A stretch of 64,000 nucleotides of DNA from Natronorubrum thiooxidans (GTDB lineage: Archaea > Halobacteriota > Halobacteria > Halobacteriales > Natrialbaceae). Positions within the stretch are counted from its first letter, which is position 1, and every line of letters starts with the position of its first letter. Made by a program: the position numbers and the translations under genes. Where the stretch lies: NCBI RefSeq assembly GCF_900156475.1, contig NZ_FTNR01000011.1, positions 1-64,000 on the forward strand. Direction: 5' to 3'. The notes under the pieces are model-generated. The model was not told the origin of the DNA. It ran no database searches and saw only the letters and a program-made list of their open reading frames with translations. This document shows, in pieces, positions 1 through 64,000 of the stretch.

Positions 1-16
1 GTGATTCCGCAGCTGC

Positions 17-46
17 GTTCGGGTGAGCCAGGCGGCTCACCCGAAC
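17..46. other. Perfect hairpin with 13-bp arms
   Basis: Bases 17-29 and 34-46 are exact reverse complements separated by a 4-base loop. No T-run follows on either strand, so a classical terminator is not clear. It lies beside the 37-bp tandem array and downstream of the minus-strand gene ending at 337. It could be an RNA hairpin or the end of something outside the window. Confidence 0.6.
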
Positions 47-60
47 AACTATTGTCAGTG

Positions 61-317
61 GTGTGGTATAGCTCGGTGCGGGATTTTCATAGGAGTGGTG
101 TGGTATAGCTCGGTGCGGGATTTTCATAGGAGTGGTGTGGTATAGCTCGGTGCGGGATTTTCATAGGAGTGGTGTGGTATAGCTCGGTGCGGGATTTTCA
201 TAGGAGTGGTGTGGTATAGCTCGGTGCGGGATTTTCATAGGAGTGGTGTGGTATAGCTCGGTGCGGGATTTTCATAGGAGTGGTGTGGTATAGCTCGGTG
301 CGGGATTTTCATAGGAG
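61..317. repeat. 37-bp perfect tandem repeat, about 7 copies
   Basis: The unit starts gtgtggtatagctcggtgcg and recurs with starts at 61, 98, 135, 172, 209, 246 and 283. Six full copies look identical and the last is cut after about 35 bases. There are no spacers between copies, so this is not a CRISPR array. The period is not a multiple of three, so no frame stays open through it. It begins about 15 bases beyond the stop of the minus-strand gene at 337, so it would lie in that gene's 3' region. Identity between copies points to recent expansion by slippage or to ongoing homogenisation. Confidence 0.95.
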
Positions 318-336
318 GATGGGTTCAGCACACGGA

Positions 337-717
337 TTACTCAGCAGGGACTCGATCAATTCCGTCGTGGCGGTCGTGGATCGACACGCGTCCGTGTCCC
401 AGTGTCGAGGCTTTCTTCTCAAGTTGGTGGACGAGTTCCGCACTGGGTCGTCCATACACGTCGATGGCTTCGAGATCAATGAACTCGCCGATTGGAGGGA
501 ACTTGGGCCCCGCAACCTCCATGTGATACGCTAATGATGCCGAATCGGCGTGTGTGTGCACGACGGTCATTCGGGTGCCGTCCTCACTGAAGTAAACGTC
601 ATACGACAGGATGTCGGGTTCGTTGGCGTCAACGAACTCCACCAGATCAGTTATCGCTCCCTTGAGTTCGTCCAGCTTCCCGTCGTGCACCGCTGATTGG
701 TCTACGTAGACAATCAT
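337..717 (-). CDS. Small dimeric alpha/beta-barrel (ABM-like) protein
   Basis: A protein of 126 residues starting MIVYVDQSAVHDGKLDEL. The beta-strand opening, the following helix, and the DILSYDVYFSEDGTRMTVV stretch resemble antibiotic-biosynthesis-monooxygenase/DUF3291-type ferredoxin-like dimers. Their substrates vary widely, so none is proposed. I chose the ATG at 717 because GAGG lies 7 bases before it; the in-frame ATG at 738 has no such signal. It stands alone, with the tandem array immediately past its stop. The last ~30 residues (after VDVYGRPSAEL) are an unremarkable basic/helical tail. Confidence 0.7.
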   Translation of the reverse strand: MIVYVDQSAVHDGKLDELKGAITDLVEFVDANEPDILSYDVYFSEDGTRMTVVHTHADSASLAYHMEVAGPKFPPIGEFIDLEAIDVYGRPSAELVHQLEKKASTLGHGRVSIHDRHDGIDRVPAE

Positions 718-1060
718 TTCAGTTCCTCGGCTCTCCATACGTCACCTGTCAATGTGGGTGTTTCGCACACAACGTTGGTTTCTATGAACCTGCAAGATAC
801 GCGCCTTGTATTCAGCATGGCCTCTCTAAACCATCAGTCAGAGAGGATTTCAACAGGGCCAAATATGCCTAACGGAGAAGTTTGAATCCCCAAATTCGGG
901 CGATCACGTCGTAAAGGTCGAGCCGTTCGACGGACGAACGTGAGCTTTTACCACCTATCACGTCTCTTCTCGTTTCGAATCGGCCGAAACAGCAGGGACT
1001 CACCGTGTCACACTGTGATTCTCTACGAAACACTCGCAAATTACGGATCGAGTTCAGCAC
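718..1060. other. Gene-free stretch
   Basis: No open frame here looks coding on composition, and the short frames present have no recognisable protein. It must contain the promoter of the minus-strand gene ending at 337 and the 3' end of the antiporter transcript. Near 1045 there is a gttcagcac sequence also seen elsewhere in the window (about 15060 and 18555). Confidence 0.5.
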
Positions 1061-2290
1061 TCAATACTCCGCCTCGGTTACCCCAAGCACACCGGCGATC
1101 TGTCTCGCGAAGCCCGCTTCGACGACGACCGTGACGAGAATGACGAGAAAGACAGTGCCGAGCAGCAAATGCGCCCCCGACGGATCCGACGGGGGCGCCT
1201 CCGTCAGCAGCCGGACGGCGAACAGCGTCGCGACCGATGCTGGAATAATTCCCCGCGGACCGACGAAACTCACGAACAGCCGTTCGCTCGGCGTGAAGCC
1301 GACCCCGACCGTCGAGACGAAGACAGCAAGTGGGCGGATCACGACCATCAGAACCGCGACGACCGCGAGCCCGGCGACGCCCAGCGCGAGGAGTTCCGCG
1401 AACTCGAGCAACGCCGCCAGCGTGATGAAGACGAACGCGAGAACCAGCAATGTCACGTCCCGCATAAACTGTCGGATCGCCTCCTGATGGGGAAGTTCGA
1501 GGCTCCCGAGGATGAATCCCGAAGTGGCGGCGGCCACGATCCCCGCCTCCGAGAACACCGAATCGGCGGCGGCGAACGCGATAACGGCACCGGCCAGCGC
1601 GACCAGTCGGGCCGTCTGCGGCGCGGTCTCGGATGGCTGTTCGACCTGCGCGAGGAGGTACCAGACGACCCCGGCGACCACGAACCCGACGACCACTCCC
1701 AGCGCGAGACGCTGGACGAAGAGCCACACGTACCCGCCCGGTGCGAGCTGCCGGGCCGTCATGGCTTTGAAGAGGACGACAGCCAGCACCGCGGCCGTGA
1801 CGTCGTTGACGATCCCTTCGACTTCGAGCGTCGTGGCGACCTCCTCGCGAACGGGGACCACCGCGAGAATCGGCGCGATGACCGTCGGCCCGGTGGCGAC
1901 CAGCAGCGCGCCGATGAGAAACGCGATATCCCAACTCGCTCCCAGTAGCAGGCGCACGGTCAGCGCCGTCCCGACGAACGCGATGACCGCTCCGACCGTG
2001 ATCATCCGGCTGACCGCCTTCGACGTCTTCCAAATGGCCTCGTACTCGAGGCGAAACGTGCCTTCAAAGATGATGATGGCGACGCTCACGCCGACGATGG
2101 TCGAGAGCGCGTCGCCGACGACGGCGGGCGTTATCAACCCGAGACCCTCGGGACCGATGGCGACGCCCATGAGAATTAGAAACAACACGCTTGGCACCCG
2201 GTACTTCGCGGCGAGAAACTGCGCCGTCACACCGAGGCCGACGATGGCCGCAATGAGGGCGACGGCGTCGAGGCTGACGTGAATGGACAC
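1061..2290 (-). CDS. CPA1-family cation:proton antiporter
   Basis: A 409-residue membrane protein with about 12 hydrophobic segments and no cytoplasmic TrkA tail. It belongs to the monovalent cation/proton antiporter-1 family, which exchanges Na+ or K+ for H+ across the cytoplasmic membrane. The motif EGIVNDVT carries the Asn-Asp pair of electroneutral CPA1 exchangers. The usual TDP of the unwound helix reads ATGPTV, so the first conserved Asp is absent, as in a subset of the family. The start is GTG at 2290, supported by a full GGAGGT 9 bases upstream (2300-2305). The gene is not in an obvious operon. Ion specificity cannot be read from sequence. Confidence 0.88.
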   Translation of the reverse strand: MSIHVSLDAVALIAAIVGLGVTAQFLAAKYRVPSVLFLILMGVAIGPEGLGLITPAVVGDALSTIVGVSVAIIIFEGTFRLEYEAIWKTSKAVSRMITVGAVIAFVGTALTVRLLLGASWDIAFLIGALLVATGPTVIAPILAVVPVREEVATTLEVEGIVNDVTAAVLAVVLFKAMTARQLAPGGYVWLFVQRLALGVVVGFVVAGVVWYLLAQVEQPSETAPQTARLVALAGAVIAFAAADSVFSEAGIVAAATSGFILGSLELPHQEAIRQFMRDVTLLVLAFVFITLAALLEFAELLALGVAGLAVVAVLMVVIRPLAVFVSTVGVGFTPSERLFVSFVGPRGIIPASVATLFAVRLLTEAPPSDPSGAHLLLGTVFLVILVTVVVEAGFARQIAGVLGVTEAEY

Positions 2291-2691
2291 CGGTTATCGA
2301 CCTCCAAGAGAGGAAGTACGGCTATCCGCGCACCATGCACTCAACGAGCTACGGCTCCACGGGTAGTTCCCGATCCATGCGCCCGACATGCGACGTGCTC
2401 CCACGCCCAGTCACAAATATCCGCAGACTCAGCGACAACCGACGGCTATCGAGTATTACCGGGTTCGGTTCGAGCATCGTTCGGAATCACCACGGTCCTT
2501 CGGGCGTTCTCCGGATCGAACGGACAGGTGGCCCGGATTAGCGCTGTTGACTCGTTTGAAACGGAGAGACACGCCGCACTGTATAGAGAAGGTGCGTTCA
2601 GCGCGACGCGGGCACAAACGGGTGTCGAGCCACCAGTCGATATTGCACGTTTCGACCTTCAGAGTCGCTAAGACGGGGATTTGGGGCATTG
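2291..2691. other. Gene-free stretch upstream of the antiporter
   Basis: Apart from the GGAGGT ribosome-binding site at 2300-2305 (minus strand) and presumably the antiporter promoter, nothing coding is supported. Short frames such as 2335-2541 are rich in Arg and Ser, unlike the acidic proteins of this genome. Confidence 0.5.
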
Positions 2692-3828
2692 TCACTCGAC
2701 CGGCTCGGCCTCGGGGAACTGGTAGCTCCCGTCGAGAATCTCCTCGCGCGGCTGGTAGAGCCGAACCGTGTAGGTCCATCCCTCTGGTGTATAGAGGAAG
2801 TTCGGCTGGTCGGGGTCACCACCGAAATGGATCGTGACACTGCCGTCGTCGGCTGGCTCTGCGGTCGCGTTACTCACAGTATAGGCATCGTACTCGTTCT
2901 CCTCGAAGTAGAAGTCGCTGTTGTAGACGCTGACCGACCAGAACCCGTCGACGGGGACGTCCTCGACGGTGAGTGTGTGTGGCGTCGTGCCGTCATTCTG
3001 GGCGGGAGTCCGTTGAAGAGCCAACGCTTCCGACGGCTCCGGAACACCGGTCCACCCTGCCGTACTGGCGATGAAATGCTTCACGGGGTCGACCTCATCG
3101 ACGTCGCCATACGCGCCCGAGTAGTCGTCAACTGTGAGTCCGACCGGTACGAGCGCGTCGTTGAGTTGTTCGTATGATTGCTGATCCCAGTTAGGGATCT
3201 CGAACGAGCCAGCCGACGATTGCTCCGCCTCGGTCTCGTCCTGGAGTTGCCGGACTTGGTCTAGATCGTCTGGATCGGTCGGGTCGACGAACGCGCGAAT
3301 CACGACGCCAGCATACCGGGTGCCGACGAGGTCCTGGGTTATCGTGTACTCGCCGGGGTCGGTGGCGAACATCTTCACGTATTGGTTCTCGTTCTGGACG
3401 TTCATCGACCGGTATCGGTCACCGCTGTCTGGGAGCGTGATGGTGACCGGCTCGGTTAGATCGAAGACCCCGAACGAGCCGAGCACGTCCCGGTCCTCCC
3501 CGACATAGACCTGATCCTCGATGGGGGAGACATCTCTGCGATGGTAGAATTGTCCGAACCCGCCCGCGTCGACGGTTGACTGGAACACGACATGACAGTT
3601 GGCGCGCGGGTAGTTCTCCCACGTCACTGGGACCGACTCGCCGTCTGCTGCCGTCTCGTTTTCAGCCCCCTGGGTGTTCGCCTCCGAGGCATGTTGGCCG
3701 GCAGTGGCGCTGCCACTGCCCAGTGCGAGCAGTCCGGCGAGGCCCGCCCCGCGAAGTGCATTTCGGCGCGTCGCCCACAGCAGTTCGGAACTGGAATCTG
3801 ACGTCGTGTGATCTGTTTCGTTGCTCAT
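2692..3828 (-). CDS. Tat-exported DUF1254/DUF1214 protein, copy 1
   Basis: A 378-residue protein. Residues 1-43 form a Tat signal: Arg21-Arg22 (RRNALRG), a short hydrophobic stretch, and a SATA signal-peptidase site. After an acidic linker, residues ~70-180 match DUF1254 (VFDLTEPVTITLPDSGDRYR). The C-terminal ~110 residues match DUF1214 (VPVDGFWSVSVYNSD, then HFGGDPDQPNFLYTPEGW). The molecular role of these extracytoplasmic domains is unknown. It is one of three paralogues here (also 4192-5322 and 11215-12366) sharing promoter, leader and body. GGAGAGGT lies about 7 bases before the ATG. Confidence 0.88.
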   Translation of the reverse strand: MSNETDHTTSDSSSELLWATRRNALRGAGLAGLLALGSGSATAGQHASEANTQGAENETAADGESVPVTWENYPRANCHVVFQSTVDAGGFGQFYHRRDVSPIEDQVYVGEDRDVLGSFGVFDLTEPVTITLPDSGDRYRSMNVQNENQYVKMFATDPGEYTITQDLVGTRYAGVVIRAFVDPTDPDDLDQVRQLQDETEAEQSSAGSFEIPNWDQQSYEQLNDALVPVGLTVDDYSGAYGDVDEVDPVKHFIASTAGWTGVPEPSEALALQRTPAQNDGTTPHTLTVEDVPVDGFWSVSVYNSDFYFEENEYDAYTVSNATAEPADDGSVTIHFGGDPDQPNFLYTPEGWTYTVRLYQPREEILDGSYQFPEAEPVE

Positions 3829-4038
3829 GACTCGTACCTCTCCGGGTGGCCCACAGCAGCGGTTGGGGCCGACTCAGACAATCGCACACCAGCATTTCAT
3901 ATAAAACATCGACGCCACTCGAGAATACGTCCATGTGATGACAATAGTGATACATGACTACTCATCTTTGAACTCTCGATCAACTATCTGGACGTGGGGT
4001 AATCGACCACAGACCTCAGTTCGTGTTGCACTCGCGAT
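3693..4038 (-). repeat. Promoter + 5'UTR + Tat-leader cassette, copy 1
   Basis: From the codons of the Tat leader back through the start codon to about 210 bases upstream, this sequence is alignable with 5187-5497, 7037-7376 and 12231-12574. Landmarks in the upstream part are a tatatgaaa-type TATA box (3896-3908), a conserved cccacagcagcggttg in the 5'UTR, a tgatgacaatagtgata block, and cagttcgtgttgcactcgcg at the far end. The TATA position implies a leader of about 45 bases carrying a Shine-Dalgarno sequence. Confidence 0.85.
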
Positions 4039-4191
4039 GAGTCCAGCACCCAGTGAACTACCTGGATCTCATCAGAAACGATGTGATCGACTCTGAGCGT
4101 GAGTTCGTCACGACTGCCAGTACGAGGGGAAAACAAACGACGGTCGGGACACACCGACGTGCTCGTCAGAATAGTGATATTCGCGTCCTTC

Positions 4192-5322
4192 TCACTCGAT
4201 CGGCTCGGCCTCGGGGAACTGATAGCTCCCGTCGAGAATCTCCTCGCGGGGCCCGTAGAGCCGAACCAGGTAGAACCACTCCGCTGGGGTGTAGAGGAAG
4301 TTCGGTTGATCGGGGTCACCGCCGAAATGGATCGTGATAGTGCCGTCATCGGCTGACTCTGCAGTTACGTTGTTGAACGAGTACGCGTCGTACTCGTTCT
4401 CCTCGAGAAACCCGTCGCTGTTGTAGACGGTGACCGACCAGAATCCGTCGACGGGGACGTCCTGGACAGTGAACGTGTGTGGCGTGTTACCGTCGTTCTG
4501 TTCTGGGACTCGTTGCAGATAGATCGTTTCTGGCTCCGGAACGCCGCCCGGTGTCACAGTGGCAAGATAGTACTTGACGGGGTCGATCTCGTCGACGTCG
4601 CCATAAGCACCGCTGAAGTCGTCCATCGTTTTCATGACTGTGACGAGCGCGTCGAAGAGTTCTTGATGTGTCTGGCGGTCCCAATCGGGAATATCGAACG
4701 TACCGACCGAGTCTTGGCTCACTGCGAGTTCGTCCTGTAGTCCATAGACGGTCTCTACGTCGTCCGGATCGTTCGGGTCGACGAACGTGCGGACGATGAC
4801 CCACACGTACCGCGTCCCGACCCCGTCCCGGGTCAATGTGTACTCGCCGGGATCCTGATACGCCTCTTTCACGTACGCGTCCTCGTCCATGACGACCATC
4901 GACTGGTGGCGGTCACCGGCGTCCGGTTTGGTAATGGTGACCGGCTCGGACAGGTCGAAGACGCCGATCGAATAGATCGTGTCGCGATTGGGCAAGGCTG
5001 CGATCCGCACGTCAGGCCCGACTACCGTTCGGAAATGGTGGAATTCGCCGAACCCGCCTCGTTCGACGATGTTCTCCATCATTAGATGGATCTGTGACCG
5101 GGGAAAATTCTCCCAGGTCACTGGGACTGACTCGTCGGGCGCTGCCATCTCATTTTCAGTCCCCTGGGTGTTCCCTTCCGAAGAGTTTTGGCTGGCAGTG
5201 GCGCTGCCACCGCCCAGTGCGAGCAGTCCGGCGAGGCCCGCCCCGCGAAGTGCGGTTCGGCGCGTTGCCCGCAGGAGTTCGGAATTAGATTCTGGCGTCG
5301 TGTGATTTGTCTCGTTGCTCAT
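4192..5322 (-). CDS. Tat-exported DUF1254/DUF1214 protein, copy 2
   Basis: A 376-residue paralogue of the neighbour ending at 2692, same order: Tat signal (Arg21-Arg22, RRTALRG, ending SATA), acidic linker, DUF1254 (ALPNRDTIYSIGVFDLSEPV) and DUF1214 (VPVDGFWSVTVYNSDGFLEE). The NRDTIYS element is more canonical than in copy 1. The last ~50 residues are nearly the same as in the other copies, while the middle has diverged. That suggests duplication followed by drift, possibly with gene conversion at both ends. The product is predicted to fold in the cytoplasm and be exported by Tat. Function unknown. Confidence 0.88.
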   Translation of the reverse strand: MSNETNHTTPESNSELLRATRRTALRGAGLAGLLALGGGSATASQNSSEGNTQGTENEMAAPDESVPVTWENFPRSQIHLMMENIVERGGFGEFHHFRTVVGPDVRIAALPNRDTIYSIGVFDLSEPVTITKPDAGDRHQSMVVMDEDAYVKEAYQDPGEYTLTRDGVGTRYVWVIVRTFVDPNDPDDVETVYGLQDELAVSQDSVGTFDIPDWDRQTHQELFDALVTVMKTMDDFSGAYGDVDEIDPVKYYLATVTPGGVPEPETIYLQRVPEQNDGNTPHTFTVQDVPVDGFWSVTVYNSDGFLEENEYDAYSFNNVTAESADDGTITIHFGGDPDQPNFLYTPAEWFYLVRLYGPREEILDGSYQFPEAEPIE

Positions 5323-5497
5323 AGCTCATGTCGCTCCGAGTGGCCCACAGCAGCGGTTGGGACCAACTCACACGCTCGTACTCCAGCGTTCCACATAATT
5401 CGCCGACGACCCTCGAGAATAATTTCGCGACGCGATGATGGTGGCCGTTCGATGACTATCTCCGAGTTCCTGATCGACCATCTGTACCTGTTGTGTT
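5187..5497 (-). repeat. Promoter + 5'UTR + Tat-leader cassette, copy 2
   Basis: Same cassette as at 3693, 7037 and 12231. The TATA element reads ttatgtgg on the minus strand (5391-5400). Homology runs upstream through the ctgtacctg block, then stops near 5497, earlier than in the other copies; the gttcgtgttgcactcgcg end is missing here. Confidence 0.8.
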
Positions 5498-5597
5498 CGG
5501 CCTGACGGTGGTGTTTCGTCGGTTCGGTATCTCTGCCCCACGAAAAGCAGCCGCACCGTGTCCTCGCCCTCGACGGTGCCGCTTCTCGCGTGCCCCG

Positions 5598-7175
5598 TCA
5601 GTCGTCGCCGCGCGCGGCTTCGAACGCCTCGATTGCGCGCTCGTGGTGTTCGCCGTAGTCGACGATGGGGGCGGGGTAATCGGGCGCGATGGCGGCTCGT
5701 TTCTCGTCGTCCAGCGTGGGCCACTCGTGGATGGCGTCGGTCGGCGCGTCCCGGAGTTCGGGGACGTGTTCCCTGACGTACTCGCCGTCCGGATCGTACT
5801 CCTCCGACTGGGTTACGGGGTCGAAGAAGCGGACGTACGGCTGGGCGTTCGCTCCCGTCGAGGCGGCCCACTGCCAGCCGCCGGCGGCGTGGGCGGTGTC
5901 GTGGTCCACGAGCTTTCGGCGGTACCAGTCGTACCCCTCGCGCCAGTCAATCAGCAGGTCCTTCGTGAGGAACGAGGCGGCCACCATCCGGACGCGGTTG
6001 TGAACCCACGCCTCGGCGCGCAACTGCCGCATCCCGGCGTCGACGAGCGGATAGCCCGTCTCGCCGTCCTTCCACGCCCGGAGACCCTCGGGATCGTCGC
6101 GCCACTGGATTTCGTTCGGGTACTCGCGGTAGTTCTCGGTAACGACGTCGGGACGCGCGTCCAGGACGTGCGCGTAGAACTCCCGCCAGGCGAGCCGTCG
6201 CCGGAACGCCTCGACCGACTCTCGGGCGTCTCCGTCGCTGGCGGCGGCCGCCGCGTCTTCAGTTGCTTTCCAGACCGTTCGGACGCCGACTGTCCCGAAC
6301 TTCAGGTGCGGCGAGAGGCGCGAGGTCGACTCTCGGGCGGGGTACTCGCGGTCGTCCCCGTAGCGGTAGATAGTGTCCTCGCGGAAGTCGGCGAGTAGGT
6401 CGTGGGCGGCGTCGGTGCCCGCTGGCTGCACGTCGGCTTCGGGATCGTCGAAGCCCAGCTCGGCGAGTGACGGTAGCGTGCCGGCGGTCTCGGAGGCCTC
6501 GCCGAGCCACTCCTCGTCGAGGCTGTCGCGTGGGTCGACGACGTCACCGCGAACCGGCGCGGCGACGGGGGCGGCCTTCTCCCGGTCGCGCCACTCCCGC
6601 CAGAAGTCCGAGAAGACAGAGTGGTGGCTCCCGTCGGCCGTCGTGATGGTCTCCGGTTTGTGGAGGAGGGTGCCGCCGAACCGCTCGACGTCGACGCTGA
6701 CGCCAGCGTCGGCGAGCGCCGCCGCGACCGCACGGTCGCGTTCGCCCGCCAGTCCGGAGTAGTCGCGGTTCCAGGTGACCGCATCGGCGTCGCAGGCCTC
6801 AGCGAGGTCGGGAAGTACCGTCCTCGGGTCGCCGCGGGCGAGGAGCAGTTCGCCGCCGCGCTCGCGGTACTGCTCGCGCAACGAGTCCAGCGCACCGAGC
6901 AGGAACGATACCACGGGCGGCGCGCCGTAGGCGAGTATCGCGGGATCGTGGACGAACACTGGGAGGAGGCGGTCGTCGCCCGCCAGCGCCGGGTTGTCGG
7001 TCACACGAAGATCACGGCGGTGCCAGTGAAGTCGCACACCGGAGTCTTGGCGGGCACTGGCGCCGCCCATCGCGAGCATTCCGGCGAGGCCCGCCCCACG
7101 AAGTGCGTTTCGGCGTGTCGCCCGCAGCGGTTCAAAGTCCGATTCTGACGTCGCGTGGTATGGCTCTTCGCTCAT
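5598..7175 (-). CDS. phr: Photolyase/cryptochrome-family protein fused to a Tat signal
   Basis: A 525-residue reading frame. Residues 1-46 are a Tat leader of the same family as the DUF1254 paralogues (RRNALRGAGLAGMLAMGG at 21-38, then AxA at 39-41). From Val47 (RLHWHRRDLRVTDN) it is a full class I photolyase: antenna domain, then the FAD domain. The tryptophan chain is intact (Trp358, Trp411, Trp434, matching E. coli 306, 359, 382). The Asn378 position next to flavin N5 is Ala430 (AHAAGGWQW). Class I photolyases repair cyclobutane dimers with blue light in the cytoplasm; export would be unprecedented. GTG at 7037 could start an unfused protein, but no ribosome-binding site precedes it, whereas 7175 has the cassette promoter and gagagg. 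Confidence 0.9.
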   Translation of the reverse strand: MSEEPYHATSESDFEPLRATRRNALRGAGLAGMLAMGGASARQDSGVRLHWHRRDLRVTDNPALAGDDRLLPVFVHDPAILAYGAPPVVSFLLGALDSLREQYRERGGELLLARGDPRTVLPDLAEACDADAVTWNRDYSGLAGERDRAVAAALADAGVSVDVERFGGTLLHKPETITTADGSHHSVFSDFWREWRDREKAAPVAAPVRGDVVDPRDSLDEEWLGEASETAGTLPSLAELGFDDPEADVQPAGTDAAHDLLADFREDTIYRYGDDREYPARESTSRLSPHLKFGTVGVRTVWKATEDAAAAASDGDARESVEAFRRRLAWREFYAHVLDARPDVVTENYREYPNEIQWRDDPEGLRAWKDGETGYPLVDAGMRQLRAEAWVHNRVRMVAASFLTKDLLIDWREGYDWYRRKLVDHDTAHAAGGWQWAASTGANAQPYVRFFDPVTQSEEYDPDGEYVREHVPELRDAPTDAIHEWPTLDDEKRAAIAPDYPAPIVDYGEHHERAIEAFEAARGDD

Positions 7176-7376
7176 GACTCATGCCTCTCTGAGTGGTCCA
7201 CAGCAGCAGTTGCGACCGACTCACACACTCGCACTTCAGGATTCCATATAATACAGTGACGATACTCGAGAAGAAACTCGTGACATGATGATAGTGATAG
7301 ACGGCACTAAATTCTTGATCGGCTATCTGTACGTGTAGCGAGCGATGACGGACTTCAGTTCGTGTTGTACTCGCGC
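7037..7376 (-). repeat. Promoter + 5'UTR + Tat-leader cassette, copy 3 (drives phr)
   Basis: The cassette found before the three DUF1254 genes here precedes the photolyase body. The TATA element is attatatgg (7244-7252, minus strand), about 70 bases before the ATG at 7175. The cccacagcag block is changed by one base (tccacagcag). The upstream end cagttcgtgttgtactcgcg is at about 7357-7376. Homology to the DUF1254 genes ends within the leader, a few codons before Val47 of the photolyase. Confidence 0.88.
7244..7252 (-). promoter_or_regulatory. TATA box in the photolyase cassette
   Basis: attatatgg on the minus strand; predicts transcription from about 7221, giving a ~46-base 5'UTR before ATG 7175. 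Identical in place to the DUF1254 promoters. Confidence 0.55.
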
Positions 7377-7608
7377 TGTGTATGCTGCACGCTGGGAAGA
7401 ACACTCACCATAGCTGATAGTGAATGCAGTGCTGATATCGTCCACAGAGATCATCGCCGCGGGCCGAAAGGTAGTGTTCTGATAGTAAAGGCAAGCGTTA
7501 TCTCGAATTTGATGGCTGTAAGCGTATACCTGTCTCGTCACTCTCTGCTGAGTCGACGTAACTGGCCACGTCCCTGTTATTTGACGGTCAAACGCGTGAG
7601 GCTACGCT
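7377..7608 (+). promoter_or_regulatory. Divergent region and MFS promoter
   Basis: Between the photolyase cassette and the MFS gene. A TATA-like gttattt at 7576-7582 is centred about 30 bases before the ATG at 7609, which fits a leaderless transcript. A ctgtgtatgctgcac motif at about 7377-7391 recurs near 19149. Confidence 0.5.
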
Positions 7609-9339
7609 ATGACCCCAGATGGGGCGCCTTCAAATGGGAAAATTTCACTCTCTGATAGGTTTTGGAACGGGGTAGAATACTGGGCACCGGCAATCGCCGT
7701 GAGTCTGACGACGTTCCTCGTGGTTGTCAACGCTTCCCTGATGAACGTGGCGATCCCCACGATGGTTGATGAGTTCGATACCTCAGTCACCGTGATTCAG
7801 GGGGCCGTTTCGCTCTACTCGCTGGTGATCGCTGCGCTGATTTTGCCAGCCGGTACGCTGCCGACTCGGCGTAGTCCTCGGCGTGTAATGGCAGTTGCAC
7901 TGACCGTCTACGCCGGCGGAACGCTGGTAGCGGCGATTAGCTGGAACACGACGATCCTCTATCTCGGCTGGTCACTCGTCCAGGGTTCCGCGGCCGCTGT
8001 GATATTTCCACTGACGTTCACTGTATTGACAGTCAGTTATGAAGACGATGACCGGGCGAAGGCGTTTGGCCTGCTAGCTGGCGTGCACGGGATTGGATCG
8101 ACTCTTGGTCCGATTATCGGTGGGGCACTAACTACGTACGCAAGTTGGCGCTGGGGATTTTCGCTCCAAATCCTCGGTGTGGGAATTATTCTCTTCTTCG
8201 TACAGTACGTGATTCCGAACCCGCTGTCAGAAACGCGCAGTACGCTGGATAAAGGCGGGACGTCACTGTCCATCGTCGGTGCGACGTCACTCGTCACTGG
8301 ATTCCTTCTCAGCGGGAAGTACGGCTGGTTGGTAGAACGGCGGCCGTTCGTCGTCGGCGAGATGCAGTTCAATCCGTTCGGGACGCCGCCGGCGATCTGG
8401 TTCCTCGGAGTCGGACTGCTCGCGTTCGCCGCGTTCGTTCAGTACGAACGTCGAATGGAACGCGCTGGGAAATCACCGCTCGTTCCGCTGCATGTGCTGA
8501 CGAACCGTCCTTTTTTAGCTGGCGTTGTAACGTACAATATTCGCTCGATAGTCTCGGCCGGGTTCATGTTTATCTTCCCGGTCTATCTCCAGGCGGTACT
8601 CGGATACACCGCCTTCGAAACCGGGCTCGCGTTGTTACCGTATTCCATCGCGTCGATCATTTTTGCGACGTTTACGATCAGTTGGCGGAAGTACATCTCA
8701 CCGAAGACGCTCGTCCAGGTCGGCATCGTGTGTATGGGCGCTGGACTGGTGTTATTGTACGAGCAGACGGGTCCCGGTCAGACGATCAGCAGGATGCTCA
8801 TTCCGGTGGCACTCTACGGAGCCGGTGTCGGACTCATAGTGGCACAGATCTCTAATATGACGATGTCGGCTGTCCCGACCGCGAACTCCCCTGAGGCATC
8901 TGGTGTCCTGAACGTAAGCAGTTCGATCGGATTCGCCATGGGGACTGCAGTTGTCGGCTCGTATTTTCTCGGCCAGTTCTACGGTGGTGTAGTCGATAGA
9001 GTGCTCCGAGCAGAATACGTGACCGTTTCAACGGAGCAACGAAATGATCTGGTGATCGCGCTCGAAGATGCAGCAGAGACGGCGACCGAAGCCACGCAGC
9101 AACAGTTCCTGAACCGACTCACTCCGACGCAACGACAGTTGCTCGAGGGGAGCTTCGAGGCTGCGATGTTCGACGCCCAGCAGGCGACGCTGCTCCTGCT
9201 CGTACTGGTCGTACTGCTCCTGCTTATCGCATCGACGTTCTTGCCACGGCAGATACCGGAAACCGACGACGGAGCCGACCGCACCGAATCGCCCCAGGAT
9301 TCGACACGTGACACTTCTGAAGCAGCCGTAGAGGACTAA
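7609..9339 (+). CDS. MFS transporter, DHA2 (14-helix, EmrB/QacA) family
   Basis: A 576-residue membrane protein with about 14 hydrophobic segments. It is a drug:H+ antiporter-2 type major facilitator: the first helix reads LTTFLVVVNASLMNVAIPTM, matching the family's D/N-x-x-x-(V/L)NVALP signature with Asn in place of Asp. The motif between helices 4 and 5 (GLLAGVHGIGSTLGPIIGG) matches antiporter motif C. The C-terminal ~45 residues are acidic and cytoplasmic. Such proteins export toxic organic compounds with proton exchange; the substrate is not predictable. It stands alone, convergent with the sulfate transporter gene at 9446. Confidence 0.88.
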   Translation: MTPDGAPSNGKISLSDRFWNGVEYWAPAIAVSLTTFLVVVNASLMNVAIPTMVDEFDTSVTVIQGAVSLYSLVIAALILPAGTLPTRRSPRRVMAVALTVYAGGTLVAAISWNTTILYLGWSLVQGSAAAVIFPLTFTVLTVSYEDDDRAKAFGLLAGVHGIGSTLGPIIGGALTTYASWRWGFSLQILGVGIILFFVQYVIPNPLSETRSTLDKGGTSLSIVGATSLVTGFLLSGKYGWLVERRPFVVGEMQFNPFGTPPAIWFLGVGLLAFAAFVQYERRMERAGKSPLVPLHVLTNRPFLAGVVTYNIRSIVSAGFMFIFPVYLQAVLGYTAFETGLALLPYSIASIIFATFTISWRKYISPKTLVQVGIVCMGAGLVLLYEQTGPGQTISRMLIPVALYGAGVGLIVAQISNMTMSAVPTANSPEASGVLNVSSSIGFAMGTAVVGSYFLGQFYGGVVDRVLRAEYVTVSTEQRNDLVIALEDAAETATEATQQQFLNRLTPTQRQLLEGSFEAAMFDAQQATLLLLVLVVLLLLIASTFLPRQIPETDDGADRTESPQDSTRDTSEAAVED

Positions 9340-9445
9340 CCGAAAATATCAGACCGAACACCCGGGATGCGAACCGTCGTTCTTTCGGTCGGCTCAGCGA
9401 GGTTCGAGAAACCGCTGATGAAGATAGATCCGTCTACGAGGATGA

Positions 9446-11170
9446 TCACTCCGTTCTCCAGCGGTCGATGACGTCATCGATTGATTCCTCGGGCTTCATG
9501 CCGCCGACGTTCGCCGCAAGTCCCGTCGTTTCGAACATCTGTACAACCTCGGACTCCGCCCCCGCAAAACGGAGATCGATTCCGCGTGAGTCGAGTTTTT
9601 CCTCGAGTTTCTCCAGCATCTGTGCGGCCCCGAAATCGACTGTTGATGACGATGTGAGGTCGAACACGACTAATTCGACATCGGAATCACGTTTTTCGAT
9701 CCGGTTGAGGAGGTCGGTCTGAACCGTATCTGCGTTCGCGTAGAACAACTCGGCTTCGACGCGGTAGACGAATACATCGGTGATAGTCGTTGCCGCAGGA
9801 TACAAGTCGTGAGCGACGAAGTGTCCCCTCCCGTCGATTTGACCGAGTTCATGTGTCACTGGACGGCTGACCCGAGAAATCGCGATCAGCAACGAGAGGG
9901 CGACGCCGACGAAGACGCCCCAGAGCATCCCGACTGTGAGTACCCCGAGTAAGGCCGACATCGCGATGGCAAATTCGCTCTTGCTCACGTGGTACAGTTG
10001 GCGGAGTGCGTTCGTATCGATAAGGCCCGTAACGGCGACGATAACGATTGCTGCGAGAATCGTTTCTGGGAGATTGGTAAACATCTCGGTGAGAAAGAGC
10101 AAGACGACGACGAGAACGAGAGCGACAACGGCGTTCGTGAGTTGTGTCTTGCTGCCGACGGCGTCATTGAGCGCTGACCGAGACATACTCCCACCGACGA
10201 CAAATCCGCCACCGAAGCCAGCAGCGAGGTTGGCACCGCCATCAGCCAACAGTTCCTGATTCGCATCGGTTCGGTAGTCATGGCGTCTGGCGAACGTCTC
10301 GACGGCGCTGATGCCTTCGACGTACGAAAGAAGAAACAACGCCGCGGCGACGGGGACGAGGGAACCCAGCGTCGAGATACTGGGAACGGTCGGTACCGTC
10401 AGCGACGGGAGACCGCTCGGAATCGATCCAACGATCGCGACGCCGCGTGCCTGTAGATTCGTGACCGACAGTAGCACGATCGAGAGGGCTACGACGATGA
10501 TTGCACTCGGCACACGCGGGAAGTAACGTTCTCCGAGCACGAGCAACCCGATTCCGGCGACACCAACGGCCAGCGTCTCGGGGTTCGTCTCAGCGAGATG
10601 GGTTCCGGCGTACCACACTCGTCCAAAGAACGTTTCCCCGAAGAAGCCGCCCGACGCGCCACTCTCAATGCCGAACAGTTTGTTTAGTTGGGTAGACATT
10701 ATGTATAGCGCCGCCCCGGCGGAAAACCCCGTCAGTACCGACCCTGAGATAAAGTGGACGAGAAACCCCAACCGAAACGCCCACGCAACGACCGCGAAGA
10801 CACCGACGAGGATCGTCGTCACGACGACGAGCGACGCGTACGAGGCGCTGTTTCCGCCAGCGACTGCTCCGACACCGCTCGCGAGCAGAATCGCCAGCGC
10901 CGAGGTGGGTCCCACCATGACTTGCCGAGAGGTGCCAAGAAAGAGGTACGCGATTGCAGCCAGTAACCCGGCGTACAAGCCAGTCTCTGGCGGCAAGTTT
11001 GCAAGCGATGCGTACGCTAAACCTTCGGGAATGACCGCCGCCGCGACGGTGATTCCCGCGACGACGTCCAAACGGAGCCACGACGCGTCGTACCGCGGAA
11101 GCCACTCCAGTATCGGGAGAGTAGACGAAAACCGTCGGCCGATTCGCTCTTTCAGGTTCTTCTCTGACAC
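9446..11170 (-). CDS. SulP-family anion transporter with STAS domain
   Basis: A protein of 574 residues. Residues ~20-420 give 12-14 hydrophobic segments with the SulP signature region near the N terminus (AGITVAAAVIPEGLAYASLA). The C-terminal ~110 residues are a STAS domain (VELVVFDLTSSSTVDFGAAQ). SulP proteins carry sulfate, bicarbonate or other oxyanions. The frame is open to a GTG at 11218 that overlaps the upstream stop, but GGAG lies 7 bases before the GTG at 11170 and the protein there begins VSEKNLKERIGRR, so 11170 is preferred. It follows a DUF1254 gene by about 45 bases and may be cotranscribed with it. Confidence 0.88.
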   Translation of the reverse strand: MSEKNLKERIGRRFSSTLPILEWLPRYDASWLRLDVVAGITVAAAVIPEGLAYASLANLPPETGLYAGLLAAIAYLFLGTSRQVMVGPTSALAILLASGVGAVAGGNSASYASLVVVTTILVGVFAVVAWAFRLGFLVHFISGSVLTGFSAGAALYIMSTQLNKLFGIESGASGGFFGETFFGRVWYAGTHLAETNPETLAVGVAGIGLLVLGERYFPRVPSAIIVVALSIVLLSVTNLQARGVAIVGSIPSGLPSLTVPTVPSISTLGSLVPVAAALFLLSYVEGISAVETFARRHDYRTDANQELLADGGANLAAGFGGGFVVGGSMSRSALNDAVGSKTQLTNAVVALVLVVVLLFLTEMFTNLPETILAAIVIVAVTGLIDTNALRQLYHVSKSEFAIAMSALLGVLTVGMLWGVFVGVALSLLIAISRVSRPVTHELGQIDGRGHFVAHDLYPAATTITDVFVYRVEAELFYANADTVQTDLLNRIEKRDSDVELVVFDLTSSSTVDFGAAQMLEKLEEKLDSRGIDLRFAGAESEVVQMFETTGLAANVGGMKPEESIDDVIDRWRTE

Positions 11171-11214
11171 TATAGTTCTCCTTGTGGGTGCGGTAATTCC
11201 CGTCGCTTGTGATT

Positions 11215-12366
11215 TCACTCGAGCGGCTCGGCTTCGGGGAACTGATAGCTCCCGTCGAGAACCTCCTCACGTGGTCGGTAGAGCCGAACGATATAGCGCC
11301 AGCCCTCCGGGGTGTAGAGGAAGTTCGGTTGATCGGGGTCACCGCCGAGGTGCACCGTGACACTCCCGTCGTCGGCCCTCTCTGCGGTCACGTCGTTGAT
11401 CGAGTACGCATCGTACTCGTTCTCCTCGAGCAACCAGTCGCTGTTGTAGACGGTGACCGACCAGAATGCGTCGACGGGGACGGTGTCCGGCTCCTCGACG
11501 GTGAGTGTGTATGGTGTTTCGCCGTCGTTTTGTTCGGGGTACCGCATTACAAGTAACGACTCTGATTCAGGAAGTCCACCCGGGCCGAACGCTGCAGTAC
11601 CGAGGTAAAACTTGACGGGGTCGACCTCGTCGACGTCGCCATAGACGCCTCCTAAGTCGTCCATCGTCTCTCCGACCGTGATGAGCGCCTCCTGAATTTC
11701 TTCCAACGATTCTCGATCCCAGTTGGGAATCTCGAACGTTCCAGACGATTGTTGACGTATCGTCGTTTCATCCTGTAGTCTATGAGCTTCGTTCACATCG
11801 GCCGGATCGTTCAGGTCGACAAACGTGCGCATGAGGGCGCTGACGTACTGCGTTCCGATCTCATCCTGTGTCAACGTGTACTCGCCGGGATCGGAGAGAA
11901 CCCCTTTCACGTATTGGTCTTGGTTGGTAAGAACTATCGACTGGTACCGGTCACCGGTGTCCGGTTTCGTGATGGTCACCGGCTCGGCCAGGTCGAATAT
12001 TCCCCACGAGTAAAGCACCTCGTGATTCGGTGCCTTGGGTTGGTTGACCTGCTCCTCGATGGGAGGGATATCTCGGTAGTGCTTGAACTCGCCGAACCCA
12101 CCGATTTCGACATGTGATTCGAAGTAGTCATCCGCCTGGGCGCGGAGGAAGTTCTCCCACGTCACTGGGAGTGGCTCGTCATCCGCTGACGTCTCGGTTT
12201 CAGCCCCCTGGGTGTCCGTCTCCGAGGGGTTTTGGCTGGCAGTGGCACTGCCACCACCCAGCGCGAGCAGTCCGGCGAGGCCCGCCCCGCGAAGTGCATT
12301 TCGGCGCGTTGCCCGCAGCGGTCTGAAGTTCGATTTTGCCGTCTTGTGGTGTGGTTCGTTGCTCAT
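11215..12366 (-). CDS. Tat-exported DUF1254/DUF1214 protein, copy 3
   Basis: A 383-residue paralogue of the genes at 2692 and 4192, with the same plan: Tat signal with Arg21-Arg22 (RRNALRG), SATA cleavage site, DUF1254 (SWGIFDLAEPVTITKPDTGD) and DUF1214 (VPVDAFWSVTVYNSDWLLEE). It is about 3 kb from the other copies, with phr, an MFS gene and a SulP gene between, so the array was probably broken up. Promoter and leader belong to the shared cassette. It is directly upstream of the SulP gene. Function unknown. Confidence 0.88.
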   Translation of the reverse strand: MSNEPHHKTAKSNFRPLRATRRNALRGAGLAGLLALGGGSATASQNPSETDTQGAETETSADDEPLPVTWENFLRAQADDYFESHVEIGGFGEFKHYRDIPPIEEQVNQPKAPNHEVLYSWGIFDLAEPVTITKPDTGDRYQSIVLTNQDQYVKGVLSDPGEYTLTQDEIGTQYVSALMRTFVDLNDPADVNEAHRLQDETTIRQQSSGTFEIPNWDRESLEEIQEALITVGETMDDLGGVYGDVDEVDPVKFYLGTAAFGPGGLPESESLLVMRYPEQNDGETPYTLTVEEPDTVPVDAFWSVTVYNSDWLLEENEYDAYSINDVTAERADDGSVTVHLGGDPDQPNFLYTPEGWRYIVRLYRPREEVLDGSYQFPEAEPLE

Positions 12367-12574
12367 GGCTCATGCCTCTCTGAGTGGCCCACAGCAGTAG
12401 TTGGGACCGACTCACACGTTCGCACTCCATCATTCCATATAATCCAGTGACGATACTCTCGAACAATATCATTGCGTGATGATGGTGTTAGTTTGATGAC
12501 TGTATCTGAATTATCAATATCCTATTTGTACCTGTGGTGAGCGATCACGGACCTGAGTTCGTGCTGCATTCGCG
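12231..12574 (-). repeat. Promoter + 5'UTR + Tat-leader cassette, copy 4
   Basis: Same cassette as at 3693, 5187 and 7037. The TATA element attatatgg is at 12435-12443 on the minus strand, so the transcript should begin near 12412, giving a ~46-base 5'UTR. The far end gagttcgtgctgcattcgcg is at about 12555-12574 and is followed by a hairpin. Confidence 0.85.
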
Positions 12575-12597
12575 CCTTCGGCCTTGTTTAGAAGGCG
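12573..12597. terminator. Hairpin cgccttc / gaaggcg
   Basis: Arms 12573-12579 and 12591-12597 with an 11-base loop, at the upstream edge of cassette copy 4. No T-run is seen, so a terminator role is only possible. Confidence 0.3.
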
Positions 12598-12758
12598 AGA
12601 GTGGATCGCCGTTCTCGGCTCACGTTCACCCGTGGGAAACGCAGTCTCTTCCGGATGGGCGGTGACGTTCAGATCGGCACGTGCACGGACCGCTCCGGTC
12701 CCGCCGACGTGGTCCCGTCGTGGTTAATTAGGGTCACTAGCCAGATGTCCTCGAGTCC

Positions 12759-12860
12759 CTAGCCCAGATCCGCGAGGAGGACCTCGAGGGCGTCGGCAAT
12801 CTCCTCAGGCCGACGAGGACTCTCCCACATCGGGTGGTTCGCTCGGAAAGCCCAACGCGT
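12759..12860 (-). pseudogene. Possible 3' remnant of an alpha/beta hydrolase gene
   Basis: Read on the minus strand to the TAG at 12759-12761, the sequence ends with FRANHPMWESPRRPEEIAD and then ALEVLLADLG. This looks like the C-terminal end of an alpha/beta hydrolase, where the catalytic His lies in a GH-x-x-x-x-E-x-P-x-x-(V/I)-A-D-A context. No longer frame is attached upstream, so only a fragment survives. The rest of 12598-12942 has no recognisable gene except the TATA-like ctattagcg near 12912, which would serve the next gene as a leaderless promoter. Confidence 0.35.
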
Positions 12861-12942
12861 TGGATATCGAGGCTCGGAACTGCATCGGCCTGCGCCTGCA
12901 AGTGGTAGCACTATTAGCGATATCGCCGTTCATGACAATCTA

Positions 12943-13830
12943 ATGACTGAAAATGGCGTGAGCCGACGGCGAATTATACAAATCGGCGGCGGCCTCGTGG
13001 TAGTTAGTGGCGTCGGAAGTACCACGGCCGCCTCGAGTGACCACGAAACGAACGACCAGCCAACCGATACCAACTTCCAGACTCGAGTTGCACACCTCTC
13101 ACCCGATGCACCCAACATCGACATCTACGTTGACGGAGAGCGGGTCCGCGAGGGCATCCCGTACGGGACGGTCACCGACTACCGCGACCTCCCGCCTGGC
13201 ACGTACACGGTCCAGGTCGTTCCCGCCGGTGAAGACCCGGCCGAAGCAGTGCTCGAGGAGACCGTCGAGGCCGGCGACGTGGACTCCACCCTCGACGGTC
13301 TCCTCGCAGTGATCGGCGAAGTGGCCGCCGAAAACCAGCCCCTCGAGGCGCTGTTCCTCGACGACGACAACAGCCCAGTCGGTCCGGGTACCGCTCGGGT
13401 TCGCGTCCTCCACGCATCACCCGATGCGCCTGCGGTGGACGTCGTTGCCGGTGAAACAGGGGACGCGCTGTTCGAGAACGTCGCGTTCGGTGAATCCGGC
13501 TACACCGAAGTCCCGGAAGGCGAGTATACGCTCGTCATCTATCCCGCGGGTGACCGGGAGACCAGTGTCTTCGAAATTGACGTTTCCCTCACCGGAGGAA
13601 CCGTCTACTCCGCGTTCGCGATTGGCTACCTCGAGCCGGAGAATGCACCCGCCGATGAACCGTTCGAGATACTCCTCACGGAGGACGCCCACCCGGACGA
13701 GAAGGGCGTCGAACCAGACGAAGAGAAGCCTGAAGAAGACGAACCGGAGAAAGAGCCTGAAAAGGAGCCGAAAGAAGACGAACCTGAAAAAGACGAGAAA
13801 GACTACGAGAAGGAGGATAAAGATAAGTGA
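12943..13830 (+). CDS. Exported DUF4397 protein with charged Glu/Lys tail
   Basis: A 295-residue protein. The N terminus has a Tat-like motif (SRRRIIQIGGGLVVVSGVGS). Residues ~45-240 hold two DUF4397 repeats, each opening with the family signature (VAHLSPDAPNIDIYVDGE and VRVLHASPDAPAVDVVAG). DUF4397 proteins are secreted, immunoglobulin-like and otherwise uncharacterised. The last ~55 residues are almost only Glu, Asp, Lys and Pro in tandem EPEK-type units, unusually Lys-rich for a haloarchaeon. There is no PGF-CTERM tail or lipobox, so the charged tail may mediate cell-envelope binding (inference). A TATA-like element about 30 bases upstream fits a leaderless transcript. Confidence 0.8.
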   Translation: MTENGVSRRRIIQIGGGLVVVSGVGSTTAASSDHETNDQPTDTNFQTRVAHLSPDAPNIDIYVDGERVREGIPYGTVTDYRDLPPGTYTVQVVPAGEDPAEAVLEETVEAGDVDSTLDGLLAVIGEVAAENQPLEALFLDDDNSPVGPGTARVRVLHASPDAPAVDVVAGETGDALFENVAFGESGYTEVPEGEYTLVIYPAGDRETSVFEIDVSLTGGTVYSAFAIGYLEPENAPADEPFEILLTEDAHPDEKGVEPDEEKPEEDEPEKEPEKEPKEDEPEKDEKDYEKEDKDK

Positions 13831-14244
13831 CACTGACTGCTGCCAAAGACGTCCTTCTCGACGATCTGGGAGCCGTCGTCACCCGTCGGAAAGAAGTGGA
13901 CGTGGCCCTCGTCGGTTGGAGTGCTGTTGTTCTTCCACACTTCATACCGGACGACGTACTGTCTGGTCTCGGCAACGTCTTCCCGTCGTGTCATTGACGG
14001 CCTGTTCACACCGTCCTCCCGTGGCCCGATGTCTATCCGTTCGCTGTACACCCTTGCTTTCGGATTAGCCGACCCCTCCGGTTGAGACGACTTCCCCGTC
14101 GGTCCGAAACAGGTCGAACTGGACGGTGTACAGGCTGTCAGTGTGGTTGAACACGACAAGGCCGAGCATGACTGGCTGAGAGGAGAGGGCCGAGCAACCG
14201 GCACAGCTGGCCAGTACAGTGCTGAATACAGAGAATAGATTCAT
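13803..14244 (-). pseudogene. Frameshifted haloarchaeal lipoprotein gene
   Basis: From an ATG at 14244 the first frame gives MNLFSVFSTVLASCAGCSAL, a lipobox-like start, then LGLVVFNHTDSLYTVQFDLF, and stops at TAA 14065-14067 after about 59 codons. Just before that stop a second frame continues with KARVYSERIDIGPRE and ETRQYVVRYEVWKNNSTPTD to a TAG at 13803. Both halves look like one short lipoprotein with a beta-rich body, broken by one frameshift around 14065-14090. The 3' end overlaps the convergent DUF4397 gene by 28 bases. A sequencing error is the alternative. Confidence 0.65.
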
Positions 14245-14463
14245 TAGCGCGATCGCCCACGAGCGAGTCGTTAGATAGGTCTGGGGATTTGTTTCTGATT
14301 AGGAATGTGGTAGGAACGACTCAAGTTGAAAAGTACGGAACGTGCGCGTCCCGTTCATCGAACGAGATTGGCAGCTGCTGTTCAGCGGTGTGAGTTTCAG
14401 GTCCGCCAGAAATACTCGGTAGAGACGCAATAATGGATTGACAATCAACAGTCTATATCACGT

Positions 14464-14956
14464 ATGGCACTTCCGTTCCGCCGCGAGTCCGAGGAAACAG
14501 ACCGACTGATTGCGCTCAGCGACGGCGTCATCGCAATTGCTATCACACTGTTGGTGCTGGAAATCAGCGTTCCGACGGTTCCTGCCGGAAGCACGACTGC
14601 GGTCGTGCCTGACCTCACCGCTGAGCAATGGCCCGAGTTCGTCGGGTACGTGCTGAGCTTTCTGGTGATCGGCCTCTACTGGACATTACATCGGCGCGTG
14701 TTCGTCTACGTTGAGGGCCACGACCGAAGCGTGGTCTGGCTCAATCTTATGTTCTTACTCCTGGTCGCGTTCGTTCCGTACGCCACGAGCGTGTTTGTCG
14801 CCTACCCGACCGGGGTCGGCAATCCTCGCCCAGTATAAGCCGCTACTGGCCGTCCTCTCGTGGGGATTGCTGGTTCCCCTCAACGGCGCTTTCGAGTCAC
14901 GACTTGTCACGAGCGTCGAGGAGTCGGTGACCGAGTCAGAGGACCAGCCTCAATAA
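14464..14956 (+). pseudogene. Degraded TMEM175/DUF1211 potassium-channel gene
   Basis: The first 124 codons encode a typical prokaryotic TMEM175 start: RLIALSDGVIAIAITLLVLE (the R..(F/L)SDG signature of helix 1), then helices 2 and 3. It then reads GNPRPV and stops at 14838. In another frame, 14823-14956 continues with helix-like LLAVLSWGLLVPLNGAFESR and an acidic tail. Intact family members are about 200 residues and make tetrameric K+ channels. Here about 35 codons appear to be lost with a frameshift near 14820. A 124-residue truncated product could still be made. A TATA-like caataatgg is about 30 bases upstream. Confidence 0.7.
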
Positions 14957-15180
14957 CCCTCTGTTCGCCCAGCGTTCGTACTGGTAGAGACGTACCCTGT
15001 CTCTCTCACTTCCAACCACCGATAGACGCCAACTGGCCAGTAACCGATACGCGCTGTGAGTTCAGCACAAGTTATTCGAACCACTCGGCTTCTGTCAGGA
15101 GTGGCGTGACCGACTCAGAGAATATATTCAGGATGGATTTCAAACCGGAGTGAATTTTCGAGAGGATAATCGAAATCACG

Positions 15181-15483
15181 TCACTTAGCGGTGACGTAAG
15201 TGAGGAAAGCCAGAGCGACGGTCTGAAGCGCACGGAGAGTGGTTACGGACTGCTGGACGCCTGGGGAATTAGCGTAGAGCATCCCGGTGCTGAAAAAGAA
15301 GTAAATTGCGACGACATTCTCAAGGAGCAGAACGACGCCGAACATGGCCAACCCTGCGGTCATCTCGGATCCGAACGTTCGGTAGTTACGAACCCAGATA
15401 ACCGTCAACACCGCCAGGAGAAGTACATTCACTGCCGAGAAGAGGGTCGCCGCCAGCATCCAGGGTTCCATTGCCCCCGCCAT
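15181..15483 (-). CDS. Small three-helix membrane protein paired with HTH regulator
   Basis: A 100-residue protein with three hydrophobic segments (about 8-30, 42-64 and 80-98). It resembles the small haloarchaeal membrane proteins found beside winged-helix regulators, function unknown. Its ATG (15481-15483) directly abuts the TGA of the upstream regulator gene (15484-15486), so the two are almost certainly cotranscribed and translationally coupled. It may be a membrane sensor or anchor for the regulator (inference). Confidence 0.75.
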   Translation of the reverse strand: MAGAMEPWMLAATLFSAVNVLLLAVLTVIWVRNYRTFGSEMTAGLAMFGVVLLLENVVAIYFFFSTGMLYANSPGVQQSVTTLRALQTVALAFLTYVTAK

Positions 15484-15756
15484 TCACATCGCCTCCAGAA
15501 CGGTTTCGAACTCCTCGCGGTGTCGCTCGAACTGATCGGTCAGGAAGTACAACTTCCCGTACTCGTCGCCACCGGATTCAATAACGTCGTGTTTCTGTAA
15601 CATGTCGAGGTGGTGTCTCACGGTATTGTAATCGACATCGAGGCACTCCGCGAGCTGATTGGCGTTCCGGGGTCGATCGTCGAGAGCGGCGATAATGCGC
15701 ACACGGTTCTCGCCGCCACGCGTGCCAACGAGGAGATACCAGAGTGCCTTCTCCAT
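15484..15756 (-). CDS. ArsR-like winged-helix transcriptional regulator
   Basis: A 90-residue protein starting MEKALWYLLVGTRGGENRVR. Residues ~15-65 are a winged helix-turn-helix: RIIAALDDRPRNANQLAECL, then the recognition helix in VDYNTVRHHLDMLQKHDVIE. This is the haloarchaeal form of the ArsR/MarR-like fold in which NANQLA..L..DYNTVRHHL is strongly conserved. No metal-binding Cys is present. It is the first gene of a pair with the membrane protein ending at 15181. The ATG at 15756 begins the homologous part; the frame is open further upstream but in shadow of the sulfite-oxidase-like gene. Confidence 0.85.
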   Translation of the reverse strand: MEKALWYLLVGTRGGENRVRIIAALDDRPRNANQLAECLDVDYNTVRHHLDMLQKHDVIESGGDEYGKLYFLTDQFERHREEFETVLEAM

Positions 15757-15796
15757 CCGTGCGTGCCCTCGTATCGGGAGACTATGAGTCCGGCGG

Positions 15797-17269
15797 TCAT
15801 CCGTGTACCGTCTTCGTGACCCAGCCGGTCGCCCCGCTCGGGAACGCGTCCGACCGCTCTTCGGGCTGGAGGTCCCCCTCGCCGTCGATCGCTCGAACCA
15901 CGACCTCGTGGCTGCCGTCGGGTTCGAACTCGTAGCGCCACTGTCGCCACACGTCGATTCCGGGAAGCGGCTCCGAGAGGTCCGCGTCCTGCCAGGTTCC
16001 GCCCCCGTCCGTCGAGACTTCCACGCGCTCGATGCCCCGCGTCCCGGCGTAGGCGTGGCCGGCCACCTCGACGTTCCCGTTATCGAGCACAGTGTCACTC
16101 CAGAGTTTGGCGACGGTGTTCACCGGCCCGGTGCCGTGCCAACCGCGCTGTTCCCAGTAGCCGTCCATCTCCTCGTCTAGGAGTTCGATCTCGGTGAGCC
16201 ACTTGACGTTCGTCTCGCCCCAGTGACCGGGGATCAGCACACGCACCGGATGTCCGTGAGACTCGGGGAGCGACCGACCGTTCATGCCCCACGCGAGAAA
16301 GCCGTCTTCGAGGGCCTCGATCGGGAACTGGACGAAGTACCCGTCCGCCGCACGGAGCATCGCACACCCGCATTCGCCCTCGGGGTCGGCCATCTCGAGG
16401 AGCGGTTCGATCGGCGTCCCTGTCCAGACGGCGTTGTCCAGCTTCGCACCGTTCAGGCCCTCGCCGACACACCGGAGCGTCACGAACCGCCGCTCGGTCG
16501 GCATATCCGTCAGTTCGTCGAACGTAACGGTTACGTCGTCACCGACTTCCCCCGTGATCGTCAGCGACCAGTCGTCGGGCGAGAGGTTCGGGTCGAACTC
16601 CGCTATGTCGACGTTGTAGAACTCCTCGAACGTACTCACGAGTCCCGGAACGTCGCCACGGATGTCGAGGGACTTCGCTTCGGCCTCCTGCAGCAGCGTG
16701 GCCACCGCGTCGTCCGTCGTCTCGCTTTCGCCGCCGGTGGTGTCGTCGTCGGCCGCCAGTCGACGGAGGCCGATAGCTGTGCCGACGAAGGCCAAAGCGC
16801 CCACGCTCGAGATGAGTGCACGCCGCCGCGATGGGTCGTGTTTGGGAGCGGCGAGCGGCGTGGCGCCAACGGCGGTAAGTACTGCTACAGGGCCAGCAGC
16901 ACCGACTGCGAGTAGTGGCTCTGCTGTAATCAAGGCAGTCAGGCTCCACGCCAGGACGCCGGACAGGCCAATACCGATCACGGGCTGCTCGAATCCTTGA
17001 GCAATATGAAGCCCAACGATCGCAGTGCCCGCGAGCAGTCCAGTTGCGATAACGAACGAAAGCGCAATATGCAGTAGATGCCCCTGTTCGCCGACGTTCT
17101 CTATCATCCAGGCGACGATTGGTCCCGGTGTGGCCCTGACGACGAGGTCGTCGATGGGCGCGACGAGGAACTCCCGGGTGTATCCCGCCGCCATGTAGGA
17201 TCCTGCGACGCCGGTCATGCCCGCGAGCGTCGCGAACGCGACAGCGTTGCGGGATGGATATTCCACCAT
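15797..17269 (-). CDS. Membrane-anchored sulfite-oxidase-family molybdoenzyme
   Basis: About 490 residues. The N-terminal ~145 residues give four hydrophobic helices; another follows a basic SRRRALISSVGALAFVG stretch near 155-175. The rest is a sulfite-oxidase-like molybdopterin domain with the Mo-ligating Cys in FVTLRCVGEGLNGA, then HGHPVRVLIPGHWG, then a C-terminal Mo-co dimerisation domain (GHAYAGTRGIERVEVSTDGG). The active site should face outside. The substrate may be sulfite or another oxyanion or sulfoxide. ATG at 17269 is preferred over GTG at 17281 because GAGAGGTGG lies 8 bases before it. The preceding lipoprotein ends only 27 bases upstream, so they form an operon. Confidence 0.85.
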   Translation of the reverse strand: MVEYPSRNAVAFATLAGMTGVAGSYMAAGYTREFLVAPIDDLVVRATPGPIVAWMIENVGEQGHLLHIALSFVIATGLLAGTAIVGLHIAQGFEQPVIGIGLSGVLAWSLTALITAEPLLAVGAAGPVAVLTAVGATPLAAPKHDPSRRRALISSVGALAFVGTAIGLRRLAADDDTTGGESETTDDAVATLLQEAEAKSLDIRGDVPGLVSTFEEFYNVDIAEFDPNLSPDDWSLTITGEVGDDVTVTFDELTDMPTERRFVTLRCVGEGLNGAKLDNAVWTGTPIEPLLEMADPEGECGCAMLRAADGYFVQFPIEALEDGFLAWGMNGRSLPESHGHPVRVLIPGHWGETNVKWLTEIELLDEEMDGYWEQRGWHGTGPVNTVAKLWSDTVLDNGNVEVAGHAYAGTRGIERVEVSTDGGGTWQDADLSEPLPGIDVWRQWRYEFEPDGSHEVVVRAIDGEGDLQPEERSDAFPSGATGWVTKTVHG

Positions 17270-17296
17270 CGTTATGTCCACCTCTCGCTCATCCGT

Positions 17297-18310
17297 TCAC
17301 TCCATCCCCACGGAGACGATGGGACAGTTGACGGTGGCGGTGTCAGTATCGAGGATGGTCGCCGAGGTGGCCGTATCGAGGTCCGAAACGTCCTCGAAAT
17401 CGGCATTGTCGTAAACGGTGACCGTCCACAGTGGCGAATAGCTCTCGTCGCCCGGCAGCGAGGCGACGACGTTGTGCGTTTGGTCGCTCATCTCCTCGGT
17501 CATGAACCCCGACTGCGGGCCACCGCCATCCTCGTCGGGGTTCGTGTTGAAGGAGACGTAGATGGGCGAAACCGGCACCTTGTTGCCGTCGGTCGCCTCC
17601 AGCGGCGCCTCCTCGAAGAGGAAGTAACTGACGACCTCCCCCTCGTACCAGCCCTCGATCAGTCCCTCGTCCTCGTCGCCTGCGCGTTTGGTGGCCGTGG
17701 AGCCCTCGGGGACGACTGGACAGTTCTTGATGGTGTCAGTGCCCGTGATTTCGAGGTCGGACCCCATCAGATCGTCGCCGCTCGTTACCGTATTGGCCTC
17801 GTAGTCGTCGGGGACCGTGACCTCGTGGACGTGCCAGAAATCGTTGTACCCACCGTCACCGGGAATCACGTCGATGACGTTGAGCTGGTCCCCGACCGGA
17901 TCGCCATTCTCCCTGAAGAACGCGTAGATGGGCGCGGGCTCGGCCGGTTGCACGTCAAAGTTGTAGTACTCGACGGCCTCGCCGCCGGGACCGAGTCCCT
18001 GCGTGATGAACGGCCCCTGATCGAAGTCGACGGGTTCGTCGGGGTCCGGCAGGTCGTTCATCTCGGTACGCACCATCAGCGTCCCTGCCTCCTCGCTGAA
18101 CCGGTCGATCTCCGCCCGGGATGCCTCCTCTGGGTCCATTGTACGAGATTCCTCCATCGAATCGTCGTTCATGGATTCGTCATCCATCGAGTCATCTCCA
18201 GACGGTTCGTCGCTGCCGTCTTCGCTGCCTGTACATCCGGCGAGTGCAACCACTGTCATGCCACCTGCGATCTTCAGAACTCGACGTCGTGTCGTACTGT
18301 TGTCTGACAT
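17297..18310 (-). CDS. Tat lipoprotein with internal duplication, partner of the molybdoenzyme
   Basis: 337 residues from MSDNSTTRRRVLKIAGG. The N terminus is a Tat lipoprotein signal: RRRVLKIAGGMTVVALAGC, with the Cys to be lipidated. A low-complexity linker of Asp, Ser, Met and Glu follows (~25-60). The body looks like two related halves, each with a PIY.xF strand, an LPGD/IPGDGG turn, a W-x-V/H-x-V-x-V strand and a closing NCPVV or NCPIV. No heme or copper motif is visible. It precedes the sulfite-oxidase-like gene, so it may be its electron acceptor or a substrate-binding partner (inference). A TATA element is about 31 bases before the ATG. Confidence 0.78.
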   Translation of the reverse strand: MSDNSTTRRRVLKIAGGMTVVALAGCTGSEDGSDEPSGDDSMDDESMNDDSMEESRTMDPEEASRAEIDRFSEEAGTLMVRTEMNDLPDPDEPVDFDQGPFITQGLGPGGEAVEYYNFDVQPAEPAPIYAFFRENGDPVGDQLNVIDVIPGDGGYNDFWHVHEVTVPDDYEANTVTSGDDLMGSDLEITGTDTIKNCPVVPEGSTATKRAGDEDEGLIEGWYEGEVVSYFLFEEAPLEATDGNKVPVSPIYVSFNTNPDEDGGGPQSGFMTEEMSDQTHNVVASLPGDESYSPLWTVTVYDNADFEDVSDLDTATSATILDTDTATVNCPIVSVGME

Positions 18311-18629
18311 AGCAGTTGGTCGCACGAGAAGATCGAAAATATAGATTTTTCAAGAACCGCACAAATTCGCACCCATTTCGGTTCAAATTCGGTCTAGATT
18401 CTGTGCAGAGTTGTGTGGCTGTGCCGTGAAGAATCTCGAATAAACTGATCGAACGTTCCAGCCCTTTCGCACTGCATACGCGCTGTGTACCCTTGCGGGT
18501 GTGGAGCGAAATATCGATTTTCTGTCCGTAGGGGTGTGCGAGATACAGAGTATTAGTTCAGCACTCATCTCTAACGAAGTTTCGCCTACTCACTCTCGAT
18601 AGTGGTCAAGACGCAAAACCGGGGCAAAG
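18311..18629. promoter_or_regulatory. Promoter of the lipoprotein/molybdoenzyme operon
   Basis: On the minus strand atctatattt (18337-18346) is centred about 31 bases before the ATG at 18310, a leaderless arrangement. Further right there is no gene. The cgcgctgtgta motif near 18479 and a gttcagcac near 18556 are members of a dispersed motif set seen elsewhere in the window. Confidence 0.55.
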
Positions 18630-19076
18630 CTACTGTACTGTCTCATCAATGGCCCTGACAAATTCCTCGGCATGTTGTGATCCGACGAGAATTGCACGCC
18701 CGTTCGTCCGTTCGATCCAGACCCCCTGATCGCCACTGACGTTGTAAGCGAGTTTCCCGGGTGCCCACCGGATTCCCCAGCCGCCAAACTCACGAAGTGG
18801 CCTGTACCGTTTCGACTCGTATCGCTCGATCTCCGACCACGAAATTCGACGGAACGATCGGTGAAGAGGCCACATTTTGAGATAGATACCGTCGGCTCTC
18901 ACTTCGGTCTGGAGACGAAGACTGTAGATGAGTCCAGCGATCGCGCCGATAACGATGAGCCCTCCCCACGATATGGGCCCTAACACGAGCATGAGAAGCG
19001 CGATACCGCCGAGAAGTGCCCAGATCCACGGCTGGCGAAACCGCTGTACTTCACGAAATGCTGGCTCTCTATCCAT
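18630..19076 (-). CDS. Two-helix membrane protein with PH-like domain (DUF6141-like)
   Basis: 148 residues starting MDREPAFREVQRFRQPWIW. Two hydrophobic helices (about 17-34 and 37-53) are followed by a beta-rich domain with RISWSEIERYESKRYRPLRE and WERTNGRAILVGSQHAEEFV-like strands, the layout of bacterial PH-like membrane proteins such as DUF6141. Function unknown. The ATG at 19076 gives the natural start of the first helix; the longer open frame upstream is Arg/Ser-rich and not coding in character. Confidence 0.75.
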   Translation of the reverse strand: MDREPAFREVQRFRQPWIWALLGGIALLMLVLGPISWGGLIVIGAIAGLIYSLRLQTEVRADGIYLKMWPLHRSFRRISWSEIERYESKRYRPLREFGGWGIRWAPGKLAYNVSGDQGVWIERTNGRAILVGSQHAEEFVRAIDETVQ

Positions 19077-19224
19077 GAGTGAGTTGTTTGGAATTGCCGC
19101 TACTCGATAATGGTTTCTCCGGATATCGAGATGCGATCGTGCTACACACGCGCTGTGTATGCAGCACGACTCCTGAAACCTATCACCTCCCAAGGGATTC
19201 GATAGAGTCCCCTGCTCTGGTCCG

Positions 19225-19833
19225 CTATCTCTGATACTCGGCCAGCACGAACGGCACTGAACTCCCCAGCGGATCGTCGACGACTCGCTCCCAGATGACC
19301 TCGAATCCCGCCGCCTCGAGTGCGTCCTGAGTCCGACGGCGACCGGGCGTGCTGAAGAACATCGACTGGCCGCTCCCGAGCCAGTTGCGCTGGGTCGTCT
19401 CGTACGGACTCGAGCCGACCGTTGCGAGGAGTCGCCCACCCGGTCGGAGGACGCGGGCGAACTCGTCGTAGACGGCCGGGTGCTCGGTTCGAGGAACGTG
19501 GAAGACGGCGTGATACGCCGTAATCGCGTCGACGGCGTTCGCGGCCAGCGGGAGCCTCGTCATCTCGCCCTGGATCAGATGGGCTTCGGGGACGTTGCCA
19601 GCAGCGAGCTCGAGCTGGCGACTCGAGAGGTCGAGCCCGATCGATTCGACGTCTGCGAGGTTCGCAAGCGTTCGCATCCCGTCGCCACAGCCGATATCGA
19701 GGACGGTTGGCTCGTCGGGCAGCGTCTCGAGTAACTCATCGATTAGGGCGGCGTCTTCGCCGTCGGCGCGGCGGGTGCTGGCGTAGTCGTCGGCGACGGC
19801 GTCCCACGCGTGTCTGATGTCTTGCCGGTCCAT
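19225..19833 (-). CDS. Class I SAM-dependent methyltransferase
   Basis: A 202-residue Rossmann-fold methyltransferase of the Methyltransf_11 type. Motif I is VLDIGCGDGMRT (about 44-55), the acidic residue of strand 2 is in ESIGLDLSSRQ, and later motifs include AYHAVFHVPRTE and RVLRPGGRLLATVGSSPYET. It could methylate a small molecule or quinone-like compound; nothing points to the substrate. It is divergent from the next gene at 19950 and convergent with nothing nearby. Confidence 0.88.
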   Translation of the reverse strand: MDRQDIRHAWDAVADDYASTRRADGEDAALIDELLETLPDEPTVLDIGCGDGMRTLANLADVESIGLDLSSRQLELAAGNVPEAHLIQGEMTRLPLAANAVDAITAYHAVFHVPRTEHPAVYDEFARVLRPGGRLLATVGSSPYETTQRNWLGSGQSMFFSTPGRRRTQDALEAAGFEVIWERVVDDPLGSSVPFVLAEYQR

Positions 19834-19949
19834 ACTCGGACGACGGGCGAAACGGGTATGGGGCTGGTGCCAAACGCCGGTCGCTCATGGCGGTCGACAG
19901 CGCCTGTGTTGGCCGTGCGCTCTTATTAGCTGAGGTCGTAGTGCTGTCA

Positions 19950-20726
19950 ATGCACCACTACGATTCCTCGCGGCTCGCGACCGTTCTCGCGGATCTCCGC
20001 GACCGCGGCTACCGGTGTCCGGAGTCGGCCAACGACGAGCTGTCGGCGGTGGCGACCGACGGCGACCACCCAACCGGTGGCCCTGACGACCCGCTGTCGG
20101 TCGACCGCGTCCGGGACGTCACACCGCTGTCGCTCGCCAGTCGAATCGCGACCGCCGTCGACGCCGGTCGAACACCGGTGCTCGTCGTCGACACGTGGGG
20201 CCTCGAGGACGCACGGGAGATTCTCGGCGAGCCGTTCTTGCTCCGGGGGCGTGTCGACGGCCGTCGCCAGTTTTACTCGACCCCGGAGCGGATTGCGCTG
20301 ACCGACGGACGCTATGCCTGCGTGCGAACCGACACAGAACCGCAGTGGCGGGAGACGTCGTCGACGGTGACGACCTCGATCGACGACGGCCGTGAGCGGA
20401 CGCATACCGATGAGCCACGGCTGCTACTCGAGGCCGACAGCTCGGTACAGGCCGTCCTCGAGGCCGGCACGCTGACCTGTTCCGGCCCCGATCCGGAGAC
20501 GTTTCCCTACCGGTACAGTCGCGGCACGGACAGACGTATCCACGTCTTCGATCAGGATCGCGAAGTCGGTCGCTACGCTGGTATCGCTGCGATGCGCGCC
20601 AACGCCTATCGGCCGGTGGCGATGCCGCTGGTGCCCGAACACCACGTCAGAACGGGGGGTCGGCTGGCCCGTAGCGTGACTCTCGCGGTCGTGACGACCG
20701 ACGGCGTCGCGTACGAACGGCTCTGA
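19950..20726 (+). CDS. Haloarchaeal protein of unknown function
   Basis: 258 residues starting MHHYDSSRLATVLADLRDRG. No catalytic motif is recognisable. The first half has a strand-helix character (TPVLVVDTWGLEDAREILGE), the second is beta-rich. Composition is strongly acidic and typical of conserved haloarchaeal proteins. The ATG at 19950 is preferred over that at 19887, whose extra 21 residues look unlike the rest. It is convergent with the cupin gene, only 4 bases from its stop. Confidence 0.65.
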   Translation: MHHYDSSRLATVLADLRDRGYRCPESANDELSAVATDGDHPTGGPDDPLSVDRVRDVTPLSLASRIATAVDAGRTPVLVVDTWGLEDAREILGEPFLLRGRVDGRRQFYSTPERIALTDGRYACVRTDTEPQWRETSSTVTTSIDDGRERTHTDEPRLLLEADSSVQAVLEAGTLTCSGPDPETFPYRYSRGTDRRIHVFDQDREVGRYAGIAAMRANAYRPVAMPLVPEHHVRTGGRLARSVTLAVVTTDGVAYERL

Positions 20727-20730
20727 GCGC

Positions 20731-21051
20731 CTACGGTGCGCCCATCAGTACGAATCGACTCTCGGTGTCGCCGTTGTGGATCTGGTGGGTCGCGTCCGGC
20801 GGGATTCGGACCGCGTCGCCGTCGGTCATGTCGACTGATTCGTCGTCGATGGTGACCGTCGCTTCGCCTTCCATCAACAGGTAGACTTCTTCGTGTCCTT
20901 CCTCCTCGTGGTCGTGTTCTTTCCCCTCCCAGCCGGGCTCGCACTCGACGACGGTGACGCCCATGTGCTCGCAGTTCAGTTCGTCACGGAGGAAATGCAT
21001 CCCGTTCTGCCCACCGACGTCGCGATAGTTGGTTTTCGTGTAGTCAGCCAT
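20731..21051 (-). CDS. Small cupin-domain protein
   Basis: 106 residues starting [20 protein letters not shown], a single cupin barrel. Metal-binding motif 1 is visible in [20 protein letters not shown] (two His, Glu, His) and motif 2 in [19 protein letters not shown]. Single-domain cupins bind a metal and serve as small enzymes or ligand sensors; the role here is unknown. The upstream in-frame ATG at 21114 adds 21 residues without cupin homology, so 21051 was chosen. Confidence 0.85.
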
Positions 21052-21185
21052 CACCGTCTCCTGCCCACACGGATCGTAATAAATGTTGGCTGCAGACTTG
21101 CTCGGATCGAACACCGACGGGTCGTTGTCGATTCGCTGACCCTCTCGGCAAAAGACCTATCGCCCCATCGGCCATCCCCTCACGT

Positions 21186-21557
21186 ATGACCGACGACGTT
21201 GCGGTCGACTTCGGCGAGAACGGACTCGTCCCCGCCGTTGCACAGGACGCCGACACCGGTGAGGTACTGATGCTCGCGTACGTCTCGCCGGAAGCCTTAG
21301 AGCGCACGCGGGAGACGGGGACCGCTCATTATTACTCCCGTAGCCGAGACGAGCTTTGGGAGAAGGGAGCCACAAGTGGCCACACGCAGGATGTCCAGGA
21401 GGTCCGGGTCGACTGTGATGCCGACACGCTGCTCTATCTGGTCGACCAGGCAGGCGGCGCGTGCCACACCGGCCACCGGTCGTGTTTCTACCGGACGGTC
21501 GACGGCGAGAACGTCGGCGAAAAAGTGTTCGATCCCGACGCCGTCTACGACGACTAA
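21186..21557 (+). CDS. hisI: Phosphoribosyl-AMP cyclohydrolase
   Basis: A 123-residue single-domain HisI. It opens the purine ring of phosphoribosyl-AMP in the third step of histidine biosynthesis, in the cytoplasm. Family motifs are [39 protein letters not shown], and the metal-binding [13 protein letters not shown] followed by [11 protein letters not shown]. The length is normal, and there is no fused HisE domain, as usual in archaea. It is followed after 6 bases by a coiled-coil gene in the same direction. Confidence 0.95.
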
Positions 21558-21563
21558 TCACCG

Positions 21564-22745
21564 ATGAGCGAACGCGTTCACCACCCTGACGCGGACGCCA
21601 GCGACGATGGACAGACGCCACTCGAGGCCCTCGAGGCCGCACGCAAGCGGTTCGCACAGGCCGAGTCGGCGATCGACGACCACGGACGCGAGGCGGTAAC
21701 CAACGCCGCCAGCGCCTATCGAGACGCGACGGACCTGCTCGAGGCCTACATCGACCGAGCGACGGGGACCGGCCGGGAGAACTTCAAAGCCTACATCGAA
21801 CTCGAGGGGAAGTTCGACACGCTGGTCACGAGCCTTTCCGACGATCTAAAGGGCCGAACGGCGTTCGAGGACGCCCTCGAGGCGATCGATAAACGCCGGC
21901 TCAGCGAATCGGATTTCGAACGCGCCCACGAGGCCCTGGAGCCGGCGGCGCAGTATGCCGAGTTACTCGAGGAACGCGAGACGGCCCGCGAAGCCATTGC
22001 CAACGCGCGGACGGCCGCCGCCAAGCGCCGCCGGCAACTCGCGGACGACATCGACGAGCACGAACGGCTGCTCGAACTCGCAACTGCCGATCTCGAGGCC
22101 CCCGTCGAGGACCTTCGCGAACCGATCGAGGCGTACAACGACGCGATCGAGTCGGCGTTCGAGGCGTTTCGACTCGAGGCCTCGGCCCGCGAGGTGTTCG
22201 CGCTGGTCGATCGCAGCCGCTGGTATCCGTTCGTGCCCTACGAACTGCCGCCGGCGGATCTGGCGACCTACATTCAGGAGGACCCGGCTGGCGAGTACAC
22301 CATTCCGGAACTGCTCGAGTATGCCGACTACTCCCGGTCGAAACTCTCACATTACGTCGAAAGTGCGGACGAACTCAAACGGAAGGTCGCAACCCAGCAG
22401 ACGTATCTCGATGGGATCGACGCCGAGCCACTGACGATTTCGTGGCCGCCGGCCGAAGCGGGGGTGCTGCAGCGAAAGATACGCGAGATCCGTCCGTTCG
22501 TGGCTCGTGTCGCCGACGAGGACGTCGTCGCCCAACTCCGCTCGCTCCGACGGCTCACGACCGACCCCGAGTTCGACTACGATCGGCTGCAGACCGCCGC
22601 GCAGGCCGTCGACCAGCTCACCCCCGACGAACGCGAGCGGCTGGCCGACGGTCGGATCGCGGACGAACTCGAGGCGTTACGGCGCGAACGGGACGCACTC
22701 GAGGACGCACTCGAGGACGCACTCGAGGTTGAGGATCCGGTCTGA
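21564..22745 (+). CDS. Long coiled-coil protein cotranscribed with hisI
   Basis: 393 residues, mostly charged helix. Residues ~20-215 and ~265-390 are heptad-rich; a middle segment (EYTIPELLEYADYSRSKLSH, ~248-267) reads like a small folded helix-turn-helix-like domain. The DNA at the 3' end repeats the 12-base block encoding LEDA three times. It resembles a conserved haloarchaeal family of unknown role (DUF7118-like). The 6-base gap to hisI implies one transcript; a link to histidine synthesis is not implied by sequence. Confidence 0.7.
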   Translation: MSERVHHPDADASDDGQTPLEALEAARKRFAQAESAIDDHGREAVTNAASAYRDATDLLEAYIDRATGTGRENFKAYIELEGKFDTLVTSLSDDLKGRTAFEDALEAIDKRRLSESDFERAHEALEPAAQYAELLEERETAREAIANARTAAAKRRRQLADDIDEHERLLELATADLEAPVEDLREPIEAYNDAIESAFEAFRLEASAREVFALVDRSRWYPFVPYELPPADLATYIQEDPAGEYTIPELLEYADYSRSKLSHYVESADELKRKVATQQTYLDGIDAEPLTISWPPAEAGVLQRKIREIRPFVARVADEDVVAQLRSLRRLTTDPEFDYDRLQTAAQAVDQLTPDERERLADGRIADELEALRRERDALEDALEDALEVEDPV

Positions 22746-22838
22746 CAACCTGGGCGTTCGTGGCGTCTCGTGCTCGTCAGTCCAGTGCCGGGCTGAGACG
22801 TGTTCGGTGGGGGCAATCTGCCCTCGAGAGCATCCTAG

Positions 22839-24203
22839 TTAGGCGTTAGCTTTCGCCTCGGACAGCGTCTCGTATAGCTCGTCGGCCAGTTCGCGAGCGC
22901 GTTCGGTGTCGCGGGCCTCGGCGTAGACCCGGACGAGCGGTTCGGTGCCGGAGGGGCGGGCCAGCACCCACGCGTCGCCGTGGTCCAGTCGGTAGCCGTC
23001 GCGGGTGTTGAGGTCGGCGTCGGACGACTGGGCGTGGTTTGCAGCGGCATCCAACATCGCGTCGCGTTCGGCCGTCGATTCGTACTCGAGGTTGTGTCTG
23101 ACGTTCGCGTAGCCGTCGTAGGGGGCGACGATCTCGCTGACCGGGCGTTCGGCGACGAGTTCGAGAAACCGGGCTGCGGTGAACGCGCCGTCCCGCGTGA
23201 GCCGAAACGACGGGAAGAAGATCCCGCCGTTGCCCTCGCCCGCGATCGGTACTCGCTTGCCGTTGGCCTCGAGTTCCTCGATCCGGGTGATGATGTTCGT
23301 CGAGCCGATCGGGGTGAGCTCGAGTTCGGCCCCGACGTCGCCCACGACGTCGACCAGCCGCTGGGAGACGTTGACCGCCGAGACGGTCGTATCGCCGGCC
23401 TCGAGTTCGGCGGCGGCGAGTGCTGCAAGCGTCGCGTCGCCCTGGACGTACGCACCGGTTTCGTCGAAGAAGATGGCGCGGTCGGCGTCACCGTCGTGAG
23501 CGATGCCGATGTCGGCGTCGGTGGCCCGGACCAGTTGGCCCAGGTCCTCGAGGTTGTCCGGGACGGGTTCGGGGTTGCGCCCGGGGAACTTGCCGTCGGG
23601 CTGGCCGTTGACGGTGACGACGCGACAGCCGAGCTGCCGGAAGAACTCGGGGCTCGTGAGCGCGCCGGCACCGTGGCCGGGATCGAGCGCAACCGTCAGG
23701 TCGGCGTCGGCGATCGGTTCTCGGTCGACCGCCGCGAGCAGTTCGTCGACGTACGTCTCTTTGACGCCGTCGATCGTCCGGGACCGACCGGTCTCGTCCC
23801 ACGGGGCGACTGTGAACGCTTCTGCGAGGAGTACCTCTTCGATCTGCTCGAGTTCCGAGACGACGAGTTCGATCCCGTCGCTGCCGACGAGTTTGACACC
23901 GTTGTACTGGGGCGGGTTGTGCGACGCGGTGATCATTATGACGGGGACGCCTTCCCGTTCGGCGTAGGACTGTGCCCCCGGTGTCGGAACGATTCCGATC
24001 CGATCGACGTCGGTTCCCGTACTCGCCAGCCCGCTTGCGGCCGCATCAGCGAGCATCCGTCCCGTGTACCGCGTGTCGCGTGCGATAGCAACCCGATCGG
24101 CTCCCCAGGCCGTTCCTGCCGCTTTCGCGACGCGCAGGACGAACGCAGGCGTCAGCTCTTCGTTGGCGACGCCCCGTGTCCCGCTTGATCCGAACACTTG
24201 CAT
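22839..24203 (-). CDS. glmM: Phosphoglucosamine mutase
   Basis: A 454-residue alpha-D-phosphohexomutase. The phosphoserine loop is ITASHNPPQYNG (Ser94), the metal loop is AHDGDADRAIFF, the sugar loop is GEGNGGIFF, and the phosphate loop is RPSGTEPLVRVYAEA. The GEGNGG sugar loop and overall length favour glucosamine-type mutases over phosphomannomutase. It would convert GlcN-6-P to GlcN-1-P between the GlmS and GlmU-like enzymes encoded at 44.9-47.9 kb. A dual phosphomannomutase activity, known in archaea, is possible. It is divergent from the beta-propeller gene at 24286. Confidence 0.9.
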   Translation of the reverse strand: MQVFGSSGTRGVANEELTPAFVLRVAKAAGTAWGADRVAIARDTRYTGRMLADAAASGLASTGTDVDRIGIVPTPGAQSYAEREGVPVIMITASHNPPQYNGVKLVGSDGIELVVSELEQIEEVLLAEAFTVAPWDETGRSRTIDGVKETYVDELLAAVDREPIADADLTVALDPGHGAGALTSPEFFRQLGCRVVTVNGQPDGKFPGRNPEPVPDNLEDLGQLVRATDADIGIAHDGDADRAIFFDETGAYVQGDATLAALAAAELEAGDTTVSAVNVSQRLVDVVGDVGAELELTPIGSTNIITRIEELEANGKRVPIAGEGNGGIFFPSFRLTRDGAFTAARFLELVAERPVSEIVAPYDGYANVRHNLEYESTAERDAMLDAAANHAQSSDADLNTRDGYRLDHGDAWVLARPSGTEPLVRVYAEARDTERARELADELYETLSEAKANA

Positions 24204-24285
24204 TAGTCGCTAGTCCGCGTGGCCACCTCAAAGGGATTCCGGAGCAGACAGAACGCTTTCGGGGTGGGGTCTCCGACGGCTACGT

Positions 24286-25152
24286 ATGCACTCGATCGAG
24301 GAGAAACGCGTCTACGGCGATCGCGAGGGAGCCATCGAGGCCTACGTCTCGAGTTCGATCGGCGTCGTCCGTGTCCGTGTCGCCGACGACACTGTCGGCG
24401 AGTTCGGCCTCTGTGACCGCTGTACCGCCCGCGATATCGCGGCGGCCGATGGTGTCGTCGCAATCGCAACCGACGAAGACGTTCGGCTGTTGAGCCTCCC
24501 CGACGAGCGCGACGAGTCTAGCGGTGAGACCGTCGTCGAAACCGGGTTCGGCCCCGCGGTCGCCGTCGGCGCTGACGACACCGGACTACTCGCAGCCAGT
24601 CCCGACGGCGAGGTCGCCCGACTGGAGGGTGGTGTGCCGTCTGATAACGGCGACTGGGTGCCACTCGAGAGCGACGGCGTCGCGACGGTTCGGGCGATCG
24701 ATGGCGACCTCGTCGGCACCGACAGCGGTGTCTACCGTGTCCACGAGGATGGACTCGACCACGCCGGCCTCACGGACGTCCGGGACGTCTCTGCGGCCGG
24801 TGTTCCACTCGCTGCCACCGCAGACGGACTCTACAAACTCGGTAACGGCTGGATGAAAGTCCTTGAGGGTGACTTCGAGACCGTCGCCGCGGACCCGCAG
24901 ACCGAACCGGGGCGACTCGCGCGGGCTCACGCGGTCTCCGGAGCGACGGTCTACGCGTACAGCGAGGACGGCTGGCAGGAGTACGATCGCTCGAGTGCGT
25001 CCATCGTCGGCATCGGCTACGGGCAAACGTGCTATGCCGTGACCGAACGGGGCACGTTCCTCTCGGCCACACCGGACGACGACAACGGCCAGTGGCGGTC
25101 GCGAACGATCGGTGTGGGCGACGTCACGGGGCTCGCTATTCCCAGATACTGA
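24286..25152 (+). CDS. Beta-propeller-like haloarchaeal protein (HVO_0234-like)
   Basis: A 288-residue beta-rich cytoplasmic protein without signal peptide. Repeated short blades are visible: VVAIATDEDVRLLSLP, GLLAASPDGEVARLEG, DLVGTDSGVYRVHEDGL, PLAATADGLYKLGNGW and TVYAYSEDGWQEY. This matches a haloarchaeal propeller family typified by HVO_0234. Cys-rich FGLCDRCTARDI near the N terminus is the only unusual motif. Function unknown. It is divergent from glmM with an 80-base gap. Confidence 0.7.
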   Translation: MHSIEEKRVYGDREGAIEAYVSSSIGVVRVRVADDTVGEFGLCDRCTARDIAAADGVVAIATDEDVRLLSLPDERDESSGETVVETGFGPAVAVGADDTGLLAASPDGEVARLEGGVPSDNGDWVPLESDGVATVRAIDGDLVGTDSGVYRVHEDGLDHAGLTDVRDVSAAGVPLAATADGLYKLGNGWMKVLEGDFETVAADPQTEPGRLARAHAVSGATVYAYSEDGWQEYDRSSASIVGIGYGQTCYAVTERGTFLSATPDDDNGQWRSRTIGVGDVTGLAIPRY

Positions 25153-25199
25153 GCCGCCTGCCGGACAGTTTAACTATCCTGAATTCGTTCGCTCCGAAC

Positions 25200-25721
25200 A
25201 TGAGCGACTTGCCACGCCGCCGACTCCTCGCCGTTACCGGGACTGCCCTGACCGGTGCCGTCGCTGGCTGTTCCGGCAGCGATGACGATCCCACCGAGGA
25301 CGACGACGCGGACCCTGATGATGAACCCGATGTTGAACCCACTGAAACGGGCAGTACGACCGACGTCGAGGGAACGATCCTCGGCGAGATTACGATCGAC
25401 AACGTGGATGAGACCGCTCACACGGTCGACGTCATCGTCGAGTTCGACCGGGAGATCGAAGCCTGGGAGACCACGGCACTCGAGGCAAACGAAACCGTCA
25501 CGCTCGAGCGCAGCTGGTCGACGGATCCGGGCCAGGTTCGCGTGACGGCACGACTCGACCACGGCGAGCCGGTTGCAGTCACCCCTGCGAGGTGGAACGA
25601 ACCCGACTGTCTCAACCTCTACGTGCGAATCGACCGTGAGGACGAGCTGGCGTTCCTGAGCGACACCGGTAGTGGTCCTTGTGGCGACGGCGACGCCGAT
25701 ATCGACGACGCCGAGGCGTGA
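25200..25721 (+). CDS. Small Tat lipoprotein
   Basis: 173 residues starting MSDLPRRRLLAVTGTALTGA. The signal combines RRRLLAVTG with a lipobox (AVAGC, Cys ~24). An acidic Asp/Glu/Pro linker leads to an immunoglobulin-like beta domain (EITIDNVDETAHTVDVIVEF) of the kind found in many haloarchaeal lipoproteins. No enzyme motif is seen. The ATG at 25200 is the only start that gives a signal peptide. Confidence 0.8.
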   Translation: MSDLPRRRLLAVTGTALTGAVAGCSGSDDDPTEDDDADPDDEPDVEPTETGSTTDVEGTILGEITIDNVDETAHTVDVIVEFDREIEAWETTALEANETVTLERSWSTDPGQVRVTARLDHGEPVAVTPARWNEPDCLNLYVRIDREDELAFLSDTGSGPCGDGDADIDDAEA

Positions 25722-25811
25722 CTGTCTGCGACGGAATCACGACACTGCCAGTCACTCACGGTGGACGCGAGAACGAAAACGGGTTTTATCCTCCGTCCTG
25801 TCCACTCGAGT

Positions 25812-26666
25812 ATGACCACGATCGTCAGCGGCGCTGACTCACAGACGCTTGCCGCTGCGCTTGCCCGTGAACTCGAGGTATCGCTCGCCATAGCCGAGTA
25901 CGACCGGTTTCCGGACGGCGAACGGCTCGCTGCTGTCCCCAACTTCGACGACGACCGCGCGATCGTCGTCGCTTCGACCGTCTCGAGCGACGCCCATATC
26001 GAACTGCTCCAGTTACAGGACGCCGTCCGGGAAGCCGGGGCCGAGGAGGTCGTTACCGTCCTGCCGTATATGGGCTACGGCCGCCAGGACAAGGCGTTCG
26101 AGGCGGGCCATCCGATCTCCGCCCGCGCGGTCGCCCGAGCCATCTCGACCGGTGCGGATCGCGTGCTGACCGTCACGCCTCACGAGGAATCGGTGTGTGA
26201 GTTCTTCGAGCCGACGGCGACCGCCGTCGACGCGGCCGGCCGACTCGCCGAGCCGCTTCCCGCCGACCTCGAGGACCCCGTCTTCCTCTCGCCCGACGCG
26301 GGCGCGATCGAGCTCGCCGAAACGGTTCGGGACGCCTACGGCGGCGGCGAAACGGACTACTTCGAGAAGACACGCCACTCCGGCACCGACGTCGAGATCA
26401 CGCCGAGCGATGTCGACGTGGCCGGCCGCGACGTCGTCGTTGCGGACGACATTATCGCGACGGGTTCGACGATGAGTGAATCCGTCTCCGTCCTGCAAGA
26501 CCGTGGCGTCGGCCGCGTGTTCCTCACCTGCGTTCACCCGCTGCTCGCCGATAACGCAGTGACGAAACTCTCTCGAGCCGGTGTCGAGGCGATCTACGGC
26601 ACGGATACGATCGAACGACCGGTGAGTGCCGTCTCGGTCGCGCCAGCGATCGCCGACCAGCTCTGA
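25812..26666 (+). CDS. prs: Ribose-phosphate diphosphokinase (PRPP synthetase)
   Basis: 284 residues starting MTTIVSGADSQTLAAALARE. It makes PRPP from ribose-5-phosphate and ATP for histidine, nucleotide and cofactor synthesis. Visible family motifs are YDRFPDGERL, the flexible-loop region YMGYGRQDKAFEAGHPISAR, HEESVCEFF, and the PRPP-binding loop VVVADDIIATGSTMSESV. It is slightly shorter than bacterial enzymes, as usual for archaeal class III type. The ATG at 25812 gives the standard N terminus; the 17 extra codons upstream are not homologous. Confidence 0.93.
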   Translation: MTTIVSGADSQTLAAALARELEVSLAIAEYDRFPDGERLAAVPNFDDDRAIVVASTVSSDAHIELLQLQDAVREAGAEEVVTVLPYMGYGRQDKAFEAGHPISARAVARAISTGADRVLTVTPHEESVCEFFEPTATAVDAAGRLAEPLPADLEDPVFLSPDAGAIELAETVRDAYGGGETDYFEKTRHSGTDVEITPSDVDVAGRDVVVADDIIATGSTMSESVSVLQDRGVGRVFLTCVHPLLADNAVTKLSRAGVEAIYGTDTIERPVSAVSVAPAIADQL

Positions 26667-26695
26667 GCGATCGCGACGTGGCGGTGCTCGAGTGG

Positions 26696-26731
26696 GTGTA
26701 ACTGTTAAGTCATTCTGTGTAACAGTCTTAC
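26696..26731. promoter_or_regulatory. Direct repeat gtgtaacngt, 21-base spacing
   Basis: gtgtaactgttaag (26696) and gtgtaacagtcttac (26717) share most positions and lie two helical turns apart, between prs and the H-NOX-like gene. A regulator binding one DNA face is conceivable; nothing else supports it. Confidence 0.25.
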
Positions 26732-26827
26732 AAAGCGACCATTCGGTCCGGACTGCTGGTGTCCTGTCAGGGGGTGCTCGAGTAACCGGCCGTCGTCCGT
26801 GGGGGCAACCGAAGGGAGTGAGACCTG

Positions 26828-27370
26828 ATGCACGGAATCATCCACAAAACACTCGAAAAGTACGTCATGGCAAAGACCGACGAGGAGACATGGGCCTCAA
26901 TTGTCGACCAAGCCGACATCGAGCCCACGTTGTATCTCTCTGTCTCGTCGTACGACGATGCCGAAATCGAGGCCATCCTCGAGACGCTCTCGTCGCTGGC
27001 TGTCCAGGATCGCCGGCAGATCGAACGCGATTTCGGCCGAACGCTCGCCCCCGAACTCCTGTCGACGTTCGCCGCGCACGTTCGCGACGATGGGGACCTG
27101 TTCGCCGTCCTCGAGCGTCTCGAGTCGATCGTCGAGAGCGTCGACACGACGGCGAACGCGACCGCGGTGCCTGTCGTTTCGGGAACCCGTGAGTCACCTG
27201 ACTCCGTTCGTGTGACCTATCGAACGCACCGGGAGCCGTGTTACTGCGGGATGGCACAGGGAGTTCTCGAGGGGATGGTCGATGCGTTCGAGACGGACGC
27301 GACAGTTACCGAACTATCGTGTCCCGCCGACGGTGACCGGACGTGTGTGTTTCGGGTGGAACGCGCCTAA
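26828..27370 (+). CDS. H-NOX/V4R-like ligand-sensing protein lacking the heme His
   Basis: 180 residues starting MHGIIHKTLEKYVMAKTDEE, a recognisable heme-NO-binding (HNOB) opening, with the ETWASIVDQAD helix. In true H-NOX proteins a His near residue 100 ligates heme and a YxSxR motif binds the propionates. Here the equivalent region is LERLESIVESVD with no His, and the motif reads TYRTHRE. The C-terminal part has four Cys (PCYCGMAQGVLEGM, then CPADGDRTCVF), the pattern of V4R zinc or ligand sites. It is therefore more likely a heme-free, metal- or thiol-based sensor (inference). No output domain; neighbours give no partner. Confidence 0.7.
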   Translation: MHGIIHKTLEKYVMAKTDEETWASIVDQADIEPTLYLSVSSYDDAEIEAILETLSSLAVQDRRQIERDFGRTLAPELLSTFAAHVRDDGDLFAVLERLESIVESVDTTANATAVPVVSGTRESPDSVRVTYRTHREPCYCGMAQGVLEGMVDAFETDATVTELSCPADGDRTCVFRVERA

Positions 27371-27422
27371 TTGCACCGCCAGTGACGGACGGCTCGATGT
27401 GCTGCCGGGTGCTCGAGAGCCG

Positions 27423-29576
27423 TTATCGCTGTCGACCGAGCAGCGCAACTGCGAGTGCCATTGCGAGCGCGACACCGCCGGCGATGACGCCGAAGCCGGG
27501 AATCGACTCGAGTCCCTCGAGTGCGCCGCCGACAGTGACCGTTGCTGACTGCCCGCCAGCGGCGACCTCGTAGCGGCCCTCGTCGTCGAACCGGAGCTGT
27601 ACCTCGACGAGTCCGGTTTCGCCGGGGGCGAGCGCGATCGGCTGTCCGGTGGCGGTCTCAACGGATGTCCGGAACTCGAGTGTGCCCGCAGCGGGACGGT
27701 TGCCACTGGCTGTGACCGTCGCGGTCACGGTCACTGCCTCACCGGGCTCGACACTGTCGGGAGTGACGGCCAGCTCGGTCACGGTCAGACTCGAGGCCGA
27801 ACGAACGACCACCGTCAGTCGATCCGAGCCGAGTCGAACGTCGTAAACGCCGGGTTCCGTCGGCGTCCACGACAGCGTCTCGGTCGCCCGCTCGCCACTC
27901 TCGAGATGGCGCTGGGTGCCATCGACGATCTCACCGCCGGCCTGCAGGCTCACATCGGCGGTGCCGGCTCGCTCATCGACGTTTTCCATCGTGACTGGGA
28001 CCGTGACGCGCTCGCCGGCCGGTACCGCCAGCACCCCGCGGTCGGTCCCGCTGTCGGGGTCCCAACGGTCATCGAGGCCGTCGATGTCGCTGCGGTCCCA
28101 GCGCTCCCACGGCTGGTCGCCGACCGTAATCGGGGCCGAGCCGAGTCCGTACTCGATAGTCGCCCCCGACTGGTCGAACGCGGCGCTGTGCTCGACCCGA
28201 TTCCATAGCTCCGGTGTTTCCGTAGTTCGCGTGTATCGCTCGGCGTGGTCTCGTATCTCGGCGTTCCCAACCGTCTCGAGTGCCGCCAGCACGTCGGCCT
28301 CGCTCACCTGCTCGTCCTGGGCGTTTAGCGACCGGAACACGTCGTCGAGACTGCGGTCGCCGTCGGTCGCCAGCCGCACCTGTCGATCCAGCTCGCCGTA
28401 CACCAGCGCCCCTTTCAGGTAGTTCGTGTTGTCCTCGCCCCAGGTCGTCGGGTCGGCGAGGACGCCGTCCGCAGCGGGCGACTCCGTGCCTCGCTCGAGG
28501 AATCGATTGAACTCATCAAACGAGACCAATCCCTGTTCGTACGCGAGCAGGCCGGCGTAGTACTCCGCCTGGGCCTCGACGAGCCACTCGCTGTCGGCCG
28601 TCGTCCCGACGTTCGGGTTGGCAAACCGCTGTCGGACGTGGACGTACTCGTGCAGCCAGACGTTTGTCGCCTCCTCGAGCGGCGCGTCGGCGACGACCCA
28701 CGCGTCAGTCGGGCCGTACTGCAGCCCCCGTGGCCCCCAGTCGACGTCGCTCGGGGCGGCGATAATGAGGGTCTCGGCGGGGCTCGAGCCAACGTCGAGT
28801 CGCTGGTTCGCGGCCTCGAGGGCGTCGAGGACGGCCGCCGGCCGTTCGTGCAGGTCGGCCGCGTCGGGGACGGCCAGCCTGATCGTCTCCCCATCGACGC
28901 TCCGTTCGTGTTCGGTCACCGGCCCGAAGACGGCCATTTTGCTCCCGGCTACGCCGGGGCCATCGACGGTAACTGTCTCCTCGATGCCGATCGGGCCGGG
29001 CGTGGTCGTCCGAAACGAGAGACCGACGCTGGGCACCTGCACGATCCCCCACTCGCCGGTCTCGATGAACGTGTAGCCACGCTCCTGCGTGGGTGTTGTC
29101 ACCGTCGCCGTGGCTGATCCGTGTTGCTCCTGTCCGTCGGTCGCCCGCGTCTGTGCGTGGCCGTCGACCGTTCCCGTTCGATTCGCCGGCATCGAAAACC
29201 GGATGCTCGGCTCGTCGGTCGATTCGGTCCACCGGTACGTTCCCTCGCCGGTCGCCTCGAAGCCCTCAGCGGCGCGGACGTCAGCTTCTGATCCGAGGTC
29301 GACCTCGAGGCCGGTCATCGGCTCCGGCACGTCGAACGTCATCGTCGTCTCGAACGTCCCCGGCTGAGCCGGTCGCTGTCGGAGTTCTGTCGTCCGATGG
29401 AGGACGTCGTTTTCACCGGCTAAACTGGTCGAGTCGCCGCTTACGGTGGGCGCGATCGATGGGGCGACACCACTGGGTCCGGACTCGGGCGCTGTCGTCG
29501 ACACCCCAACGACACCGGCCGGGACGGCCCCGAGCAACACCACGACGACGAGACAGACGGCGACTCGAGTAGTCAC
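27423..29576 (-). CDS. Secreted gluzincin metalloprotease with PGF-CTERM tail
   Basis: 717 residues. A Sec-type signal (1-24) is followed by a beta-rich domain. The zinc site is WLHEYVHVRQ (His309, Glu310, His313) with the third ligand in EWLVEAQAEYYAG (~331-342), an M1/M61-like gluzincin layout. Downstream come a Cys-free helical part and two CARDB-like beta domains (~520-680). The C terminus carries PGFGV, a hydrophobic helix and RQR, a PGF-CTERM signal processed by archaeosortase ArtA and lipid-anchored. It probably acts at the cell surface on peptides or proteins. It is a single gene; the upstream neighbour is 87 bases away in the same direction. Confidence 0.85.
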   Translation of the reverse strand: MTTRVAVCLVVVVLLGAVPAGVVGVSTTAPESGPSGVAPSIAPTVSGDSTSLAGENDVLHRTTELRQRPAQPGTFETTMTFDVPEPMTGLEVDLGSEADVRAAEGFEATGEGTYRWTESTDEPSIRFSMPANRTGTVDGHAQTRATDGQEQHGSATATVTTPTQERGYTFIETGEWGIVQVPSVGLSFRTTTPGPIGIEETVTVDGPGVAGSKMAVFGPVTEHERSVDGETIRLAVPDAADLHERPAAVLDALEAANQRLDVGSSPAETLIIAAPSDVDWGPRGLQYGPTDAWVVADAPLEEATNVWLHEYVHVRQRFANPNVGTTADSEWLVEAQAEYYAGLLAYEQGLVSFDEFNRFLERGTESPAADGVLADPTTWGEDNTNYLKGALVYGELDRQVRLATDGDRSLDDVFRSLNAQDEQVSEADVLAALETVGNAEIRDHAERYTRTTETPELWNRVEHSAAFDQSGATIEYGLGSAPITVGDQPWERWDRSDIDGLDDRWDPDSGTDRGVLAVPAGERVTVPVTMENVDERAGTADVSLQAGGEIVDGTQRHLESGERATETLSWTPTEPGVYDVRLGSDRLTVVVRSASSLTVTELAVTPDSVEPGEAVTVTATVTASGNRPAAGTLEFRTSVETATGQPIALAPGETGLVEVQLRFDDEGRYEVAAGGQSATVTVGGALEGLESIPGFGVIAGGVALAMALAVALLGRQR

Positions 29577-29663
29577 TACCCTGCTCTGGCGAGTCAGCGA
29601 TTATGACTGTTACGACGTGGAGATGTTCGGAAAACCCTGCACTGCGATCGAAACGCGCTGTCG

Positions 29664-30641
29664 TTAGAGCAGGCCAGCCAGCACCGTATTGAACAGCACG
29701 CCGACGGTGATTCCGATCGTCACAACGGTGCTGGCATAGACCGCCAGCAGTCGCCGTTCGAAGAGCTTGTTCAACAGGATCAGGTTCGGGATGCTGATCC
29801 CAGCGCCACCGATGACAAACGCGATCACTGTCCCGATGGGAATCCCCTGTTCGGCCAGCGAGTGGGCGATTGGCAGCATGCCGCTGATGCTCACGTAGAT
29901 CGGTGCGCCGGCCAGTGCGGCCATCGGCGTCGCGAGCGGATTCGACGGCCCGGCGATCCGCTGGAGAAACGCCTCCGGAACCGCACCGTGGATGAGCGCC
30001 CCGATCGTGATCCCGATGATGATGTAGGGAAGCGTATCCCAGAAAAACGACAGCGCCCCGCGACCGGCTTCGGAAACCCGCTCTCGGTGTGATCGCGTGG
30101 CCGAGCCCGAGCCGCTACACGCACAGCTTGCGCCGCCAGTTGTCGTCCCGCCGTCGGTCGTAATCTCACGTCCGCCTGCCGTGATGCGAACGTCTTTAAT
30201 GTAGTTTTCGAGATCGAGCGTGCCGATGACGATGCCACCAACGATCGCCGCGGACAGCGCCGTCACGACGTAGGCGACGGTCACGCTGGCCCCGAAGAGC
30301 CCGAACAGCAGGATGACGGCGATCCAGTTGACGATCGGCGAGGCGAGCAGAAACGAGAACGCGAGACCGATCGGCGCACCCGCACCGAGCAAGCCGGCGA
30401 GGACCGGCACCGTCGAACACGAACAGAACGGCGTTACCGCCCCAAGTCCAGCGGCGAGGACGTTCCCGCTCCCGTGGTCTCGAGACCGAAGCATCGCCTC
30501 GACTCGCTCCGGTGGGAGATACTCCTGTGCGAGGCCGACGAGAAACGATGCGCCGACGAACAGCGGGGCGAGGATGAGCGCCAGATGGACGAAGTACTCG
30601 GCGGAATCGACCAGCGCCGTCTCGTAGCCGGCGGGGATCAT
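29664..30641 (-). CDS. Metal-efflux permease (DUF318/ArsP, SO_0444-like)
   Basis: 325 residues, about 8 hydrophobic helices in two related halves. The signature PFCSCSTVPVLAGLLGAGAP in helix 2-3 is the thiol motif of the ArsP/DUF318 permeases, which expel metals or organoarsenicals. The central cytoplasmic loop (~155-195) contains a further ASCACSGSGS cluster. Its ATG overlaps the stop of the ArsR gene (ATGA, 30638-30641), so expression is coupled. With ArsR and the upstream Cys-rich peptide it makes a metal- or metalloid-resistance operon. The ion (As, Cu, Zn) is not determined. Confidence 0.88.
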   Translation of the reverse strand: MIPAGYETALVDSAEYFVHLALILAPLFVGASFLVGLAQEYLPPERVEAMLRSRDHGSGNVLAAGLGAVTPFCSCSTVPVLAGLLGAGAPIGLAFSFLLASPIVNWIAVILLFGLFGASVTVAYVVTALSAAIVGGIVIGTLDLENYIKDVRITAGGREITTDGGTTTGGASCACSGSGSATRSHRERVSEAGRGALSFFWDTLPYIIIGITIGALIHGAVPEAFLQRIAGPSNPLATPMAALAGAPIYVSISGMLPIAHSLAEQGIPIGTVIAFVIGGAGISIPNLILLNKLFERRLLAVYASTVVTIGITVGVLFNTVLAGLL

Positions 30642-31039
30642 TGTTCGTCTTCACCCAGCGCGGCGGCGAGATTGAGTACCTGGAGACTCGCCGTATCCGC
30701 GATTCGGTAGTAGGTCCACTTTCCTTCTTTGCGGGTGCGAACGATACCGGCCTCGCGGAGCTTTGAGAGGTGGGAGCCGACGGTCGACTGTGGCGCATCG
30801 AGAATCGTCTCGAGTTCACAGGCACACAACTCGCCATCCCGGAGCGCCTCGATGATCCGAAGTCGCTTTTCGTTCGCGAGCGCCTTGAAAACAGTCAGCT
30901 CACTGTCGATTACGTCGTCGCTGACCCTCCGGTTTGCTGGAAACGTCCCCGCACAGCAGGCTCCCTCGCTCATCCGATTGATCGTCCCGCTTGCCGATTC
31001 GCTCGGTCCGTCCCCGTCGAGTCCAGGCTGATCAGTCAT
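30638..31039 (-). CDS. arsR: ArsR-family metalloregulator
   Basis: 133 residues starting MTDQPGLDGDGPSESASGTI. Residues ~48-125 are the winged helix: FKALANEKRLRIIEALRDGE, then ELCACELE with the thiol sensor of the alpha-3 helix (ELCxCEL), then the recognition helix APQSTVGSHLSKLREAGIV. A second thiol pair is in an N-terminal extension, SEGACCAGTF (~24-33), so two sites may cooperate in metal(loid) sensing. It overlaps the permease start by 4 bases and the Cys-rich peptide stop by 8 bases. It likely represses its own operon. Confidence 0.9.
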   Translation of the reverse strand: MTDQPGLDGDGPSESASGTINRMSEGACCAGTFPANRRVSDDVIDSELTVFKALANEKRLRIIEALRDGELCACELETILDAPQSTVGSHLSKLREAGIVRTRKEGKWTYYRIADTASLQVLNLAAALGEDEQ

Positions 31040-31136
31040 CGTCGCTCGAGTCGAGTTCTTCGATCTCGACGCCACAGCAACAGTCGTCGTCCGTTTCGTC
31101 CGTGTCGCGTCCAAGGATGCGATCGAGTAGTCCCAT
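31032..31136 (-). CDS. 34-aa acidic Cys-Cys-Cys peptide heading the ArsR/permease operon
   Basis: A short reading frame, MGLLDRILGRDTDETDDDCC followed by CGVEIEELDSSDDD. The amphipathic helix at the N terminus, an Asp-rich turn, three consecutive Cys (19-21) and an acidic end look selected. Its stop lies 8 bases inside the arsR start region. A TATA-like ggttaag at 31161-31167 is centred about 28 bases before its ATG, giving a leaderless transcript, so this ORF is the first of the operon. It may be a metal(loid) chaperone or sink passing ions to the permease (inference). Confidence 0.75.
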   Translation of the reverse strand: MGLLDRILGRDTDETDDDCCCGVEIEELDSSDDD

Positions 31137-31160
31137 ACATATCGAAAAAGTCCGATTCGA

Positions 31161-31167
31161 CTTAACC
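31161..31167 (-). promoter_or_regulatory. TATA-like box of the metal-efflux operon
   Basis: ggttaag on the minus strand, centred about 28 bases before the ATG at 31136. The flanks are rich in TCGA-type half-sites that could bind ArsR, but no clean long palindrome is visible. Confidence 0.45.
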
Positions 31168-31490
31168 GTTTTGCTCGAGTCGAGCTGATTCGAGACGGAT
31201 TCCCAAGTGAGAGCACTGCCTGCGTTCTGGCGTATCCTACGAAAACGGTCGTTATCGCGGGTATCGTCCCGAGTCGATTGCCACTCTCGAGTGGTCGACA
31301 CACCGAAGTCGTCTCGGAGAATCTCTTGCATCGAGCGTTTACGATTCGAACTATCTCGATGGGAGACGCCGGGTTGCGCTCAAAGCAGTTGCTCTCGAGT
31401 ACGGTATCGATTCGAATCGGCCCTGACTGGGGCGAAAAACGAGCGTTCGTGAGTGTTACTTCGACGCTTCCGAGTCGCTAGCGGTGGTGC
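31168..31490. other. Gene-free stretch between ileS and the metal operon
   Basis: Contains the upstream part of the metal-operon promoter and the end of the ileS transcript. No frame has coding character and no RNA gene was recognised. Confidence 0.45.
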
Positions 31491-34400
31491 TTAGTCCGAC
31501 GCTTCCGCAGCCGCCAGCGGCTCGACTGCGATTTCCATCGTCACGCCTTCGACCTCCCACTCCTTGCGGTTGCCGGTATCGACCTCGAGGTCGCCCAGTT
31601 CGTCGGCGCGAACCTCCTCGCGGATGAGATCCTCGCGCTCGCCGACGAGGTCGGCCACGCGGTCGTCGTCGATCGACAGGTCCAGTGCGATCCGTTCTTC
31701 GACGTCTAAGTCGAGGTCCTTGCGCATCTCCTGGACGCGGCGGATGACCTCCCGGGCGTAGCCCTCGCTCTCGATGTCCACGGTTAGCGAGGCGTCGACG
31801 TAGACGACACCGCGGTCGTCGTTGTCGAGGCCGAACGCGGTGCCGGCGACGCCGTCGGGTGTCTCGGTAACAAAGGAGACCATTGCCTCGGTGATCGACT
31901 CGCCGTCTTCGAGTACGTCTTCGACGGCATCCTCGAGTGCCTCGAGGGTCGTCTCCTCGATACGGGCCTCGTTGAGTGCGGTCATGACCTCGCCGGCGCG
32001 GCCACCGAAGGCCGGCCCGAGCTCGCTCATATCGGCTTCGGCGCTGTAGTCGAGTTCGCCCCACTGGCTGTCCGGCGAGACGAGTTCGATCTCGCGAGCG
32101 TTGAGCCGCTCCTCGAGCAGCGTGGTGTGTCGTTCGACGGCCTCGACCACGCGCTGGTCGTCGGCAGCGACGACGACGCGCGGGACGGGCCAGCGCAGCT
32201 TGCGGCCGGCCTGCTGGCGCGCGTTCGCGCCGGCTTCCTCGATCGCTCGCAAGAGCGCGACGTCCTCCTCGAGCTGTTCGTCGACCCAGTACTCCTCGAC
32301 GGCCGGCCAGTCTTCCATGTGGACGGTGTCGTGGCCGTCCTCGCCGGTGAGCGTGCCGTAGATTTCTTCGGTGACGAACGGCGCGTACGGGGCGAGCAGG
32401 GCGACGCTCTCCCGAAGCACCCGGTAGATCGTCGCGTAGGCGGCCTGCTTGGAGGCGCTGTCCTCTTCCTCCCACATGCGCTCGCGGACGGCCTGCACGT
32501 AGAACCGGGAGACATCCTCGACGACGAACTCGAGGAGTGCCTCGAGCGCGCGGTCCTGACGGAACTCTTCGAAGTGCTCGGTCATCTCGTCTTTGGTGGA
32601 CTGCAGCCGAGCGAGGATCCACTCGTCGACGAGTTCAAGATCGTCATCGACGCTTTCGAGGTCCGTCTCGGTCGGATCGAAGCCGTCCAGGCGCATGTAC
32701 GGCAGCGGGAAGCGGAAGACGTTCCACAGCGTCCGGAGGTGGTTTTCCATCGTGCCCATCTCGTCCCACGAGAAGCGCATGTCGTCACCCTGTGGGTTCG
32801 CCGAGAGCAGGAACATGCGCATCGCGTCGGAGCCGTGGCGTTCGATCGCCGTGTCGGGCTCGACGACGTTACCGACGGATTTCGACATCTTGCGGCCGTC
32901 TTCGTCTAAGGCGTGGCCGTGCATCAGGACCTTATCGTATGGCACCTCGCCCATCGCGGCGGTGCCCATCCCCAGCTGGGACCAGAACCAGCCGCGGGTC
33001 TGGTCGTGGGCCTCGAGGATGAAGTCGGCGGGCCAGAGCTCGTCGAACGTGCTGTCGTCGGATGGGAAGTCAAGGGTGCCCCACGACGCCACGGAGGAGT
33101 CGAGCCAGACGTCGAAAACGTCGGGAACACGGGTGTAGGTGGTCCCGTCCTGGGTGATGGTGAGGTCGTCGACGGTGTCCTTGTGGAGATCGACGGCCTC
33201 GGAATCGACGTCCTGGTCGACCTGGTCGGCGAGTTCCTCGCGCGTCGCGATGACGATCATGTCCTCGTCGTCGTCCCGATCCTCGGGCGTCCAGACCGGC
33301 AGCGGGATGCCCCAGTAGCGCTGGCGCGAGACGTTCCAGTCTGGAGCCTCTTCGACGAAATCCCGGAAGCGGTTGTCGCGAGCCCATTGTGGGTACCACT
33401 CGCTGTCCTCGATGTTGTCGAGGAGTTCGTCTTTGACGTCCGTGATCGTGATGAACCACTGCTCGGTGACGATCTGAAGGATACCCGTATCACATCGCCA
33501 GCAGTGGCCGTAGCTGTGGTCGACCGTGCCCGACGCGAGCAGCGCGCCGTTGGCCTCGAGGTCGGCCATGATCTTGTCGTCGGCCTCCTTGACGAACTGG
33601 CCCTCGTACGTGCCGGCCTCGTCGGTGTAGACGCCGTCGCCGCCGACGGGACAGAAGATCGGCAAGCCGAGCTCGGTCCCGCGCTCGAAGTCCTCTTCAC
33701 CGTGGCCGGGCGCGGAGTGAACAAGTCCGGTACCGTCGCCGTGGGTGTCGACGTACTCGCCGGTATACACTTCGAACACGCCGTCGCCGTCGACGTGGTC
33801 GGGCACCTCTTCGGCGAGCGGGTGCTCGTACGTCCAGCCGAGCAGGTCCTCGCCGGTCAGCTCTTCGACGACCTCGTACTCCTCGTAGCGCCCCTCTTTG
33901 AGGACCTCCTCGTGTTTGGCCTCGGCGACGTACAGCAGTTCCTCTTTACCGTCTTTTTCGGCGCGCACGCCGACGTAGTCACCCTCCTCGTCGACGGCGA
34001 CGAACGTGTTCGCCGGAATCGTCCACGGGGTCGTCGTCCAGATGACGATCGAACCCTCGCGGTCGGTGAGGTCGAATTTGACGTAGATCGAGGGGTCCTC
34101 GACGTCCTCGTACTCGACTTCGTTGTTCGCGATTGCGGTCTCACAGCGCGGACACTGCGAGATCGACCGGTGGCCTTTCTCGACTAGGCCGCGGTCGGCG
34201 GCCTTCGAGAAGCCCCACCAGGCGGCTTCCATGTACTCGGGGCTGACCGTCCGGTACGGATTGTCCCAGTCCATCCAGACGCCGAAGGATTTGAAATCGG
34301 ACTGGAGGCCCTCGAGTTGCTCATCGGCGTAGTCCTTACACTCCTGGATGAAGTTCTCCTCGCCGAACTCCTCGATGTCTTTCTTGTTCTCGAAGCCGAG

Positions 34401-34703
34401 TTTCTCCTCGACTTTGGTCTCGATCGGGAGTCCGTGCATGTCATAGCCCGGCCGGTCGGTGACGTCGTACCCCTGCATGCGCAGGAAGCGGATGTAGACG
34501 TCTTTGAGGGACTTGTTCCAGGTCGTCCCCATGTGTGCCGATCCCGACGTGTACGGCGGGCCGTCGACGAAAAAGAACGATTCACCGTCGGAGCGATGCT
34601 CGACCGTCTGCTCGTAGGCGTCGACGTCGTCCCAGTAGTCGAACACCCGCTGCTCTAGGGCGTGGGGGTCGTACTGGTCGTCGACCTCGCCGAACCTGCT
34701 CAT
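31491..34703 (-). CDS. ileS: Isoleucyl-tRNA synthetase
   Basis: 1070 residues starting MSRFGEVDDQYDPHALEQRV. A class I synthetase that charges tRNA-Ile. The HIGH element appears as SAHMGTTWNKS near residue 54, and KMSKSVGN is present after DEDGRKMS. The CP1 editing domain (WTTTPWTIPANT) and C-terminal anticodon-binding region (~690 onward) follow. Length and order match archaeal/eukaryotic-type IleRS. ATG at 34703 is favoured over GTG at 34715 because tttaatc (34725-34731) is centred about 25 bases upstream, a leaderless promoter. Confidence 0.96.
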   Translation of the reverse strand: MSRFGEVDDQYDPHALEQRVFDYWDDVDAYEQTVEHRSDGESFFFVDGPPYTSGSAHMGTTWNKSLKDVYIRFLRMQGYDVTDRPGYDMHGLPIETKVEEKLGFENKKDIEEFGEENFIQECKDYADEQLEGLQSDFKSFGVWMDWDNPYRTVSPEYMEAAWWGFSKAADRGLVEKGHRSISQCPRCETAIANNEVEYEDVEDPSIYVKFDLTDREGSIVIWTTTPWTIPANTFVAVDEEGDYVGVRAEKDGKEELLYVAEAKHEEVLKEGRYEEYEVVEELTGEDLLGWTYEHPLAEEVPDHVDGDGVFEVYTGEYVDTHGDGTGLVHSAPGHGEEDFERGTELGLPIFCPVGGDGVYTDEAGTYEGQFVKEADDKIMADLEANGALLASGTVDHSYGHCWRCDTGILQIVTEQWFITITDVKDELLDNIEDSEWYPQWARDNRFRDFVEEAPDWNVSRQRYWGIPLPVWTPEDRDDDEDMIVIATREELADQVDQDVDSEAVDLHKDTVDDLTITQDGTTYTRVPDVFDVWLDSSVASWGTLDFPSDDSTFDELWPADFILEAHDQTRGWFWSQLGMGTAAMGEVPYDKVLMHGHALDEDGRKMSKSVGNVVEPDTAIERHGSDAMRMFLLSANPQGDDMRFSWDEMGTMENHLRTLWNVFRFPLPYMRLDGFDPTETDLESVDDDLELVDEWILARLQSTKDEMTEHFEEFRQDRALEALLEFVVEDVSRFYVQAVRERMWEEEDSASKQAAYATIYRVLRESVALLAPYAPFVTEEIYGTLTGEDGHDTVHMEDWPAVEEYWVDEQLEEDVALLRAIEEAGANARQQAGRKLRWPVPRVVVAADDQRVVEAVERHTTLLEERLNAREIELVSPDSQWGELDYSAEADMSELGPAFGGRAGEVMTALNEARIEETTLEALEDAVEDVLEDGESITEAMVSFVTETPDGVAGTAFGLDNDDRGVVYVDASLTVDIESEGYAREVIRRVQEMRKDLDLDVEERIALDLSIDDDRVADLVGEREDLIREEVRADELGDLEVDTGNRKEWEVEGVTMEIAVEPLAAAEASD

Positions 34704-34796
34704 ATGCCACTCCACTCACTCCGTGATTAAAGGGGAATCGGTCCTGCAGGCGGCGTCGCTACCGAGTCGGCGAGTCGAAAACAGTCGCGTTCGCTA

Positions 34797-35036
34797 CTAT
34801 ACAGTGCTGAGCAACCGCATAGCGACTTTCTTGTAGCCGATCCCGTAGACGCCGCCGTAGAGCATGACCACGCCGATCGCGGCGAGCCAGAGGCCGACCA
34901 TCGCCTCGCCTGCACCGAGGTGTTGCAGGCTCGCGTATTCGGCGGCGATCCCGCCTGCGGTTAGCGCGCCACCGAGAATCGTGTAGACGATCATCGGGAG
35001 CAGTTCTGAGAGGAGTTCCGGTGTAGCCGATCCCAT
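34797..35036 (-). CDS. Small two-helix haloarchaeal membrane protein
   Basis: 79 residues starting MGSATPELLSELLPMIVYTI. Two hydrophobic helices span about 15-35 and 45-68, with a short basic end (YKKVAMRL). No family function known. Gly/Ala-rich helices suggest packing in a complex. It lies upstream of and in the same direction as ileS, with a separate promoter before ileS. Confidence 0.65.
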   Translation of the reverse strand: MGSATPELLSELLPMIVYTILGGALTAGGIAAEYASLQHLGAGEAMVGLWLAAIGVVMLYGGVYGIGYKKVAMRLLSTV

Positions 35037-35170
35037 TACCACTGAGAAGCCACTCAGCCACTGTAAATCTGTCCCCTCAATTGGGACTCGAGTGAATCGA
35101 TGAGCCAGGTCTCACGAAGCGAGTCGGTCCACGGTGCTGAAGGGACCGATATCGGTCCCGCTTCCGATGC

Positions 35171-35530
35171 TCAGACCGGCTCGAACTGATAGCCGTTCCA
35201 GTCTTGACTGTCGGGTTCCCGGATGCCGGCTCCGGGTTCGCGGAGTTCCTCGACGTAGACTGGCTCGACGTCGTCGCCGGTTTCGACGTCATCGGTCGTC
35301 ACCTGCCCGATCGCACGTACCGATTCGCCGTCAACATCGAACTCGACGATCGCGAGCGTGTTGGGCTCGCGGACGCCGGGCGGCGTGGCCGTACTTGTCG
35401 TCCACGTCACGACCTCGGCGGTGTACTCGCTGAGATCGATCGTCTCGACCGGTTCCGTGCCGCCGGGACCGCGCGGGTGCCCGGGGTAGCTGATCGAGCC
35501 GTCTTCGTAGCGTGTTGCTTCCATCGTCAT
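35171..35530 (-). CDS. Beta-ketothiolase beta subunit (DUF35 OB-fold)
   Basis: A 119-residue OB-fold protein of the DUF35 family: SEYTAEVVTWTTSTATPPGV, then LAIVEFDVDGESVRAIGQVT. The N-terminal zinc-ribbon cysteines of many DUF35 proteins are absent; SYPGHPRGPGG takes their place. The start at 35530 overlaps the thiolase stop (ATGA); a second Met at 35524 is possible. Family knowledge: in Haloferax mediterranei BktB and PhaA, a small OB-fold subunit pairs with the catalytic thiolase subunit. It therefore probably completes the thiolase encoded just upstream. Confidence 0.8.
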   Translation of the reverse strand: MTMEATRYEDGSISYPGHPRGPGGTEPVETIDLSEYTAEVVTWTTSTATPPGVREPNTLAIVEFDVDGESVRAIGQVTTDDVETGDDVEPVYVEELREPGAGIREPDSQDWNGYQFEPV

Positions 35531-36705
35531 TGTGCTGTCTCCATGATCGTGGTAATCACGCAGTTGCCGAAGCCGCCGACGTTACACGCTAGGCCGATGT
35601 CGGCGTCGACCTGTCGCGGGCCGGCTTCACCCATGAGCTGTTCGTAGATTTCGACACCCTGTGCGATGCCACTCGCGCCGAGTGGATGACCCTTCGATTT
35701 GAGTCCGCCGGAGGTGTTGACCGGCAACTCGCCGGTGTCACGCTTGGTGTAGCCCTCCTCGACCAACTTCCAGGCCTCGCCCTGGTCGGCGAAGCCGAGC
35801 CCCTCCATCTGGAGGAACTCGAGGATGGTGAACATGTCGTGGAGTTCGGCGACGTCGATGTCGTCGGGGCCGTAGCCGCTCATCTTGTAGGCTCCCTTGC
35901 CGCTCTCGACGACCCCGCCCATGATCGTCGGGTCTTCCCGCTCGTGGACGACGTGGGTGTCCGTCGCGCCGTCGACGCCAGCGACGACGACGTACTCGTC
36001 CGTGTACTCCTCGGCGACGGATTCGGGACAGAACAGGAGCGCGGCCGAGCCATCCGTAATCGGACAGAAGTCGTACAGCCGCAGCGGATCCGCAACGATC
36101 GGCGACTCGAGGACAGTCTCGAGGTCGACTTCCTTCTGGAACTGGGCATTCGGGTTGTCGACACCGTTTTTGTGGTTCTTGACGGCGACCTTCCCGAGGC
36201 TCTCGCGCGGCGCGTCGAACCGTTCCAAGTAGTGGCGGGCCGTGAGCCCTGCAAACGACGGCAGTGTCACGCCCGTCTTGTACTCGACGGGATGCGTAAC
36301 CGACGCGATGATGTCGGTCGTCTCGGGGGTCGACCGGTGGCTCATCTTCTCGCCACCGACGAGCAGCGTCATGTCGCTTGCGCCGCTGGCGATCGACTGC
36401 CAGGCCGCGTAGATCCCCGCGCCGCCGCTGGAACTGGTCTGATCGACACGCTGGGTGTACGCCGGCATCGCGTCCAAGTCGTGTGCCAGCGCGTTCGGCA
36501 CACCCGTCATCCCTTCGAACTCCCCGCTCGCCATGTTCGAGACGTACAGGTGCTCTACATTTTCGGCGTCGACCCCGGCGTCCTCGAGACACTCGAGTCC
36601 GGCCTCTGCGAGGAGATCCATGATCCAGCCCTCGCGCTGGCCGAACTGGGTCATCGACGCACCGACGATTGCGACCCGTTCGGACGCTTGTTGTGTTCTC
36701 GGCAT
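35527..36705 (-). CDS. Beta-ketothiolase alpha subunit with catalytic Ser
   Basis: 392 residues starting MPRTQQASERVAIVGASMTQ. A thiolase fold with RVDQTSSSGGAGIYAAWQ (~86-103), ELHDMF and KSKGHPLGASGIAQG, and a C-terminal CNVGGFGNC. The position of the usual nucleophilic Cys holds Ser91. A Ser-His-His triad is what has been described for BktB alpha of Haloferax mediterranei, which makes beta-ketoacyl-CoA for PHBV. So this is probably that type rather than a dead enzyme, acting in acyl-CoA condensation or cleavage. Coupled to the beta subunit gene by ATGA overlap. ATG at 36705 starts the homologous part. Confidence 0.87.
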   Translation of the reverse strand: MPRTQQASERVAIVGASMTQFGQREGWIMDLLAEAGLECLEDAGVDAENVEHLYVSNMASGEFEGMTGVPNALAHDLDAMPAYTQRVDQTSSSGGAGIYAAWQSIASGASDMTLLVGGEKMSHRSTPETTDIIASVTHPVEYKTGVTLPSFAGLTARHYLERFDAPRESLGKVAVKNHKNGVDNPNAQFQKEVDLETVLESPIVADPLRLYDFCPITDGSAALLFCPESVAEEYTDEYVVVAGVDGATDTHVVHEREDPTIMGGVVESGKGAYKMSGYGPDDIDVAELHDMFTILEFLQMEGLGFADQGEAWKLVEEGYTKRDTGELPVNTSGGLKSKGHPLGASGIAQGVEIYEQLMGEAGPRQVDADIGLACNVGGFGNCVITTIMETAQ

Positions 36706-36809
36706 CAGGAACAGTGCCCACGAACACCATGTTAAACCTACCACTCGGTCGCATCGTGTGAAGAATCGAACCGCGCGCGATAACACAGCTCCAGCGCCTC
36801 GAGTCAAGT

Positions 36810-37583
36810 GTGCCCGCCCCTGATCACGATCCGGCGTTCCCGACCACGCGAAACGTCCTCGAGGCCGACTGTGAGCGTTGTCCGGCGCTCACCGAGTGTC
36901 GCGAGCGCATCTCCTGGGGGACCGGCCCGCTCGAGGCGACCGTCGTCGTCGTCGGGGAAGCACCCGGCTACGGCGACCCCGACGCCGACCGCTGGCGGGG
37001 CGGCAACTGGACCGGGAAAGCGTACACCTCCCGCCATTCCGGCCGCCGCATTCGCCGTATGCTCGCCCGACTCGGCTACGACGAGACGACTTACTACACG
37101 AACGCCGTCAAATGCTTTCCGGCAAGCGAGGCGCCGCGCGCCTCGAGTGCGAGTAGCGCGGAACGGAGTTCCGCGGACAGTCAAGCGGCGGAGCCGCGAG
37201 ACGACGGTGAAACCGCGAGCAGCGATTCCGAGGAGCCGGAGACCAACCGAGAGCCAACGGCCGAGGAACGGGCGACCTGCCGCGACCATCTGCTGACCGA
37301 ACTCGAGACCGTCGACCCCGACGTCGTCCTCGCGACCGGGAAACACGCGACGAAAACGGTCCTTGCCGCCGAGGGTCGGGAGCTCGAGGACTTCCTCGAG
37401 AGCGTCCTCGAGCCGGTGTGGTGTGCTCGCCTCGACGTCTGGCTCGTCCCGATTTTGCATCCGTCGTATCAAGATGTCTGGCTGGGGCGTCTGGGCTACG
37501 AGCCCGAGACGTATCTCGAGGCGATCGGGGAGACGCTCGCGGACTGCCGTGGAACGACGGGCGGGGACTCGGGGAGCCGCTGA
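36810..37583 (+). CDS. Family-4 uracil-DNA glycosylase with acidic insert
   Basis: 257 residues starting at GTG 36810. Uracil-DNA glycosylases of this type remove uracil from DNA. Motif A is VVVVGEAPGYGDPDADRWRG, and motif B appears as ILHPSYQDV. Fe-S cysteines are Cys21 and Cys24 (CERC), Cys102 (KCFP) and Cys157 (TCRDHL). Canonical members have the last two about 16 residues apart; here a Ser/Glu/Ala-rich insert (~105-149) separates them by 55. The insert is low complexity and likely a surface loop. No operon partner; divergent from the thiolase gene by about 105 bases. Confidence 0.88.
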   Translation: MPAPDHDPAFPTTRNVLEADCERCPALTECRERISWGTGPLEATVVVVGEAPGYGDPDADRWRGGNWTGKAYTSRHSGRRIRRMLARLGYDETTYYTNAVKCFPASEAPRASSASSAERSSADSQAAEPRDDGETASSDSEEPETNREPTAEERATCRDHLLTELETVDPDVVLATGKHATKTVLAAEGRELEDFLESVLEPVWCARLDVWLVPILHPSYQDVWLGRLGYEPETYLEAIGETLADCRGTTGGDSGSR

Positions 37584-37978
37584 TCGTCACTGCGGACTCG
37601 ACGGCATGTCTCTCAAACGGGTGCCGGCTGCTCGCGGTCGTTTGCTGCCGCACGCAAAAATCGCCAGCCAAAGGCTGGCAGTGGAGCCCCCTATCTGTGG
37701 TGGGATGATAACGGGTAGGGGTAGGGAGAGATCGGTGACGTTGGGACGATCGATCTCTTCAACGGGGCATATGATGTCTCAGAGTCGGACACCGTCGGCA
37801 ACGACAGTTGTCCTTCCCCGTCAACTACGCAGTATATCCGCTTCCCAGTAAGTATAGACTTGATAAACGATTTCGTCTGACTCAACTGCTGTCCTCGCCT
37901 CTTTTCAGCGGCATTCGCCGCCGGGTGCCCGCGGCGCGGGCGATAACCTTCTTACAGTCGGCCAACACACACTCCCAT
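37584..37978. other. Gene-free stretch with a hairpin
   Basis: gccagccaaaggctggc near 37665-37681 forms a 7-bp stem with a 3-base loop and may close the glycosylase transcript. AT content rises after 37790. No coding frame of convincing composition occurs; the HIT gene begins at 37979 behind gcgataaccttctta, whose TATA-like element is about 30 bases upstream. Confidence 0.45.
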
Positions 37979-38434
37979 ATGAGTACGATCTTCACGCAGA
38001 TCGTCGAGGGAGAGATTCCCGCCCGAATCGTGTACGAAGACGAGACGACGATCGCCTTTCTCGACGCCAATCCGCTGGCACCGGGGCACACGCTGGTCAT
38101 CCCGAAAGACGAGTACGAACGGGTAAACGACATGCCCGAAGACGTCGCCGCCGATGTCTATGCGACGATTCATCGACTGGTCCCCGCCGTCGAGGACAGC
38201 GTCGACGCCGACGCCTCGACCGTCGCGTTCAACAACGGCGAGGCGGCCGGCCAGGAAGTCCCCCACGTCCACTGCCACATCGTCCCGCGCTTCGAGGGCG
38301 ACGGCGCTGGTCCCATCCACAGTCTCTTCAGCGACGCCGAGACGTTCGACGTTGCCGACCTGGATCAGATCACTGAAGACCTCTCGGACGACGAACTCGA
38401 CGAAATCGCGGCGGATATCGAGTCTCGAGCCTAA
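37979..38434 (+). CDS. HIT-family nucleotide hydrolase/transferase
   Basis: 151 residues starting MSTIFTQIVEGEIPARIVYE. The histidine triad is PHVHCHIVPRF with His96, His98 and His100. The APGHTLVIPKDEYERVNDM element is also typical. HINT/Fhit-like proteins cleave nucleoside phosphoramidates or dinucleoside polyphosphates. The C-terminal ~40 residues are acidic, as in other haloarchaeal HIT proteins. ATG at 37979 gives the canonical N terminus; the longer frame upstream is not homologous. Confidence 0.92.
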   Translation: MSTIFTQIVEGEIPARIVYEDETTIAFLDANPLAPGHTLVIPKDEYERVNDMPEDVAADVYATIHRLVPAVEDSVDADASTVAFNNGEAAGQEVPHVHCHIVPRFEGDGAGPIHSLFSDAETFDVADLDQITEDLSDDELDEIAADIESRA

Positions 38435-38440
38435 CTACTG

Positions 38441-38480
38441 GACTCGAGTCGACCGGTCGACGCCCCGTCGTGACGTTTTT
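38441..38480 (+). terminator. Palindromes and T-run after the HIT gene
   Basis: gactcgagtc (38441-38450) and gtcgaccggtcgac (38448-38461) overlap, followed by gttttt at 38475-38480. The T-run suits archaeal termination, and the palindromes could fold in RNA. Confidence 0.4.
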
Positions 38481-38516
38481 GATCGTTGCGCGTGAGCCTC
38501 GGGTGTGACATCCTCG

Positions 38517-38534
38517 CCCGTCCTCAAGGACGGG
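38517..38534 (-). ncRNA. Right-end hairpin, probable omega-RNA scaffold
   Basis: An 8-bp stem with a 2-base loop at the 3' end of the tnpB transcript. In TnpB systems the guide RNA is made from the right end, with the guide from the flanking DNA beyond it (here below about 38505). Exact ends are not visible from sequence alone. Confidence 0.5.
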
Positions 38535-38570
38535 GCTTCCTACAAGGGAAGCCTCGTGTCGAGGGAGGTT

Positions 38571-39806
38571 TCAGGTCTCAAAGACCGCAAGCGTCGTCTG
38601 TCGGGATTGCCGACTCGGCGTGCGGTGTCCTGTGGCCGTGTCACAACGGCTCCCGTTCCGTGGCGAGTCATCGCGCTCCGGTTTCCAAGGAACGCTCTCT
38701 CCCCACGGATCAACGCGACCGGCGATATTCGCAGCCGCGTTGATATCCGCTTGATACTCCGTGACCCAGCACTCCGCGTTCGTACACTTAAATTCCGCTT
38801 GCGATCCACGATGTCCGATATGTCCGCAGGCGTGGCACGTCTGGGACGTGTAGCGCGGGTTCACGAACTCAACCGGGATACCGGCTTCGAGGGCTTTGTC
38901 CTCGATACGGTCGGTGACCCGGGCGAACGCCCACGAATGCAAGCGTCGATTCATGTACTTCCCGTAATCCAGATTCTCGCGGATGTACGACAAGTTCTCG
39001 AGCACGATCACTGGATTATCAAAGGACTCGGCATACTCGACGGCTTCTCGAGACGCCTTCTCGACGATGTCCGTCAGGGCGTTCTGGTAGTGGTCGAAGC
39101 GTTCGTCCACTCGCCATTGCTCGGCATCACGCTTTTGGAGGCGTTTCAGCGTCGTGTGCATTTCCTTGCGAAGTGCTCGCGCGCGACCGCCGTCGTAGAT
39201 GTACGGTCGAGTCGGAGTGTCGTTCTGACAGGCACAGCCCGTCAGCAGCTTGGACTCACCGATATCGAAACCAATTCGAGTCGGATCGTCCGGAATCTCT
39301 GGGTCGGCAACCTCGTACTCGACGGTGACGTGCAGCACCCAACTCGTGCGGTACTGTTGCAGTCGGAACTCACCGACCGATATATCCCCGTCGAGCAGGT
39401 CGAACCACAAGGATTCCTGTTCGGGATTGATCCGGAGTGGAATCCAGAAGGCGTTGCCACGTCCGGCCTGTGGAACGCGCCAGCAGAATTCGTGCGTTCG
39501 CTCGTCGGAGTGATCGATTCGGAAGCCACGGTTCGTGAATCGGACCGGATGGTTGTCCTCGAGTTCCGACGCGTTGTACGTCCGGCGGAGTTGCGGGACG
39601 TAGTTCTTGAGGGCGTCCTTGGCATAAGACGTGAGCGTGTAGCCCGTGACAATGTCGTTGACTGCCGTTTGCGTATCCGCGCCACTCTCGAAAGCATCCG
39701 AGAGAGCACGGCGGTAGGTCGCCACGGTTCGCTCGAGCCGTTGCTCTTTACCTGTAGTGGGCGGAGCAAGCGTGGCTTCGAGCGTTTTCGTGGCAGTCGT
39801 CGTCAC
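38571..39806 (-). CDS. tnpB: TnpB RNA-guided endonuclease
   Basis: 411 residues from a GTG start. RuvC catalytic residues are all present: Asp181 (IGFDIGESKL), Glu270 (VIVLENLSYIRE) and Asp354 (YQADINAAANIAG). The zinc finger is Cys324/Cys327 and Cys341/Cys346. TnpB cuts DNA next to a transposon-specific motif, guided by RNA from the element's right end, which helps the element persist. A TATA-like tttactatt about 25 bases before the GTG suggests a leaderless message. No frameshift, so it is probably active. Confidence 0.92.
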   Translation of the reverse strand: MTTTATKTLEATLAPPTTGKEQRLERTVATYRRALSDAFESGADTQTAVNDIVTGYTLTSYAKDALKNYVPQLRRTYNASELEDNHPVRFTNRGFRIDHSDERTHEFCWRVPQAGRGNAFWIPLRINPEQESLWFDLLDGDISVGEFRLQQYRTSWVLHVTVEYEVADPEIPDDPTRIGFDIGESKLLTGCACQNDTPTRPYIYDGGRARALRKEMHTTLKRLQKRDAEQWRVDERFDHYQNALTDIVEKASREAVEYAESFDNPVIVLENLSYIRENLDYGKYMNRRLHSWAFARVTDRIEDKALEAGIPVEFVNPRYTSQTCHACGHIGHRGSQAEFKCTNAECWVTEYQADINAAANIAGRVDPWGESVPWKPERDDSPRNGSRCDTATGHRTPSRQSRQTTLAVFET

Positions 39807-39864
39807 AACTACGAGTACGAGAGCGTAATAGTAAAAACTAACGGAAAACTAACTATGTGCGTAG

Positions 39865-39999
39865 ATGCCCAATCTGAACATCGAAGTAGATCAAGACGAG
39901 TACGACCGCCTGAGCAAAATCAAAGCCGCACACGGCCTCACTTGGAAGGGGGTGTTGCTCCAAGGCGCGAAATCGTTGGACACCGAGGGGCCATTGTAG
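39865..39999 (+). CDS. 44-aa RHH-like protein divergent from tnpB
   Basis: Reads MPNLNIEVDQDEYDRLSKIK, then AAHGLTWKGVLLQGAKSLDT, ending EGPL. The beta strand then two helices resemble a ribbon-helix-helix antitoxin or DUF7557-like protein. Such small genes are often found opposite tnpB in haloarchaeal elements. It starts 58 bases from the tnpB start, and the two share the AT-rich taatagtaaaaactaac segment as a divergent promoter. It could repress tnpB or be a stand-alone DNA-binding protein (inference). Confidence 0.75.
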   Translation: MPNLNIEVDQDEYDRLSKIKAAHGLTWKGVLLQGAKSLDTEGPL

Positions 40000-40069
40000 G
40001 GCGAGTCGAGACACAAACGAACGCGATTCCTCCCCGTGCTAAAACACGGGGTTTCCTCGCTACCGCAAG

Positions 40070-40294
40070 ATGATCGCCGACCTCGTCGCCCGGGTGCGGG
40101 CGATCCCCATCGCCGCGGTGCTCGAACTCGGGAGCCTCCTCGTCTGTGTGCTGTTGTTCTTCGGGACGCTCGGCTTGCTCTCGAGTGGCCCGCCGACCGG
40201 CCGGGGTGACCTGTGGCTCGCGCTTATCGGGCTTGGAGTTGCGTTCGTCATCTTCTGGACGGTGTTGGTGCCGCTGTACGAACGGACGCTGTGA
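40070..40294 (+). CDS. Small two-helix membrane protein behind the IS left end
   Basis: 74 residues starting MIADLVARVRAIPIAAVLEL, with two hydrophobic helices (~13-37 and ~47-70). Conserved small haloarchaeal membrane protein of unknown role. Its ATG is within ~10 bases of the IS left end, so its native promoter has been displaced; it now depends on the element for transcription or is silent. Convergent with the pibD gene, whose stop is 4 bases away. Confidence 0.65.
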   Translation: MIADLVARVRAIPIAAVLELGSLLVCVLLFFGTLGLLSSGPPTGRGDLWLALIGLGVAFVIFWTVLVPLYERTL

Positions 40295-40297
40295 TTG

Positions 40298-41305
40298 TCA
40301 GAGAAGCGTCCCGATGAGCAGGTCGCCGTAGACCAGCGCGATCGCCAGCCCGACGAACACGGGCACGAGAAACGGCGCGCCAGGCGAGACCCAGACGGTG
40401 TCTTTCTCCGCGAGGACCTCGAGGCCTTCCCGAAGCTCTGCGGGCGTGGTGCCGTAGGCCGTCCCCTCGATATCCGCGAGGAACGCCGCAGCGCCCCACG
40501 GGTCGTCGTCCTCGCTTGAGGTATCGTCGGTGGTGTCGGGGGTGTTGGCCTCGAGTGCTGCCCCGCCGTCCCTGCGGACGGCAGCGGTGACGGCCCCGTC
40601 GGTTGGCGGGTTCGGCTCGGCGGGGAGCGTCGTGGGATCGCGGTATCGGTCGGGGTGATCCCGCACGTCGGCCAGCGAGAGGCCTCGCCAGCGCAGATAC
40701 ATCCGCAGGGCGTCGAGATCGAGGCCGCCACGGGAGCGCCCCTCGGGCGTCTCGAGGAGTCGGCCGTGCGTTTCGGGAATCGCCTCCCACGAGACGGGCC
40801 AGCCGATGACCATCACCGACGTGATGCGGCCCGCGGCGGCGTTGCGAACTGCGATCACGAGCGGGATAGCCAGCCCGACGACGACGGCGTTCGTCAGGAT
40901 CGTAAACGAGAACGTCCCGATTGGGGTGGTCGTCAGGGGCAGCGTCCACGACCCGATCGTATACTGCGGAAAGGTTGGGAACAGGAGGGCGAGGACGAGC
41001 AACGCCTTCGCGTCGGCTCCGCCGAAGCCCCCGAACCACCAGAACAGGTACGCGATGGGCACGACGAAGCCGAGACTTACCGCCGTCGGGATGAGAAACG
41101 CGTAGCGCCAGGCGTAGTCGCCCGCGGCCCAGGCGAGGCGGCCCTCCCAGACGAGGGCGACGAATCCCAGTATCGTGAGCGGAATCCAGACGCCACTGGA
41201 GACCCGTCTGGTCTTGATATCCCGAACGGCAATCCAGGCGAAGACGGGGACGGCGACGAGACGCAACAGATCCGGCATCGTCGCCGACACGCCAGCGAGT
41301 GTCAC
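40298..41305 (-). CDS. pibD: Type IV prepilin/preflagellin peptidase
   Basis: 335 residues with about 7 helices. A24-family aspartyl protease that trims class III signal peptides from archaellins and pilins at the membrane. The catalytic aspartates are Asp29 (AVRDIKTRRV) and Asp98 (GFGGADAKAL). A long acidic cytoplasmic loop (~185-295) containing TDDTSSEDDDPW separates helix 6 from the last helix. GTG at 41305 is chosen because the TATA-like aataaac (41331-41337) is centred about 29 bases upstream; ATG at 41278 is the alternative. Confidence 0.9.
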   Translation of the reverse strand: MTLAGVSATMPDLLRLVAVPVFAWIAVRDIKTRRVSSGVWIPLTILGFVALVWEGRLAWAAGDYAWRYAFLIPTAVSLGFVVPIAYLFWWFGGFGGADAKALLVLALLFPTFPQYTIGSWTLPLTTTPIGTFSFTILTNAVVVGLAIPLVIAVRNAAAGRITSVMVIGWPVSWEAIPETHGRLLETPEGRSRGGLDLDALRMYLRWRGLSLADVRDHPDRYRDPTTLPAEPNPPTDGAVTAAVRRDGGAALEANTPDTTDDTSSEDDDPWGAAAFLADIEGTAYGTTPAELREGLEVLAEKDTVWVSPGAPFLVPVFVGLAIALVYGDLLIGTLL

Positions 41306-41330
41306 AGGCGTGTTTCTTGAGCGGAGTAGT

Positions 41331-41337
41331 GTTTATT
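41331..41337 (-). promoter_or_regulatory. TATA box of pibD
   Basis: aataaac on the minus strand, 26-32 bases before the GTG at 41305, fits a leaderless transcript. Confidence 0.5.
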
Positions 41338-41366
41338 TGTCGGTTGAATTTTCGGTCAGCGACCGT

Positions 41367-42605
41367 TTACAGATTCTCGAGCGGTGGCGTTCGGCTGAGC
41401 CGCCAGCCCGCCAGTGCGGCCGCAGCCGTCCCGATCACGACCGCGATTGCCAGTGCACTCGCGAGGATCGCCGGTGACATCTGAACCAGTCCGTCGAAGC
41501 CGACAACAGCCACCGCAAGTCGGTTTAACAGGTCCACCGCTGGCAGTGTAAGGGCTGTCCCAACGATTCCTCCGAGAATCCCGATTACGAGACCCTGTCC
41601 AATAACGGAGAGGATTAGCACTGATGACGAAATTCCCTGTGCCGTAAGCGCTCCGAAGGCCGCGCGCTGCTGGAAGATCACGAGCGTGAGCAGGGTGTGT
41701 GTCAACGCGATGCCAGCGCCGAGCGCGAGGACGACGAGTGTCCCGCCTGCGGCGAGTATAAGCACCTGTTCTTGGAGGACTGCCTCGAGTTGCTCTTGAT
41801 TCGATCGAATCTCGTACTCGGGGTGGTCCTTGGCCAGGCTCGTTTGCACGGTGTCGATATCTGCGCCGTCCTCGAGGGTGATCGTGATGAACGTCGCGGG
41901 CTCGGTCTGAGTTGTGCCCGTCACCTGATGGAGCTCGCTCAGTGGCATCACCACGGTCGGGGCACCGAGCATTCGCTCGAACGTCGGGGAAATCCCGACG
42001 ACAGTCATCTCGGTGTTCCGGGCGACCGCGAGTGAGCCACCGACATGAATCGTGTCGCCAACCTCGACGTCGAGTGCTCGAGCAGTCTCCTCGTCGATGA
42101 GAACCTCGTTGGTTCGCTCACCATCGTAGCTGCCGTTCGCGTAGTGTGGATCGCCGCTGAGTTCATTACCGGCTGTGACCTGAACGACGCTGCCGCTCGT
42201 GGGAACACCTGTCCCGATGAATGTCTGGAACTCGCCGTCTCCGTTGGTCCCGACGTACACGGTTTCGAACGCAAGCGGTACCGCACTCCTGACGCTCTCG
42301 TGGGATTCCATCTCGGTAGCAACACTCCGAGAGTTGGTCAACGAGTTCTCGAAACCGCCACCTCCAGCGGACGTGAGTCGTGTTTCGCCTGCAGTCACCC
42401 ATAGATCTCGGTCGGCTGCCCCGAACTGTTGTTCGCCAGTCTCAAGGACACCCACGCCGACGCCGGCGAGGAGCGTCATCGCGAGGACGGCCAACCCCAC
42501 GCCGATGATCGCGAGGCCGAGTCGCAGTCGGTGATGGCGGAGTTGGCTGACTGTGATTCCGCCGGCGGCACGAAGGCGAGCAAGCCAGCGCTTGAGATCC
42601 ATCAC
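41367..42605 (-). CDS. ABC transporter permease, FtsX/MacB type, subunit 2
   Basis: 412 residues. One helix near 27-50, a large extracytoplasmic domain (~55-285), then three helices (~280-400): the MacB/FtsX plan. The domain contains [20 protein letters not shown], a motif shared with the upstream permease ([20 protein letters not shown]), so the two permeases are paralogues forming a heterodimer. Such complexes use mechanotransmission to move substrates outside the membrane or export peptides or lipoproteins. Its ATG overlaps the upstream stop (ATGA, 42602-42605). Confidence 0.85.
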   Translation of the reverse strand: MMDLKRWLARLRAAGGITVSQLRHHRLRLGLAIIGVGLAVLAMTLLAGVGVGVLETGEQQFGAADRDLWVTAGETRLTSAGGGGFENSLTNSRSVATEMESHESVRSAVPLAFETVYVGTNGDGEFQTFIGTGVPTSGSVVQVTAGNELSGDPHYANGSYDGERTNEVLIDEETARALDVEVGDTIHVGGSLAVARNTEMTVVGISPTFERMLGAPTVVMPLSELHQVTGTTQTEPATFITITLEDGADIDTVQTSLAKDHPEYEIRSNQEQLEAVLQEQVLILAAGGTLVVLALGAGIALTHTLLTLVIFQQRAAFGALTAQGISSSVLILSVIGQGLVIGILGGIVGTALTLPAVDLLNRLAVAVVGFDGLVQMSPAILASALAIAVVIGTAAAALAGWRLSRTPPLENL

Positions 42606-43816
42606 GGAACACCTCCGGTGACGCGCCGCGTCAGTATGAGCAGAATCGGTAATGAAAGGATACCGATCAGGAGCCCGGTGGCGACCCCGTAAGCGACGAA
42701 GAGAGGATGGGACGTTGCGATCGGACCGGTAGTAATTGTCTCAGTTGCGATATAGTTGGTCAGCCTGATGCCGCCAAGGCCGACGATCGAGCCCACCAAT
42801 CCACCGAGTCCAGTGATTACGAGCGTCTGGACGCCGATCAATCCGAGCTGGCTGCGTGTCGAGAGTCCGAGAGCGGACAGCGTCGCCAGCTGTCGGCGAT
42901 CGGCGACGACCTCGAGCCCGGTCGTCGTGAGGACGAACAGCGTTCCGACAGAAATGGCGACGACGAACGCCGTCAGCGCGAGTGCAAACGGGAGCCCCGA
43001 CTCCGTGACCTCACTGGCGGTAAGACCGCCTCGAGTGAGGACATCGGACTGTGGATAGATTCCTGCTAATTCGTCCTCGACCGCTGGCGAGTTCGACCCG
43101 ACGACGAATTGGTCGGCCTGATCATACTCGTCGTTGCCGGTCAAGGTCTGAAGCTCGCTGAGCTGGACAACGGCGGTCGGGATATCGCCGGCCGAACTCG
43201 TTCCATCATCAGTTGCCGTGACGATGAAGGAGTCGTTATCGGCGACTGTCACCCCGTCACCAGCGCCGACCTTGAGCAGGTTGCTGGCACTCCGCGAGAG
43301 GACGACTTCGCCGGTCCAGTCACCGTCGTAGCTGCCGTTCGCGTAGTATGGATCGTCGTCGGTCAGCCCCTCTGTCGAGACTCCGGCAATCTGCTCAAAG
43401 CCAGGCGAGTTGACGACACCAATTACAAGGACATACTCGCTTCTATCTCCGACCTCGAGACGAACCACCTCCGAAAGAACTGGCGATGCGAACGTCACAT
43501 CGTCCGTCGCTTGAATCCGTTCGGTGGTCTCGTGGACGGTGCCGAACTGCGGCTGGTCGGTCGCCAGCAGCGATGATCGCTCGCCGTCGCTTTCGGGGAC
43601 GATCCAATAGTCAACATCATCATCGTACACTGTTGTGCCAGTTGCGAGCCCGATGCCGATTCCAGTCACGACGACCAGCAACGCGATCACGACCACGACG
43701 CCGAGGAGGCTAAATCGCACGCGTGTTCGATCAGTCCCGGTCGCACGTGTGATCGTCTGACGGAGGCCGACACGGGTGAGACCAACCCACCGTGTGAGTC
43801 GCCGTCGCAGACTCAT
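42602..43816 (-). CDS. ABC transporter permease, FtsX/MacB type, subunit 1
   Basis: 404 residues with one helix near 35-58, a large extracytoplasmic domain and three C-terminal helices (~265-400). Motif [20 protein letters not shown] before the second helix group is the FtsX/MacB coupling region that contacts the ATPase. It is a paralogue of the next permease. ATG overlaps the ATPase stop (43813-43816), so the three genes form one translationally coupled operon. Confidence 0.85.
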
Positions 43817-44613
43817 TTGTTGCCGTCGCTGCGGATCATCCCGTCTTTGAGTCGGACGATTCGGTCCGAAATCGCTAACGTTGGTCGATCGTGCGACGCA
43901 AGAACGACCGCTCGGTCATCCGCGATGCGTTCGAACTCGTTTAAAATGCGTTGGCCCGTTTCCGTGTCCAGTTCTCCCGTTGGCTCGTCGGCGATCACCA
44001 GCGTCGGATCTGTTACGAGAGCACGGGCAATCGCTACCCGCTGTTGCTCGCCGCCACTCAACTCGCCAGGACGGTGGCCGACTCGGTCGCCGAGTCCGAC
44101 TCGTTCGAGTAATGCTGTGGCTCGCTTGCGCCGGTCACGTTTCCCAACGCCGAGCTCGACCAGTGGGAGGGCAACGTTCGCCCGCGCGGAGAGTGACTCG
44201 ACCAAGTGAAAGCGTTGAAACACGATCCCGACATGCTCGAGCCGGAGGCGGGTCCGTTCTCGAGTCGAGAGCGTCTCAAGGTCTGTCTCCTGAAACGTCA
44301 CAGTCCCCTTCGTGGGCAGTTCCAAGCCGGCAAGCAAGTGGAGGAGCGTTGATTTGCCGCTGCCGCTCGGTCCTGCGAGCCCGACGATTTCGCCTGTGCT
44401 GATCGTGATTGACGCATTCTCGAGCGCCCGAACTCTCGGTGCGTCCGGCCGACCGAGTAGCGTTCCGAGTCGGCCTGGGTCAGACCCCCGCGTGTAGATT
44501 TTGGTCACGTTGGCAGCGCGGACAACAGGAGATGGTGCAGTTGGAGATTCGAAATCGACGCCAGCAGGGTCATCATCGGATACCAAGGGAATAGGAGATG
44601 AAGGCGGCACCAT
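43813..44613 (-). CDS. ABC transporter ATPase, LolD/MacB type
   Basis: 266 residues from the ATG at 44613. Walker A is [16 protein letters not shown], the Q-loop is [20 protein letters not shown], the signature is [15 protein letters not shown], Walker B is [13 protein letters not shown], and the switch His is in [14 protein letters not shown]. An N-terminal extension of ~30 residues is unusual. The TATA-like aattaatt (44637-44644) is centred 27 bases before 44613, so that ATG is preferred over the one at 44622. First gene of the ATPase-permease-permease operon. Confidence 0.9.
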
Positions 44614-44918
44614 ACCGAGCATAGTCGGCCCACTCCAATTAATTGTCCCGATTTCTGAACCCTCAATAAGCCTCTATTGTTAGCTAAATAATTAATAGTG
44701 ACTGTAACCAAGTTGGCTATTCGATAGCTCAGGGCGGGGACTCGCATGGGTAATCCCATGATAACGTATACATCGGTTTTTTGCCTTTGCTGTCCGTCAA
44801 GTATCTTCTACGACTCTTCCGTGATGAATATGCGTCTGTATATATTCTGAATACTCTTTATAAAGAGCGACCTTCCGAACCAATACTAATAAGATAGTTC
44901 TCCTCCCCTACTTGTCAT
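44614..44918. promoter_or_regulatory. AT-rich divergent promoter region
   Basis: Holds the TATA-like aattaatt (44637-44644) for the ABC operon. For the glmU-like gene, ctttataaag at 44850-44859 and taataag at 44887-44893 are candidates. Two short palindromes (gggtaatccc near 44748 and ctttataaag) lie between. It is much more AT-rich than its flanks. Confidence 0.5.
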
Positions 44919-46094
44919 ATGGATTCTGTTTCCGCAGTCGTCCTCGCTGGCGGTGAAGGAGAACGGCTCCGGCCGCTGACGCGCAACCGGCCGAAGCCGT
45001 TGCTTCCCGCCGCAACGACGCCGATCCTCGAGCACGTATTCGACCAACTGCTCGAAGCTGGCGTCACCGAGATTACCGTCGTCGTCGGCTACGGCCGTAA
45101 CCGCGTGCAAGCGTACTTCGGACCAACTTATCGGAACGTCCCGCTGACCTACGTTACCCAGAACCAACAACTCGGCAGCGGCCACGCATTACTGGCTGCC
45201 GAGTCCGAGGTCGACGACACGACACTCGTCGTCAACGGTGACCAGATTGTCGACAGCCAAATTATCAGTGACGTCCTCGAGGCCCACGATGATGCGGCGG
45301 CAACACTCGGACTGCTCAACCGCCGTGACGTCGAATCCTACGGTGGTGTCCTTCTCGAGGATGGCGCCGTCACGGAACTCGTCGAAAACCCACAGGACGA
45401 GCGCGGCTACCGGTTCAATGCTGGCGTCTACGCGTTCGAGTCGACAATTTTCGATGCGATTCGCGCCGCCGAGTCGCGTGCCGGTGAGCAGTCGCTGATC
45501 GACGGTATCATCGAACTTCTCGAGTCGGGTGCTGATGTCCGAGGTGTCGTTTCGGAGGGACTCTGGGTTGACGCAACCTATCCATGGGACTTACTCGACG
45601 TCTCCTTCGAACTGTTCGAGGCGGGACTCGTTGACGGGGATTACGAAGACTCGAGCGCTGGTGCAATCCATGACTCGGCTGTCATCCGCGAACCCGTCGT
45701 CATCGCGCCCGACTGTGAGATCGGTGCGGGGGCCGTCGTCGGGCCCTACGCCTGTCTGGGCGAAAACGTCACTGTTGGGTCGAACGCGGTTGTCGAACGC
45801 AGTGTGATCGATACGGACACGCGTATCGGCGCATCGGCGACCGTCGCTGACTGTGTGACTGGTGTCGGTGTGACGATCGGCAACGGAACGGTGATTCCCG
45901 GCGGTCCCGGTGACGTCCGCGTCGGAGACCGCGTCTTCGAAGGCGAAGCGCTCGGCGCCTTGCTCGCTGACCGTGTTACTGATCAGGGTGGCTCGACGTA
46001 CGTTCCCGGAGCCGTCGTCGGGCCGGAGGCCAACGTCGAGGCTGGGGCGACCGTTCGTGGCACTCTTCCGGCGGAGACGGAGGTGCGATCGTAA
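44919..46094 (+). CDS. glmU: Bifunctional sugar-1-P nucleotidylyltransferase/acetyltransferase
   Basis: 391 residues. The N-terminal ~235 residues are a nucleotidyltransferase (VVLAGGEGERLRPLTRNRPK signature, then VVNGDQIVDS, where the metal Asp sits). The C-terminal ~150 residues are left-handed beta-helix hexapeptides (VIAPDCEIGAGAVVGPY). This is the archaeal GlmU-like arrangement (as in ST0452): GlcN-1-P acetylation and uridylylation to UDP-GlcNAc. The next gene is glmS, overlapping by one base (TAATG), which supports this role over dTDP-glucose synthesis. Confidence 0.88.
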   Translation: MDSVSAVVLAGGEGERLRPLTRNRPKPLLPAATTPILEHVFDQLLEAGVTEITVVVGYGRNRVQAYFGPTYRNVPLTYVTQNQQLGSGHALLAAESEVDDTTLVVNGDQIVDSQIISDVLEAHDDAAATLGLLNRRDVESYGGVLLEDGAVTELVENPQDERGYRFNAGVYAFESTIFDAIRAAESRAGEQSLIDGIIELLESGADVRGVVSEGLWVDATYPWDLLDVSFELFEAGLVDGDYEDSSAGAIHDSAVIREPVVIAPDCEIGAGAVVGPYACLGENVTVGSNAVVERSVIDTDTRIGASATVADCVTGVGVTIGNGTVIPGGPGDVRVGDRVFEGEALGALLADRVTDQGGSTYVPGAVVGPEANVEAGATVRGTLPAETEVRS

Positions 46095-47884
46095 TGTGTG
46101 GGATCATCGGCTACACCGGCAACCAAGGGAACGTTCTCGACGTTCTGATGACCGGTCTGTCGGGCCTCGAGTACCGTGGCTACGATTCGGCTGGCGTCGC
46201 CGTGTCGAACTCCTCGCTGGCCGTCCACAAACGCGAGGGGGAGGTGTCGGCACTCGAGGCCGCCGTTCCCGATGGCGATCTCGACGGGTTAGCCGGCATC
46301 GGCCATACACGGTGGAGCACCCACGGGCCGCCGTCAGACTCGAACGCCCACCCGCATACGGACGCTGACTCGACAGTGGCGGTCGTCCACAACGGTATCA
46401 TCGAGAACTATCAAGCACTCCGCCGCGAACTCGAGGCCGACGGCTACGAGTTCACGAGCGAGACCGACACCGAGGTTATCCCGCATCTGATCCGGGCAGC
46501 ACTCGATGCGGGAGCCAACCGTGAGGACGCGTTTCGGAAAGCCGTCCACCGACTCGAGGGCAGTTACGCCGTCGCCGCCGTGTTCGACGGCAGCGAGACG
46601 GTGTATGCGGCGCGCAACGAGTCGCCGCTGGTGCTCGGCATCGGCGACGACGGCCACTACCTGGCGAGCGACGTCCCGGCGTTTATTGAGTTCACCGATC
46701 AGGTGGTCTATCTCGAGGACGGCCAGTTCGCACGCGTCAACCCGTCCGGGATCGTCGTCACCGACGAGCAGGGAGCTGTCGTCGAGACAGCCGTCGAGAC
46801 GATTGACTGGGATCCAGAAGACGCCGGTAAATCAGGCTACGACCACTACATGCTCAAGGAGATCCACGAACAGCCGACCGCGATCCGCAAGTGTCTCCGA
46901 GAACGGGTCAGTGAACTCGAGGGGACCATTATGGTCGAGGAGTTGGCTGAACTGGAGTGTGACGGCCCAGTGCAGTTTGTCGCCTGCGGGACTTCCTATC
47001 ACGCCGCGCTGTATGGGGCGAAAATGATACGAGAGCGCGGCATTCCGGCTCAGTGTTTCCTCGCCAGCGAGTACGAGACCGACTCGATTCCGGTATCAGA
47101 GGAGACGCTGGTCGTCGGCGTCACGCAGAGTGGCGAGACCGCCGACACGATGAGTGCCCTTCGAGCGGCCAACCGCGCCGGTGCGACGACGCTTGCGTTG
47201 ACGAACGTCGTCGGAAGCTCGGCTGCGCGAGAGTGTGACCACGTCATGTACATTCGGGCCGGGCCCGAGATCGGCGTCGCCGCAACGAAGACGTTCGCCT
47301 CACAGCAGGTCGCACTGGCCATGCTCTCGAGTGTGCTCTCCGGCGAGTATTCCCAGGCGTTCGTCAAACAACTGCGCGACCTGCCTGATCAGATTCAGAA
47401 AGTTCTGGATGAGTCGAACGCACGCGAGATCGCCGAGGAATACGATGGCTCTGATGCGTACTTCTTCATTGGACGGGGGTACAATGCGCCTGTCGCACTC
47501 GAGGGGGCCCTGAAGATGAAAGAGATCTCGTACGAACACGCGGAGGGATTTGCTGCCGGCGAACTGAAACACGGGCCGCTGGCGCTGGTGACCGATCAGA
47601 CGCCGGTGTTTGCGGTGATCGCTGGCGACACGAACGTCTCGAAGACGCTCGGCAACATCAAAGAAGTGGAAGCTCGCGGTGCACCCGTTGTTGCGGTGAC
47701 TGACTCGCCCGAGCAGGTCGGACAGTACGCCGATCACGTCCTCGAGGTGCCATCGGCGGGGCCGCTGCTGACGCCGATTCTCGCGAACATTCAACTACAG
47801 TTGGTGTCGTACTGGGTGGCGAATCGGATGGGCCGGTCGATCGACAAGCCGCGGAACTTAGCGAAAAGCGTCACTGTCGAATAG
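46094..47884 (+). CDS. glmS: Glutamine-fructose-6-phosphate aminotransferase
   Basis: 596 residues. Cys2 (MCGIIGYTGNQGNV) is the N-terminal nucleophile of the class II glutaminase domain (~1-225; GIGHTRWSTHGPPSDSNAHP). Two SIS domains follow (QFVACGTSYHAALYGAKMI and FFIGRGYNAPVALEGALKMK), with CTKTFASQ-type sugar-phosphate loops seen as AATKTFASQQVALAM. It makes GlcN-6-P from fructose-6-P and glutamine. It overlaps glmU by one base, so the two are translationally coupled; glmM at 22839 supplies the missing step. Confidence 0.95.
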   Translation: MCGIIGYTGNQGNVLDVLMTGLSGLEYRGYDSAGVAVSNSSLAVHKREGEVSALEAAVPDGDLDGLAGIGHTRWSTHGPPSDSNAHPHTDADSTVAVVHNGIIENYQALRRELEADGYEFTSETDTEVIPHLIRAALDAGANREDAFRKAVHRLEGSYAVAAVFDGSETVYAARNESPLVLGIGDDGHYLASDVPAFIEFTDQVVYLEDGQFARVNPSGIVVTDEQGAVVETAVETIDWDPEDAGKSGYDHYMLKEIHEQPTAIRKCLRERVSELEGTIMVEELAELECDGPVQFVACGTSYHAALYGAKMIRERGIPAQCFLASEYETDSIPVSEETLVVGVTQSGETADTMSALRAANRAGATTLALTNVVGSSAARECDHVMYIRAGPEIGVAATKTFASQQVALAMLSSVLSGEYSQAFVKQLRDLPDQIQKVLDESNAREIAEEYDGSDAYFFIGRGYNAPVALEGALKMKEISYEHAEGFAAGELKHGPLALVTDQTPVFAVIAGDTNVSKTLGNIKEVEARGAPVVAVTDSPEQVGQYADHVLEVPSAGPLLTPILANIQLQLVSYWVANRMGRSIDKPRNLAKSVTVE

Positions 47885-48080
47885 CAGAACATCGACTGGA
47901 GATTTCGTGTCCACTGCATGTAGTGGTTCGAGTACTCGTTGTGTGATATTGTCCAAGAACTGATAACTAATCAAATAATTTGTAGAAATAGTTCTGTTGT
48001 CATATCGTCCGCATAGCTATAAGAATGACGAACAGTTTAGTTGGTTGATATTGTCTACAAAAGACAAGGGGGAATTTTGA

Positions 48081-49028
48081 ATGCCAGACCTATTCACCGC
48101 TGAAGAAGCCGGGGTCACGGTAACGAAACACGTCGATGTGGACGGCGACGTAGTTCAGATCGGACTGCGACTCGACTCATCGCGGGAGTGTCCGCTGACA
48201 GTCCGTGTGTTGGACGCGGTCCCGACGAACACGACTATACAGGTTCCGAAAACGGATCCACCGTGCTGGTCGACGGACGATGAAACGGTCGAGTACGAAC
48301 GAACACTCGAGTCGGAGGAGGCGATCACGACGGGGTACAAATACACTGTTGACGAGGGTGACACCGCCAGTCACCATGCGCCGACATTGATCATCGACGG
48401 CGAAGCTACGCAGGCCGGTGCTGACAACGCAACGACGTACGACGAAGACGAGGAGTTCGAGATGCCCGGCGACGAGGTCTCCGTCACAGATATGGTGGGT
48501 AACTCTAGGACTGGCATATCCTCGCCTTCGAGCGAGACCCGCGCATCAGCCGATGGTGGCGACGCCACAGCGACGGGAGCGGCGGCTTGCGCTGTTGACG
48601 AAGCTGTCGTCGACGGTGATGAGCCAATTGACGGACTCAGCGACCTCGCTGGCTCTCGCTCGAGCCTCGAGTTGCGGGTCATGTACTTGCAATCCCAGTT
48701 GCAAGACCTCGCCACCTACATCGATGCCATGGAAGAGTTTCTTGACGACCACGGGACTGGGGAGGACGTGCTCACCGAGGTGCTGGACGAACTGCACGCC
48801 GTTCGCGAGCAACTCGAGTGCGTTCGCGAGGAACAAACCACTTTGGACACACGGCTCGACGCCCTTGAGGACCGGACTGACCAGCTCGAGTCGACGTTCG
48901 AGCGTCGACAGGAGACCGTTGATGCGGATCTCCACCAGCTCGAAGCTAGCGCTGAGAACCGACACGAGGCCGTCGACGGTGAACTGCAGCAACTCGAAAG
49001 GACAGTCGAAGACGTCGAAGAGACATAG
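48081..49028 (+). CDS. Beta-domain plus coiled-coil protein with early amber stop
   Basis: 315 residues starting MPDLFTAEEAGVTVTKHVDV, with gggggaa about 8 bases before the ATG. Residues ~1-110 are a beta-rich domain (TVRVLDAVPTNTTIQVPK), 110-195 a low-complexity linker, and 195-315 a heptad coiled coil. No signal peptide. After TAG at 49026-49028 the same frame stays open for 30 codons (QAVQDQIEQFTAFRNAIQDA...) to a second TAG at 49119-49121, continuing the coiled-coil character. The protein therefore seems clipped by a point mutation. Family function unknown; it follows glmS in the same direction by 196 bases. Confidence 0.7.
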   Translation: MPDLFTAEEAGVTVTKHVDVDGDVVQIGLRLDSSRECPLTVRVLDAVPTNTTIQVPKTDPPCWSTDDETVEYERTLESEEAITTGYKYTVDEGDTASHHAPTLIIDGEATQAGADNATTYDEDEEFEMPGDEVSVTDMVGNSRTGISSPSSETRASADGGDATATGAAACAVDEAVVDGDEPIDGLSDLAGSRSSLELRVMYLQSQLQDLATYIDAMEEFLDDHGTGEDVLTEVLDELHAVREQLECVREEQTTLDTRLDALEDRTDQLESTFERRQETVDADLHQLEASAENRHEAVDGELQQLERTVEDVEET

Positions 49029-49252
49029 CAGGCAGTCCAAGACCAGATAGAGCAGTTCACGGCGTTTCGAAACGCCATTCAAGATGCCTTCCAGACTGAA
49101 ACTCTGGCCACCGAAGACTAGCGCGCTGGCTGCTGTACCCAGACTTATCGGTTCTCATGCCTTCGGACAACGACGTGATCGATTGGTAACAGCAGCTACT
49201 ATTATGTGGATCGAACGAGATGATTGAGAAAACGAGGGTCAGGGAGAGACAC

Positions 49253-49795
49253 ATGCCATCAGAACGTTCGAGTGCTGAAGAGTACATCCAGTATCCCGAT
49301 CGAGACCGCGTCGAAGGCGCGAAGAATGCATGCGCTATCTGTGGTTCGACGGACTCGCTTTCGGTGTATACGTTCACTCCGTCGTCCGATGCCGAGTCAG
49401 CGGCGCTGCTCTGTCCGACACACTACACCGTCGCGGCTATTCTAGATGATTCTCCGTATCAAGAGACAGAGACGACGTCAGAGTCCGAACACCAAGAGAC
49501 GCGAAAAATCACGGTCCGTGTGCCACGTGCGCTGGTCGACAGCGCTGACGGTGCTGCCGAACACCGAGAACAAACACGGAGTGAGTTCGTCCGTGACAGT
49601 ATCCAGATGGCTATTGGATTGCAGGAACTTGACACTGCATTCGACGATATTCTGGCACAGGCAGTTCGGTCTCCCGACGTTTCAGACTCTCAGACGGATC
49701 AGCCGGAGTCGACGACAGAGACCGATGTTGCGTTTCTCAAAGAGCGTATTCGAACGCTCGAGTCGTTGCTCGAGGACAGCATCGAAAAGCTCTGA
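49253..49795 (+). CDS. Zinc-finger plus ribbon-helix-helix regulator
   Basis: About 180 residues starting MPSERSSAEEYIQYPDRDRV. Cysteines in ACAICGSTDSL and LLCPTHYTV make a CxxC...CxxH zinc site (~25-65). Residues ~90-125 form a ribbon-helix-helix: RKITVRVPRALVDSADGAAE, then EFVRDSIQMAI. A coiled-coil tail follows (VAFLKERIRTLESLLEDSIE). It is probably a DNA-binding transcription factor. ATG 49253 follows gggagag at 4-5 bases and the TATA-like actattatg (49196) gives a TSS near 49227. ATG 49220 is the alternative start. Confidence 0.75.
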   Translation: MPSERSSAEEYIQYPDRDRVEGAKNACAICGSTDSLSVYTFTPSSDAESAALLCPTHYTVAAILDDSPYQETETTSESEHQETRKITVRVPRALVDSADGAAEHREQTRSEFVRDSIQMAIGLQELDTAFDDILAQAVRSPDVSDSQTDQPESTTETDVAFLKERIRTLESLLEDSIEKL

Positions 49796-50258
49796 CCGAG
49801 TCGCTGTTCGGCTACGTTTTATGATGGATCGACGTTTTCGAGTTCGTGCTGAGAACGTACCATCGCGTTCCGGTGGCTCATCACTGATATCGAAACGTCG
49901 GCTGTGGGCCGACGTGAGAGCCCCCTTGTTCGGTCGCGGTGGGAGTGCCAACCGAACGGGGATGCGATCGTCTGTCGCCGGTCGACAGTGTCACGATCGC
50001 GGTCAGTAGCGAGGGATATAATGTCTCAGTGTCGGTGGAGACTGTCTATGTCGACAGTACACCAGTTCCTCGCCAAGCGACCTTTTCGGCTACTTATAAT
50101 TAAAACCGTTGGCTGTTTGACTTTTAATCGTACATCAAATCGGAAGAATATAGTCTGCATGTCATGGTATCTTCTCACCAGAAATGGACCTGTCGCCTGC
50201 TGCACTGTCGCGTTGAGCTCAACAATTTGACCGTCGGTGGCGAAATCCTGCGGCGTTT
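49796..50258. other. Gene-free stretch, AT-rich centre
   Basis: Between two convergent-facing genes. The ttataattaaaac block near 50090 looks like a promoter, but neither strand has a convincing downstream ORF. A noncoding RNA is possible. Nothing else recognised. Confidence 0.4.
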
Positions 50259-51140
50259 TCAGGATGCGTCTTCGCGGCACTGTTCGACGACTGGCTCCTC
50301 ATCAGGGGTATCCGATGTCTCACTAGTCGAGTTGTCAGTTGCTGCCTCGTTTGTGAACAGTCCCTCTTCAATCAAGTTTGTGACTAACCGTGTCTGCCAG
50401 TGAATGCGCGTCTTGAGGTCGGGGCCGCGCGAGAGGGTCTCGATGAGAAACGACTGTGCCCCCAAGTCTCGAGCGGCCTTGTGGACGAGCAACCCGCTCG
50501 GTTCGTGTTCCGGTTTGGCAAAGGTATCGGTCGTGAACTCGAGGCCCGGTGTCTCGACATGATTTCGGTTGACGGTGTCGGCAGCCCGCTCGGCATCGGC
50601 AGTGGTCTCGGTACTGTCCGAGTGGAAGATTGCCTGCCCGACGCCGTCAACGGGGCCACCGGCGTAGATGCCGATCGACTCGTGGAGGTCGATAACCACG
50701 TCGGGATCGTAGTGGGCGACGACGTTCCAGAGCTCTTGGGCGAGGTCCGTCGGTGGCTCCTCGCCCTCGAGGAACTGACGATTGAGATCGACGCCATCAC
50801 TGCCTGTGCGGGTCCGCTGCTCGACAGCCTCGGCGTTCGCGTAGGGGATTGTTACGAGCGTGCCGACGTTGATCTCCCGTTCGGCAATACGGCTCGCTGT
50901 CTCGTATCCTGCAACCTCGTTGCCGTGTATCCCGCCGATGACCAGTACGGTCGGTCCGTCGGCGGTTGCAGCCGTCTGGTACACTGTCGTTTCGTGATCG
51001 GTGCCTTCGAGAATTTGATATGAGTGTCTCGAGAGATCGGTGTCCGATTCTTCGCTCGAATCAGCACCAGCGACGCCGGCGAGTGTACAACTGACTGCGG
51101 CTGTCAATACTGTTCGTCGAGATGTCTGCAATGGCCCCAT
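50259..51140 (-). CDS. Tat-exported M14/succinylglutamate-desuccinylase-type deacylase
   Basis: 293 residues starting MGPLQTSRRTVLTAAVSCTL, a Tat signal with Arg-Arg and VAGA near 24. The zinc site is GGIHGNEVAG (His, Glu), then DLNRQF, and DVVIDLHESIGIY for the third His. C-terminal residues include a Glu in FLIETLSRG. It resembles AstE/aspartoacylase-type carboxypeptidases, removing acyl or peptide groups outside the cell. The last ~30 residues are an acidic tail. A TATA-like element about 30 bases before the ATG gives a leaderless start. Confidence 0.85.
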   Translation of the reverse strand: MGPLQTSRRTVLTAAVSCTLAGVAGADSSEESDTDLSRHSYQILEGTDHETTVYQTAATADGPTVLVIGGIHGNEVAGYETASRIAEREINVGTLVTIPYANAEAVEQRTRTGSDGVDLNRQFLEGEEPPTDLAQELWNVVAHYDPDVVIDLHESIGIYAGGPVDGVGQAIFHSDSTETTADAERAADTVNRNHVETPGLEFTTDTFAKPEHEPSGLLVHKAARDLGAQSFLIETLSRGPDLKTRIHWQTRLVTNLIEEGLFTNEAATDNSTSETSDTPDEEPVVEQCREDAS

Positions 51141-51664
51141 GTGATCGCTACTTCGGAGAAATAGACCTTTATTATCGTTCTGATAGCGCGTTGCACCCCA
51201 TTCGGCCGGTGAAAGTAATCGTTCTCACCCGGATATTCGAGCGTACGCCTGGTGGCTCGGGAGAGACGCGGTCTCGAATCGTTGTTTCGTTGCTCGAAAC
51301 TGTCCGCTGACATTTATGTGTTGAGTATAACTTTCCTGAAATCATCGCTAACTCGAGTGTAAATATAATCGTGTGGTCCCGACAGAAGCGATAGCCGACG
51401 GATCCAGACCACAGCGGCGATCGCTCACTGATTCGAAACGACCGCAGTCGCGAAATGGCGTCGACTCGAGGCGATGCGGCCGAGAAACAGGACTGATCGC
51501 CGCTACCGGATTCGCGTGCGGCCACCACCGACTGTGATCATCCGCCGCACTCTCGCCGAATGCCCGCCGTGAAACCACCGGTACTGCACTCGGAGGCTGC
51601 CGGCGTGGTACTGCAGCCGGCGCTGTGAGTCGATGGATATCCGCGCAGACACCACCCACAACAC
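51141..51664. other. Gene-free stretch
   Basis: Contains the promoter for the minus-strand deacylase (ataataaaggtc near 51168 on the minus strand) and that of the next gene. ORFs here are Arg/Ser-rich shadows. The gttttgctcgaaactgtccgc region shows no RNA signature. Confidence 0.45.
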
Positions 51665-52267
51665 ATGACATTCGAACCAGCAACTCGAGCAACGCGATGG
51701 ACCGTACTCGCCGCAGTGATGATCGTGTCGATGGTCGCTCTATCGACAGTCGCTGCGGGCGCAGCAACTGCGGCCGCTGCAGACGATGGAGGTGCTGATT
51801 CCGACCTCGAAATGACGGTCGATGCACCGAATTCGATCACAACAACTGAATCGGCCACGTTCGACGTCACCGTGACCACGTCCGATGGCGAGCCAGCCAC
51901 GACTGACGTCGTTTTCGAGATCAGTGGTGAGGAGGTCCAGGAGGAACTCACTGCCAGCACCGACGACACGGGTGCAGTCACCTTCACTGCTGAAGGGATT
52001 GCCCTCTCTGAAGGCGACTACGAGTGGACAGTCACCGCCGGTGGTGAGATCCGTTCAGGGACCCTCACTGTCACCGATACCGCGGACGACGGCGCTGCTG
52101 ACGACGACACCGAAGCCGCTGACAACGACACTGCTGAGAACGACACCGAAGCTGCTGACAACGACAGCGAGACCAAAGAGGATGAACCGGTGCCCGGTTT
52201 CGGCATCGGTGGTGCGCTCTCTGCCTTGCTCGCAGGAACGTTGCTGTTAGTCCGTCGGCGTAGCTAA
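51665..52267 (+). CDS. Secreted PGF-CTERM protein
   Basis: 200 residues. A signal-peptide hydrophobic core (~12-37) follows a basic start. One bacterial-Ig-like beta domain covers ~48-130 (FDVTVTTSDGEPATTDVVFE). A linker of DDDTEAADNDT repeats (~133-170) leads to EPVPGFGIGGALSALLAGTL and RRR. This is a PGF-CTERM sorting signal for archaeosortase ArtA, giving a lipid-anchored surface protein. Asn-rich linker Asn-Asp-Thr/Ser repeats could be N-glycosylated. Stands alone. Confidence 0.85.
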   Translation: MTFEPATRATRWTVLAAVMIVSMVALSTVAAGAATAAAADDGGADSDLEMTVDAPNSITTTESATFDVTVTTSDGEPATTDVVFEISGEEVQEELTASTDDTGAVTFTAEGIALSEGDYEWTVTAGGEIRSGTLTVTDTADDGAADDDTEAADNDTAENDTEAADNDSETKEDEPVPGFGIGGALSALLAGTLLLVRRRS

Positions 52268-52446
52268 GCACGACTGACCGACGTGTGACTTCTTTTGTCC
52301 GTCGGAATCTCGCTTTTCGACGGTGCCGTTGCAAGTGAGTACCGCGGAAACGCCACAAACCCCGCGAGCGCTGGTGTCCCATGGCCGACGACCTGCGTGC
52401 TCAGATAGTAGCCAATGCTGTTGAAGGCAAACATATCTGAAAGCTT

Positions 52447-52653
52447 ATGCCATGGCTCTCAGTTTCGACAGCCATGCAACAGTACCGGCCACAACCGACA
52501 CCACCAGGACAGCCCAACAACTGTCTTGGCTGTGGCACCGAGATCGACGGCGACGCGGTGGAAGGGATCTGGGTAGAATGTGAGCACTGGCAGGCACCGA
52601 ACACGTACGAACTGCACTGTCTCTCGTGTTGTATTGATCAGCTGAATGAGTAG
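52447..52653 (+). CDS. Small zinc-finger protein
   Basis: 59 to 68 residues, either from ATG 52447 (MPWLSVSTAMQQYRPQPTPP) or ATG 52474 (MQQYRPQ). Two Cys pairs, NNCLGCGTEI and LHCLSCCIDQ, with CEHW in between, form a zinc-ribbon-like fold. Pro- and Gln-rich before the finger. Many haloarchaea carry such single-domain CPxCG-like zinc fingers, which affect stress or motility in the few cases tested. Short but composition and the Cys spacing are protein-like. Confidence 0.65.
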   Translation: MPWLSVSTAMQQYRPQPTPPGQPNNCLGCGTEIDGDAVEGIWVECEHWQAPNTYELHCLSCCIDQLNE

Positions 52654-53005
52654 GTGACCCAACTGGCCATCGCCGCCTGGGCCGATGTGATCACACTCCT
52701 TCCGTGTGCTGTCGCGCCTTGATTGGCGACCAGGTGAGTGTATTGATCGGCCAGACAGTCACTATAATGCTCAATTGGGCTGCTGTTCTATTTGTAGGAC
52801 GATTTGAACGGCGTGGTCTCCGCCTGCTGCCCGTCGGTTTCTGTGCCGACACCTCGGTGAAAATAGCGGCCCAAAACAGTCACCTTCGTAGAGAGTTCGG
52901 ACGATCGGGAAGGCTCCCTCGAGAGAGAAGGGATTCGATGAATCTCTCACAGCCAGCGACCGGCGGTGCATACTGAAGGGGACGGCGCTGGTGGCTCGAG
53001 TTAGT
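52654..53005. other. Gene-free stretch
   Basis: Stretch between the small zinc-finger gene and the CARDB-like exported protein gene at 53006. A TATA-like cactataat occurs near 52763, too far from the next ATG to be its only promoter. No other feature recognised. Confidence 0.4.
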
Positions 53006-54133
53006 ATGGATGGAACCAATTGGTCGCGTCTCGGCCGCCGACCGTATCTCTTCGGGGCCACACTGGGTATCGGCACACTCGTTGCGGGCCGCGGATATGG
53101 TGGCGGGGATGAGACGACCACAGACTCGGCTGGACAGGAAACCGACACGCCGGCCGAGCAGGCGGAGAGCAAGGCCGACACGACTGTAGACCAGACTGGG
53201 GGCGAAGACGAGACGACAGCAGACACGGACCGAGAGGAAGCGACCGGTGACGTGTCGCTCCGGATTACGGCGACGAACGCGCCCGTTACGGGTGGTGACA
53301 TACTCGAGATAACCGCCGAAGTCGAGAACACGAGTGAGACGGTGAGCCGCCCAGCGATCGACTCCCTCGTCGATGGCGAGCGGCAATCGACGATCACGAC
53401 GACGGTCGCACCCGGGGAGACGAAGCCACTCGAGATCGGGAGCGTTCGGCCCGCTCCCGTGGCAGATACCGATACCGTCACGGTTCGACTCGAGAGCGAG
53501 ACGGCGATGGCCGAACACACGGCCGACGTGCTCGCTTCCGATGAGGTGGCCGCCGCGCAGACGCCCGCCCGCGAAATCACTGTGCGGCCGGACACAGCGG
53601 TCCTGTTCGACCTCACCGCCGACGCACTCGGTGCGTACGGTGGCAGGACACACTGGTTCGTCGACGGCGCGTACGCGGGACACGCACAGGGTCCCTGGCA
53701 CACCGCCTACTACAGCCACCAGGGGGCCGAGTACTGGCGGCACACCTTCGATACGGCAGGCACCTACGAGGTGACGGCCGCCGTCGACGGCGACGAGGGA
53801 ATCACGCGAGCGGCGTGGACGGTCCACGTGACTCCGACTGGGACTGCCGCGCCGACGATCGATGGAAAACGGCCGGCCGCCGACTCGCTTGCGGCCGGTC
53901 GCAACGGGGACCTCGAGTTCGAACTGGACGTCACCCATCTCGACGGGGACCTCGAGCGCGTAGTCTGGTGGCTCGGGCATGTGGATCGCCTGCTCGGTGT
54001 GAGCGACGTCAGCGGGGCCGCCGACACCGCAGCGCTGACGCTCGAGGGCGGCTGTCACGGCTGTCCGATCATCGCCTGGGTGATCAGCACGGACGGGACG
54101 ATCGCCGAAGAACAGGTGTGGTTGCTCGAGTGA
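53006..54133 (+). CDS. Exported Ig/PKD-like haloarchaeal protein
   Basis: 375 residues starting MDGTNWSRLGRRPYLFGATL. The N terminus has a degenerate Tat-like signal (GRRPYLFGATLGIGTLVAG) without a clear lipobox Cys. An acidic Thr/Glu linker (~30-75) leads to a CARDB-like domain (~80-185, LRITATNAPVTGGDILEITA), then a domain with WFVDGAYAGHAQGPWHTAYY, a His- and Trp-rich stretch, a PKD-like strand (EYWRHTFDTAGTYEVTAAVD), and a Cys-containing C-terminal end (GGCHGCPIIAWVIS). No catalytic motif recognised. Single gene. Confidence 0.7.
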   Translation: MDGTNWSRLGRRPYLFGATLGIGTLVAGRGYGGGDETTTDSAGQETDTPAEQAESKADTTVDQTGGEDETTADTDREEATGDVSLRITATNAPVTGGDILEITAEVENTSETVSRPAIDSLVDGERQSTITTTVAPGETKPLEIGSVRPAPVADTDTVTVRLESETAMAEHTADVLASDEVAAAQTPAREITVRPDTAVLFDLTADALGAYGGRTHWFVDGAYAGHAQGPWHTAYYSHQGAEYWRHTFDTAGTYEVTAAVDGDEGITRAAWTVHVTPTGTAAPTIDGKRPAADSLAAGRNGDLEFELDVTHLDGDLERVVWWLGHVDRLLGVSDVSGAADTAALTLEGGCHGCPIIAWVISTDGTIAEEQVWLLE

Positions 54134-54273
54134 CCAGCGGTGTGGCCGACGGGTCACGGACGGCACTGGCGGCGAGACACTATGCCTGACTGGCTGGTCG
54201 TCGGGCACACCCAGATCGATAGGCGAGAAGAGATCGGCGTACGAGTCGCATGGCCGTGGGCGAGACGGCTGTC

Positions 54274-54756
54274 TCAGTCGTCGATGGCGGTGCGAACCAG
54301 CGGATACCACGCGCCGAGAACGGTGCCGTAGCCGATAAACGCCAGCAGACTCGCGCCGTGTTGGTACGGCAGTGGCAGGTGCCCGCCGGTGGCCCCTATC
54401 CAGAGTGGCAGCCCGTATGCGACGATGACAAGCCAGCAGACAGTGCCGTAGGCGATTCCGAAACACCCGCCGAGAAACGGCGACCGGAGCGCGGCCGTAA
54501 GCGGCACCGGAGCGTATCGATGGTTCGCGATGCGTGTCAACCCCGCGACGAACACCACCGCGCCGACAAGGCCGTGGATGATGACGAGCAGCCAGTCGTG
54601 GCCCTCGAGGCCATACAGCGTCGCGACGGCCTCGAGGTGTCCGGTTGCGGCCAACACGCCGCCGAACGAGACACTGGCGAACAGCCCGGCGACGATAGCG
54701 CCAGCGATCGTCCCGCCGGACAGAGACTCATATTTTCGTGACCGTCTGTACGACAT
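54274..54756 (-). CDS. Four-helix membrane protein
   Basis: 160 residues starting MSYRRSRKYESLSGGTIAGA. Four hydrophobic helices: ~17-38, ~52-75, ~92-115 and ~132-152. Conserved turns include ATLYGLEGHDWLLVIIHGLV, containing His and Gly. It resembles polytopic haloarchaeal proteins of the DUF6789-like type; no function known. The ATG at 54756 is behind an AT-rich region with tatattat near 54815-54830 on the minus strand as a possible promoter. The longer open frame upstream is not coding in character. Confidence 0.65.
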   Translation of the reverse strand: MSYRRSRKYESLSGGTIAGAIVAGLFASVSFGGVLAATGHLEAVATLYGLEGHDWLLVIIHGLVGAVVFVAGLTRIANHRYAPVPLTAALRSPFLGGCFGIAYGTVCWLVIVAYGLPLWIGATGGHLPLPYQHGASLLAFIGYGTVLGAWYPLVRTAIDD

Positions 54757-55262
54757 AACTATCCGATTTGACCGCCTGTACAAATAACTAGTTACATGCT
54801 TATGAAAATGAATGGATATAATATATGATCGCCGCCAGCCAAATCGTCGAGCAGGCTTGACGGCACTCGGCCGACACCCCATCCACGACGCGCCGTAGCG
54901 GCCGCAGAACTCGGTTTGTGTATCCAGCAGTTCGAAGGGTGATGGCTGGCTGTGGGCCATCATCGCCGGATCACGTGTCGAATGTTGTCCGTCGAGTCGG
55001 TCGGCTGGGTGGTTCACCGGGCGTCCGCGAGGGACTCGCGTTACGCCACAGTGCTATCGAAGTGGCACCGATACGCTGGAGTCGGACCCGGGTTCGGTCG
55101 GATCGGTACGCGACGTGACGGGCCCGAGAGGACGTGTTTTCGGCGACCCGATGCCGCTCGTCTCGAGGAGACGTCTAAATCGGACGCGACAGCCCTAATT
55201 TGTGCCCTCTCGGTTGCGGCGGTGGGAGCGGTGCTCTCCGGGTGGCGACTCGGGCGACGTGG
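54757..55262. other. Gene-free stretch, AT-rich at its left end
   Basis: The left ~80 bases (54757-54835) are AT-rich and hold the promoter of the preceding minus-strand gene. The remainder is GC-rich but without a supported frame. No tRNA or IS was recognised. Confidence 0.4.
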
Positions 55263-55598
55263 TTAGTATGGCTCACTACTCCGACCCGAGAGTGCGTAGA
55301 GGTCGACCACACTGAGGATGATGACCGTGAGCGGGAAGGCCATGTCCGCGAAGGTGGTGTGCTCGAGTCGAAGGGCGGTGACGATGATCGGTTCGGTGAG
55401 CGACCCGTCGGTGAGGAGCGTGCCGGAGCTGAGAAAGACGAGCGCCACACCGCACAGTGCGGCCCAGCTGAGGCCGCGTTTCCACTCTCGAGCGTAGAGG
55501 TGGCCAGTGCCCGGGAAGCAGACGGTCAGGAGGTACGCCGGCCACGTTTTGAGACGCGCGCGGCGGGTCGGGCGTCTCGTTGCGGATCGCGTCGACAT
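55263..55598 (-). CDS. Small haloarchaeal membrane protein, DUF5683-like
   Basis: 111 residues starting MSTRSATRRPTRRARLKTWP. Basic N terminus then three hydrophobic helices (~20-35, ~44-64, ~85-105). The motif FPGTGHLYAREWKRGLSWAA is like the PGxGHxYxRxWxRGL element of DUF5683/TM2-like proteins. Function unknown. Start chosen for the natural basic N terminus; no clear ribosome-binding site. Confidence 0.6.
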   Translation of the reverse strand: MSTRSATRRPTRRARLKTWPAYLLTVCFPGTGHLYAREWKRGLSWAALCGVALVFLSSGTLLTDGSLTEPIIVTALRLEHTTFADMAFPLTVIILSVVDLYALSGRSSEPY

Positions 55599-56445
55599 GG
55601 GTTATCGCCTCCGGTGGTCCGTCGGTCGGTGTCCGAGACGGGGGTGGTTGTTGGTCGGTAACAGCTCCATAGCAGGTGTGTCCACGATCTCCTTCAAGAA
55701 TGTCAGTCAGACGATCGTCGGACATCGCAGTCGTGGCTCGTGCTCTTTCAGTTGTGCGCTCTACGGGCCCTGTTCCGCCCATGTCGCTGTTCGTGGCTGT
55801 CAGCTCGCCGGTATCGCATCGGATCGGGGTCCCGTGCATGACTGTCTTGGGCGTACCGCTGAGTTCGATGCCTTCGCCGGCAACAGCCGCTATCGGTTCA
55901 GACGGGGGCGCGAGACAGTCTCAGTTGCGTCGTCCCCGTACTCGTGAGTGGCTGTGTCCTCGTGTGCGATCATCCGCTTCTCGAGAGCACCATCGACGAC
56001 TACCCTGTGACTGTCGGTCGGTTCGTCCTTGAGTTACGACGGGTGCGTGAGTCGTTGATTGGCTTGGCTCAGCTGACGCCCCGGTGAATGGGGTCTGGAG
56101 ACGGTGTTGTTGGTCGTAGCCTGGGCTCTGCCGGTGTGACACTGTGATCGGATACGACCCCGTTCGGGTAGGGTCTCGGGCCGGTGTTGTCACCTAGAGT
56201 CCGTATAATACACCGATATGATCAGTGATATCGATTTACCGTGTGAAGATAATGTTCTGCTGTGGTGACGATCGGCAAACGGAGCGGATCGACAGCACAC
56301 CGACGCGCCAGCATCGTCGACCGGCTCTCAGAACCGGAACCTGTCGACTGGCTGTGTGTCGATTACCATCGGTTGTATGATTGTAGCAGCCACTGAAACT
56401 GTCTCAAAATCTTTAATAGATACTGTTACAGAAAAGACTTGTTGA
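55599..56445. other. Longest gene-free stretch, with a near-palindrome
   Basis: No frame on either strand has acidic coding character. gatatgatcagtgatatc near 56216-56233 is an imperfect palindrome that may bind a regulator. tttaatag (56412-56419) is the TATA box of the sugar-transferase gene, centred 30 bases before its ATG. Decayed gene DNA is possible but not demonstrable. Confidence 0.45.
56412..56419 (+). promoter_or_regulatory. TATA box of the polysaccharide cluster
   Basis: tttaatag centred 30 bases before ATG 56446; predicted leaderless transcript from near 56443, the likely first gene of the cluster. Confidence 0.5.
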
Positions 56446-57858
56446 ATGTTCTTTGGATGGACGTATCGCGGCGTGGCGGCTGTGGGCGTGGTGGCCCTCT
56501 CAGTTCTCACTGCCAGTGTTGCACTCTTCGCCGTCGGGCCGGAGCCGCTTGCGATTACGAACGGACAATCGGCAGTGGTCTCGGTGGTGCTCGTCGGTGC
56601 CATCATGGGGGCCGCGCTTACACCGCTGTACTCGCCCCGGCCGCGCCCGGTACTGACAGTCCTTCGACAGACCGGCGTTCAGGTCGGGATCGGCTGTCTT
56701 TCCCTGCTCTCGCTCGGGGCCCTCGGCATTGGGGCCGTTCCGTCACCGGCGACGGTGGTCGCGATCGGGGCTGGTCTCGCGCTCGTACTCCCGGTCTGGT
56801 TCTGGGCGTGTCGCCGGCGTCGCGAGCCCCAGCGCGTGGTCGTCGTCGGCGACGATCCCTCGCTGCTCGAGTCGACGATCCGAGCGCTGCCCGTTCCGGC
56901 GCTTGGCTTCCTCTCGCCGGCACTGGTCACCGAGGACGAGGAGGTCGTCCTCTCCGGTCCGAGTGAGGTACGTGAGCCGCCGGTGGTCGACGAGGGCGAG
57001 CGGACGGTTGCGACCGACGGTGGGATGGTCGAATCACTCGCCGGCGTCGACCGCCTCAGCGGGCTCTCACGACTCGAGCACGTCCTTCGTGAACGTGACG
57101 TCGATACCGTGGCGCTCGCGTTTCGCCAGGGTGACCGCGAGGAGTGTTTCGGCGTGTTGCGGGTGTGTCACGAGTATGGGGTGGATGTGCTCGCCCATGA
57201 GTCACTTAGCGAGAAACTGCTCGCCGGACCGTCGGTCGGTGACGAGCTGGTAACGGTTGACCTCGAGCCGTGGCCGTGGTACAGTCGGCTGGCCAAGCGG
57301 GCGTTCGACCTCGCGTTCGCGACGGTTGGGTTGCTCGTGCTGGCTCCGCTGATCATCGTGATCTCGGTCGCGATCAAACTCGACTCGCCCGGGCCGGTCC
57401 TCTACGGTCAGCGGCGGACGGCGGAGCTGGGGGCGACGTTTCCCGTCTGGAAGTTCCGCTCGATGCTCCCCGAAAGCGAGGACGCCCGTCCCGGAGATGC
57501 CGACGATCGGATCACGCGTGTGGGGCGGGTGCTCCGGAAGACCCACATGGACGAGATTCCGCAACTGATCACGATTCTCGTCGGCGATATGAGCGTCGTC
57601 GGGCCGCGGGCGGCCTGGACCGACGAAGAGAAGGTGTTGATGGCCGAGGTCGATGGCTGGTCACGACGGTGGACTATCACGCCCGGATTGACGGGGTTAG
57701 CCCAAATTCGCGGTATCGATAGTACGGACGGCCAAGGGAAACTCGAGTGCGATCTCGAGTACATTCAGTGCCGGTCGTTGCTGTTCGACCTGCGGATCGT
57801 GCTGACCCAGATTTGGTTCGTCCTCCGTGACGTTGGCCAATTAATTGCTCCCAGATAA
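56446..57858 (+). CDS. Polyprenyl-phosphate glycosyl-1-phosphate transferase (WbaP-like)
   Basis: 470 residues. N-terminal half: four membrane helices (~5-95), then a CoA-binding-like/DNA-free Rossmann-like region (~125-265). C-terminal domain is the bacterial sugar transferase: a reentrant helix in LAKRAFDLAFATVGLLVLAP, then LYGQRRTAELGATFPVWKFR and SMLPESEDARPGDADDRITR, with the catalytic DE pair in THMDEIPQLI. It transfers a sugar-1-phosphate from a UDP-sugar to a lipid phosphate to start polysaccharide or glycan assembly. Overlaps the next gene's region by a few bases; ATG of the dehydrogenase is 20 bases after the stop. Confidence 0.9.
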   Translation: MFFGWTYRGVAAVGVVALSVLTASVALFAVGPEPLAITNGQSAVVSVVLVGAIMGAALTPLYSPRPRPVLTVLRQTGVQVGIGCLSLLSLGALGIGAVPSPATVVAIGAGLALVLPVWFWACRRRREPQRVVVVGDDPSLLESTIRALPVPALGFLSPALVTEDEEVVLSGPSEVREPPVVDEGERTVATDGGMVESLAGVDRLSGLSRLEHVLRERDVDTVALAFRQGDREECFGVLRVCHEYGVDVLAHESLSEKLLAGPSVGDELVTVDLEPWPWYSRLAKRAFDLAFATVGLLVLAPLIIVISVAIKLDSPGPVLYGQRRTAELGATFPVWKFRSMLPESEDARPGDADDRITRVGRVLRKTHMDEIPQLITILVGDMSVVGPRAAWTDEEKVLMAEVDGWSRRWTITPGLTGLAQIRGIDSTDGQGKLECDLEYIQCRSLLFDLRIVLTQIWFVLRDVGQLIAPR

Positions 57859-57877
57859 CAGACTTAATGAACTAAAA

Positions 57878-59161
57878 ATGACTTATACGACAACAGATAC
57901 GACAGTTGGCATCGTTGGACTCGGATACGTCGGCCTTCCGCTTGCGTTGGCGATGACCGACGCCGGGTACGAGGTCATCGGCGTTGACGTCGACCCCGAA
58001 AAAGTGCGCATGCTCGAAGACGGCGAATCTTATGTTAGCGATGTCTCGGATCAAGCCGTTACGGGCGCTCTCGATGATGGATTTCAGCCGACGACCGAGT
58101 ATGCAGACCTGAAAGATGTAACGGGTGTTTCTCTCTGTGTTCCGACGCCGCTCCGGAAATCCGGTCAGCCGGATATCTCTTATGTCGTCCAAGCGACCGA
58201 ACGGCTCAGCGAAACACTGCCCAAAGAGTGTACGGTCGTTCTCGAGAGCACGGTGTACCCCCAAGCGACCGAAGAGATCGTCGCTGAGACACTCGCCGAT
58301 AACGGACGGACGATCGGTGAGGATGCCTTCGTTGCGTTCTCCCCGGAGCGAATTGACCCGGGCAACGAACAGTATGGTGTGACAAACATTCCGAAAGTGA
58401 TCGGCGGCGTCACGCCTGCCTGCGGTGACCGTGCTGAAGCCCTCTATGGGCCGGTCTTTGACAAACTCGTCCGTGTAGATAACAGTACTGAGGCCGAGTT
58501 GGTAAAGCTCCTCGAGAACACGTTCCGTGGAATCAACATCGGGCTCATCAACGAACTCGCGATGATCGCCGACCAGTTGGATGCCGATATTTGGAACGTC
58601 GTCGATGCGGCCGCAACGAAACCGTTCGGATTCATGCCGTTTTACCCTGGTCCTGGCCTGGGTGGACACTGTATCCCGGTCGATCCACAGTATCTCTCCT
58701 GGAAGGCCAACCAGCAAGGGATCGAGACGCGGTTTATCGATCTGGCCGATCAGGTTAACCGCGGGATGCCTGAATACGTCGTCAATCGTGTCGTCGACGT
58801 TCTCAATCAGAACGGGACCGCGTCGATTGACGCAAACGTTCTGGTTCTCGGAGTCGCATACAAGGCGGACGTATCAGACACCCGTGAGTCGCCCGCATTG
58901 GACATCATCACGCTGCTCGAGGACCGTGGTGTCTCCGTCGAGTATCACGATCCACATGTGGGTGAGGTTCAGATCGGTGACCAACAGTACACGTCCAAGC
59001 AACTCACGGACGAGGCGCTGGCTGCACAGGACTGTGTCCTCATCACAACGGACCACAGCCAGTTTGCGATTGACCGAATCGTCGAACAGTCCACAGCGGT
59101 GTTCGACACGCGCAACGCAACTGCAGCGTATGCCGACGCTGAACACGTCCACCGGCTGTGA
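57878..59161 (+). CDS. Nucleotide-sugar 6-dehydrogenase (UDP-GlcNAc/ManNAc type)
   Basis: 427 residues starting MTYTTTDTTVGIVGLGYVGL. NAD-binding GLGYVGLP, then FSPERIDPGN..., PKVIGGV, and the catalytic Cys in GLGGHCIPVDP, with a C-terminal GVAYKADVSDTRESPALDII. The ERIDPGN and PKVIGG motifs are those of WbpA/TviB/WecC-type enzymes that oxidise UDP-HexNAc to uronates. With the downstream epimerase it could make UDP-HexNAcA for the glycan. ATG at 57878 gives the standard start; 57845 is a longer frame. Confidence 0.9.
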   Translation: MTYTTTDTTVGIVGLGYVGLPLALAMTDAGYEVIGVDVDPEKVRMLEDGESYVSDVSDQAVTGALDDGFQPTTEYADLKDVTGVSLCVPTPLRKSGQPDISYVVQATERLSETLPKECTVVLESTVYPQATEEIVAETLADNGRTIGEDAFVAFSPERIDPGNEQYGVTNIPKVIGGVTPACGDRAEALYGPVFDKLVRVDNSTEAELVKLLENTFRGINIGLINELAMIADQLDADIWNVVDAAATKPFGFMPFYPGPGLGGHCIPVDPQYLSWKANQQGIETRFIDLADQVNRGMPEYVVNRVVDVLNQNGTASIDANVLVLGVAYKADVSDTRESPALDIITLLEDRGVSVEYHDPHVGEVQIGDQQYTSKQLTDEALAAQDCVLITTDHSQFAIDRIVEQSTAVFDTRNATAAYADAEHVHRL

Positions 59162-59163
59162 TT

Positions 59164-60273
59164 ATGACGGAGACACCGCGTGTCTTTCATCTGATTACCC
59201 GGTTACTCAAAGGCGGCGCAGAAGCGAAGACGATCGCAACCGTCCAGGGGCTCGAGGGTTACGAGTTCACCGTCGGCTACGGTGCTGAAGCTGATCCCGA
59301 TCAGGTTGCGGCACTCGAGCAGGATGGGATTCGGACCCAACGGTTTCGGACGATCCGCCATTACAATCCAGTGACGACCGTTCCGGCCGTGCTGGCTGTC
59401 GCCCGGTACCTCCGAAAACACGAGTTCGACCTCGTCCATACCCACAGTACTGAGGCGGGAATCATCGGTCGGTTCGCTGCGGCACTCGCCGGGACGCCAG
59501 CGGTCGTTCATACCGTGCATGGCGTGCCGTTTGCCGACGACCGGAACGATCTGTTGGAGAGATTTATTCTGGCCTGTGAGCGAGCCGCCGCGCCGCGAAC
59601 CGATCGTATCGTAACGAACGCTGACGCGATCGCCGACGATTATCTGCGACGGGGTATCGGCCAACTCGAGCAGTATACGACCGTCTACAGCGGCATCGAC
59701 CTCGAGCAGTTCCGTGACGTTGAGCCCGCCGTAGACATCGATGGCGACGGTGTTCGTATCCTGATGGTTGGCCGGCTGGCCGACGGAAAAGGGTTCGACG
59801 TCTTGCTCGAGGCCCTCGAGCAACTTCCTGCTGAAGCGGTGTCGGTCTACTTGGTCGGAGATGGTCCACAACGAGCATTCCTCGAACGCGAAATTGCGCG
59901 GCGTGGATTTGAGGAGACTGTGTCGCTGTTAGGGTATCGGTCGGACGTGCCGGCGATCATGGCCGCCTGTGACGTGTTCGTGCTCCCCTCCTATCGCGAG
60001 GGGACGCCGCGTGTTATTACGGAGGCGATGGCCAGCGGCCTCCCCGTTGTCGCGACTGACATTGCTGGTATCCCCGAGCAGGTTGCCGACGGCGACTCCG
60101 GTTATCTGATCCAGCCCGGAGACGAGACGGCGCTTGCCAGCCGCCTCGAGGAGTTAATTGCGTCGCGTGAGCGTCGGCAGGCGTTCGGTGCAGCAGGTCG
60201 GGAACGTGTCACGCGATTCTCGGACGAGCAGATGCTCGCCGATCTCGAAGCGGTGTACCAGGAACTACTTTAG
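59164..60273 (+). CDS. GT4 (GT-B) glycosyltransferase
   Basis: 369 residues starting MTETPRVFHLITRLLKGGAE. Features: KGGAEAKT near the N terminus, HTHSTEAGIIGRFAAAL, HTVHGVPF, a nucleotide-binding loop VGRLADGKGFDVLLEALEQL, and the EX7E region of DVFVLPSYREGTPRVITEAM. These mark a retaining GT4 transferase in the cytoplasm adding a sugar from an NDP-sugar. A GTG start at 59158 overlaps the dehydrogenase stop, but the ATG at 59164 is the likely start. Same operon as the dehydrogenase. Confidence 0.9.
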   Translation: MTETPRVFHLITRLLKGGAEAKTIATVQGLEGYEFTVGYGAEADPDQVAALEQDGIRTQRFRTIRHYNPVTTVPAVLAVARYLRKHEFDLVHTHSTEAGIIGRFAAALAGTPAVVHTVHGVPFADDRNDLLERFILACERAAAPRTDRIVTNADAIADDYLRRGIGQLEQYTTVYSGIDLEQFRDVEPAVDIDGDGVRILMVGRLADGKGFDVLLEALEQLPAEAVSVYLVGDGPQRAFLEREIARRGFEETVSLLGYRSDVPAIMAACDVFVLPSYREGTPRVITEAMASGLPVVATDIAGIPEQVADGDSGYLIQPGDETALASRLEELIASRERRQAFGAAGRERVTRFSDEQMLADLEAVYQELL

Positions 60274-60572
60274 ACGGACATCGCCGAGGAACCCACAACA
60301 GACGTGACAGCAGACGACGGCACAACTGCAGACGAACGTATGACAACGGACCGATCGAAGTCGGTGCCACAGGGCTCGTAGAAATCTGCAACTGGCGTCG
60401 GGAAATCGCTGTCAAAAGATGGGTTGATTACGCGCTGAACAGGGATTGTCGCCGCCACACGGACGCGTTTTACTGCTCGGGAACCACGACTTCTGTCGTT
60501 CTCGCGACCTGGTGAGTTGGTCGTCAGACACAAGCCACATAACTTATATATCTCCGATTAAGACTCAGGGTT
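60274..60572. promoter_or_regulatory. Intergenic region with promoter of the epimerase gene
   Basis: cttatata at 60543-60550 is centred 26 bases before ATG 60573, a leaderless promoter. The rest is GC-rich and without a supported gene. Confidence 0.5.
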
Positions 60573-61529
60573 ATGACCACATCTTTGGTGACAGGTGCTG
60601 CTGGATTTATCGGCTCGAATCTCGTACGAAAACTCCTTGATGAGGGCCACAACGTCCGTGGCGTCGACAACTTCGAGACTGGACGCCGACAAAACCTCGA
60701 GGGCGTTACCGACGACGAGTTCGAATTGTACGAACGCGACCTGGCGACCGACGAGCTGGCGGACGTTCTGGACGGTGTCGACTACGTCTTCCATCAGGCA
60801 GCCGTGCCATCGGTGCCACGCAGCATCGATAAGCCGCGGCTGTCGATCGAGGCGAACTGCATCGGGACGAGTGAACTCTTGCTCGCCGCGCGGGATGCAG
60901 ACGTCGAGCGGGTCGTCGTCGCAGCCTCGTCGTCGATCTACGGCTCCAGTGGCAACCTCCCGAAGCGCGAAGATCAGCCCGTCAATCCCGAGTCACCGTA
61001 CGCGCTCACAAAATACTGGACCGAAGAGCTCGCGATGCAGTTCTCGGACTTTTATGACCTCGATACGGTGGCACTGCGCTACTTCAATGTCTTCGGGCCG
61101 CGTCAGGATCCCGAGAGCGATTACGCAGCCGTCGTGCCGAAGTTCGCTCGACTGATGCTCAACGGTGAGCGACCGACGATCTACGGCGATGGCGAACAGT
61201 CGCGTGACTTCACCTACATCGAGAACGTCCTTCAGGCAAACTACAAGGCCGCAACGAGCGACGTCGGCGGCGAGATGTACAACGTGGCCTGTGGCGGCCG
61301 AGTGACGGTGAACGAACTCGTCGACGAACTGAACGACGTACTCGGAACCGATATCGAACCGCGCTACGACGATCCACGGCCTGGTGACGTCAAACACTCT
61401 CACGCCGATATTGACAAGGCGCGTGCGGACTTCGGCTACGAACCGACCGTCCAGTTCCGAGAGGGCCTCGAACGGACGGTGGAGGCTCTGCAGCAGGAAG
61501 AGGTTGAGAATACGTCGCCGACCGCGTGA
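60573..61529 (+). CDS. NAD-dependent 4-epimerase (UDP-GlcNAc/UDP-GalNAc type, WbpP/TviC-like)
   Basis: 318 residues, extended SDR. GAAGFIGSNLVRKLLDEGHN is the NAD fold; PRSIDKPRLSIEANCIGTSE then the catalytic Ser in AASSSIYGSS, and Tyr-x-x-x-Lys as SPYALTKYWTEELA. NVFGPRQDP and the C-terminal PRPGDVKHSHADIDKARADF are typical of UDP-GlcNAc C4 epimerases. It probably interconverts UDP-GlcNAc and UDP-GalNAc or their uronates. Its own leaderless promoter separates it from the GT4 gene. Confidence 0.85.
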   Translation: MTTSLVTGAAGFIGSNLVRKLLDEGHNVRGVDNFETGRRQNLEGVTDDEFELYERDLATDELADVLDGVDYVFHQAAVPSVPRSIDKPRLSIEANCIGTSELLLAARDADVERVVVAASSSIYGSSGNLPKREDQPVNPESPYALTKYWTEELAMQFSDFYDLDTVALRYFNVFGPRQDPESDYAAVVPKFARLMLNGERPTIYGDGEQSRDFTYIENVLQANYKAATSDVGGEMYNVACGGRVTVNELVDELNDVLGTDIEPRYDDPRPGDVKHSHADIDKARADFGYEPTVQFREGLERTVEALQQEEVENTSPTA

Positions 61530-61597
61530 ACGGCGGCTCTGATGGCTGACCGCGCTGCGTGTGGATCTCGTCGAAGCAGTTCGGTCGGTGACCGAAG

Positions 61598-62926
61598 CTA
61601 CTTTCGCTCGTTTCGAGGGAACTGTTTATACTCGGAGAGATCGAGTTCGTCAGCTTCCTCGACGGTATCTGACTTAGTCGGTGTAGGTTCGTTTGCTTCT
61701 TCTCGAGCGTAGAGTGGGGCTACGCGAGTAGTGTACTCGTCTCGGAGTCGATCAGTCGCTGCCTCGAGTTGGCCCTCGAACCGTTCGGCGAGGCCAATCC
61801 CACCGAAGAGGAACAGGACCCAGATGATCGGTTGGCGTTGTCGGACCGACGTGCCCACGTTGACGCTGATGAAGCCGTAAATCACGACGAACGTGAGGAA
61901 TCCGGCGATGAGCGCGACGGTCGCTGGCAGCTGCCGCTTTCGCATGTACCAGACGCCGAAGGCGGCGAAAACGGTGTAAGCCATCGCGACGAGTCCCTCG
62001 AGCGAGACGATCAGATCGATCGGCGTCTCGACCATCCAGGGAAACGGGACGTACAGGAAGTAGATTGCGCCGACTGGGGCGAACGCGACCACGCCCGTGA
62101 GTGTCTCCGGAAGGTGGTCGATGAGATAGCCTGTTCGTGCACCCCGTTCCTGTTCTCGGATTCGAGCCGCACGGGAGAAAATGATGAAGTCCAGGAACCC
62201 CTCATTACCTCTATGACCACGATAAATCGTATCGACAAAAAAATCTAGCAGGTAGTTGAAGTATAGGTAGTACGAAGCGGGGACTGCCGCGACGATCAGG
62301 GCGGCACATTCTCGCCGCCATTGGACGATATAAAAGGCCATACCGACGGCAAGCGTCGCCGCGTACACCGGTGAATTCTCAAAACGTAGGATTCCAGCAA
62401 ACCCAACTGCTAAGAGTGCGACACCAACTCGGACTGTTGGATGCCCTTGTCCGGGGATGATTACCAGTCTAACCGATGTCGTAAGACCAACTATAATTGC
62501 CGTATCGCGAAGAATGGTTGATTGGATCGCGACAAAACTGGGGAAGATGAGCAGTGGTATAGCTGCAAGCAACCCAGCAGTCGGGGAGTGGTAATGAGCA
62601 GCAATTAGATAGACGTTGTAGACAGCTAATGCGCCCAGAGCAGCCGTAAAGAGCTGTGCATAGATTTCACTCGGCCCTGGCAGAAGCCAGAACGGGGAAA
62701 GAAATACACCCCATGTTTCGTAAGCACCTAATGAAGTTAAGGCTTCAATTACCGGGATTTCACCGGTTGCAATCCGTTCTGCCCTCTTTGCATACCCTAC
62801 CGTATCTGACCCATGATCAGGGTTCAGGTTAGTGAGGTTGGTTACTACAATCCCGCAGAGTCGGATAATAAAGGCGAGAATTAACACTGTAATTGATCCA
62901 AGGGTTTTCTGGTCCCACGACATCAT
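61598..62926 (-). CDS. Polytopic membrane protein, glycan polymerase or GT39-like
   Basis: 442 residues starting MMSWDQKTLGSITVLILAFI, with about 11 helices and a charged cytoplasmic C terminus (~400-442). Extracytoplasmic loop after helix 1 holds NPDHGSDTVGYAKRAERIAT, with the Asp pair and Tyr/Lys seen in GT-C/PMT-like enzymes. It may be a lipid-linked sugar transferase or a Wzy-like polymerase; motifs do not discriminate. ATG 62926 is chosen because ttaattaa near 62973-62980 predicts a TSS near 62949, which excludes the first ATG at 62962. Opposite direction to the epimerase. Confidence 0.7.
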   Translation of the reverse strand: MMSWDQKTLGSITVLILAFIIRLCGIVVTNLTNLNPDHGSDTVGYAKRAERIATGEIPVIEALTSLGAYETWGVFLSPFWLLPGPSEIYAQLFTAALGALAVYNVYLIAAHYHSPTAGLLAAIPLLIFPSFVAIQSTILRDTAIIVGLTTSVRLVIIPGQGHPTVRVGVALLAVGFAGILRFENSPVYAATLAVGMAFYIVQWRRECAALIVAAVPASYYLYFNYLLDFFVDTIYRGHRGNEGFLDFIIFSRAARIREQERGARTGYLIDHLPETLTGVVAFAPVGAIYFLYVPFPWMVETPIDLIVSLEGLVAMAYTVFAAFGVWYMRKRQLPATVALIAGFLTFVVIYGFISVNVGTSVRQRQPIIWVLFLFGGIGLAERFEGQLEAATDRLRDEYTTRVAPLYAREEANEPTPTKSDTVEEADELDLSEYKQFPRNERK

Positions 62927-63234
62927 TATGATACTACTGGAAAGAACCAACCATATGAACATTTGGATTTCGTTAATTAATCAAGGAGTATGGAATTCTC
63001 TGGGAGGCGCAATATCTCTCTGAATAACTACGTCTGGCCAGCTTAGTGTGCACGATTCATCCTACGTCGACACTGTTGGATGACTATCACAAAACGCTAT
63101 ACTATTCGGCGTTATTCGAACTGCTCAAATAATCATAACCACGATTAATGACACCAGACAACTTTTTTAAAGTATTCGAAAAAGATGGATGGAGTCATGA
63201 CATAATGCCGAAGGACCCATATTTGAATTTAACC
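62927..63234. other. AT-rich intergenic stretch
   Basis: Contains the ttaattaa TATA-like element of the membrane-protein gene (minus strand). Composition shifts to markedly low GC that continues to the window end. No ORF of note. Confidence 0.5.
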
Positions 63235-64000
63235 CTACCGGTGGGAAGCGTATAATTCACTCAGTTCATCTCGAGCATTTCTTAATTGTTTGGTAACACC
63301 AAGTCTATCAGTTATGGGTTTCACAGGTAATTTTTTCTCAAATATATCAATTACAGGTAATCCTCTAAATCTTTTCTTTTTTCCTTTGTATGGATACCGA
63401 ATGTAATTCCCAACTACAGCACGGTCTCCGAGTTCTTCATTAATTATCGGTTCTAACCATTTTCGGTTGGTTGCATGGAGAATTTTCACCTCATATTTAG
63501 CGAAACCGCGTCCAAAGGTCCCAAAGTTATATTCTGGCGGAAGAATGGAAAATGCGACATCGGATCTGTACAGGGCTTCTCGAAAAGTTGTTTGTCCGTA
63601 TAAGTTCCCAAAACTTGTCAACTCTTCCAAATTCCCATTTTTGATCTGATCTATCTGTAATTCTTTCCATAGCGAAAAAAAGTTATCCACATTATCAGAA
63701 GCTGATTTATACGCGACTACCCCGGTGTTCAGTTCCGGCAAGGCATCCGGAATCTCTTCTGTACCGATTATGTCTCTGCCTGTTGCAAATGCAGCAGCAA
63801 TTTCAACTCGATCCAGTAAATCAAAGACAGGTGAAATATCACCTAGTATTAATGTATCTCCGTCTAGATATAGTGTCTTATCGTACGGTGTCTTGTTTAG
63901 ATTATATATTTTGTCACGAAGGTCATCGTAAGCATCAATCGTTATGACATCATCAAACAGACTTGTCTCTTTTTTGTCTTTTAATTTTGGAGTAGTAAGG
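63235..64000 (-). CDS. Glycosyltransferase, nucleotide-diphospho-sugar type (5' end outside window)
   Basis: About 255 codons to the edge, still open. The metal motif is in DKTLYLDGDTLILGDISPVF (an Asp-x-Asp pair), with later PELNTGVVAYKS, the layout of GT8/GT77-like or DUF273-like transferases that add sugars to lipids or proteins. The start lies beyond 64000. Codon use is AT-biased (aaa, gat, tta) compared with the acidic CTC/GAC-rich neighbours, suggesting recent acquisition. Likely part of the polysaccharide or N-glycan cluster. TTG at 63741 is not the real start; the frame extends upstream. Confidence 0.75.
   Translation of the reverse strand, partial: LTTPKLKDKKETSLFDDVITIDAYDDLRDKIYNLNKTPYDKTLYLDGDTLILGDISPVFDLLDRVEIAAAFATGRDIIGTEEIPDALPELNTGVVAYKSASDNVDNFFSLWKELQIDQIKNGNLEELTSFGNLYGQTTFREALYRSDVAFSILPPEYNFGTFGRGFAKYEVKILHATNRKWLEPIINEELGDRAVVGNYIRYPYKGKKKRFRGLPVIDIFEKKLPVKPITDRLGVTKQLRNARDELSELYASHR

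What the first reader, a model, noticed from the sequence alone, without database searches (positions are those of the whole stretch)
5598..7376. Photolyase fused in frame to a Tat export signal and promoter taken from a DUF1254 paralogue
Seen: the ORF at 5598-7175 opens with the leader of the three DUF1254 proteins (RRNALRGAGLAG at residues 21-32, AxA at 39-41), then is photolyase from Val47, where an ordinary photolyase would begin. The ~200 bases before the ATG are also shared with those genes. Established: photolyases act on DNA in the cytoplasm, and Tat exports folded, cofactor-loaded proteins. Inference: recombination joined a foreign promoter-leader cassette to phr, either giving a flavoprotein a new place of work (envelope or extracellular DNA, light sensing) or an inert leader kept for its promoter.
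Basis: partly seen in the sequence, partly recalled or inferred. Interest (0 to 1): 0.88.

Follow-up and report, generated by a model that had tools for sequence, protein, structure and literature searches.

The report
Exported, altered photolyase in haloarchaea
In a family of salt-loving archaea, a light-activated DNA-repair enzyme was joined once to an export tag borrowed from unrelated secreted proteins, was kept that way in at least 14 species, and has lost residues that the repair reaction uses, so it probably now does another light- or redox-linked job outside the cell.

Summary
ORF 5598-7175(-) is a 525-aa fusion: a 46-residue DUF1254-type Tat leader, then photolyase from residue 47, with ~200 bp of shared upstream DNA. 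It is not strain-specific. The same fusion occurs in 14 species of 7 genera of one haloarchaeal family, as one clade (support 1.0). Unfused haloarchaeal relatives start at the residue equivalent to codon 47.

The GTG-47 internal start offered as refutation is not conserved: codon 47 is GCG, GTA, ATA or CTG in other species. The Tat core (19-41) is constrained (omega ~0.21; no amino-acid change at RR); the n-region and the linker after the AxA are not, as expected of a cleaved signal. The cassette also heads HAD hydrolases and long DUF1254 proteins; the long ones have a second Tat signal, and there the leader's motif decays.

New: the fused clade alone carries changes at the antenna Arg (R to V), the dimer-contact residue (Q to R) and the FAD-N5 residue (D to A). 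Haloterrigena salifodinae BOL5-1 Phr, described in 2023 as a photolyase weakened by subsurface life, has this clade's residue signature.

Best reading: a Tat-exported flavoprotein that no longer repairs DNA. Export and function are inferred, not shown.

The parts
5598..7175 (-). leader-photolyase fusion gene, 525 aa, ATG start at 7175
7038..7175 (-). 46-residue DUF1254-type Tat leader: n-region 1-18, RRxALRG 21-27, h-region to 38, A-S-A 39-41, linker 42-46
5598..7037 (-). photolyase-fold body (DNA_photolyase + FAD_binding_7) with clade-specific V88, R327, H429, A430
7176..7376 (-). upstream/promoter part of the shared cassette, with TATTATATGG-like box about 70-80 bases before the ATG
2692..3828 (-). 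DUF1254/DUF1214 protein with the same leader
4192..5322 (-). DUF1254/DUF1214 protein with the same leader
11215..12366 (-). DUF1254/DUF1214 protein with the same leader; closest leader to phr in this genome
9446..11218 (-). SulP sulfate-permease-family gene, directly behind the DUF1254 gene; also near fused phr in L179, L192, L194

Best explanation
A promoter-leader cassette of the exported DUF1254 family recombined once onto a photolyase gene in an ancestor of this haloarchaeal group (shown by sequence and tree). The product is exported folded, with FAD, through the Tat pathway and cut after A39-S-A41 (inferred from leader anatomy and constraint). Freed from genomic repair, which an unfused paralogue can cover in 12 of 14 genomes, the body was remodelled: it lost the antenna-contact Arg, the FAD-N5 Asp/Asn, the Gln/Glu that contacts the dimer and several DNA-contact residues, while the rest of the FAD pocket and the Trp electron-transfer chain stayed invariant (shown). 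It therefore most likely works at the cell surface or in the medium as a light- or redox-active flavoprotein, not as a DNA photolyase (inferred).
For: Fusion in 14 species, 7 genera, one clade, support 1.0. Codon 47 is GTG6, CTG2, ATG2, ATA2, GTA1, GCG1, so an internal start there is not general; the first Met inside the window's body is residue 382. Parsimony N/S: n-region 57/31, core 19-41 13/27 (omega ~0.21, p 1.4e-6 against neutrality), RR 0/6, linker 11/2, body 348/440. No charged residue at 27-37 in any phr leader; hydropathy near that of DUF1254 leaders. In nine long DUF1254 proteins that carry the same n-region plus a second Tat motif, RRxALRG survives in 4/9 against 14/14 in phr, Fisher p 0.004. 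Three TatC matches in the genome. Changes against 91 unfused haloarchaeal relatives: R to V at window residue 88, Q to R at 327 (13/14), N to H at 429, D to A at 430; DNA-contact Y150 to D/N and D398 to N/H; FAD pocket otherwise and Trp triad kept. PMC10052015 found little or no photoreactivation in H. salifodinae BOL5-1, whose Phr matches the fused-clade signature.
Against: No protein, localisation or activity data. Promoter and n-region are exchanged with DUF1254 genes, so the constraint at RR may partly reflect imported donor sequence; in the phr-specific codons 30-41 alone N/S is 9/7 (summed), not clearly constrained. Two of 14 genomes lack an unfused paralogue at E<=1e-20, so a repair role cannot be excluded there. 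Basal member L182 keeps Gln at the dimer-contact position. h-region hydropathy is slightly below the DUF1254 leaders (1.41 against 1.67).
Confidence: 0.65

Rival explanations
1. The leader is an inert or inefficient by-product: recombination supplied a useful promoter and start region, and the protein stays in the cytoplasm as a photolyase or a decaying one.
For: The promoter and n-region are the most freely exchanged part of the cassette; RR constraint could be imported by exchange with DUF1254 genes; the phr-specific codons 30-41 alone do not show clear constraint.
Against: Core omega 0.21 next to a near-neutral n-region and a free linker; an AxA is present at 39-41 where the DUF1254 site was cut off; RRxALRG decays in the long DUF1254 genes, which draw on the same pool; fixed 46-residue leader length in 14 of 14.
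Confidence: 0.2
2. Exported but still a DNA photolyase, acting on extracellular DNA or DNA at the cell surface (for instance before uptake or in biofilm).
For: W286, N349 and most of the FAD pocket and Trp triad are invariant in the fused clade; body under purifying selection.
Against: Loss of the N5 Asp/Asn, dimer-contact Gln/Glu, antenna Arg and two DNA-contact positions, fixed or nearly so in the clade; repair of extracellular DNA has no obvious selective benefit.
Confidence: 0.1
3. Degenerating photolyase on its way to a pseudogene, as PMC10052015 inferred for BOL5-1 (substitutions linked to a dark habitat).
For: Substitutions at key residues; poor photoreactivation of BOL5-1.
Against: Intact 520-525-aa frames in 14 species, body omega ~0.30 over 788 inferred changes, and the same substitutions fixed throughout the clade, which is the pattern of a conserved new function rather than independent decay.
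Confidence: 0.05

Closest known systems
Haloarchaeal Phr2-type class I CPD photolyases (Halobacterium NRC-1 Phr2 and the 91 unfused relatives)
   Same: roughly 52-68% identity over the body, same two domains, Trp triad, W286, N349, most FAD-pocket residues
   Different: they have no leader; fused clade has V for antenna Arg, R for dimer-contact Gln, A for N5 Asp, D/N for Y150, N/H for D398
Haloterrigena salifodinae BOL5-1 'Phr2' (PMC10052015)
   Same: V50, H144, F148, S149, D150, R282, H384, A385, N398: the fused-clade signature; 13 of 14 compared positions equal L181
   Different: the paper treats it as an impaired orthologue and its text has no hit for 'signal' or 'N-terminal'; whether that gene has the leader was not read here
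Haloarchaeal Tat substrates with signal peptidase I sites (PMC2945643)
   Same: twin arginine, uncharged stretch, AxA, no lipobox; 39-55% of haloarchaeal secreted proteins predicted to use Tat
   Different: cargo is of the photolyase/cryptochrome superfamily; no paper on an exported member was found
Cryptochromes
   Same: photolyase fold, Trp chain kept, repair residues altered
   Different: N5-proximal residue is Ala here, not the Asp or Cys recalled for plant and insect cryptochromes (own knowledge); no long C-terminal extension

Membership tests
Photolyase/cryptochrome superfamily | DNA_photolyase and FAD_binding_7 domains | tested here: met
   Pfam E 3.7e-38 and 2e-76; best solved relative 1owl, E 1.9e-101
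Photolyase/cryptochrome superfamily | Trp electron-transfer triad | tested here: met
   W at all three positions, 14/14
Class I CPD photolyase | Asn (or Asp in haloarchaea) next to FAD N5 | tested here: not met
   Ala in 14/14, Asp in 91/91 unfused relatives
Class I CPD photolyase | Glu/Gln contacting dimer and FAD (A. nidulans E283) | tested here: not met
   Arg in 13/14, Gln in basal L182
Class I CPD photolyase | 8-HDF antenna contact Arg | tested here: not met
   Val in 14/14, Arg in 91/91 relatives; role from PMC10052015
Class I CPD photolyase | light-dependent dimer repair | not testable with these tools
   indirect only: weak photoreactivation of BOL5-1
Tat substrate, signal peptidase I type | twin arginine, uncharged h-region, AxA | tested here: met
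   RR 14/14, no charge at 27-37, A-S-A at 39-41 in 13/14 and T-S-A in one
Tat substrate, signal peptidase I type | Tat translocase in the genome | tested here: met
   three TatC matches on contig C26
Tat substrate, signal peptidase I type | RR-dependent export and cleavage | not testable with these tools
   needs experiment
Cryptochrome | signalling function without repair | not testable with these tools
   needs experiment

The most novel reading that the evidence does not exclude
A clade of the photolyase/cryptochrome superfamily has left the cytoplasm: a Tat-exported flavoprotein that uses the retained Trp chain for light-driven electron transfer or light sensing at the archaeal cell surface, co-regulated with DUF1254/DUF1214 envelope proteins.
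Probability: 0.35. Interest if true: 0.9.

Novelty: new variant of a known kind. Interest (0 to 1): 0.76.

Why it matters
Photolyases and cryptochromes are known as intracellular proteins that act on DNA or in signalling (own knowledge; no exported member was found in the paper library). A conserved exported clade would give the superfamily a new place of work, show how a promoter-signal cassette can retarget an enzyme in one step, and offer a natural experiment in what the fold does without its antenna, N5 and lesion-contact residues. It also cautions a published reading: the 'defective' BOL5-1 photolyase matches a conserved paralogous clade, so poor photoreactivation in that strain should not be put down to subsurface decay of its phr2 without checking for the unfused paralogue.

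Tried and rejected
1) Internal start at GTG 7037: codon 47 is not start-capable in L189 (GCG) or L194 (GTA). 2) Local or assembly artefact: 13 other species carry the fusion. 3) Independent fusions per species: one clade. 4) 5'UTR hairpin (GAGTCGGTCCCA...TGGGCCACTC) as the reason for cassette conservation: consensus energy -2.1 against -2.2 for column shuffles. 5) Amino-acid make-up as evidence of export: Met and Cys are lower in the fused clade (2.1/1.2 against 6.0/2.2) but the sister L012 is intermediate for Met, so only suggestive. 6) AlphaFold model: shallow alignment, mean pLDDT 67; says only that nearly all of residues 1-43 are unstructured (pLDDT<50) and the first strand begins at 47; no fold search was run, as it could only return photolyases. 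7) The first N/S script timed out; one RR-counting pattern was too strict about flanking residues, so RR loss in long DUF1254 proteins is quoted from the sequences themselves (2/9: RW in L148, RQ in L188) and only the RRxALRG test is used. The N/S ratio of codons 19-27 alone does not differ significantly between phr and long DUF1254 (p 0.20). 9) Papers: nothing on DUF1254/DUF1214 or exported photolyases.

Full report
What is there. The window belongs to a 4.2-Mb, 62-contig haloarchaeal assembly. Its genus is probably Natronorubrum, because same-genus genomes G002, G004, G007 and G008 share their photolyase flanks with named Natronorubrum records L045, L047, L034 and L056 (inference). ORF 5598-7175(-) encodes 525 aa: residues 1-46 are the leader of the DUF1254/DUF1214 proteins encoded nearby, and residues 47-525 are a complete class I photolyase body. 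About 200 bp upstream are shared with DUF1254 genes of the window and one on contig C22 at 73-77%.

It is conserved and has one origin. The same fusion is found in 14 species of 7 genera of the family: window, L144, L146, L149, L153, L178, L179, L180, L181, L182, L186, L189, L192, L194. Thirteen are 525 aa; L178, on a 1.6-Mb plasmid of Natrinema gelatinilyticum, is 520 aa. None was found outside the family among some 390 genomes sampled per search. On a tree with 91 unfused haloarchaeal relatives the 14 form one clade with support 1.0, sister to the unfused photolyase of Halomicrococcus. Unfused relatives begin at the residue equivalent to 47.

The leader is translated and behaves like a signal peptide. 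The codon at position 47, which matches the start codon of unfused relatives, is GTG in six species, CTG in two, ATG in two, ATA in two, GTA in one and GCG (Ala) in one, so starting there is not general. Parsimony counts of amino-acid-changing (N) and silent (S) changes are n-region 57/31, Tat core 19-41 13/27 (omega ~0.21, p 1.4e-6 against neutrality), twin arginine 0/6, linker 42-46 11/2, body 348/440 (omega ~0.30). A free n-region, conserved RR and h-region with AxA, and a free linker are what a cleaved signal would show. In DUF1254 leaders the AxA is A41-T-A43; the fusion point removed it, and phr leaders have A39-S-A41 instead, with Gly at 39 in 30/34 DUF1254 leaders and Ala in 13/14 phr leaders. 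Three TatC matches are in the genome. Tat is a major export route in haloarchaea (39-55% of secreted proteins predicted, PMC2945643).

The cassette is shared and still exchanged. It heads short DUF1254 proteins, HAD-type hydrolases, long DUF1254 proteins and the photolyase. A more distant version of the leader heads some ~100-aa proteins. Promoter, 5'UTR and codons 1-18 are about as alike between phr and DUF1254 genes as among phr orthologues (third positions 0.70 and 0.70), while codons 30-41 are phr-specific (third positions 0.93 against 0.72). Exchange could therefore import constraint at RR from DUF1254 donors. A natural control speaks against that as the whole explanation: nine long DUF1254 proteins draw on the same pool but carry a second Tat motif (9/9), and there RRxALRG survives in only 4/9, against 14/14 in phr (Fisher p 0.004), with RR itself lost in two.

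The enzyme changed too. Aligned to A. nidulans photolyase, the fused clade has replacements at positions invariant in the 91 unfused haloarchaeal relatives: antenna Arg51 to Val (14/14), dimer-contact 283 Gln to Arg (13/14), FAD-N5 386 Asp to Ala (14/14), with 385 Asn to His (unfused 89/91 Asn); and DNA-contact Tyr150 to Asp/Asn and Asp398 to Asn/His (numbering of PMC10052015). The Trp triad, W286, N349, R352, D380 and D382 are kept. In E. coli the residue equivalent to 386, Asn378, is reported as crucial for the flavin radical and for repair (Xu et al. 2008, known here only by its title in the references of PMC9178010). Because L182, basal in the protein tree, keeps Gln283 while having Ala386, the N5 change probably came first; the nucleotide tree places L182 elsewhere, so this order is tentative. 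Twelve of the 14 genomes keep an unfused paralogue; G006 and G097 show none at E<=1e-20.

A published case. PMC10052015 measured UV survival of nine haloarchaea and tabulated Phr2 residues. Haloterrigena salifodinae BOL5-1 showed little photoreactivation, and its Phr has V50, H144, D147, F148, S149, D150, R282, H384, A385, N398, T413. Over 14 tabulated positions the fused proteins match it at 11-13 and no unfused relative at more than 6; as a check, N. pallidum DSM 3751 (L053) matches the paper's N. pallidum BOL6-1 at 14/14. The paper reads these as damaging substitutions in a subsurface strain and its text has no hit for 'signal' or 'N-terminal'. Here they are clade-wide features of a conserved leader-bearing paralogue. 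Whether the BOL5-1 gene itself has the leader was not read.

How it most likely works. Shown: fusion, conservation, single origin, constraint pattern, active-site remodelling, shared cassette. Inferred: Tat export of the folded FAD protein, cleavage after residue 41, loss of DNA repair, and a light- or redox-linked role at the cell surface that fits the retained FAD pocket and Trp chain. Co-regulation with DUF1254/DUF1214 proteins is inferred from the shared promoter; their function is unknown. A SulP transporter is near the fused gene in four of the loci, and DUF1254 genes in most of them.

Limits. No expression, localisation or biochemical data exist here. Trees and N/S counts are simple parsimony and FastTree. 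The AlphaFold model rests on 16 sequences. The paper library holds open-licence papers only.

Noticed in passing
L148, L150, L155, L175, L178, L179, L180, L188, L193 (long DUF1254 proteins, ~560 aa): The cassette's promoter, n-region and RR part sit in front of a second, complete Tat motif (LTRREALQRGG), giving tandem Tat signals; the first one decays.
   Followed up: partly
L143:4600(-), L156:5623(-), L175:8430(-), L188:6054(-), reverse-strand offsets: HAD-type hydrolases of 374 aa carry the same leader and promoter as DUF1254 and phr, a further protein family on one cassette.
   Followed up: partly
L142, L160, L161, L162: Small ~100-aa low-complexity proteins carry a more distant version of the same Tat leader.
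   Followed up: no
window 9446-12366: DUF1254 gene and SulP transporter overlap by four bases; a similar pairing is seen in L179 and L194.
   Followed up: partly
G001:C3:220079-221507: A broken photolyase-like gene (34-38% identity pieces, one internal TAA).
   Followed up: no
all 91 unfused haloarchaeal photolyases: Asp at the FAD-N5 position and Gln at the dimer-contact position are universal here, unlike Asn and Glu of typical bacterial photolyases, though at least one such enzyme (NRC-1 Phr2, PMC10052015) is a functional photolyase.
   Followed up: partly
G006 and G097 genomes: No unfused photolyase found at E<=1e-20, so the fused protein is their only detected photolyase-fold protein; useful strains for a photoreactivation test.
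   Followed up: no

Follow-up and report, generated by a model that had tools for sequence, protein, structure and literature searches.

A photolyase paralogue of Natrialbaceae with a conserved Tat-type leader and alanine at the flavin-N5 position, suggestive of a role other than repair of the cell's own DNA

The locus: a class-I photolyase homologue with an N-terminal leader

The window analyzed here, a stretch of 64,000 nucleotides from Natronorubrum thiooxidans (contig NZ_FTNR01000011.1), contains on the minus strand (on which all features of this gene are read) an ORF at 5598..7175 that encodes a 525-aa protein consisting of a 46-residue leader followed by a complete class-I photolyase. 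The Pfam domains DNA_photolyase and FAD_binding_7 are detected with 131.5 and 256.4 bits, respectively, and the latter runs to residue 519 of 525, leaving no C-terminal extension of the cryptochrome type. In the predicted model of the protein (pLDDT 81, pTM 0.82, 23 rows), residues 1-44 are disordered and the first strand starts at residue 47; the model matches the photolyase of Anacystis nidulans (1owl) with a Z score of 46.7 and an rmsd of 1.8 over 465 residues at 38% identity, and Foldseek gave a concordant result. The score for the NCBIfam profile TIGR03556 (photolyase_8HDF), 421.5 bits, is below the curated cut-off of 884.6. The Trp triad typical of class-I CPD photolyases, Trp358 (6102..6104), Trp411 (5943..5945) and Trp434 (5874..5876), is intact in the translation, as the original prediction had it, and is invariant across the clade described below.

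The same strand of the window encodes three DUF1254/DUF1214 proteins identified by ORF, Pfam, neighborhood and leader comparison, two of which (4192..5322 and 11215..12366) have the same leader as the photolyase and one of which (2692..3828) has a related leader. A 247-nt repeat that spans promoter and leader is present in a reference copy on the DUF1254 gene at 2692-3828 (3706..3952), a second copy on the gene at 4192-5322 (5200..5446) and a third copy on the photolyase gene (7053..7299), which is 78% identical to the reference copy.

Alanine in an aspartate background at the flavin-N5 position

The motif TAHAAGGWQW (residues 427-436) occupies 5868..5897; it had been recognized correctly and placed 2-4 nt off, at 5864-5895. 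Within it, Ala430 (codon GCC, 5886..5888), four residues ahead of W434 (W-4), aligns without gaps with N386 of A. nidulans and is at the flavin-N5 position, as claimed. The assumption that Asn was the residue lost did not survive the comparison with relatives. The W-4 residue is Asp in all 28 canonical haloarchaeal sequences extracted and in all 12 canonical copies from the genomes that carry the gene under study; six genes are common to the two sets, which gives 34 distinct canonical sequences, 34 with Asp and none with Ala. A predominance of Ala among haloarchaeal photolyases of this subfamily, which the original prediction had named (with full repair activity) as fatal to its reading, is thus not observed; an Asn-to-Ala event is ruled out, and the change is from Asp to Ala. 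The tally leaves aside three paralogues (L003, L058 and L059), all with Asn at W-4; two of these (L003 and L058, 44-45% identity) represent a second photolyase paralogue that retains this Asn, and bacterial class-I relatives mostly have Asn as well. The Asp of the canonical haloarchaeal enzymes (L002, L015-L036, L051-L055) is the residue found in plant cryptochromes. An Asp at this position in Halobacterium NRC-1 and others, and an Asn in Halorubrum BOL3-1, are given in PMC10052015. Conservation of Asn is described in PMC10551024 as exclusive to CPD and 6-4 photolyases; the haloarchaeal Asp enzymes are an exception to that claim.

Distribution, monophyly and spread of the Ala-bearing genes

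The exact motif AHAAGGWQW is present in 14 of the 125 genomes of the family, from 7 of 29 genera, and a reversed control pattern has no match in the same 125 genomes. An order-wide search for Ala in the looser context AxGGWQWxA gave only 8 genomes out of 392, each with a member of the same clade. These counts argue against a chance occurrence of the motif, and the possibility that Ala is widespread in haloarchaeal photolyases is ruled out. A protein search of the 392 genomes yielded a photolyase match in 344; among the matches listed, only the 8 members align from residue 1 at 88% identity or higher, the next best being at 67%. A fifteenth member is encoded on a plasmid of Natribaculum longum, and Ala is present in 15 of 15 members.

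In the phylogenetic tree, the clade is monophyletic (100/100) and nested among haloarchaeal photolyases, and its sister is a leaderless gene that bears Asp. Of the bacterial relatives and the second paralogue (L003 and L058), no more than 30 rows were added to this tree; branches in that part are long, and the midpoint root serves for drawing only. Two members (G395 and G401), read from a start nine codons (27 nt) further upstream, were trimmed for the comparisons of leader, constraint, identity and tree. The tree rules out an origin by duplication of the canonical copy of the same genome, and the association of leader and Ala within the clade counts as a single origin.

Over 66 genome pairs, the mean identity of the clade bodies is 0.900 compared to 0.740 for the canonical copies, with the former higher in 65 of the 66 pairs and no correlation between the two (r -0.07). 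The excess of body identity combined with this lack of correlation points to recent horizontal spread, which appears to be the simplest reading of the sequence data; stronger constraint on the clade gene might possibly have raised the body identity as well. A separate canonical class-I copy is kept in 12 of the 14 genomes, and in the other two (G203 and G371) the leader-bearing gene is the sole class-I photolyase. A PF04244 gene is present in one of the 14 genomes and absent from G203 and G371; since these two have neither, the leader-bearing gene could still serve repair there. In one genome (G402), the leader-bearing gene shares a region of about 24 kb (contig C6, 98687-122167) with two further photolyase-family genes, one a distant PF03441 member and the other a PF04244 member.

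A conserved Tat-type leader

The odd location signal mentioned in the original prediction is real and is, in our judgment, the larger finding. The leader (codons 1-46, 7038..7175) is conserved in all 15 members, each with RATRRxALRG, then a stretch of low charge and xSA. Tat substrates carry a twin-arginine motif and an uncharged h-region near the N-terminus. Here, the twin arginines R21-R22 of TRRxALRG (7110..7115) are invariant in 14/14 members, with only synonymous codon variation, and the uncharged run is 15 residues long in 12 members and 11 in the other two, G203 and G371, where an Arg lies within the h-region. A predicted signal peptidase I-like cleavage site, A39-S40-A41 (7053..7061), follows, with A39 found in 13 and S40 and A41 in all 14 members. 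In a single member (L074 of G329), an R42C substitution turns the sequence behind the h-region into ASAC, whose Cys might resemble that of a lipobox. A TATA-like box (TTATATGG, 7244..7251, minus strand) is located 76 nt before the ATG and at about -75 to -78 in all 14 members.

Codons 18-41 of the leader show a dN/dS of 0.17, compared to 0.50 for the first 17 codons and 0.25 for the body (91 pairs), and across codons 18-35 third positions are variable in 12 of 18 cases against 7 of 36 for first and second positions combined (Fisher p 0.001). Judged by these substitution patterns, the leader is translated and constrained, and it has both elements of a Tat substrate.

These data bear on a reading that we consider unlikely, namely that the protein is a cytosolic photolyase with an incidental leader, translated from codon 36 or 47, with the upstream sequence a relic of promoter capture and CPD repair perhaps weakened. 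The RefSeq annotation of Natribaculum luteum (WP_246976662; L114:6139-7578) does start at codon 47, a CTG in this gene, and so removes the leader; codon 36 is ATG in 14/14 members; most of the substrate contacts are kept; and in two genomes this gene is the sole class-I photolyase. However, only 8 of the 14 members have ATG or GTG at codon 47, the remaining 6 having neither, and codons 18-35 evolve as constrained coding sequence. An internal start at codon 36 is possible, judging from the conserved ATG, but would leave the constraint upstream of it without explanation. Nor can the similarity of the leaders be put down to recent conversion: photolyase leaders are more similar to one another (0.904) than to those carried by other genes of the respective genome (0.782).

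Origin of the leader

A promoter-plus-Tat-leader cassette is common to the DUF1254/DUF1214 family, and its copies surround the photolyase gene in several genomes; within the stretches covered, 15 further ORFs were found to have related leaders. The GC3 of the leader is 0.67 compared to 0.84 for the body, and among 6057 equally long windows of the body only 17 have a GC3 that low, as a fusion would predict. Gene conversion of the leader from its neighbors is not supported, given the same likeness values, and the data fit a single event of leader capture at the root of the clade. In two longer DUF1254 proteins (L077:7254-8939 and L081:10797-12476), a truncated leader copy precedes what appears to be a second twin-arginine motif, their own, and in G203 an unrelated ORF of 108 aa (L062:1501-1827) carries the leader. 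As for the function of these partners, the literature search returned no paper on DUF1254/DUF1214, and the PDB matches are to uncharacterised entries only.

Linked substitutions and the capacity for repair

Sites were taken as clade-defining when fixed in at least 13 of 14 members and different in at least 90% of the canonical sequences. Nine sites qualify, including Ala430, the adjacent His429 (5889..5891; Asn in 27/28 canonical sequences), Arg327 (6195..6197; A. nidulans E283, a CPD contact; Gln in 28/28) and Val88 (6912..6914; A. nidulans R51, an 8-HDF contact; Arg in 28/28), all assigned by alignment. The CPD-contact position, Glu or Gln elsewhere, is Arg in 13 of the 15 members including the protein under study, and Gln is retained in the other two, G399 and N. 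longum. The basal placement of G399 within the clade implies that the Gln-to-Arg change probably came after the Ala change and the gain of the leader. The antenna Arg is replaced by Val in 14/14 members. Of the A. nidulans residues that we take to be substrate contacts, W286, N349 and W392 are kept in 14/14 members, and R232 and M353 in 13/14. Given the changes at the N5, CPD-contact and antenna positions, efficient CPD repair by the clade protein appears doubtful.

PMC10052015, which also assigns the antenna (8-HDF) role to the R51 position, reports little or no photoreactivation, a strain phenotype, for Haloterrigena salifodinae BOL5-1. Its Phr variant has 50V, 282R, 384H, 385A and 398N in the numbering of that paper in common with the clade (position 460, beyond the aligned A. 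nidulans fragment, is left out of this comparison). Because of these five shared substitutions, the BOL5-1 Phr is almost certainly a clade member. The substitutions are already in print for BOL5-1; the leader and the clade are not.

The changes are read there as a loss of function in strains from dark habitats, and a decaying photolyase can be considered for the clade as a whole. The hydrogen bonds described as lost at the N5, antenna and CPD-contact positions and the poor photoreactivation of BOL5-1 (both from PMC10052015) are as decay would have them. Nevertheless, these substitutions have become fixed in 15 members whose reading frames are intact, the body evolves at a dN/dS of 0.25, and the source is brine for N. 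luteum, saline soil for N. longum and marine sediment for N. gelatinilyticum. We regard decay as the least probable of the readings discussed here.

Flavin chemistry and the question of a light sensor

The side chain of Ala can neither form a hydrogen bond nor donate a proton, from which altered flavin radical chemistry in the clade would follow and which, in view of the residues found, we consider likely. The corresponding Asn378 of Escherichia coli is reportedly crucial for both the neutral radical and repair. In cryptochromes, the N5 residue is described as governing protonation of the flavin radical and is Asp in plants and Cys in insects (PMC8653763, PMC7910608). Altered photochemistry, the first half of the functional proposal in the original prediction, is therefore likely to stand, with Ala in 15/15 members accompanied by His429 and Arg327 (the latter in 13/15) in the same pocket and by Val88 at the antenna site. 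The second half, a shift toward light sensing, found no direct support.

Specifically, a cytosolic or membrane-tethered, cryptochrome-like blue-light sensor, anchored by its uncleaved leader, would agree with the altered N5 residue, the retained Trp triad and the separate repair copy in 12 of the 14 genomes. Against this stand the lack of a C-terminal extension, the conserved A-S-A resembling a cleavage site and the neighborhood surveyed, in which no output partner was recognized. We deem such a sensor improbable, on a par with decay or barely above it.

A model for the origin and function of the clade

Based on these observations, we propose the following scenario. A haloarchaeal class-I photolyase gene would have acquired the promoter and Tat signal of a neighboring DUF1254-type gene by recombination with its 5' end. 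The precursor would fold and bind FAD in the cytosol, to be transported by the Tat translocase, and cleavage after Ala-Ser-Ala would yield a mature protein whose N-terminus coincides with the start of strand 1 in the photolyase domain. This lineage would also have exchanged the N5 Asp for Ala, the antenna Arg for Val and, later, the CPD-contact Gln for Arg. By analogy with the known N5 residues, Ala would stabilize the neutral flavin radical less and impair CPD photorepair, and the product would be a flavoprotein, exported or at the cell surface, whose blue-light redox chemistry is altered, rather than the working DNA photolyase of the cell. The sequence changes, their single origin, the conservation and constraint of the leader and the fold retained in the predicted model are what the analysis documents; export, cleavage, flavin state, loss of repair and any new function are inferences. 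Taken as a whole, leader capture, Tat export, altered flavin chemistry and a function apart from DNA repair make up the explanation that we favor, by a modest degree. The gain of an export signal together with the loss of a flavin-tuning residue suggests a role other than repair of the cell's own DNA; the gene is best read as a photolyase paralogue that has spread horizontally, is targeted to the Tat pathway and has altered flavin chemistry, and it probably serves mainly for something other than CPD repair. G203 and G371 are the genomes where it could double as a repair enzyme. More tentatively, and on balance doubtfully, these proteins might constitute a Tat-exported N5-alanine family retuned for extracellular blue-light flavin chemistry and spread in Natrialbaceae, partly on plasmids.

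Tat export would suit a prefolded flavoprotein. Against export, an extracellular photolyase has no obvious substrate, and there is no partner gene that indicates a use; surface light sensing and light-driven redox are guesses at an extracellular role. Among the matches listed in our search of open-licence papers, none was relevant to export, secretion or Tat dependence of a photolyase or cryptochrome. An exported member of this family would, if real, be surprising, since photolyases act on the cell's own DNA. The clade further offers a natural test of the N5 residue, which is mostly Asn in bacteria, Asp in the haloarchaeal repair enzymes and Ala here, with a close Asp-bearing sister gene available for comparison, and it warns that leaders can be hidden by genome annotation.

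Comparison with known systems

Plant and insect cryptochromes, like the clade, depart from Asn at the N5 position (Asp and Cys, respectively; PMC8653763 and PMC7910608). The identity to the cryptochrome 1u3c is about 30%, and the protein described here differs in having Ala at N5 and no C-terminal extension. The closest solved structure is the A. nidulans photolyase (1owl/1qnf) which, unlike the clade, has Asn at N5, Glu at the CPD contact, the antenna Arg and no leader. The Phr2-type enzyme of Halobacterium NRC-1 has the same fold, FAD-domain residues and Trp triad, and the clade nests inside the haloarchaeal sequences; compared to this type, it has Ala for Asp at N5, His for the adjacent Asn, Val for the antenna Arg, Arg for the CPD-contact Gln in most members, and the N-terminal Tat-type leader. 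The BOL5-1 Phr is treated in PMC10052015 as the phr2 of that strain, with its changes read as damage in a subsurface strain, and the words 'signal' and 'secret' are absent from the text; for this published variant, the present analysis offers an alternative reading.
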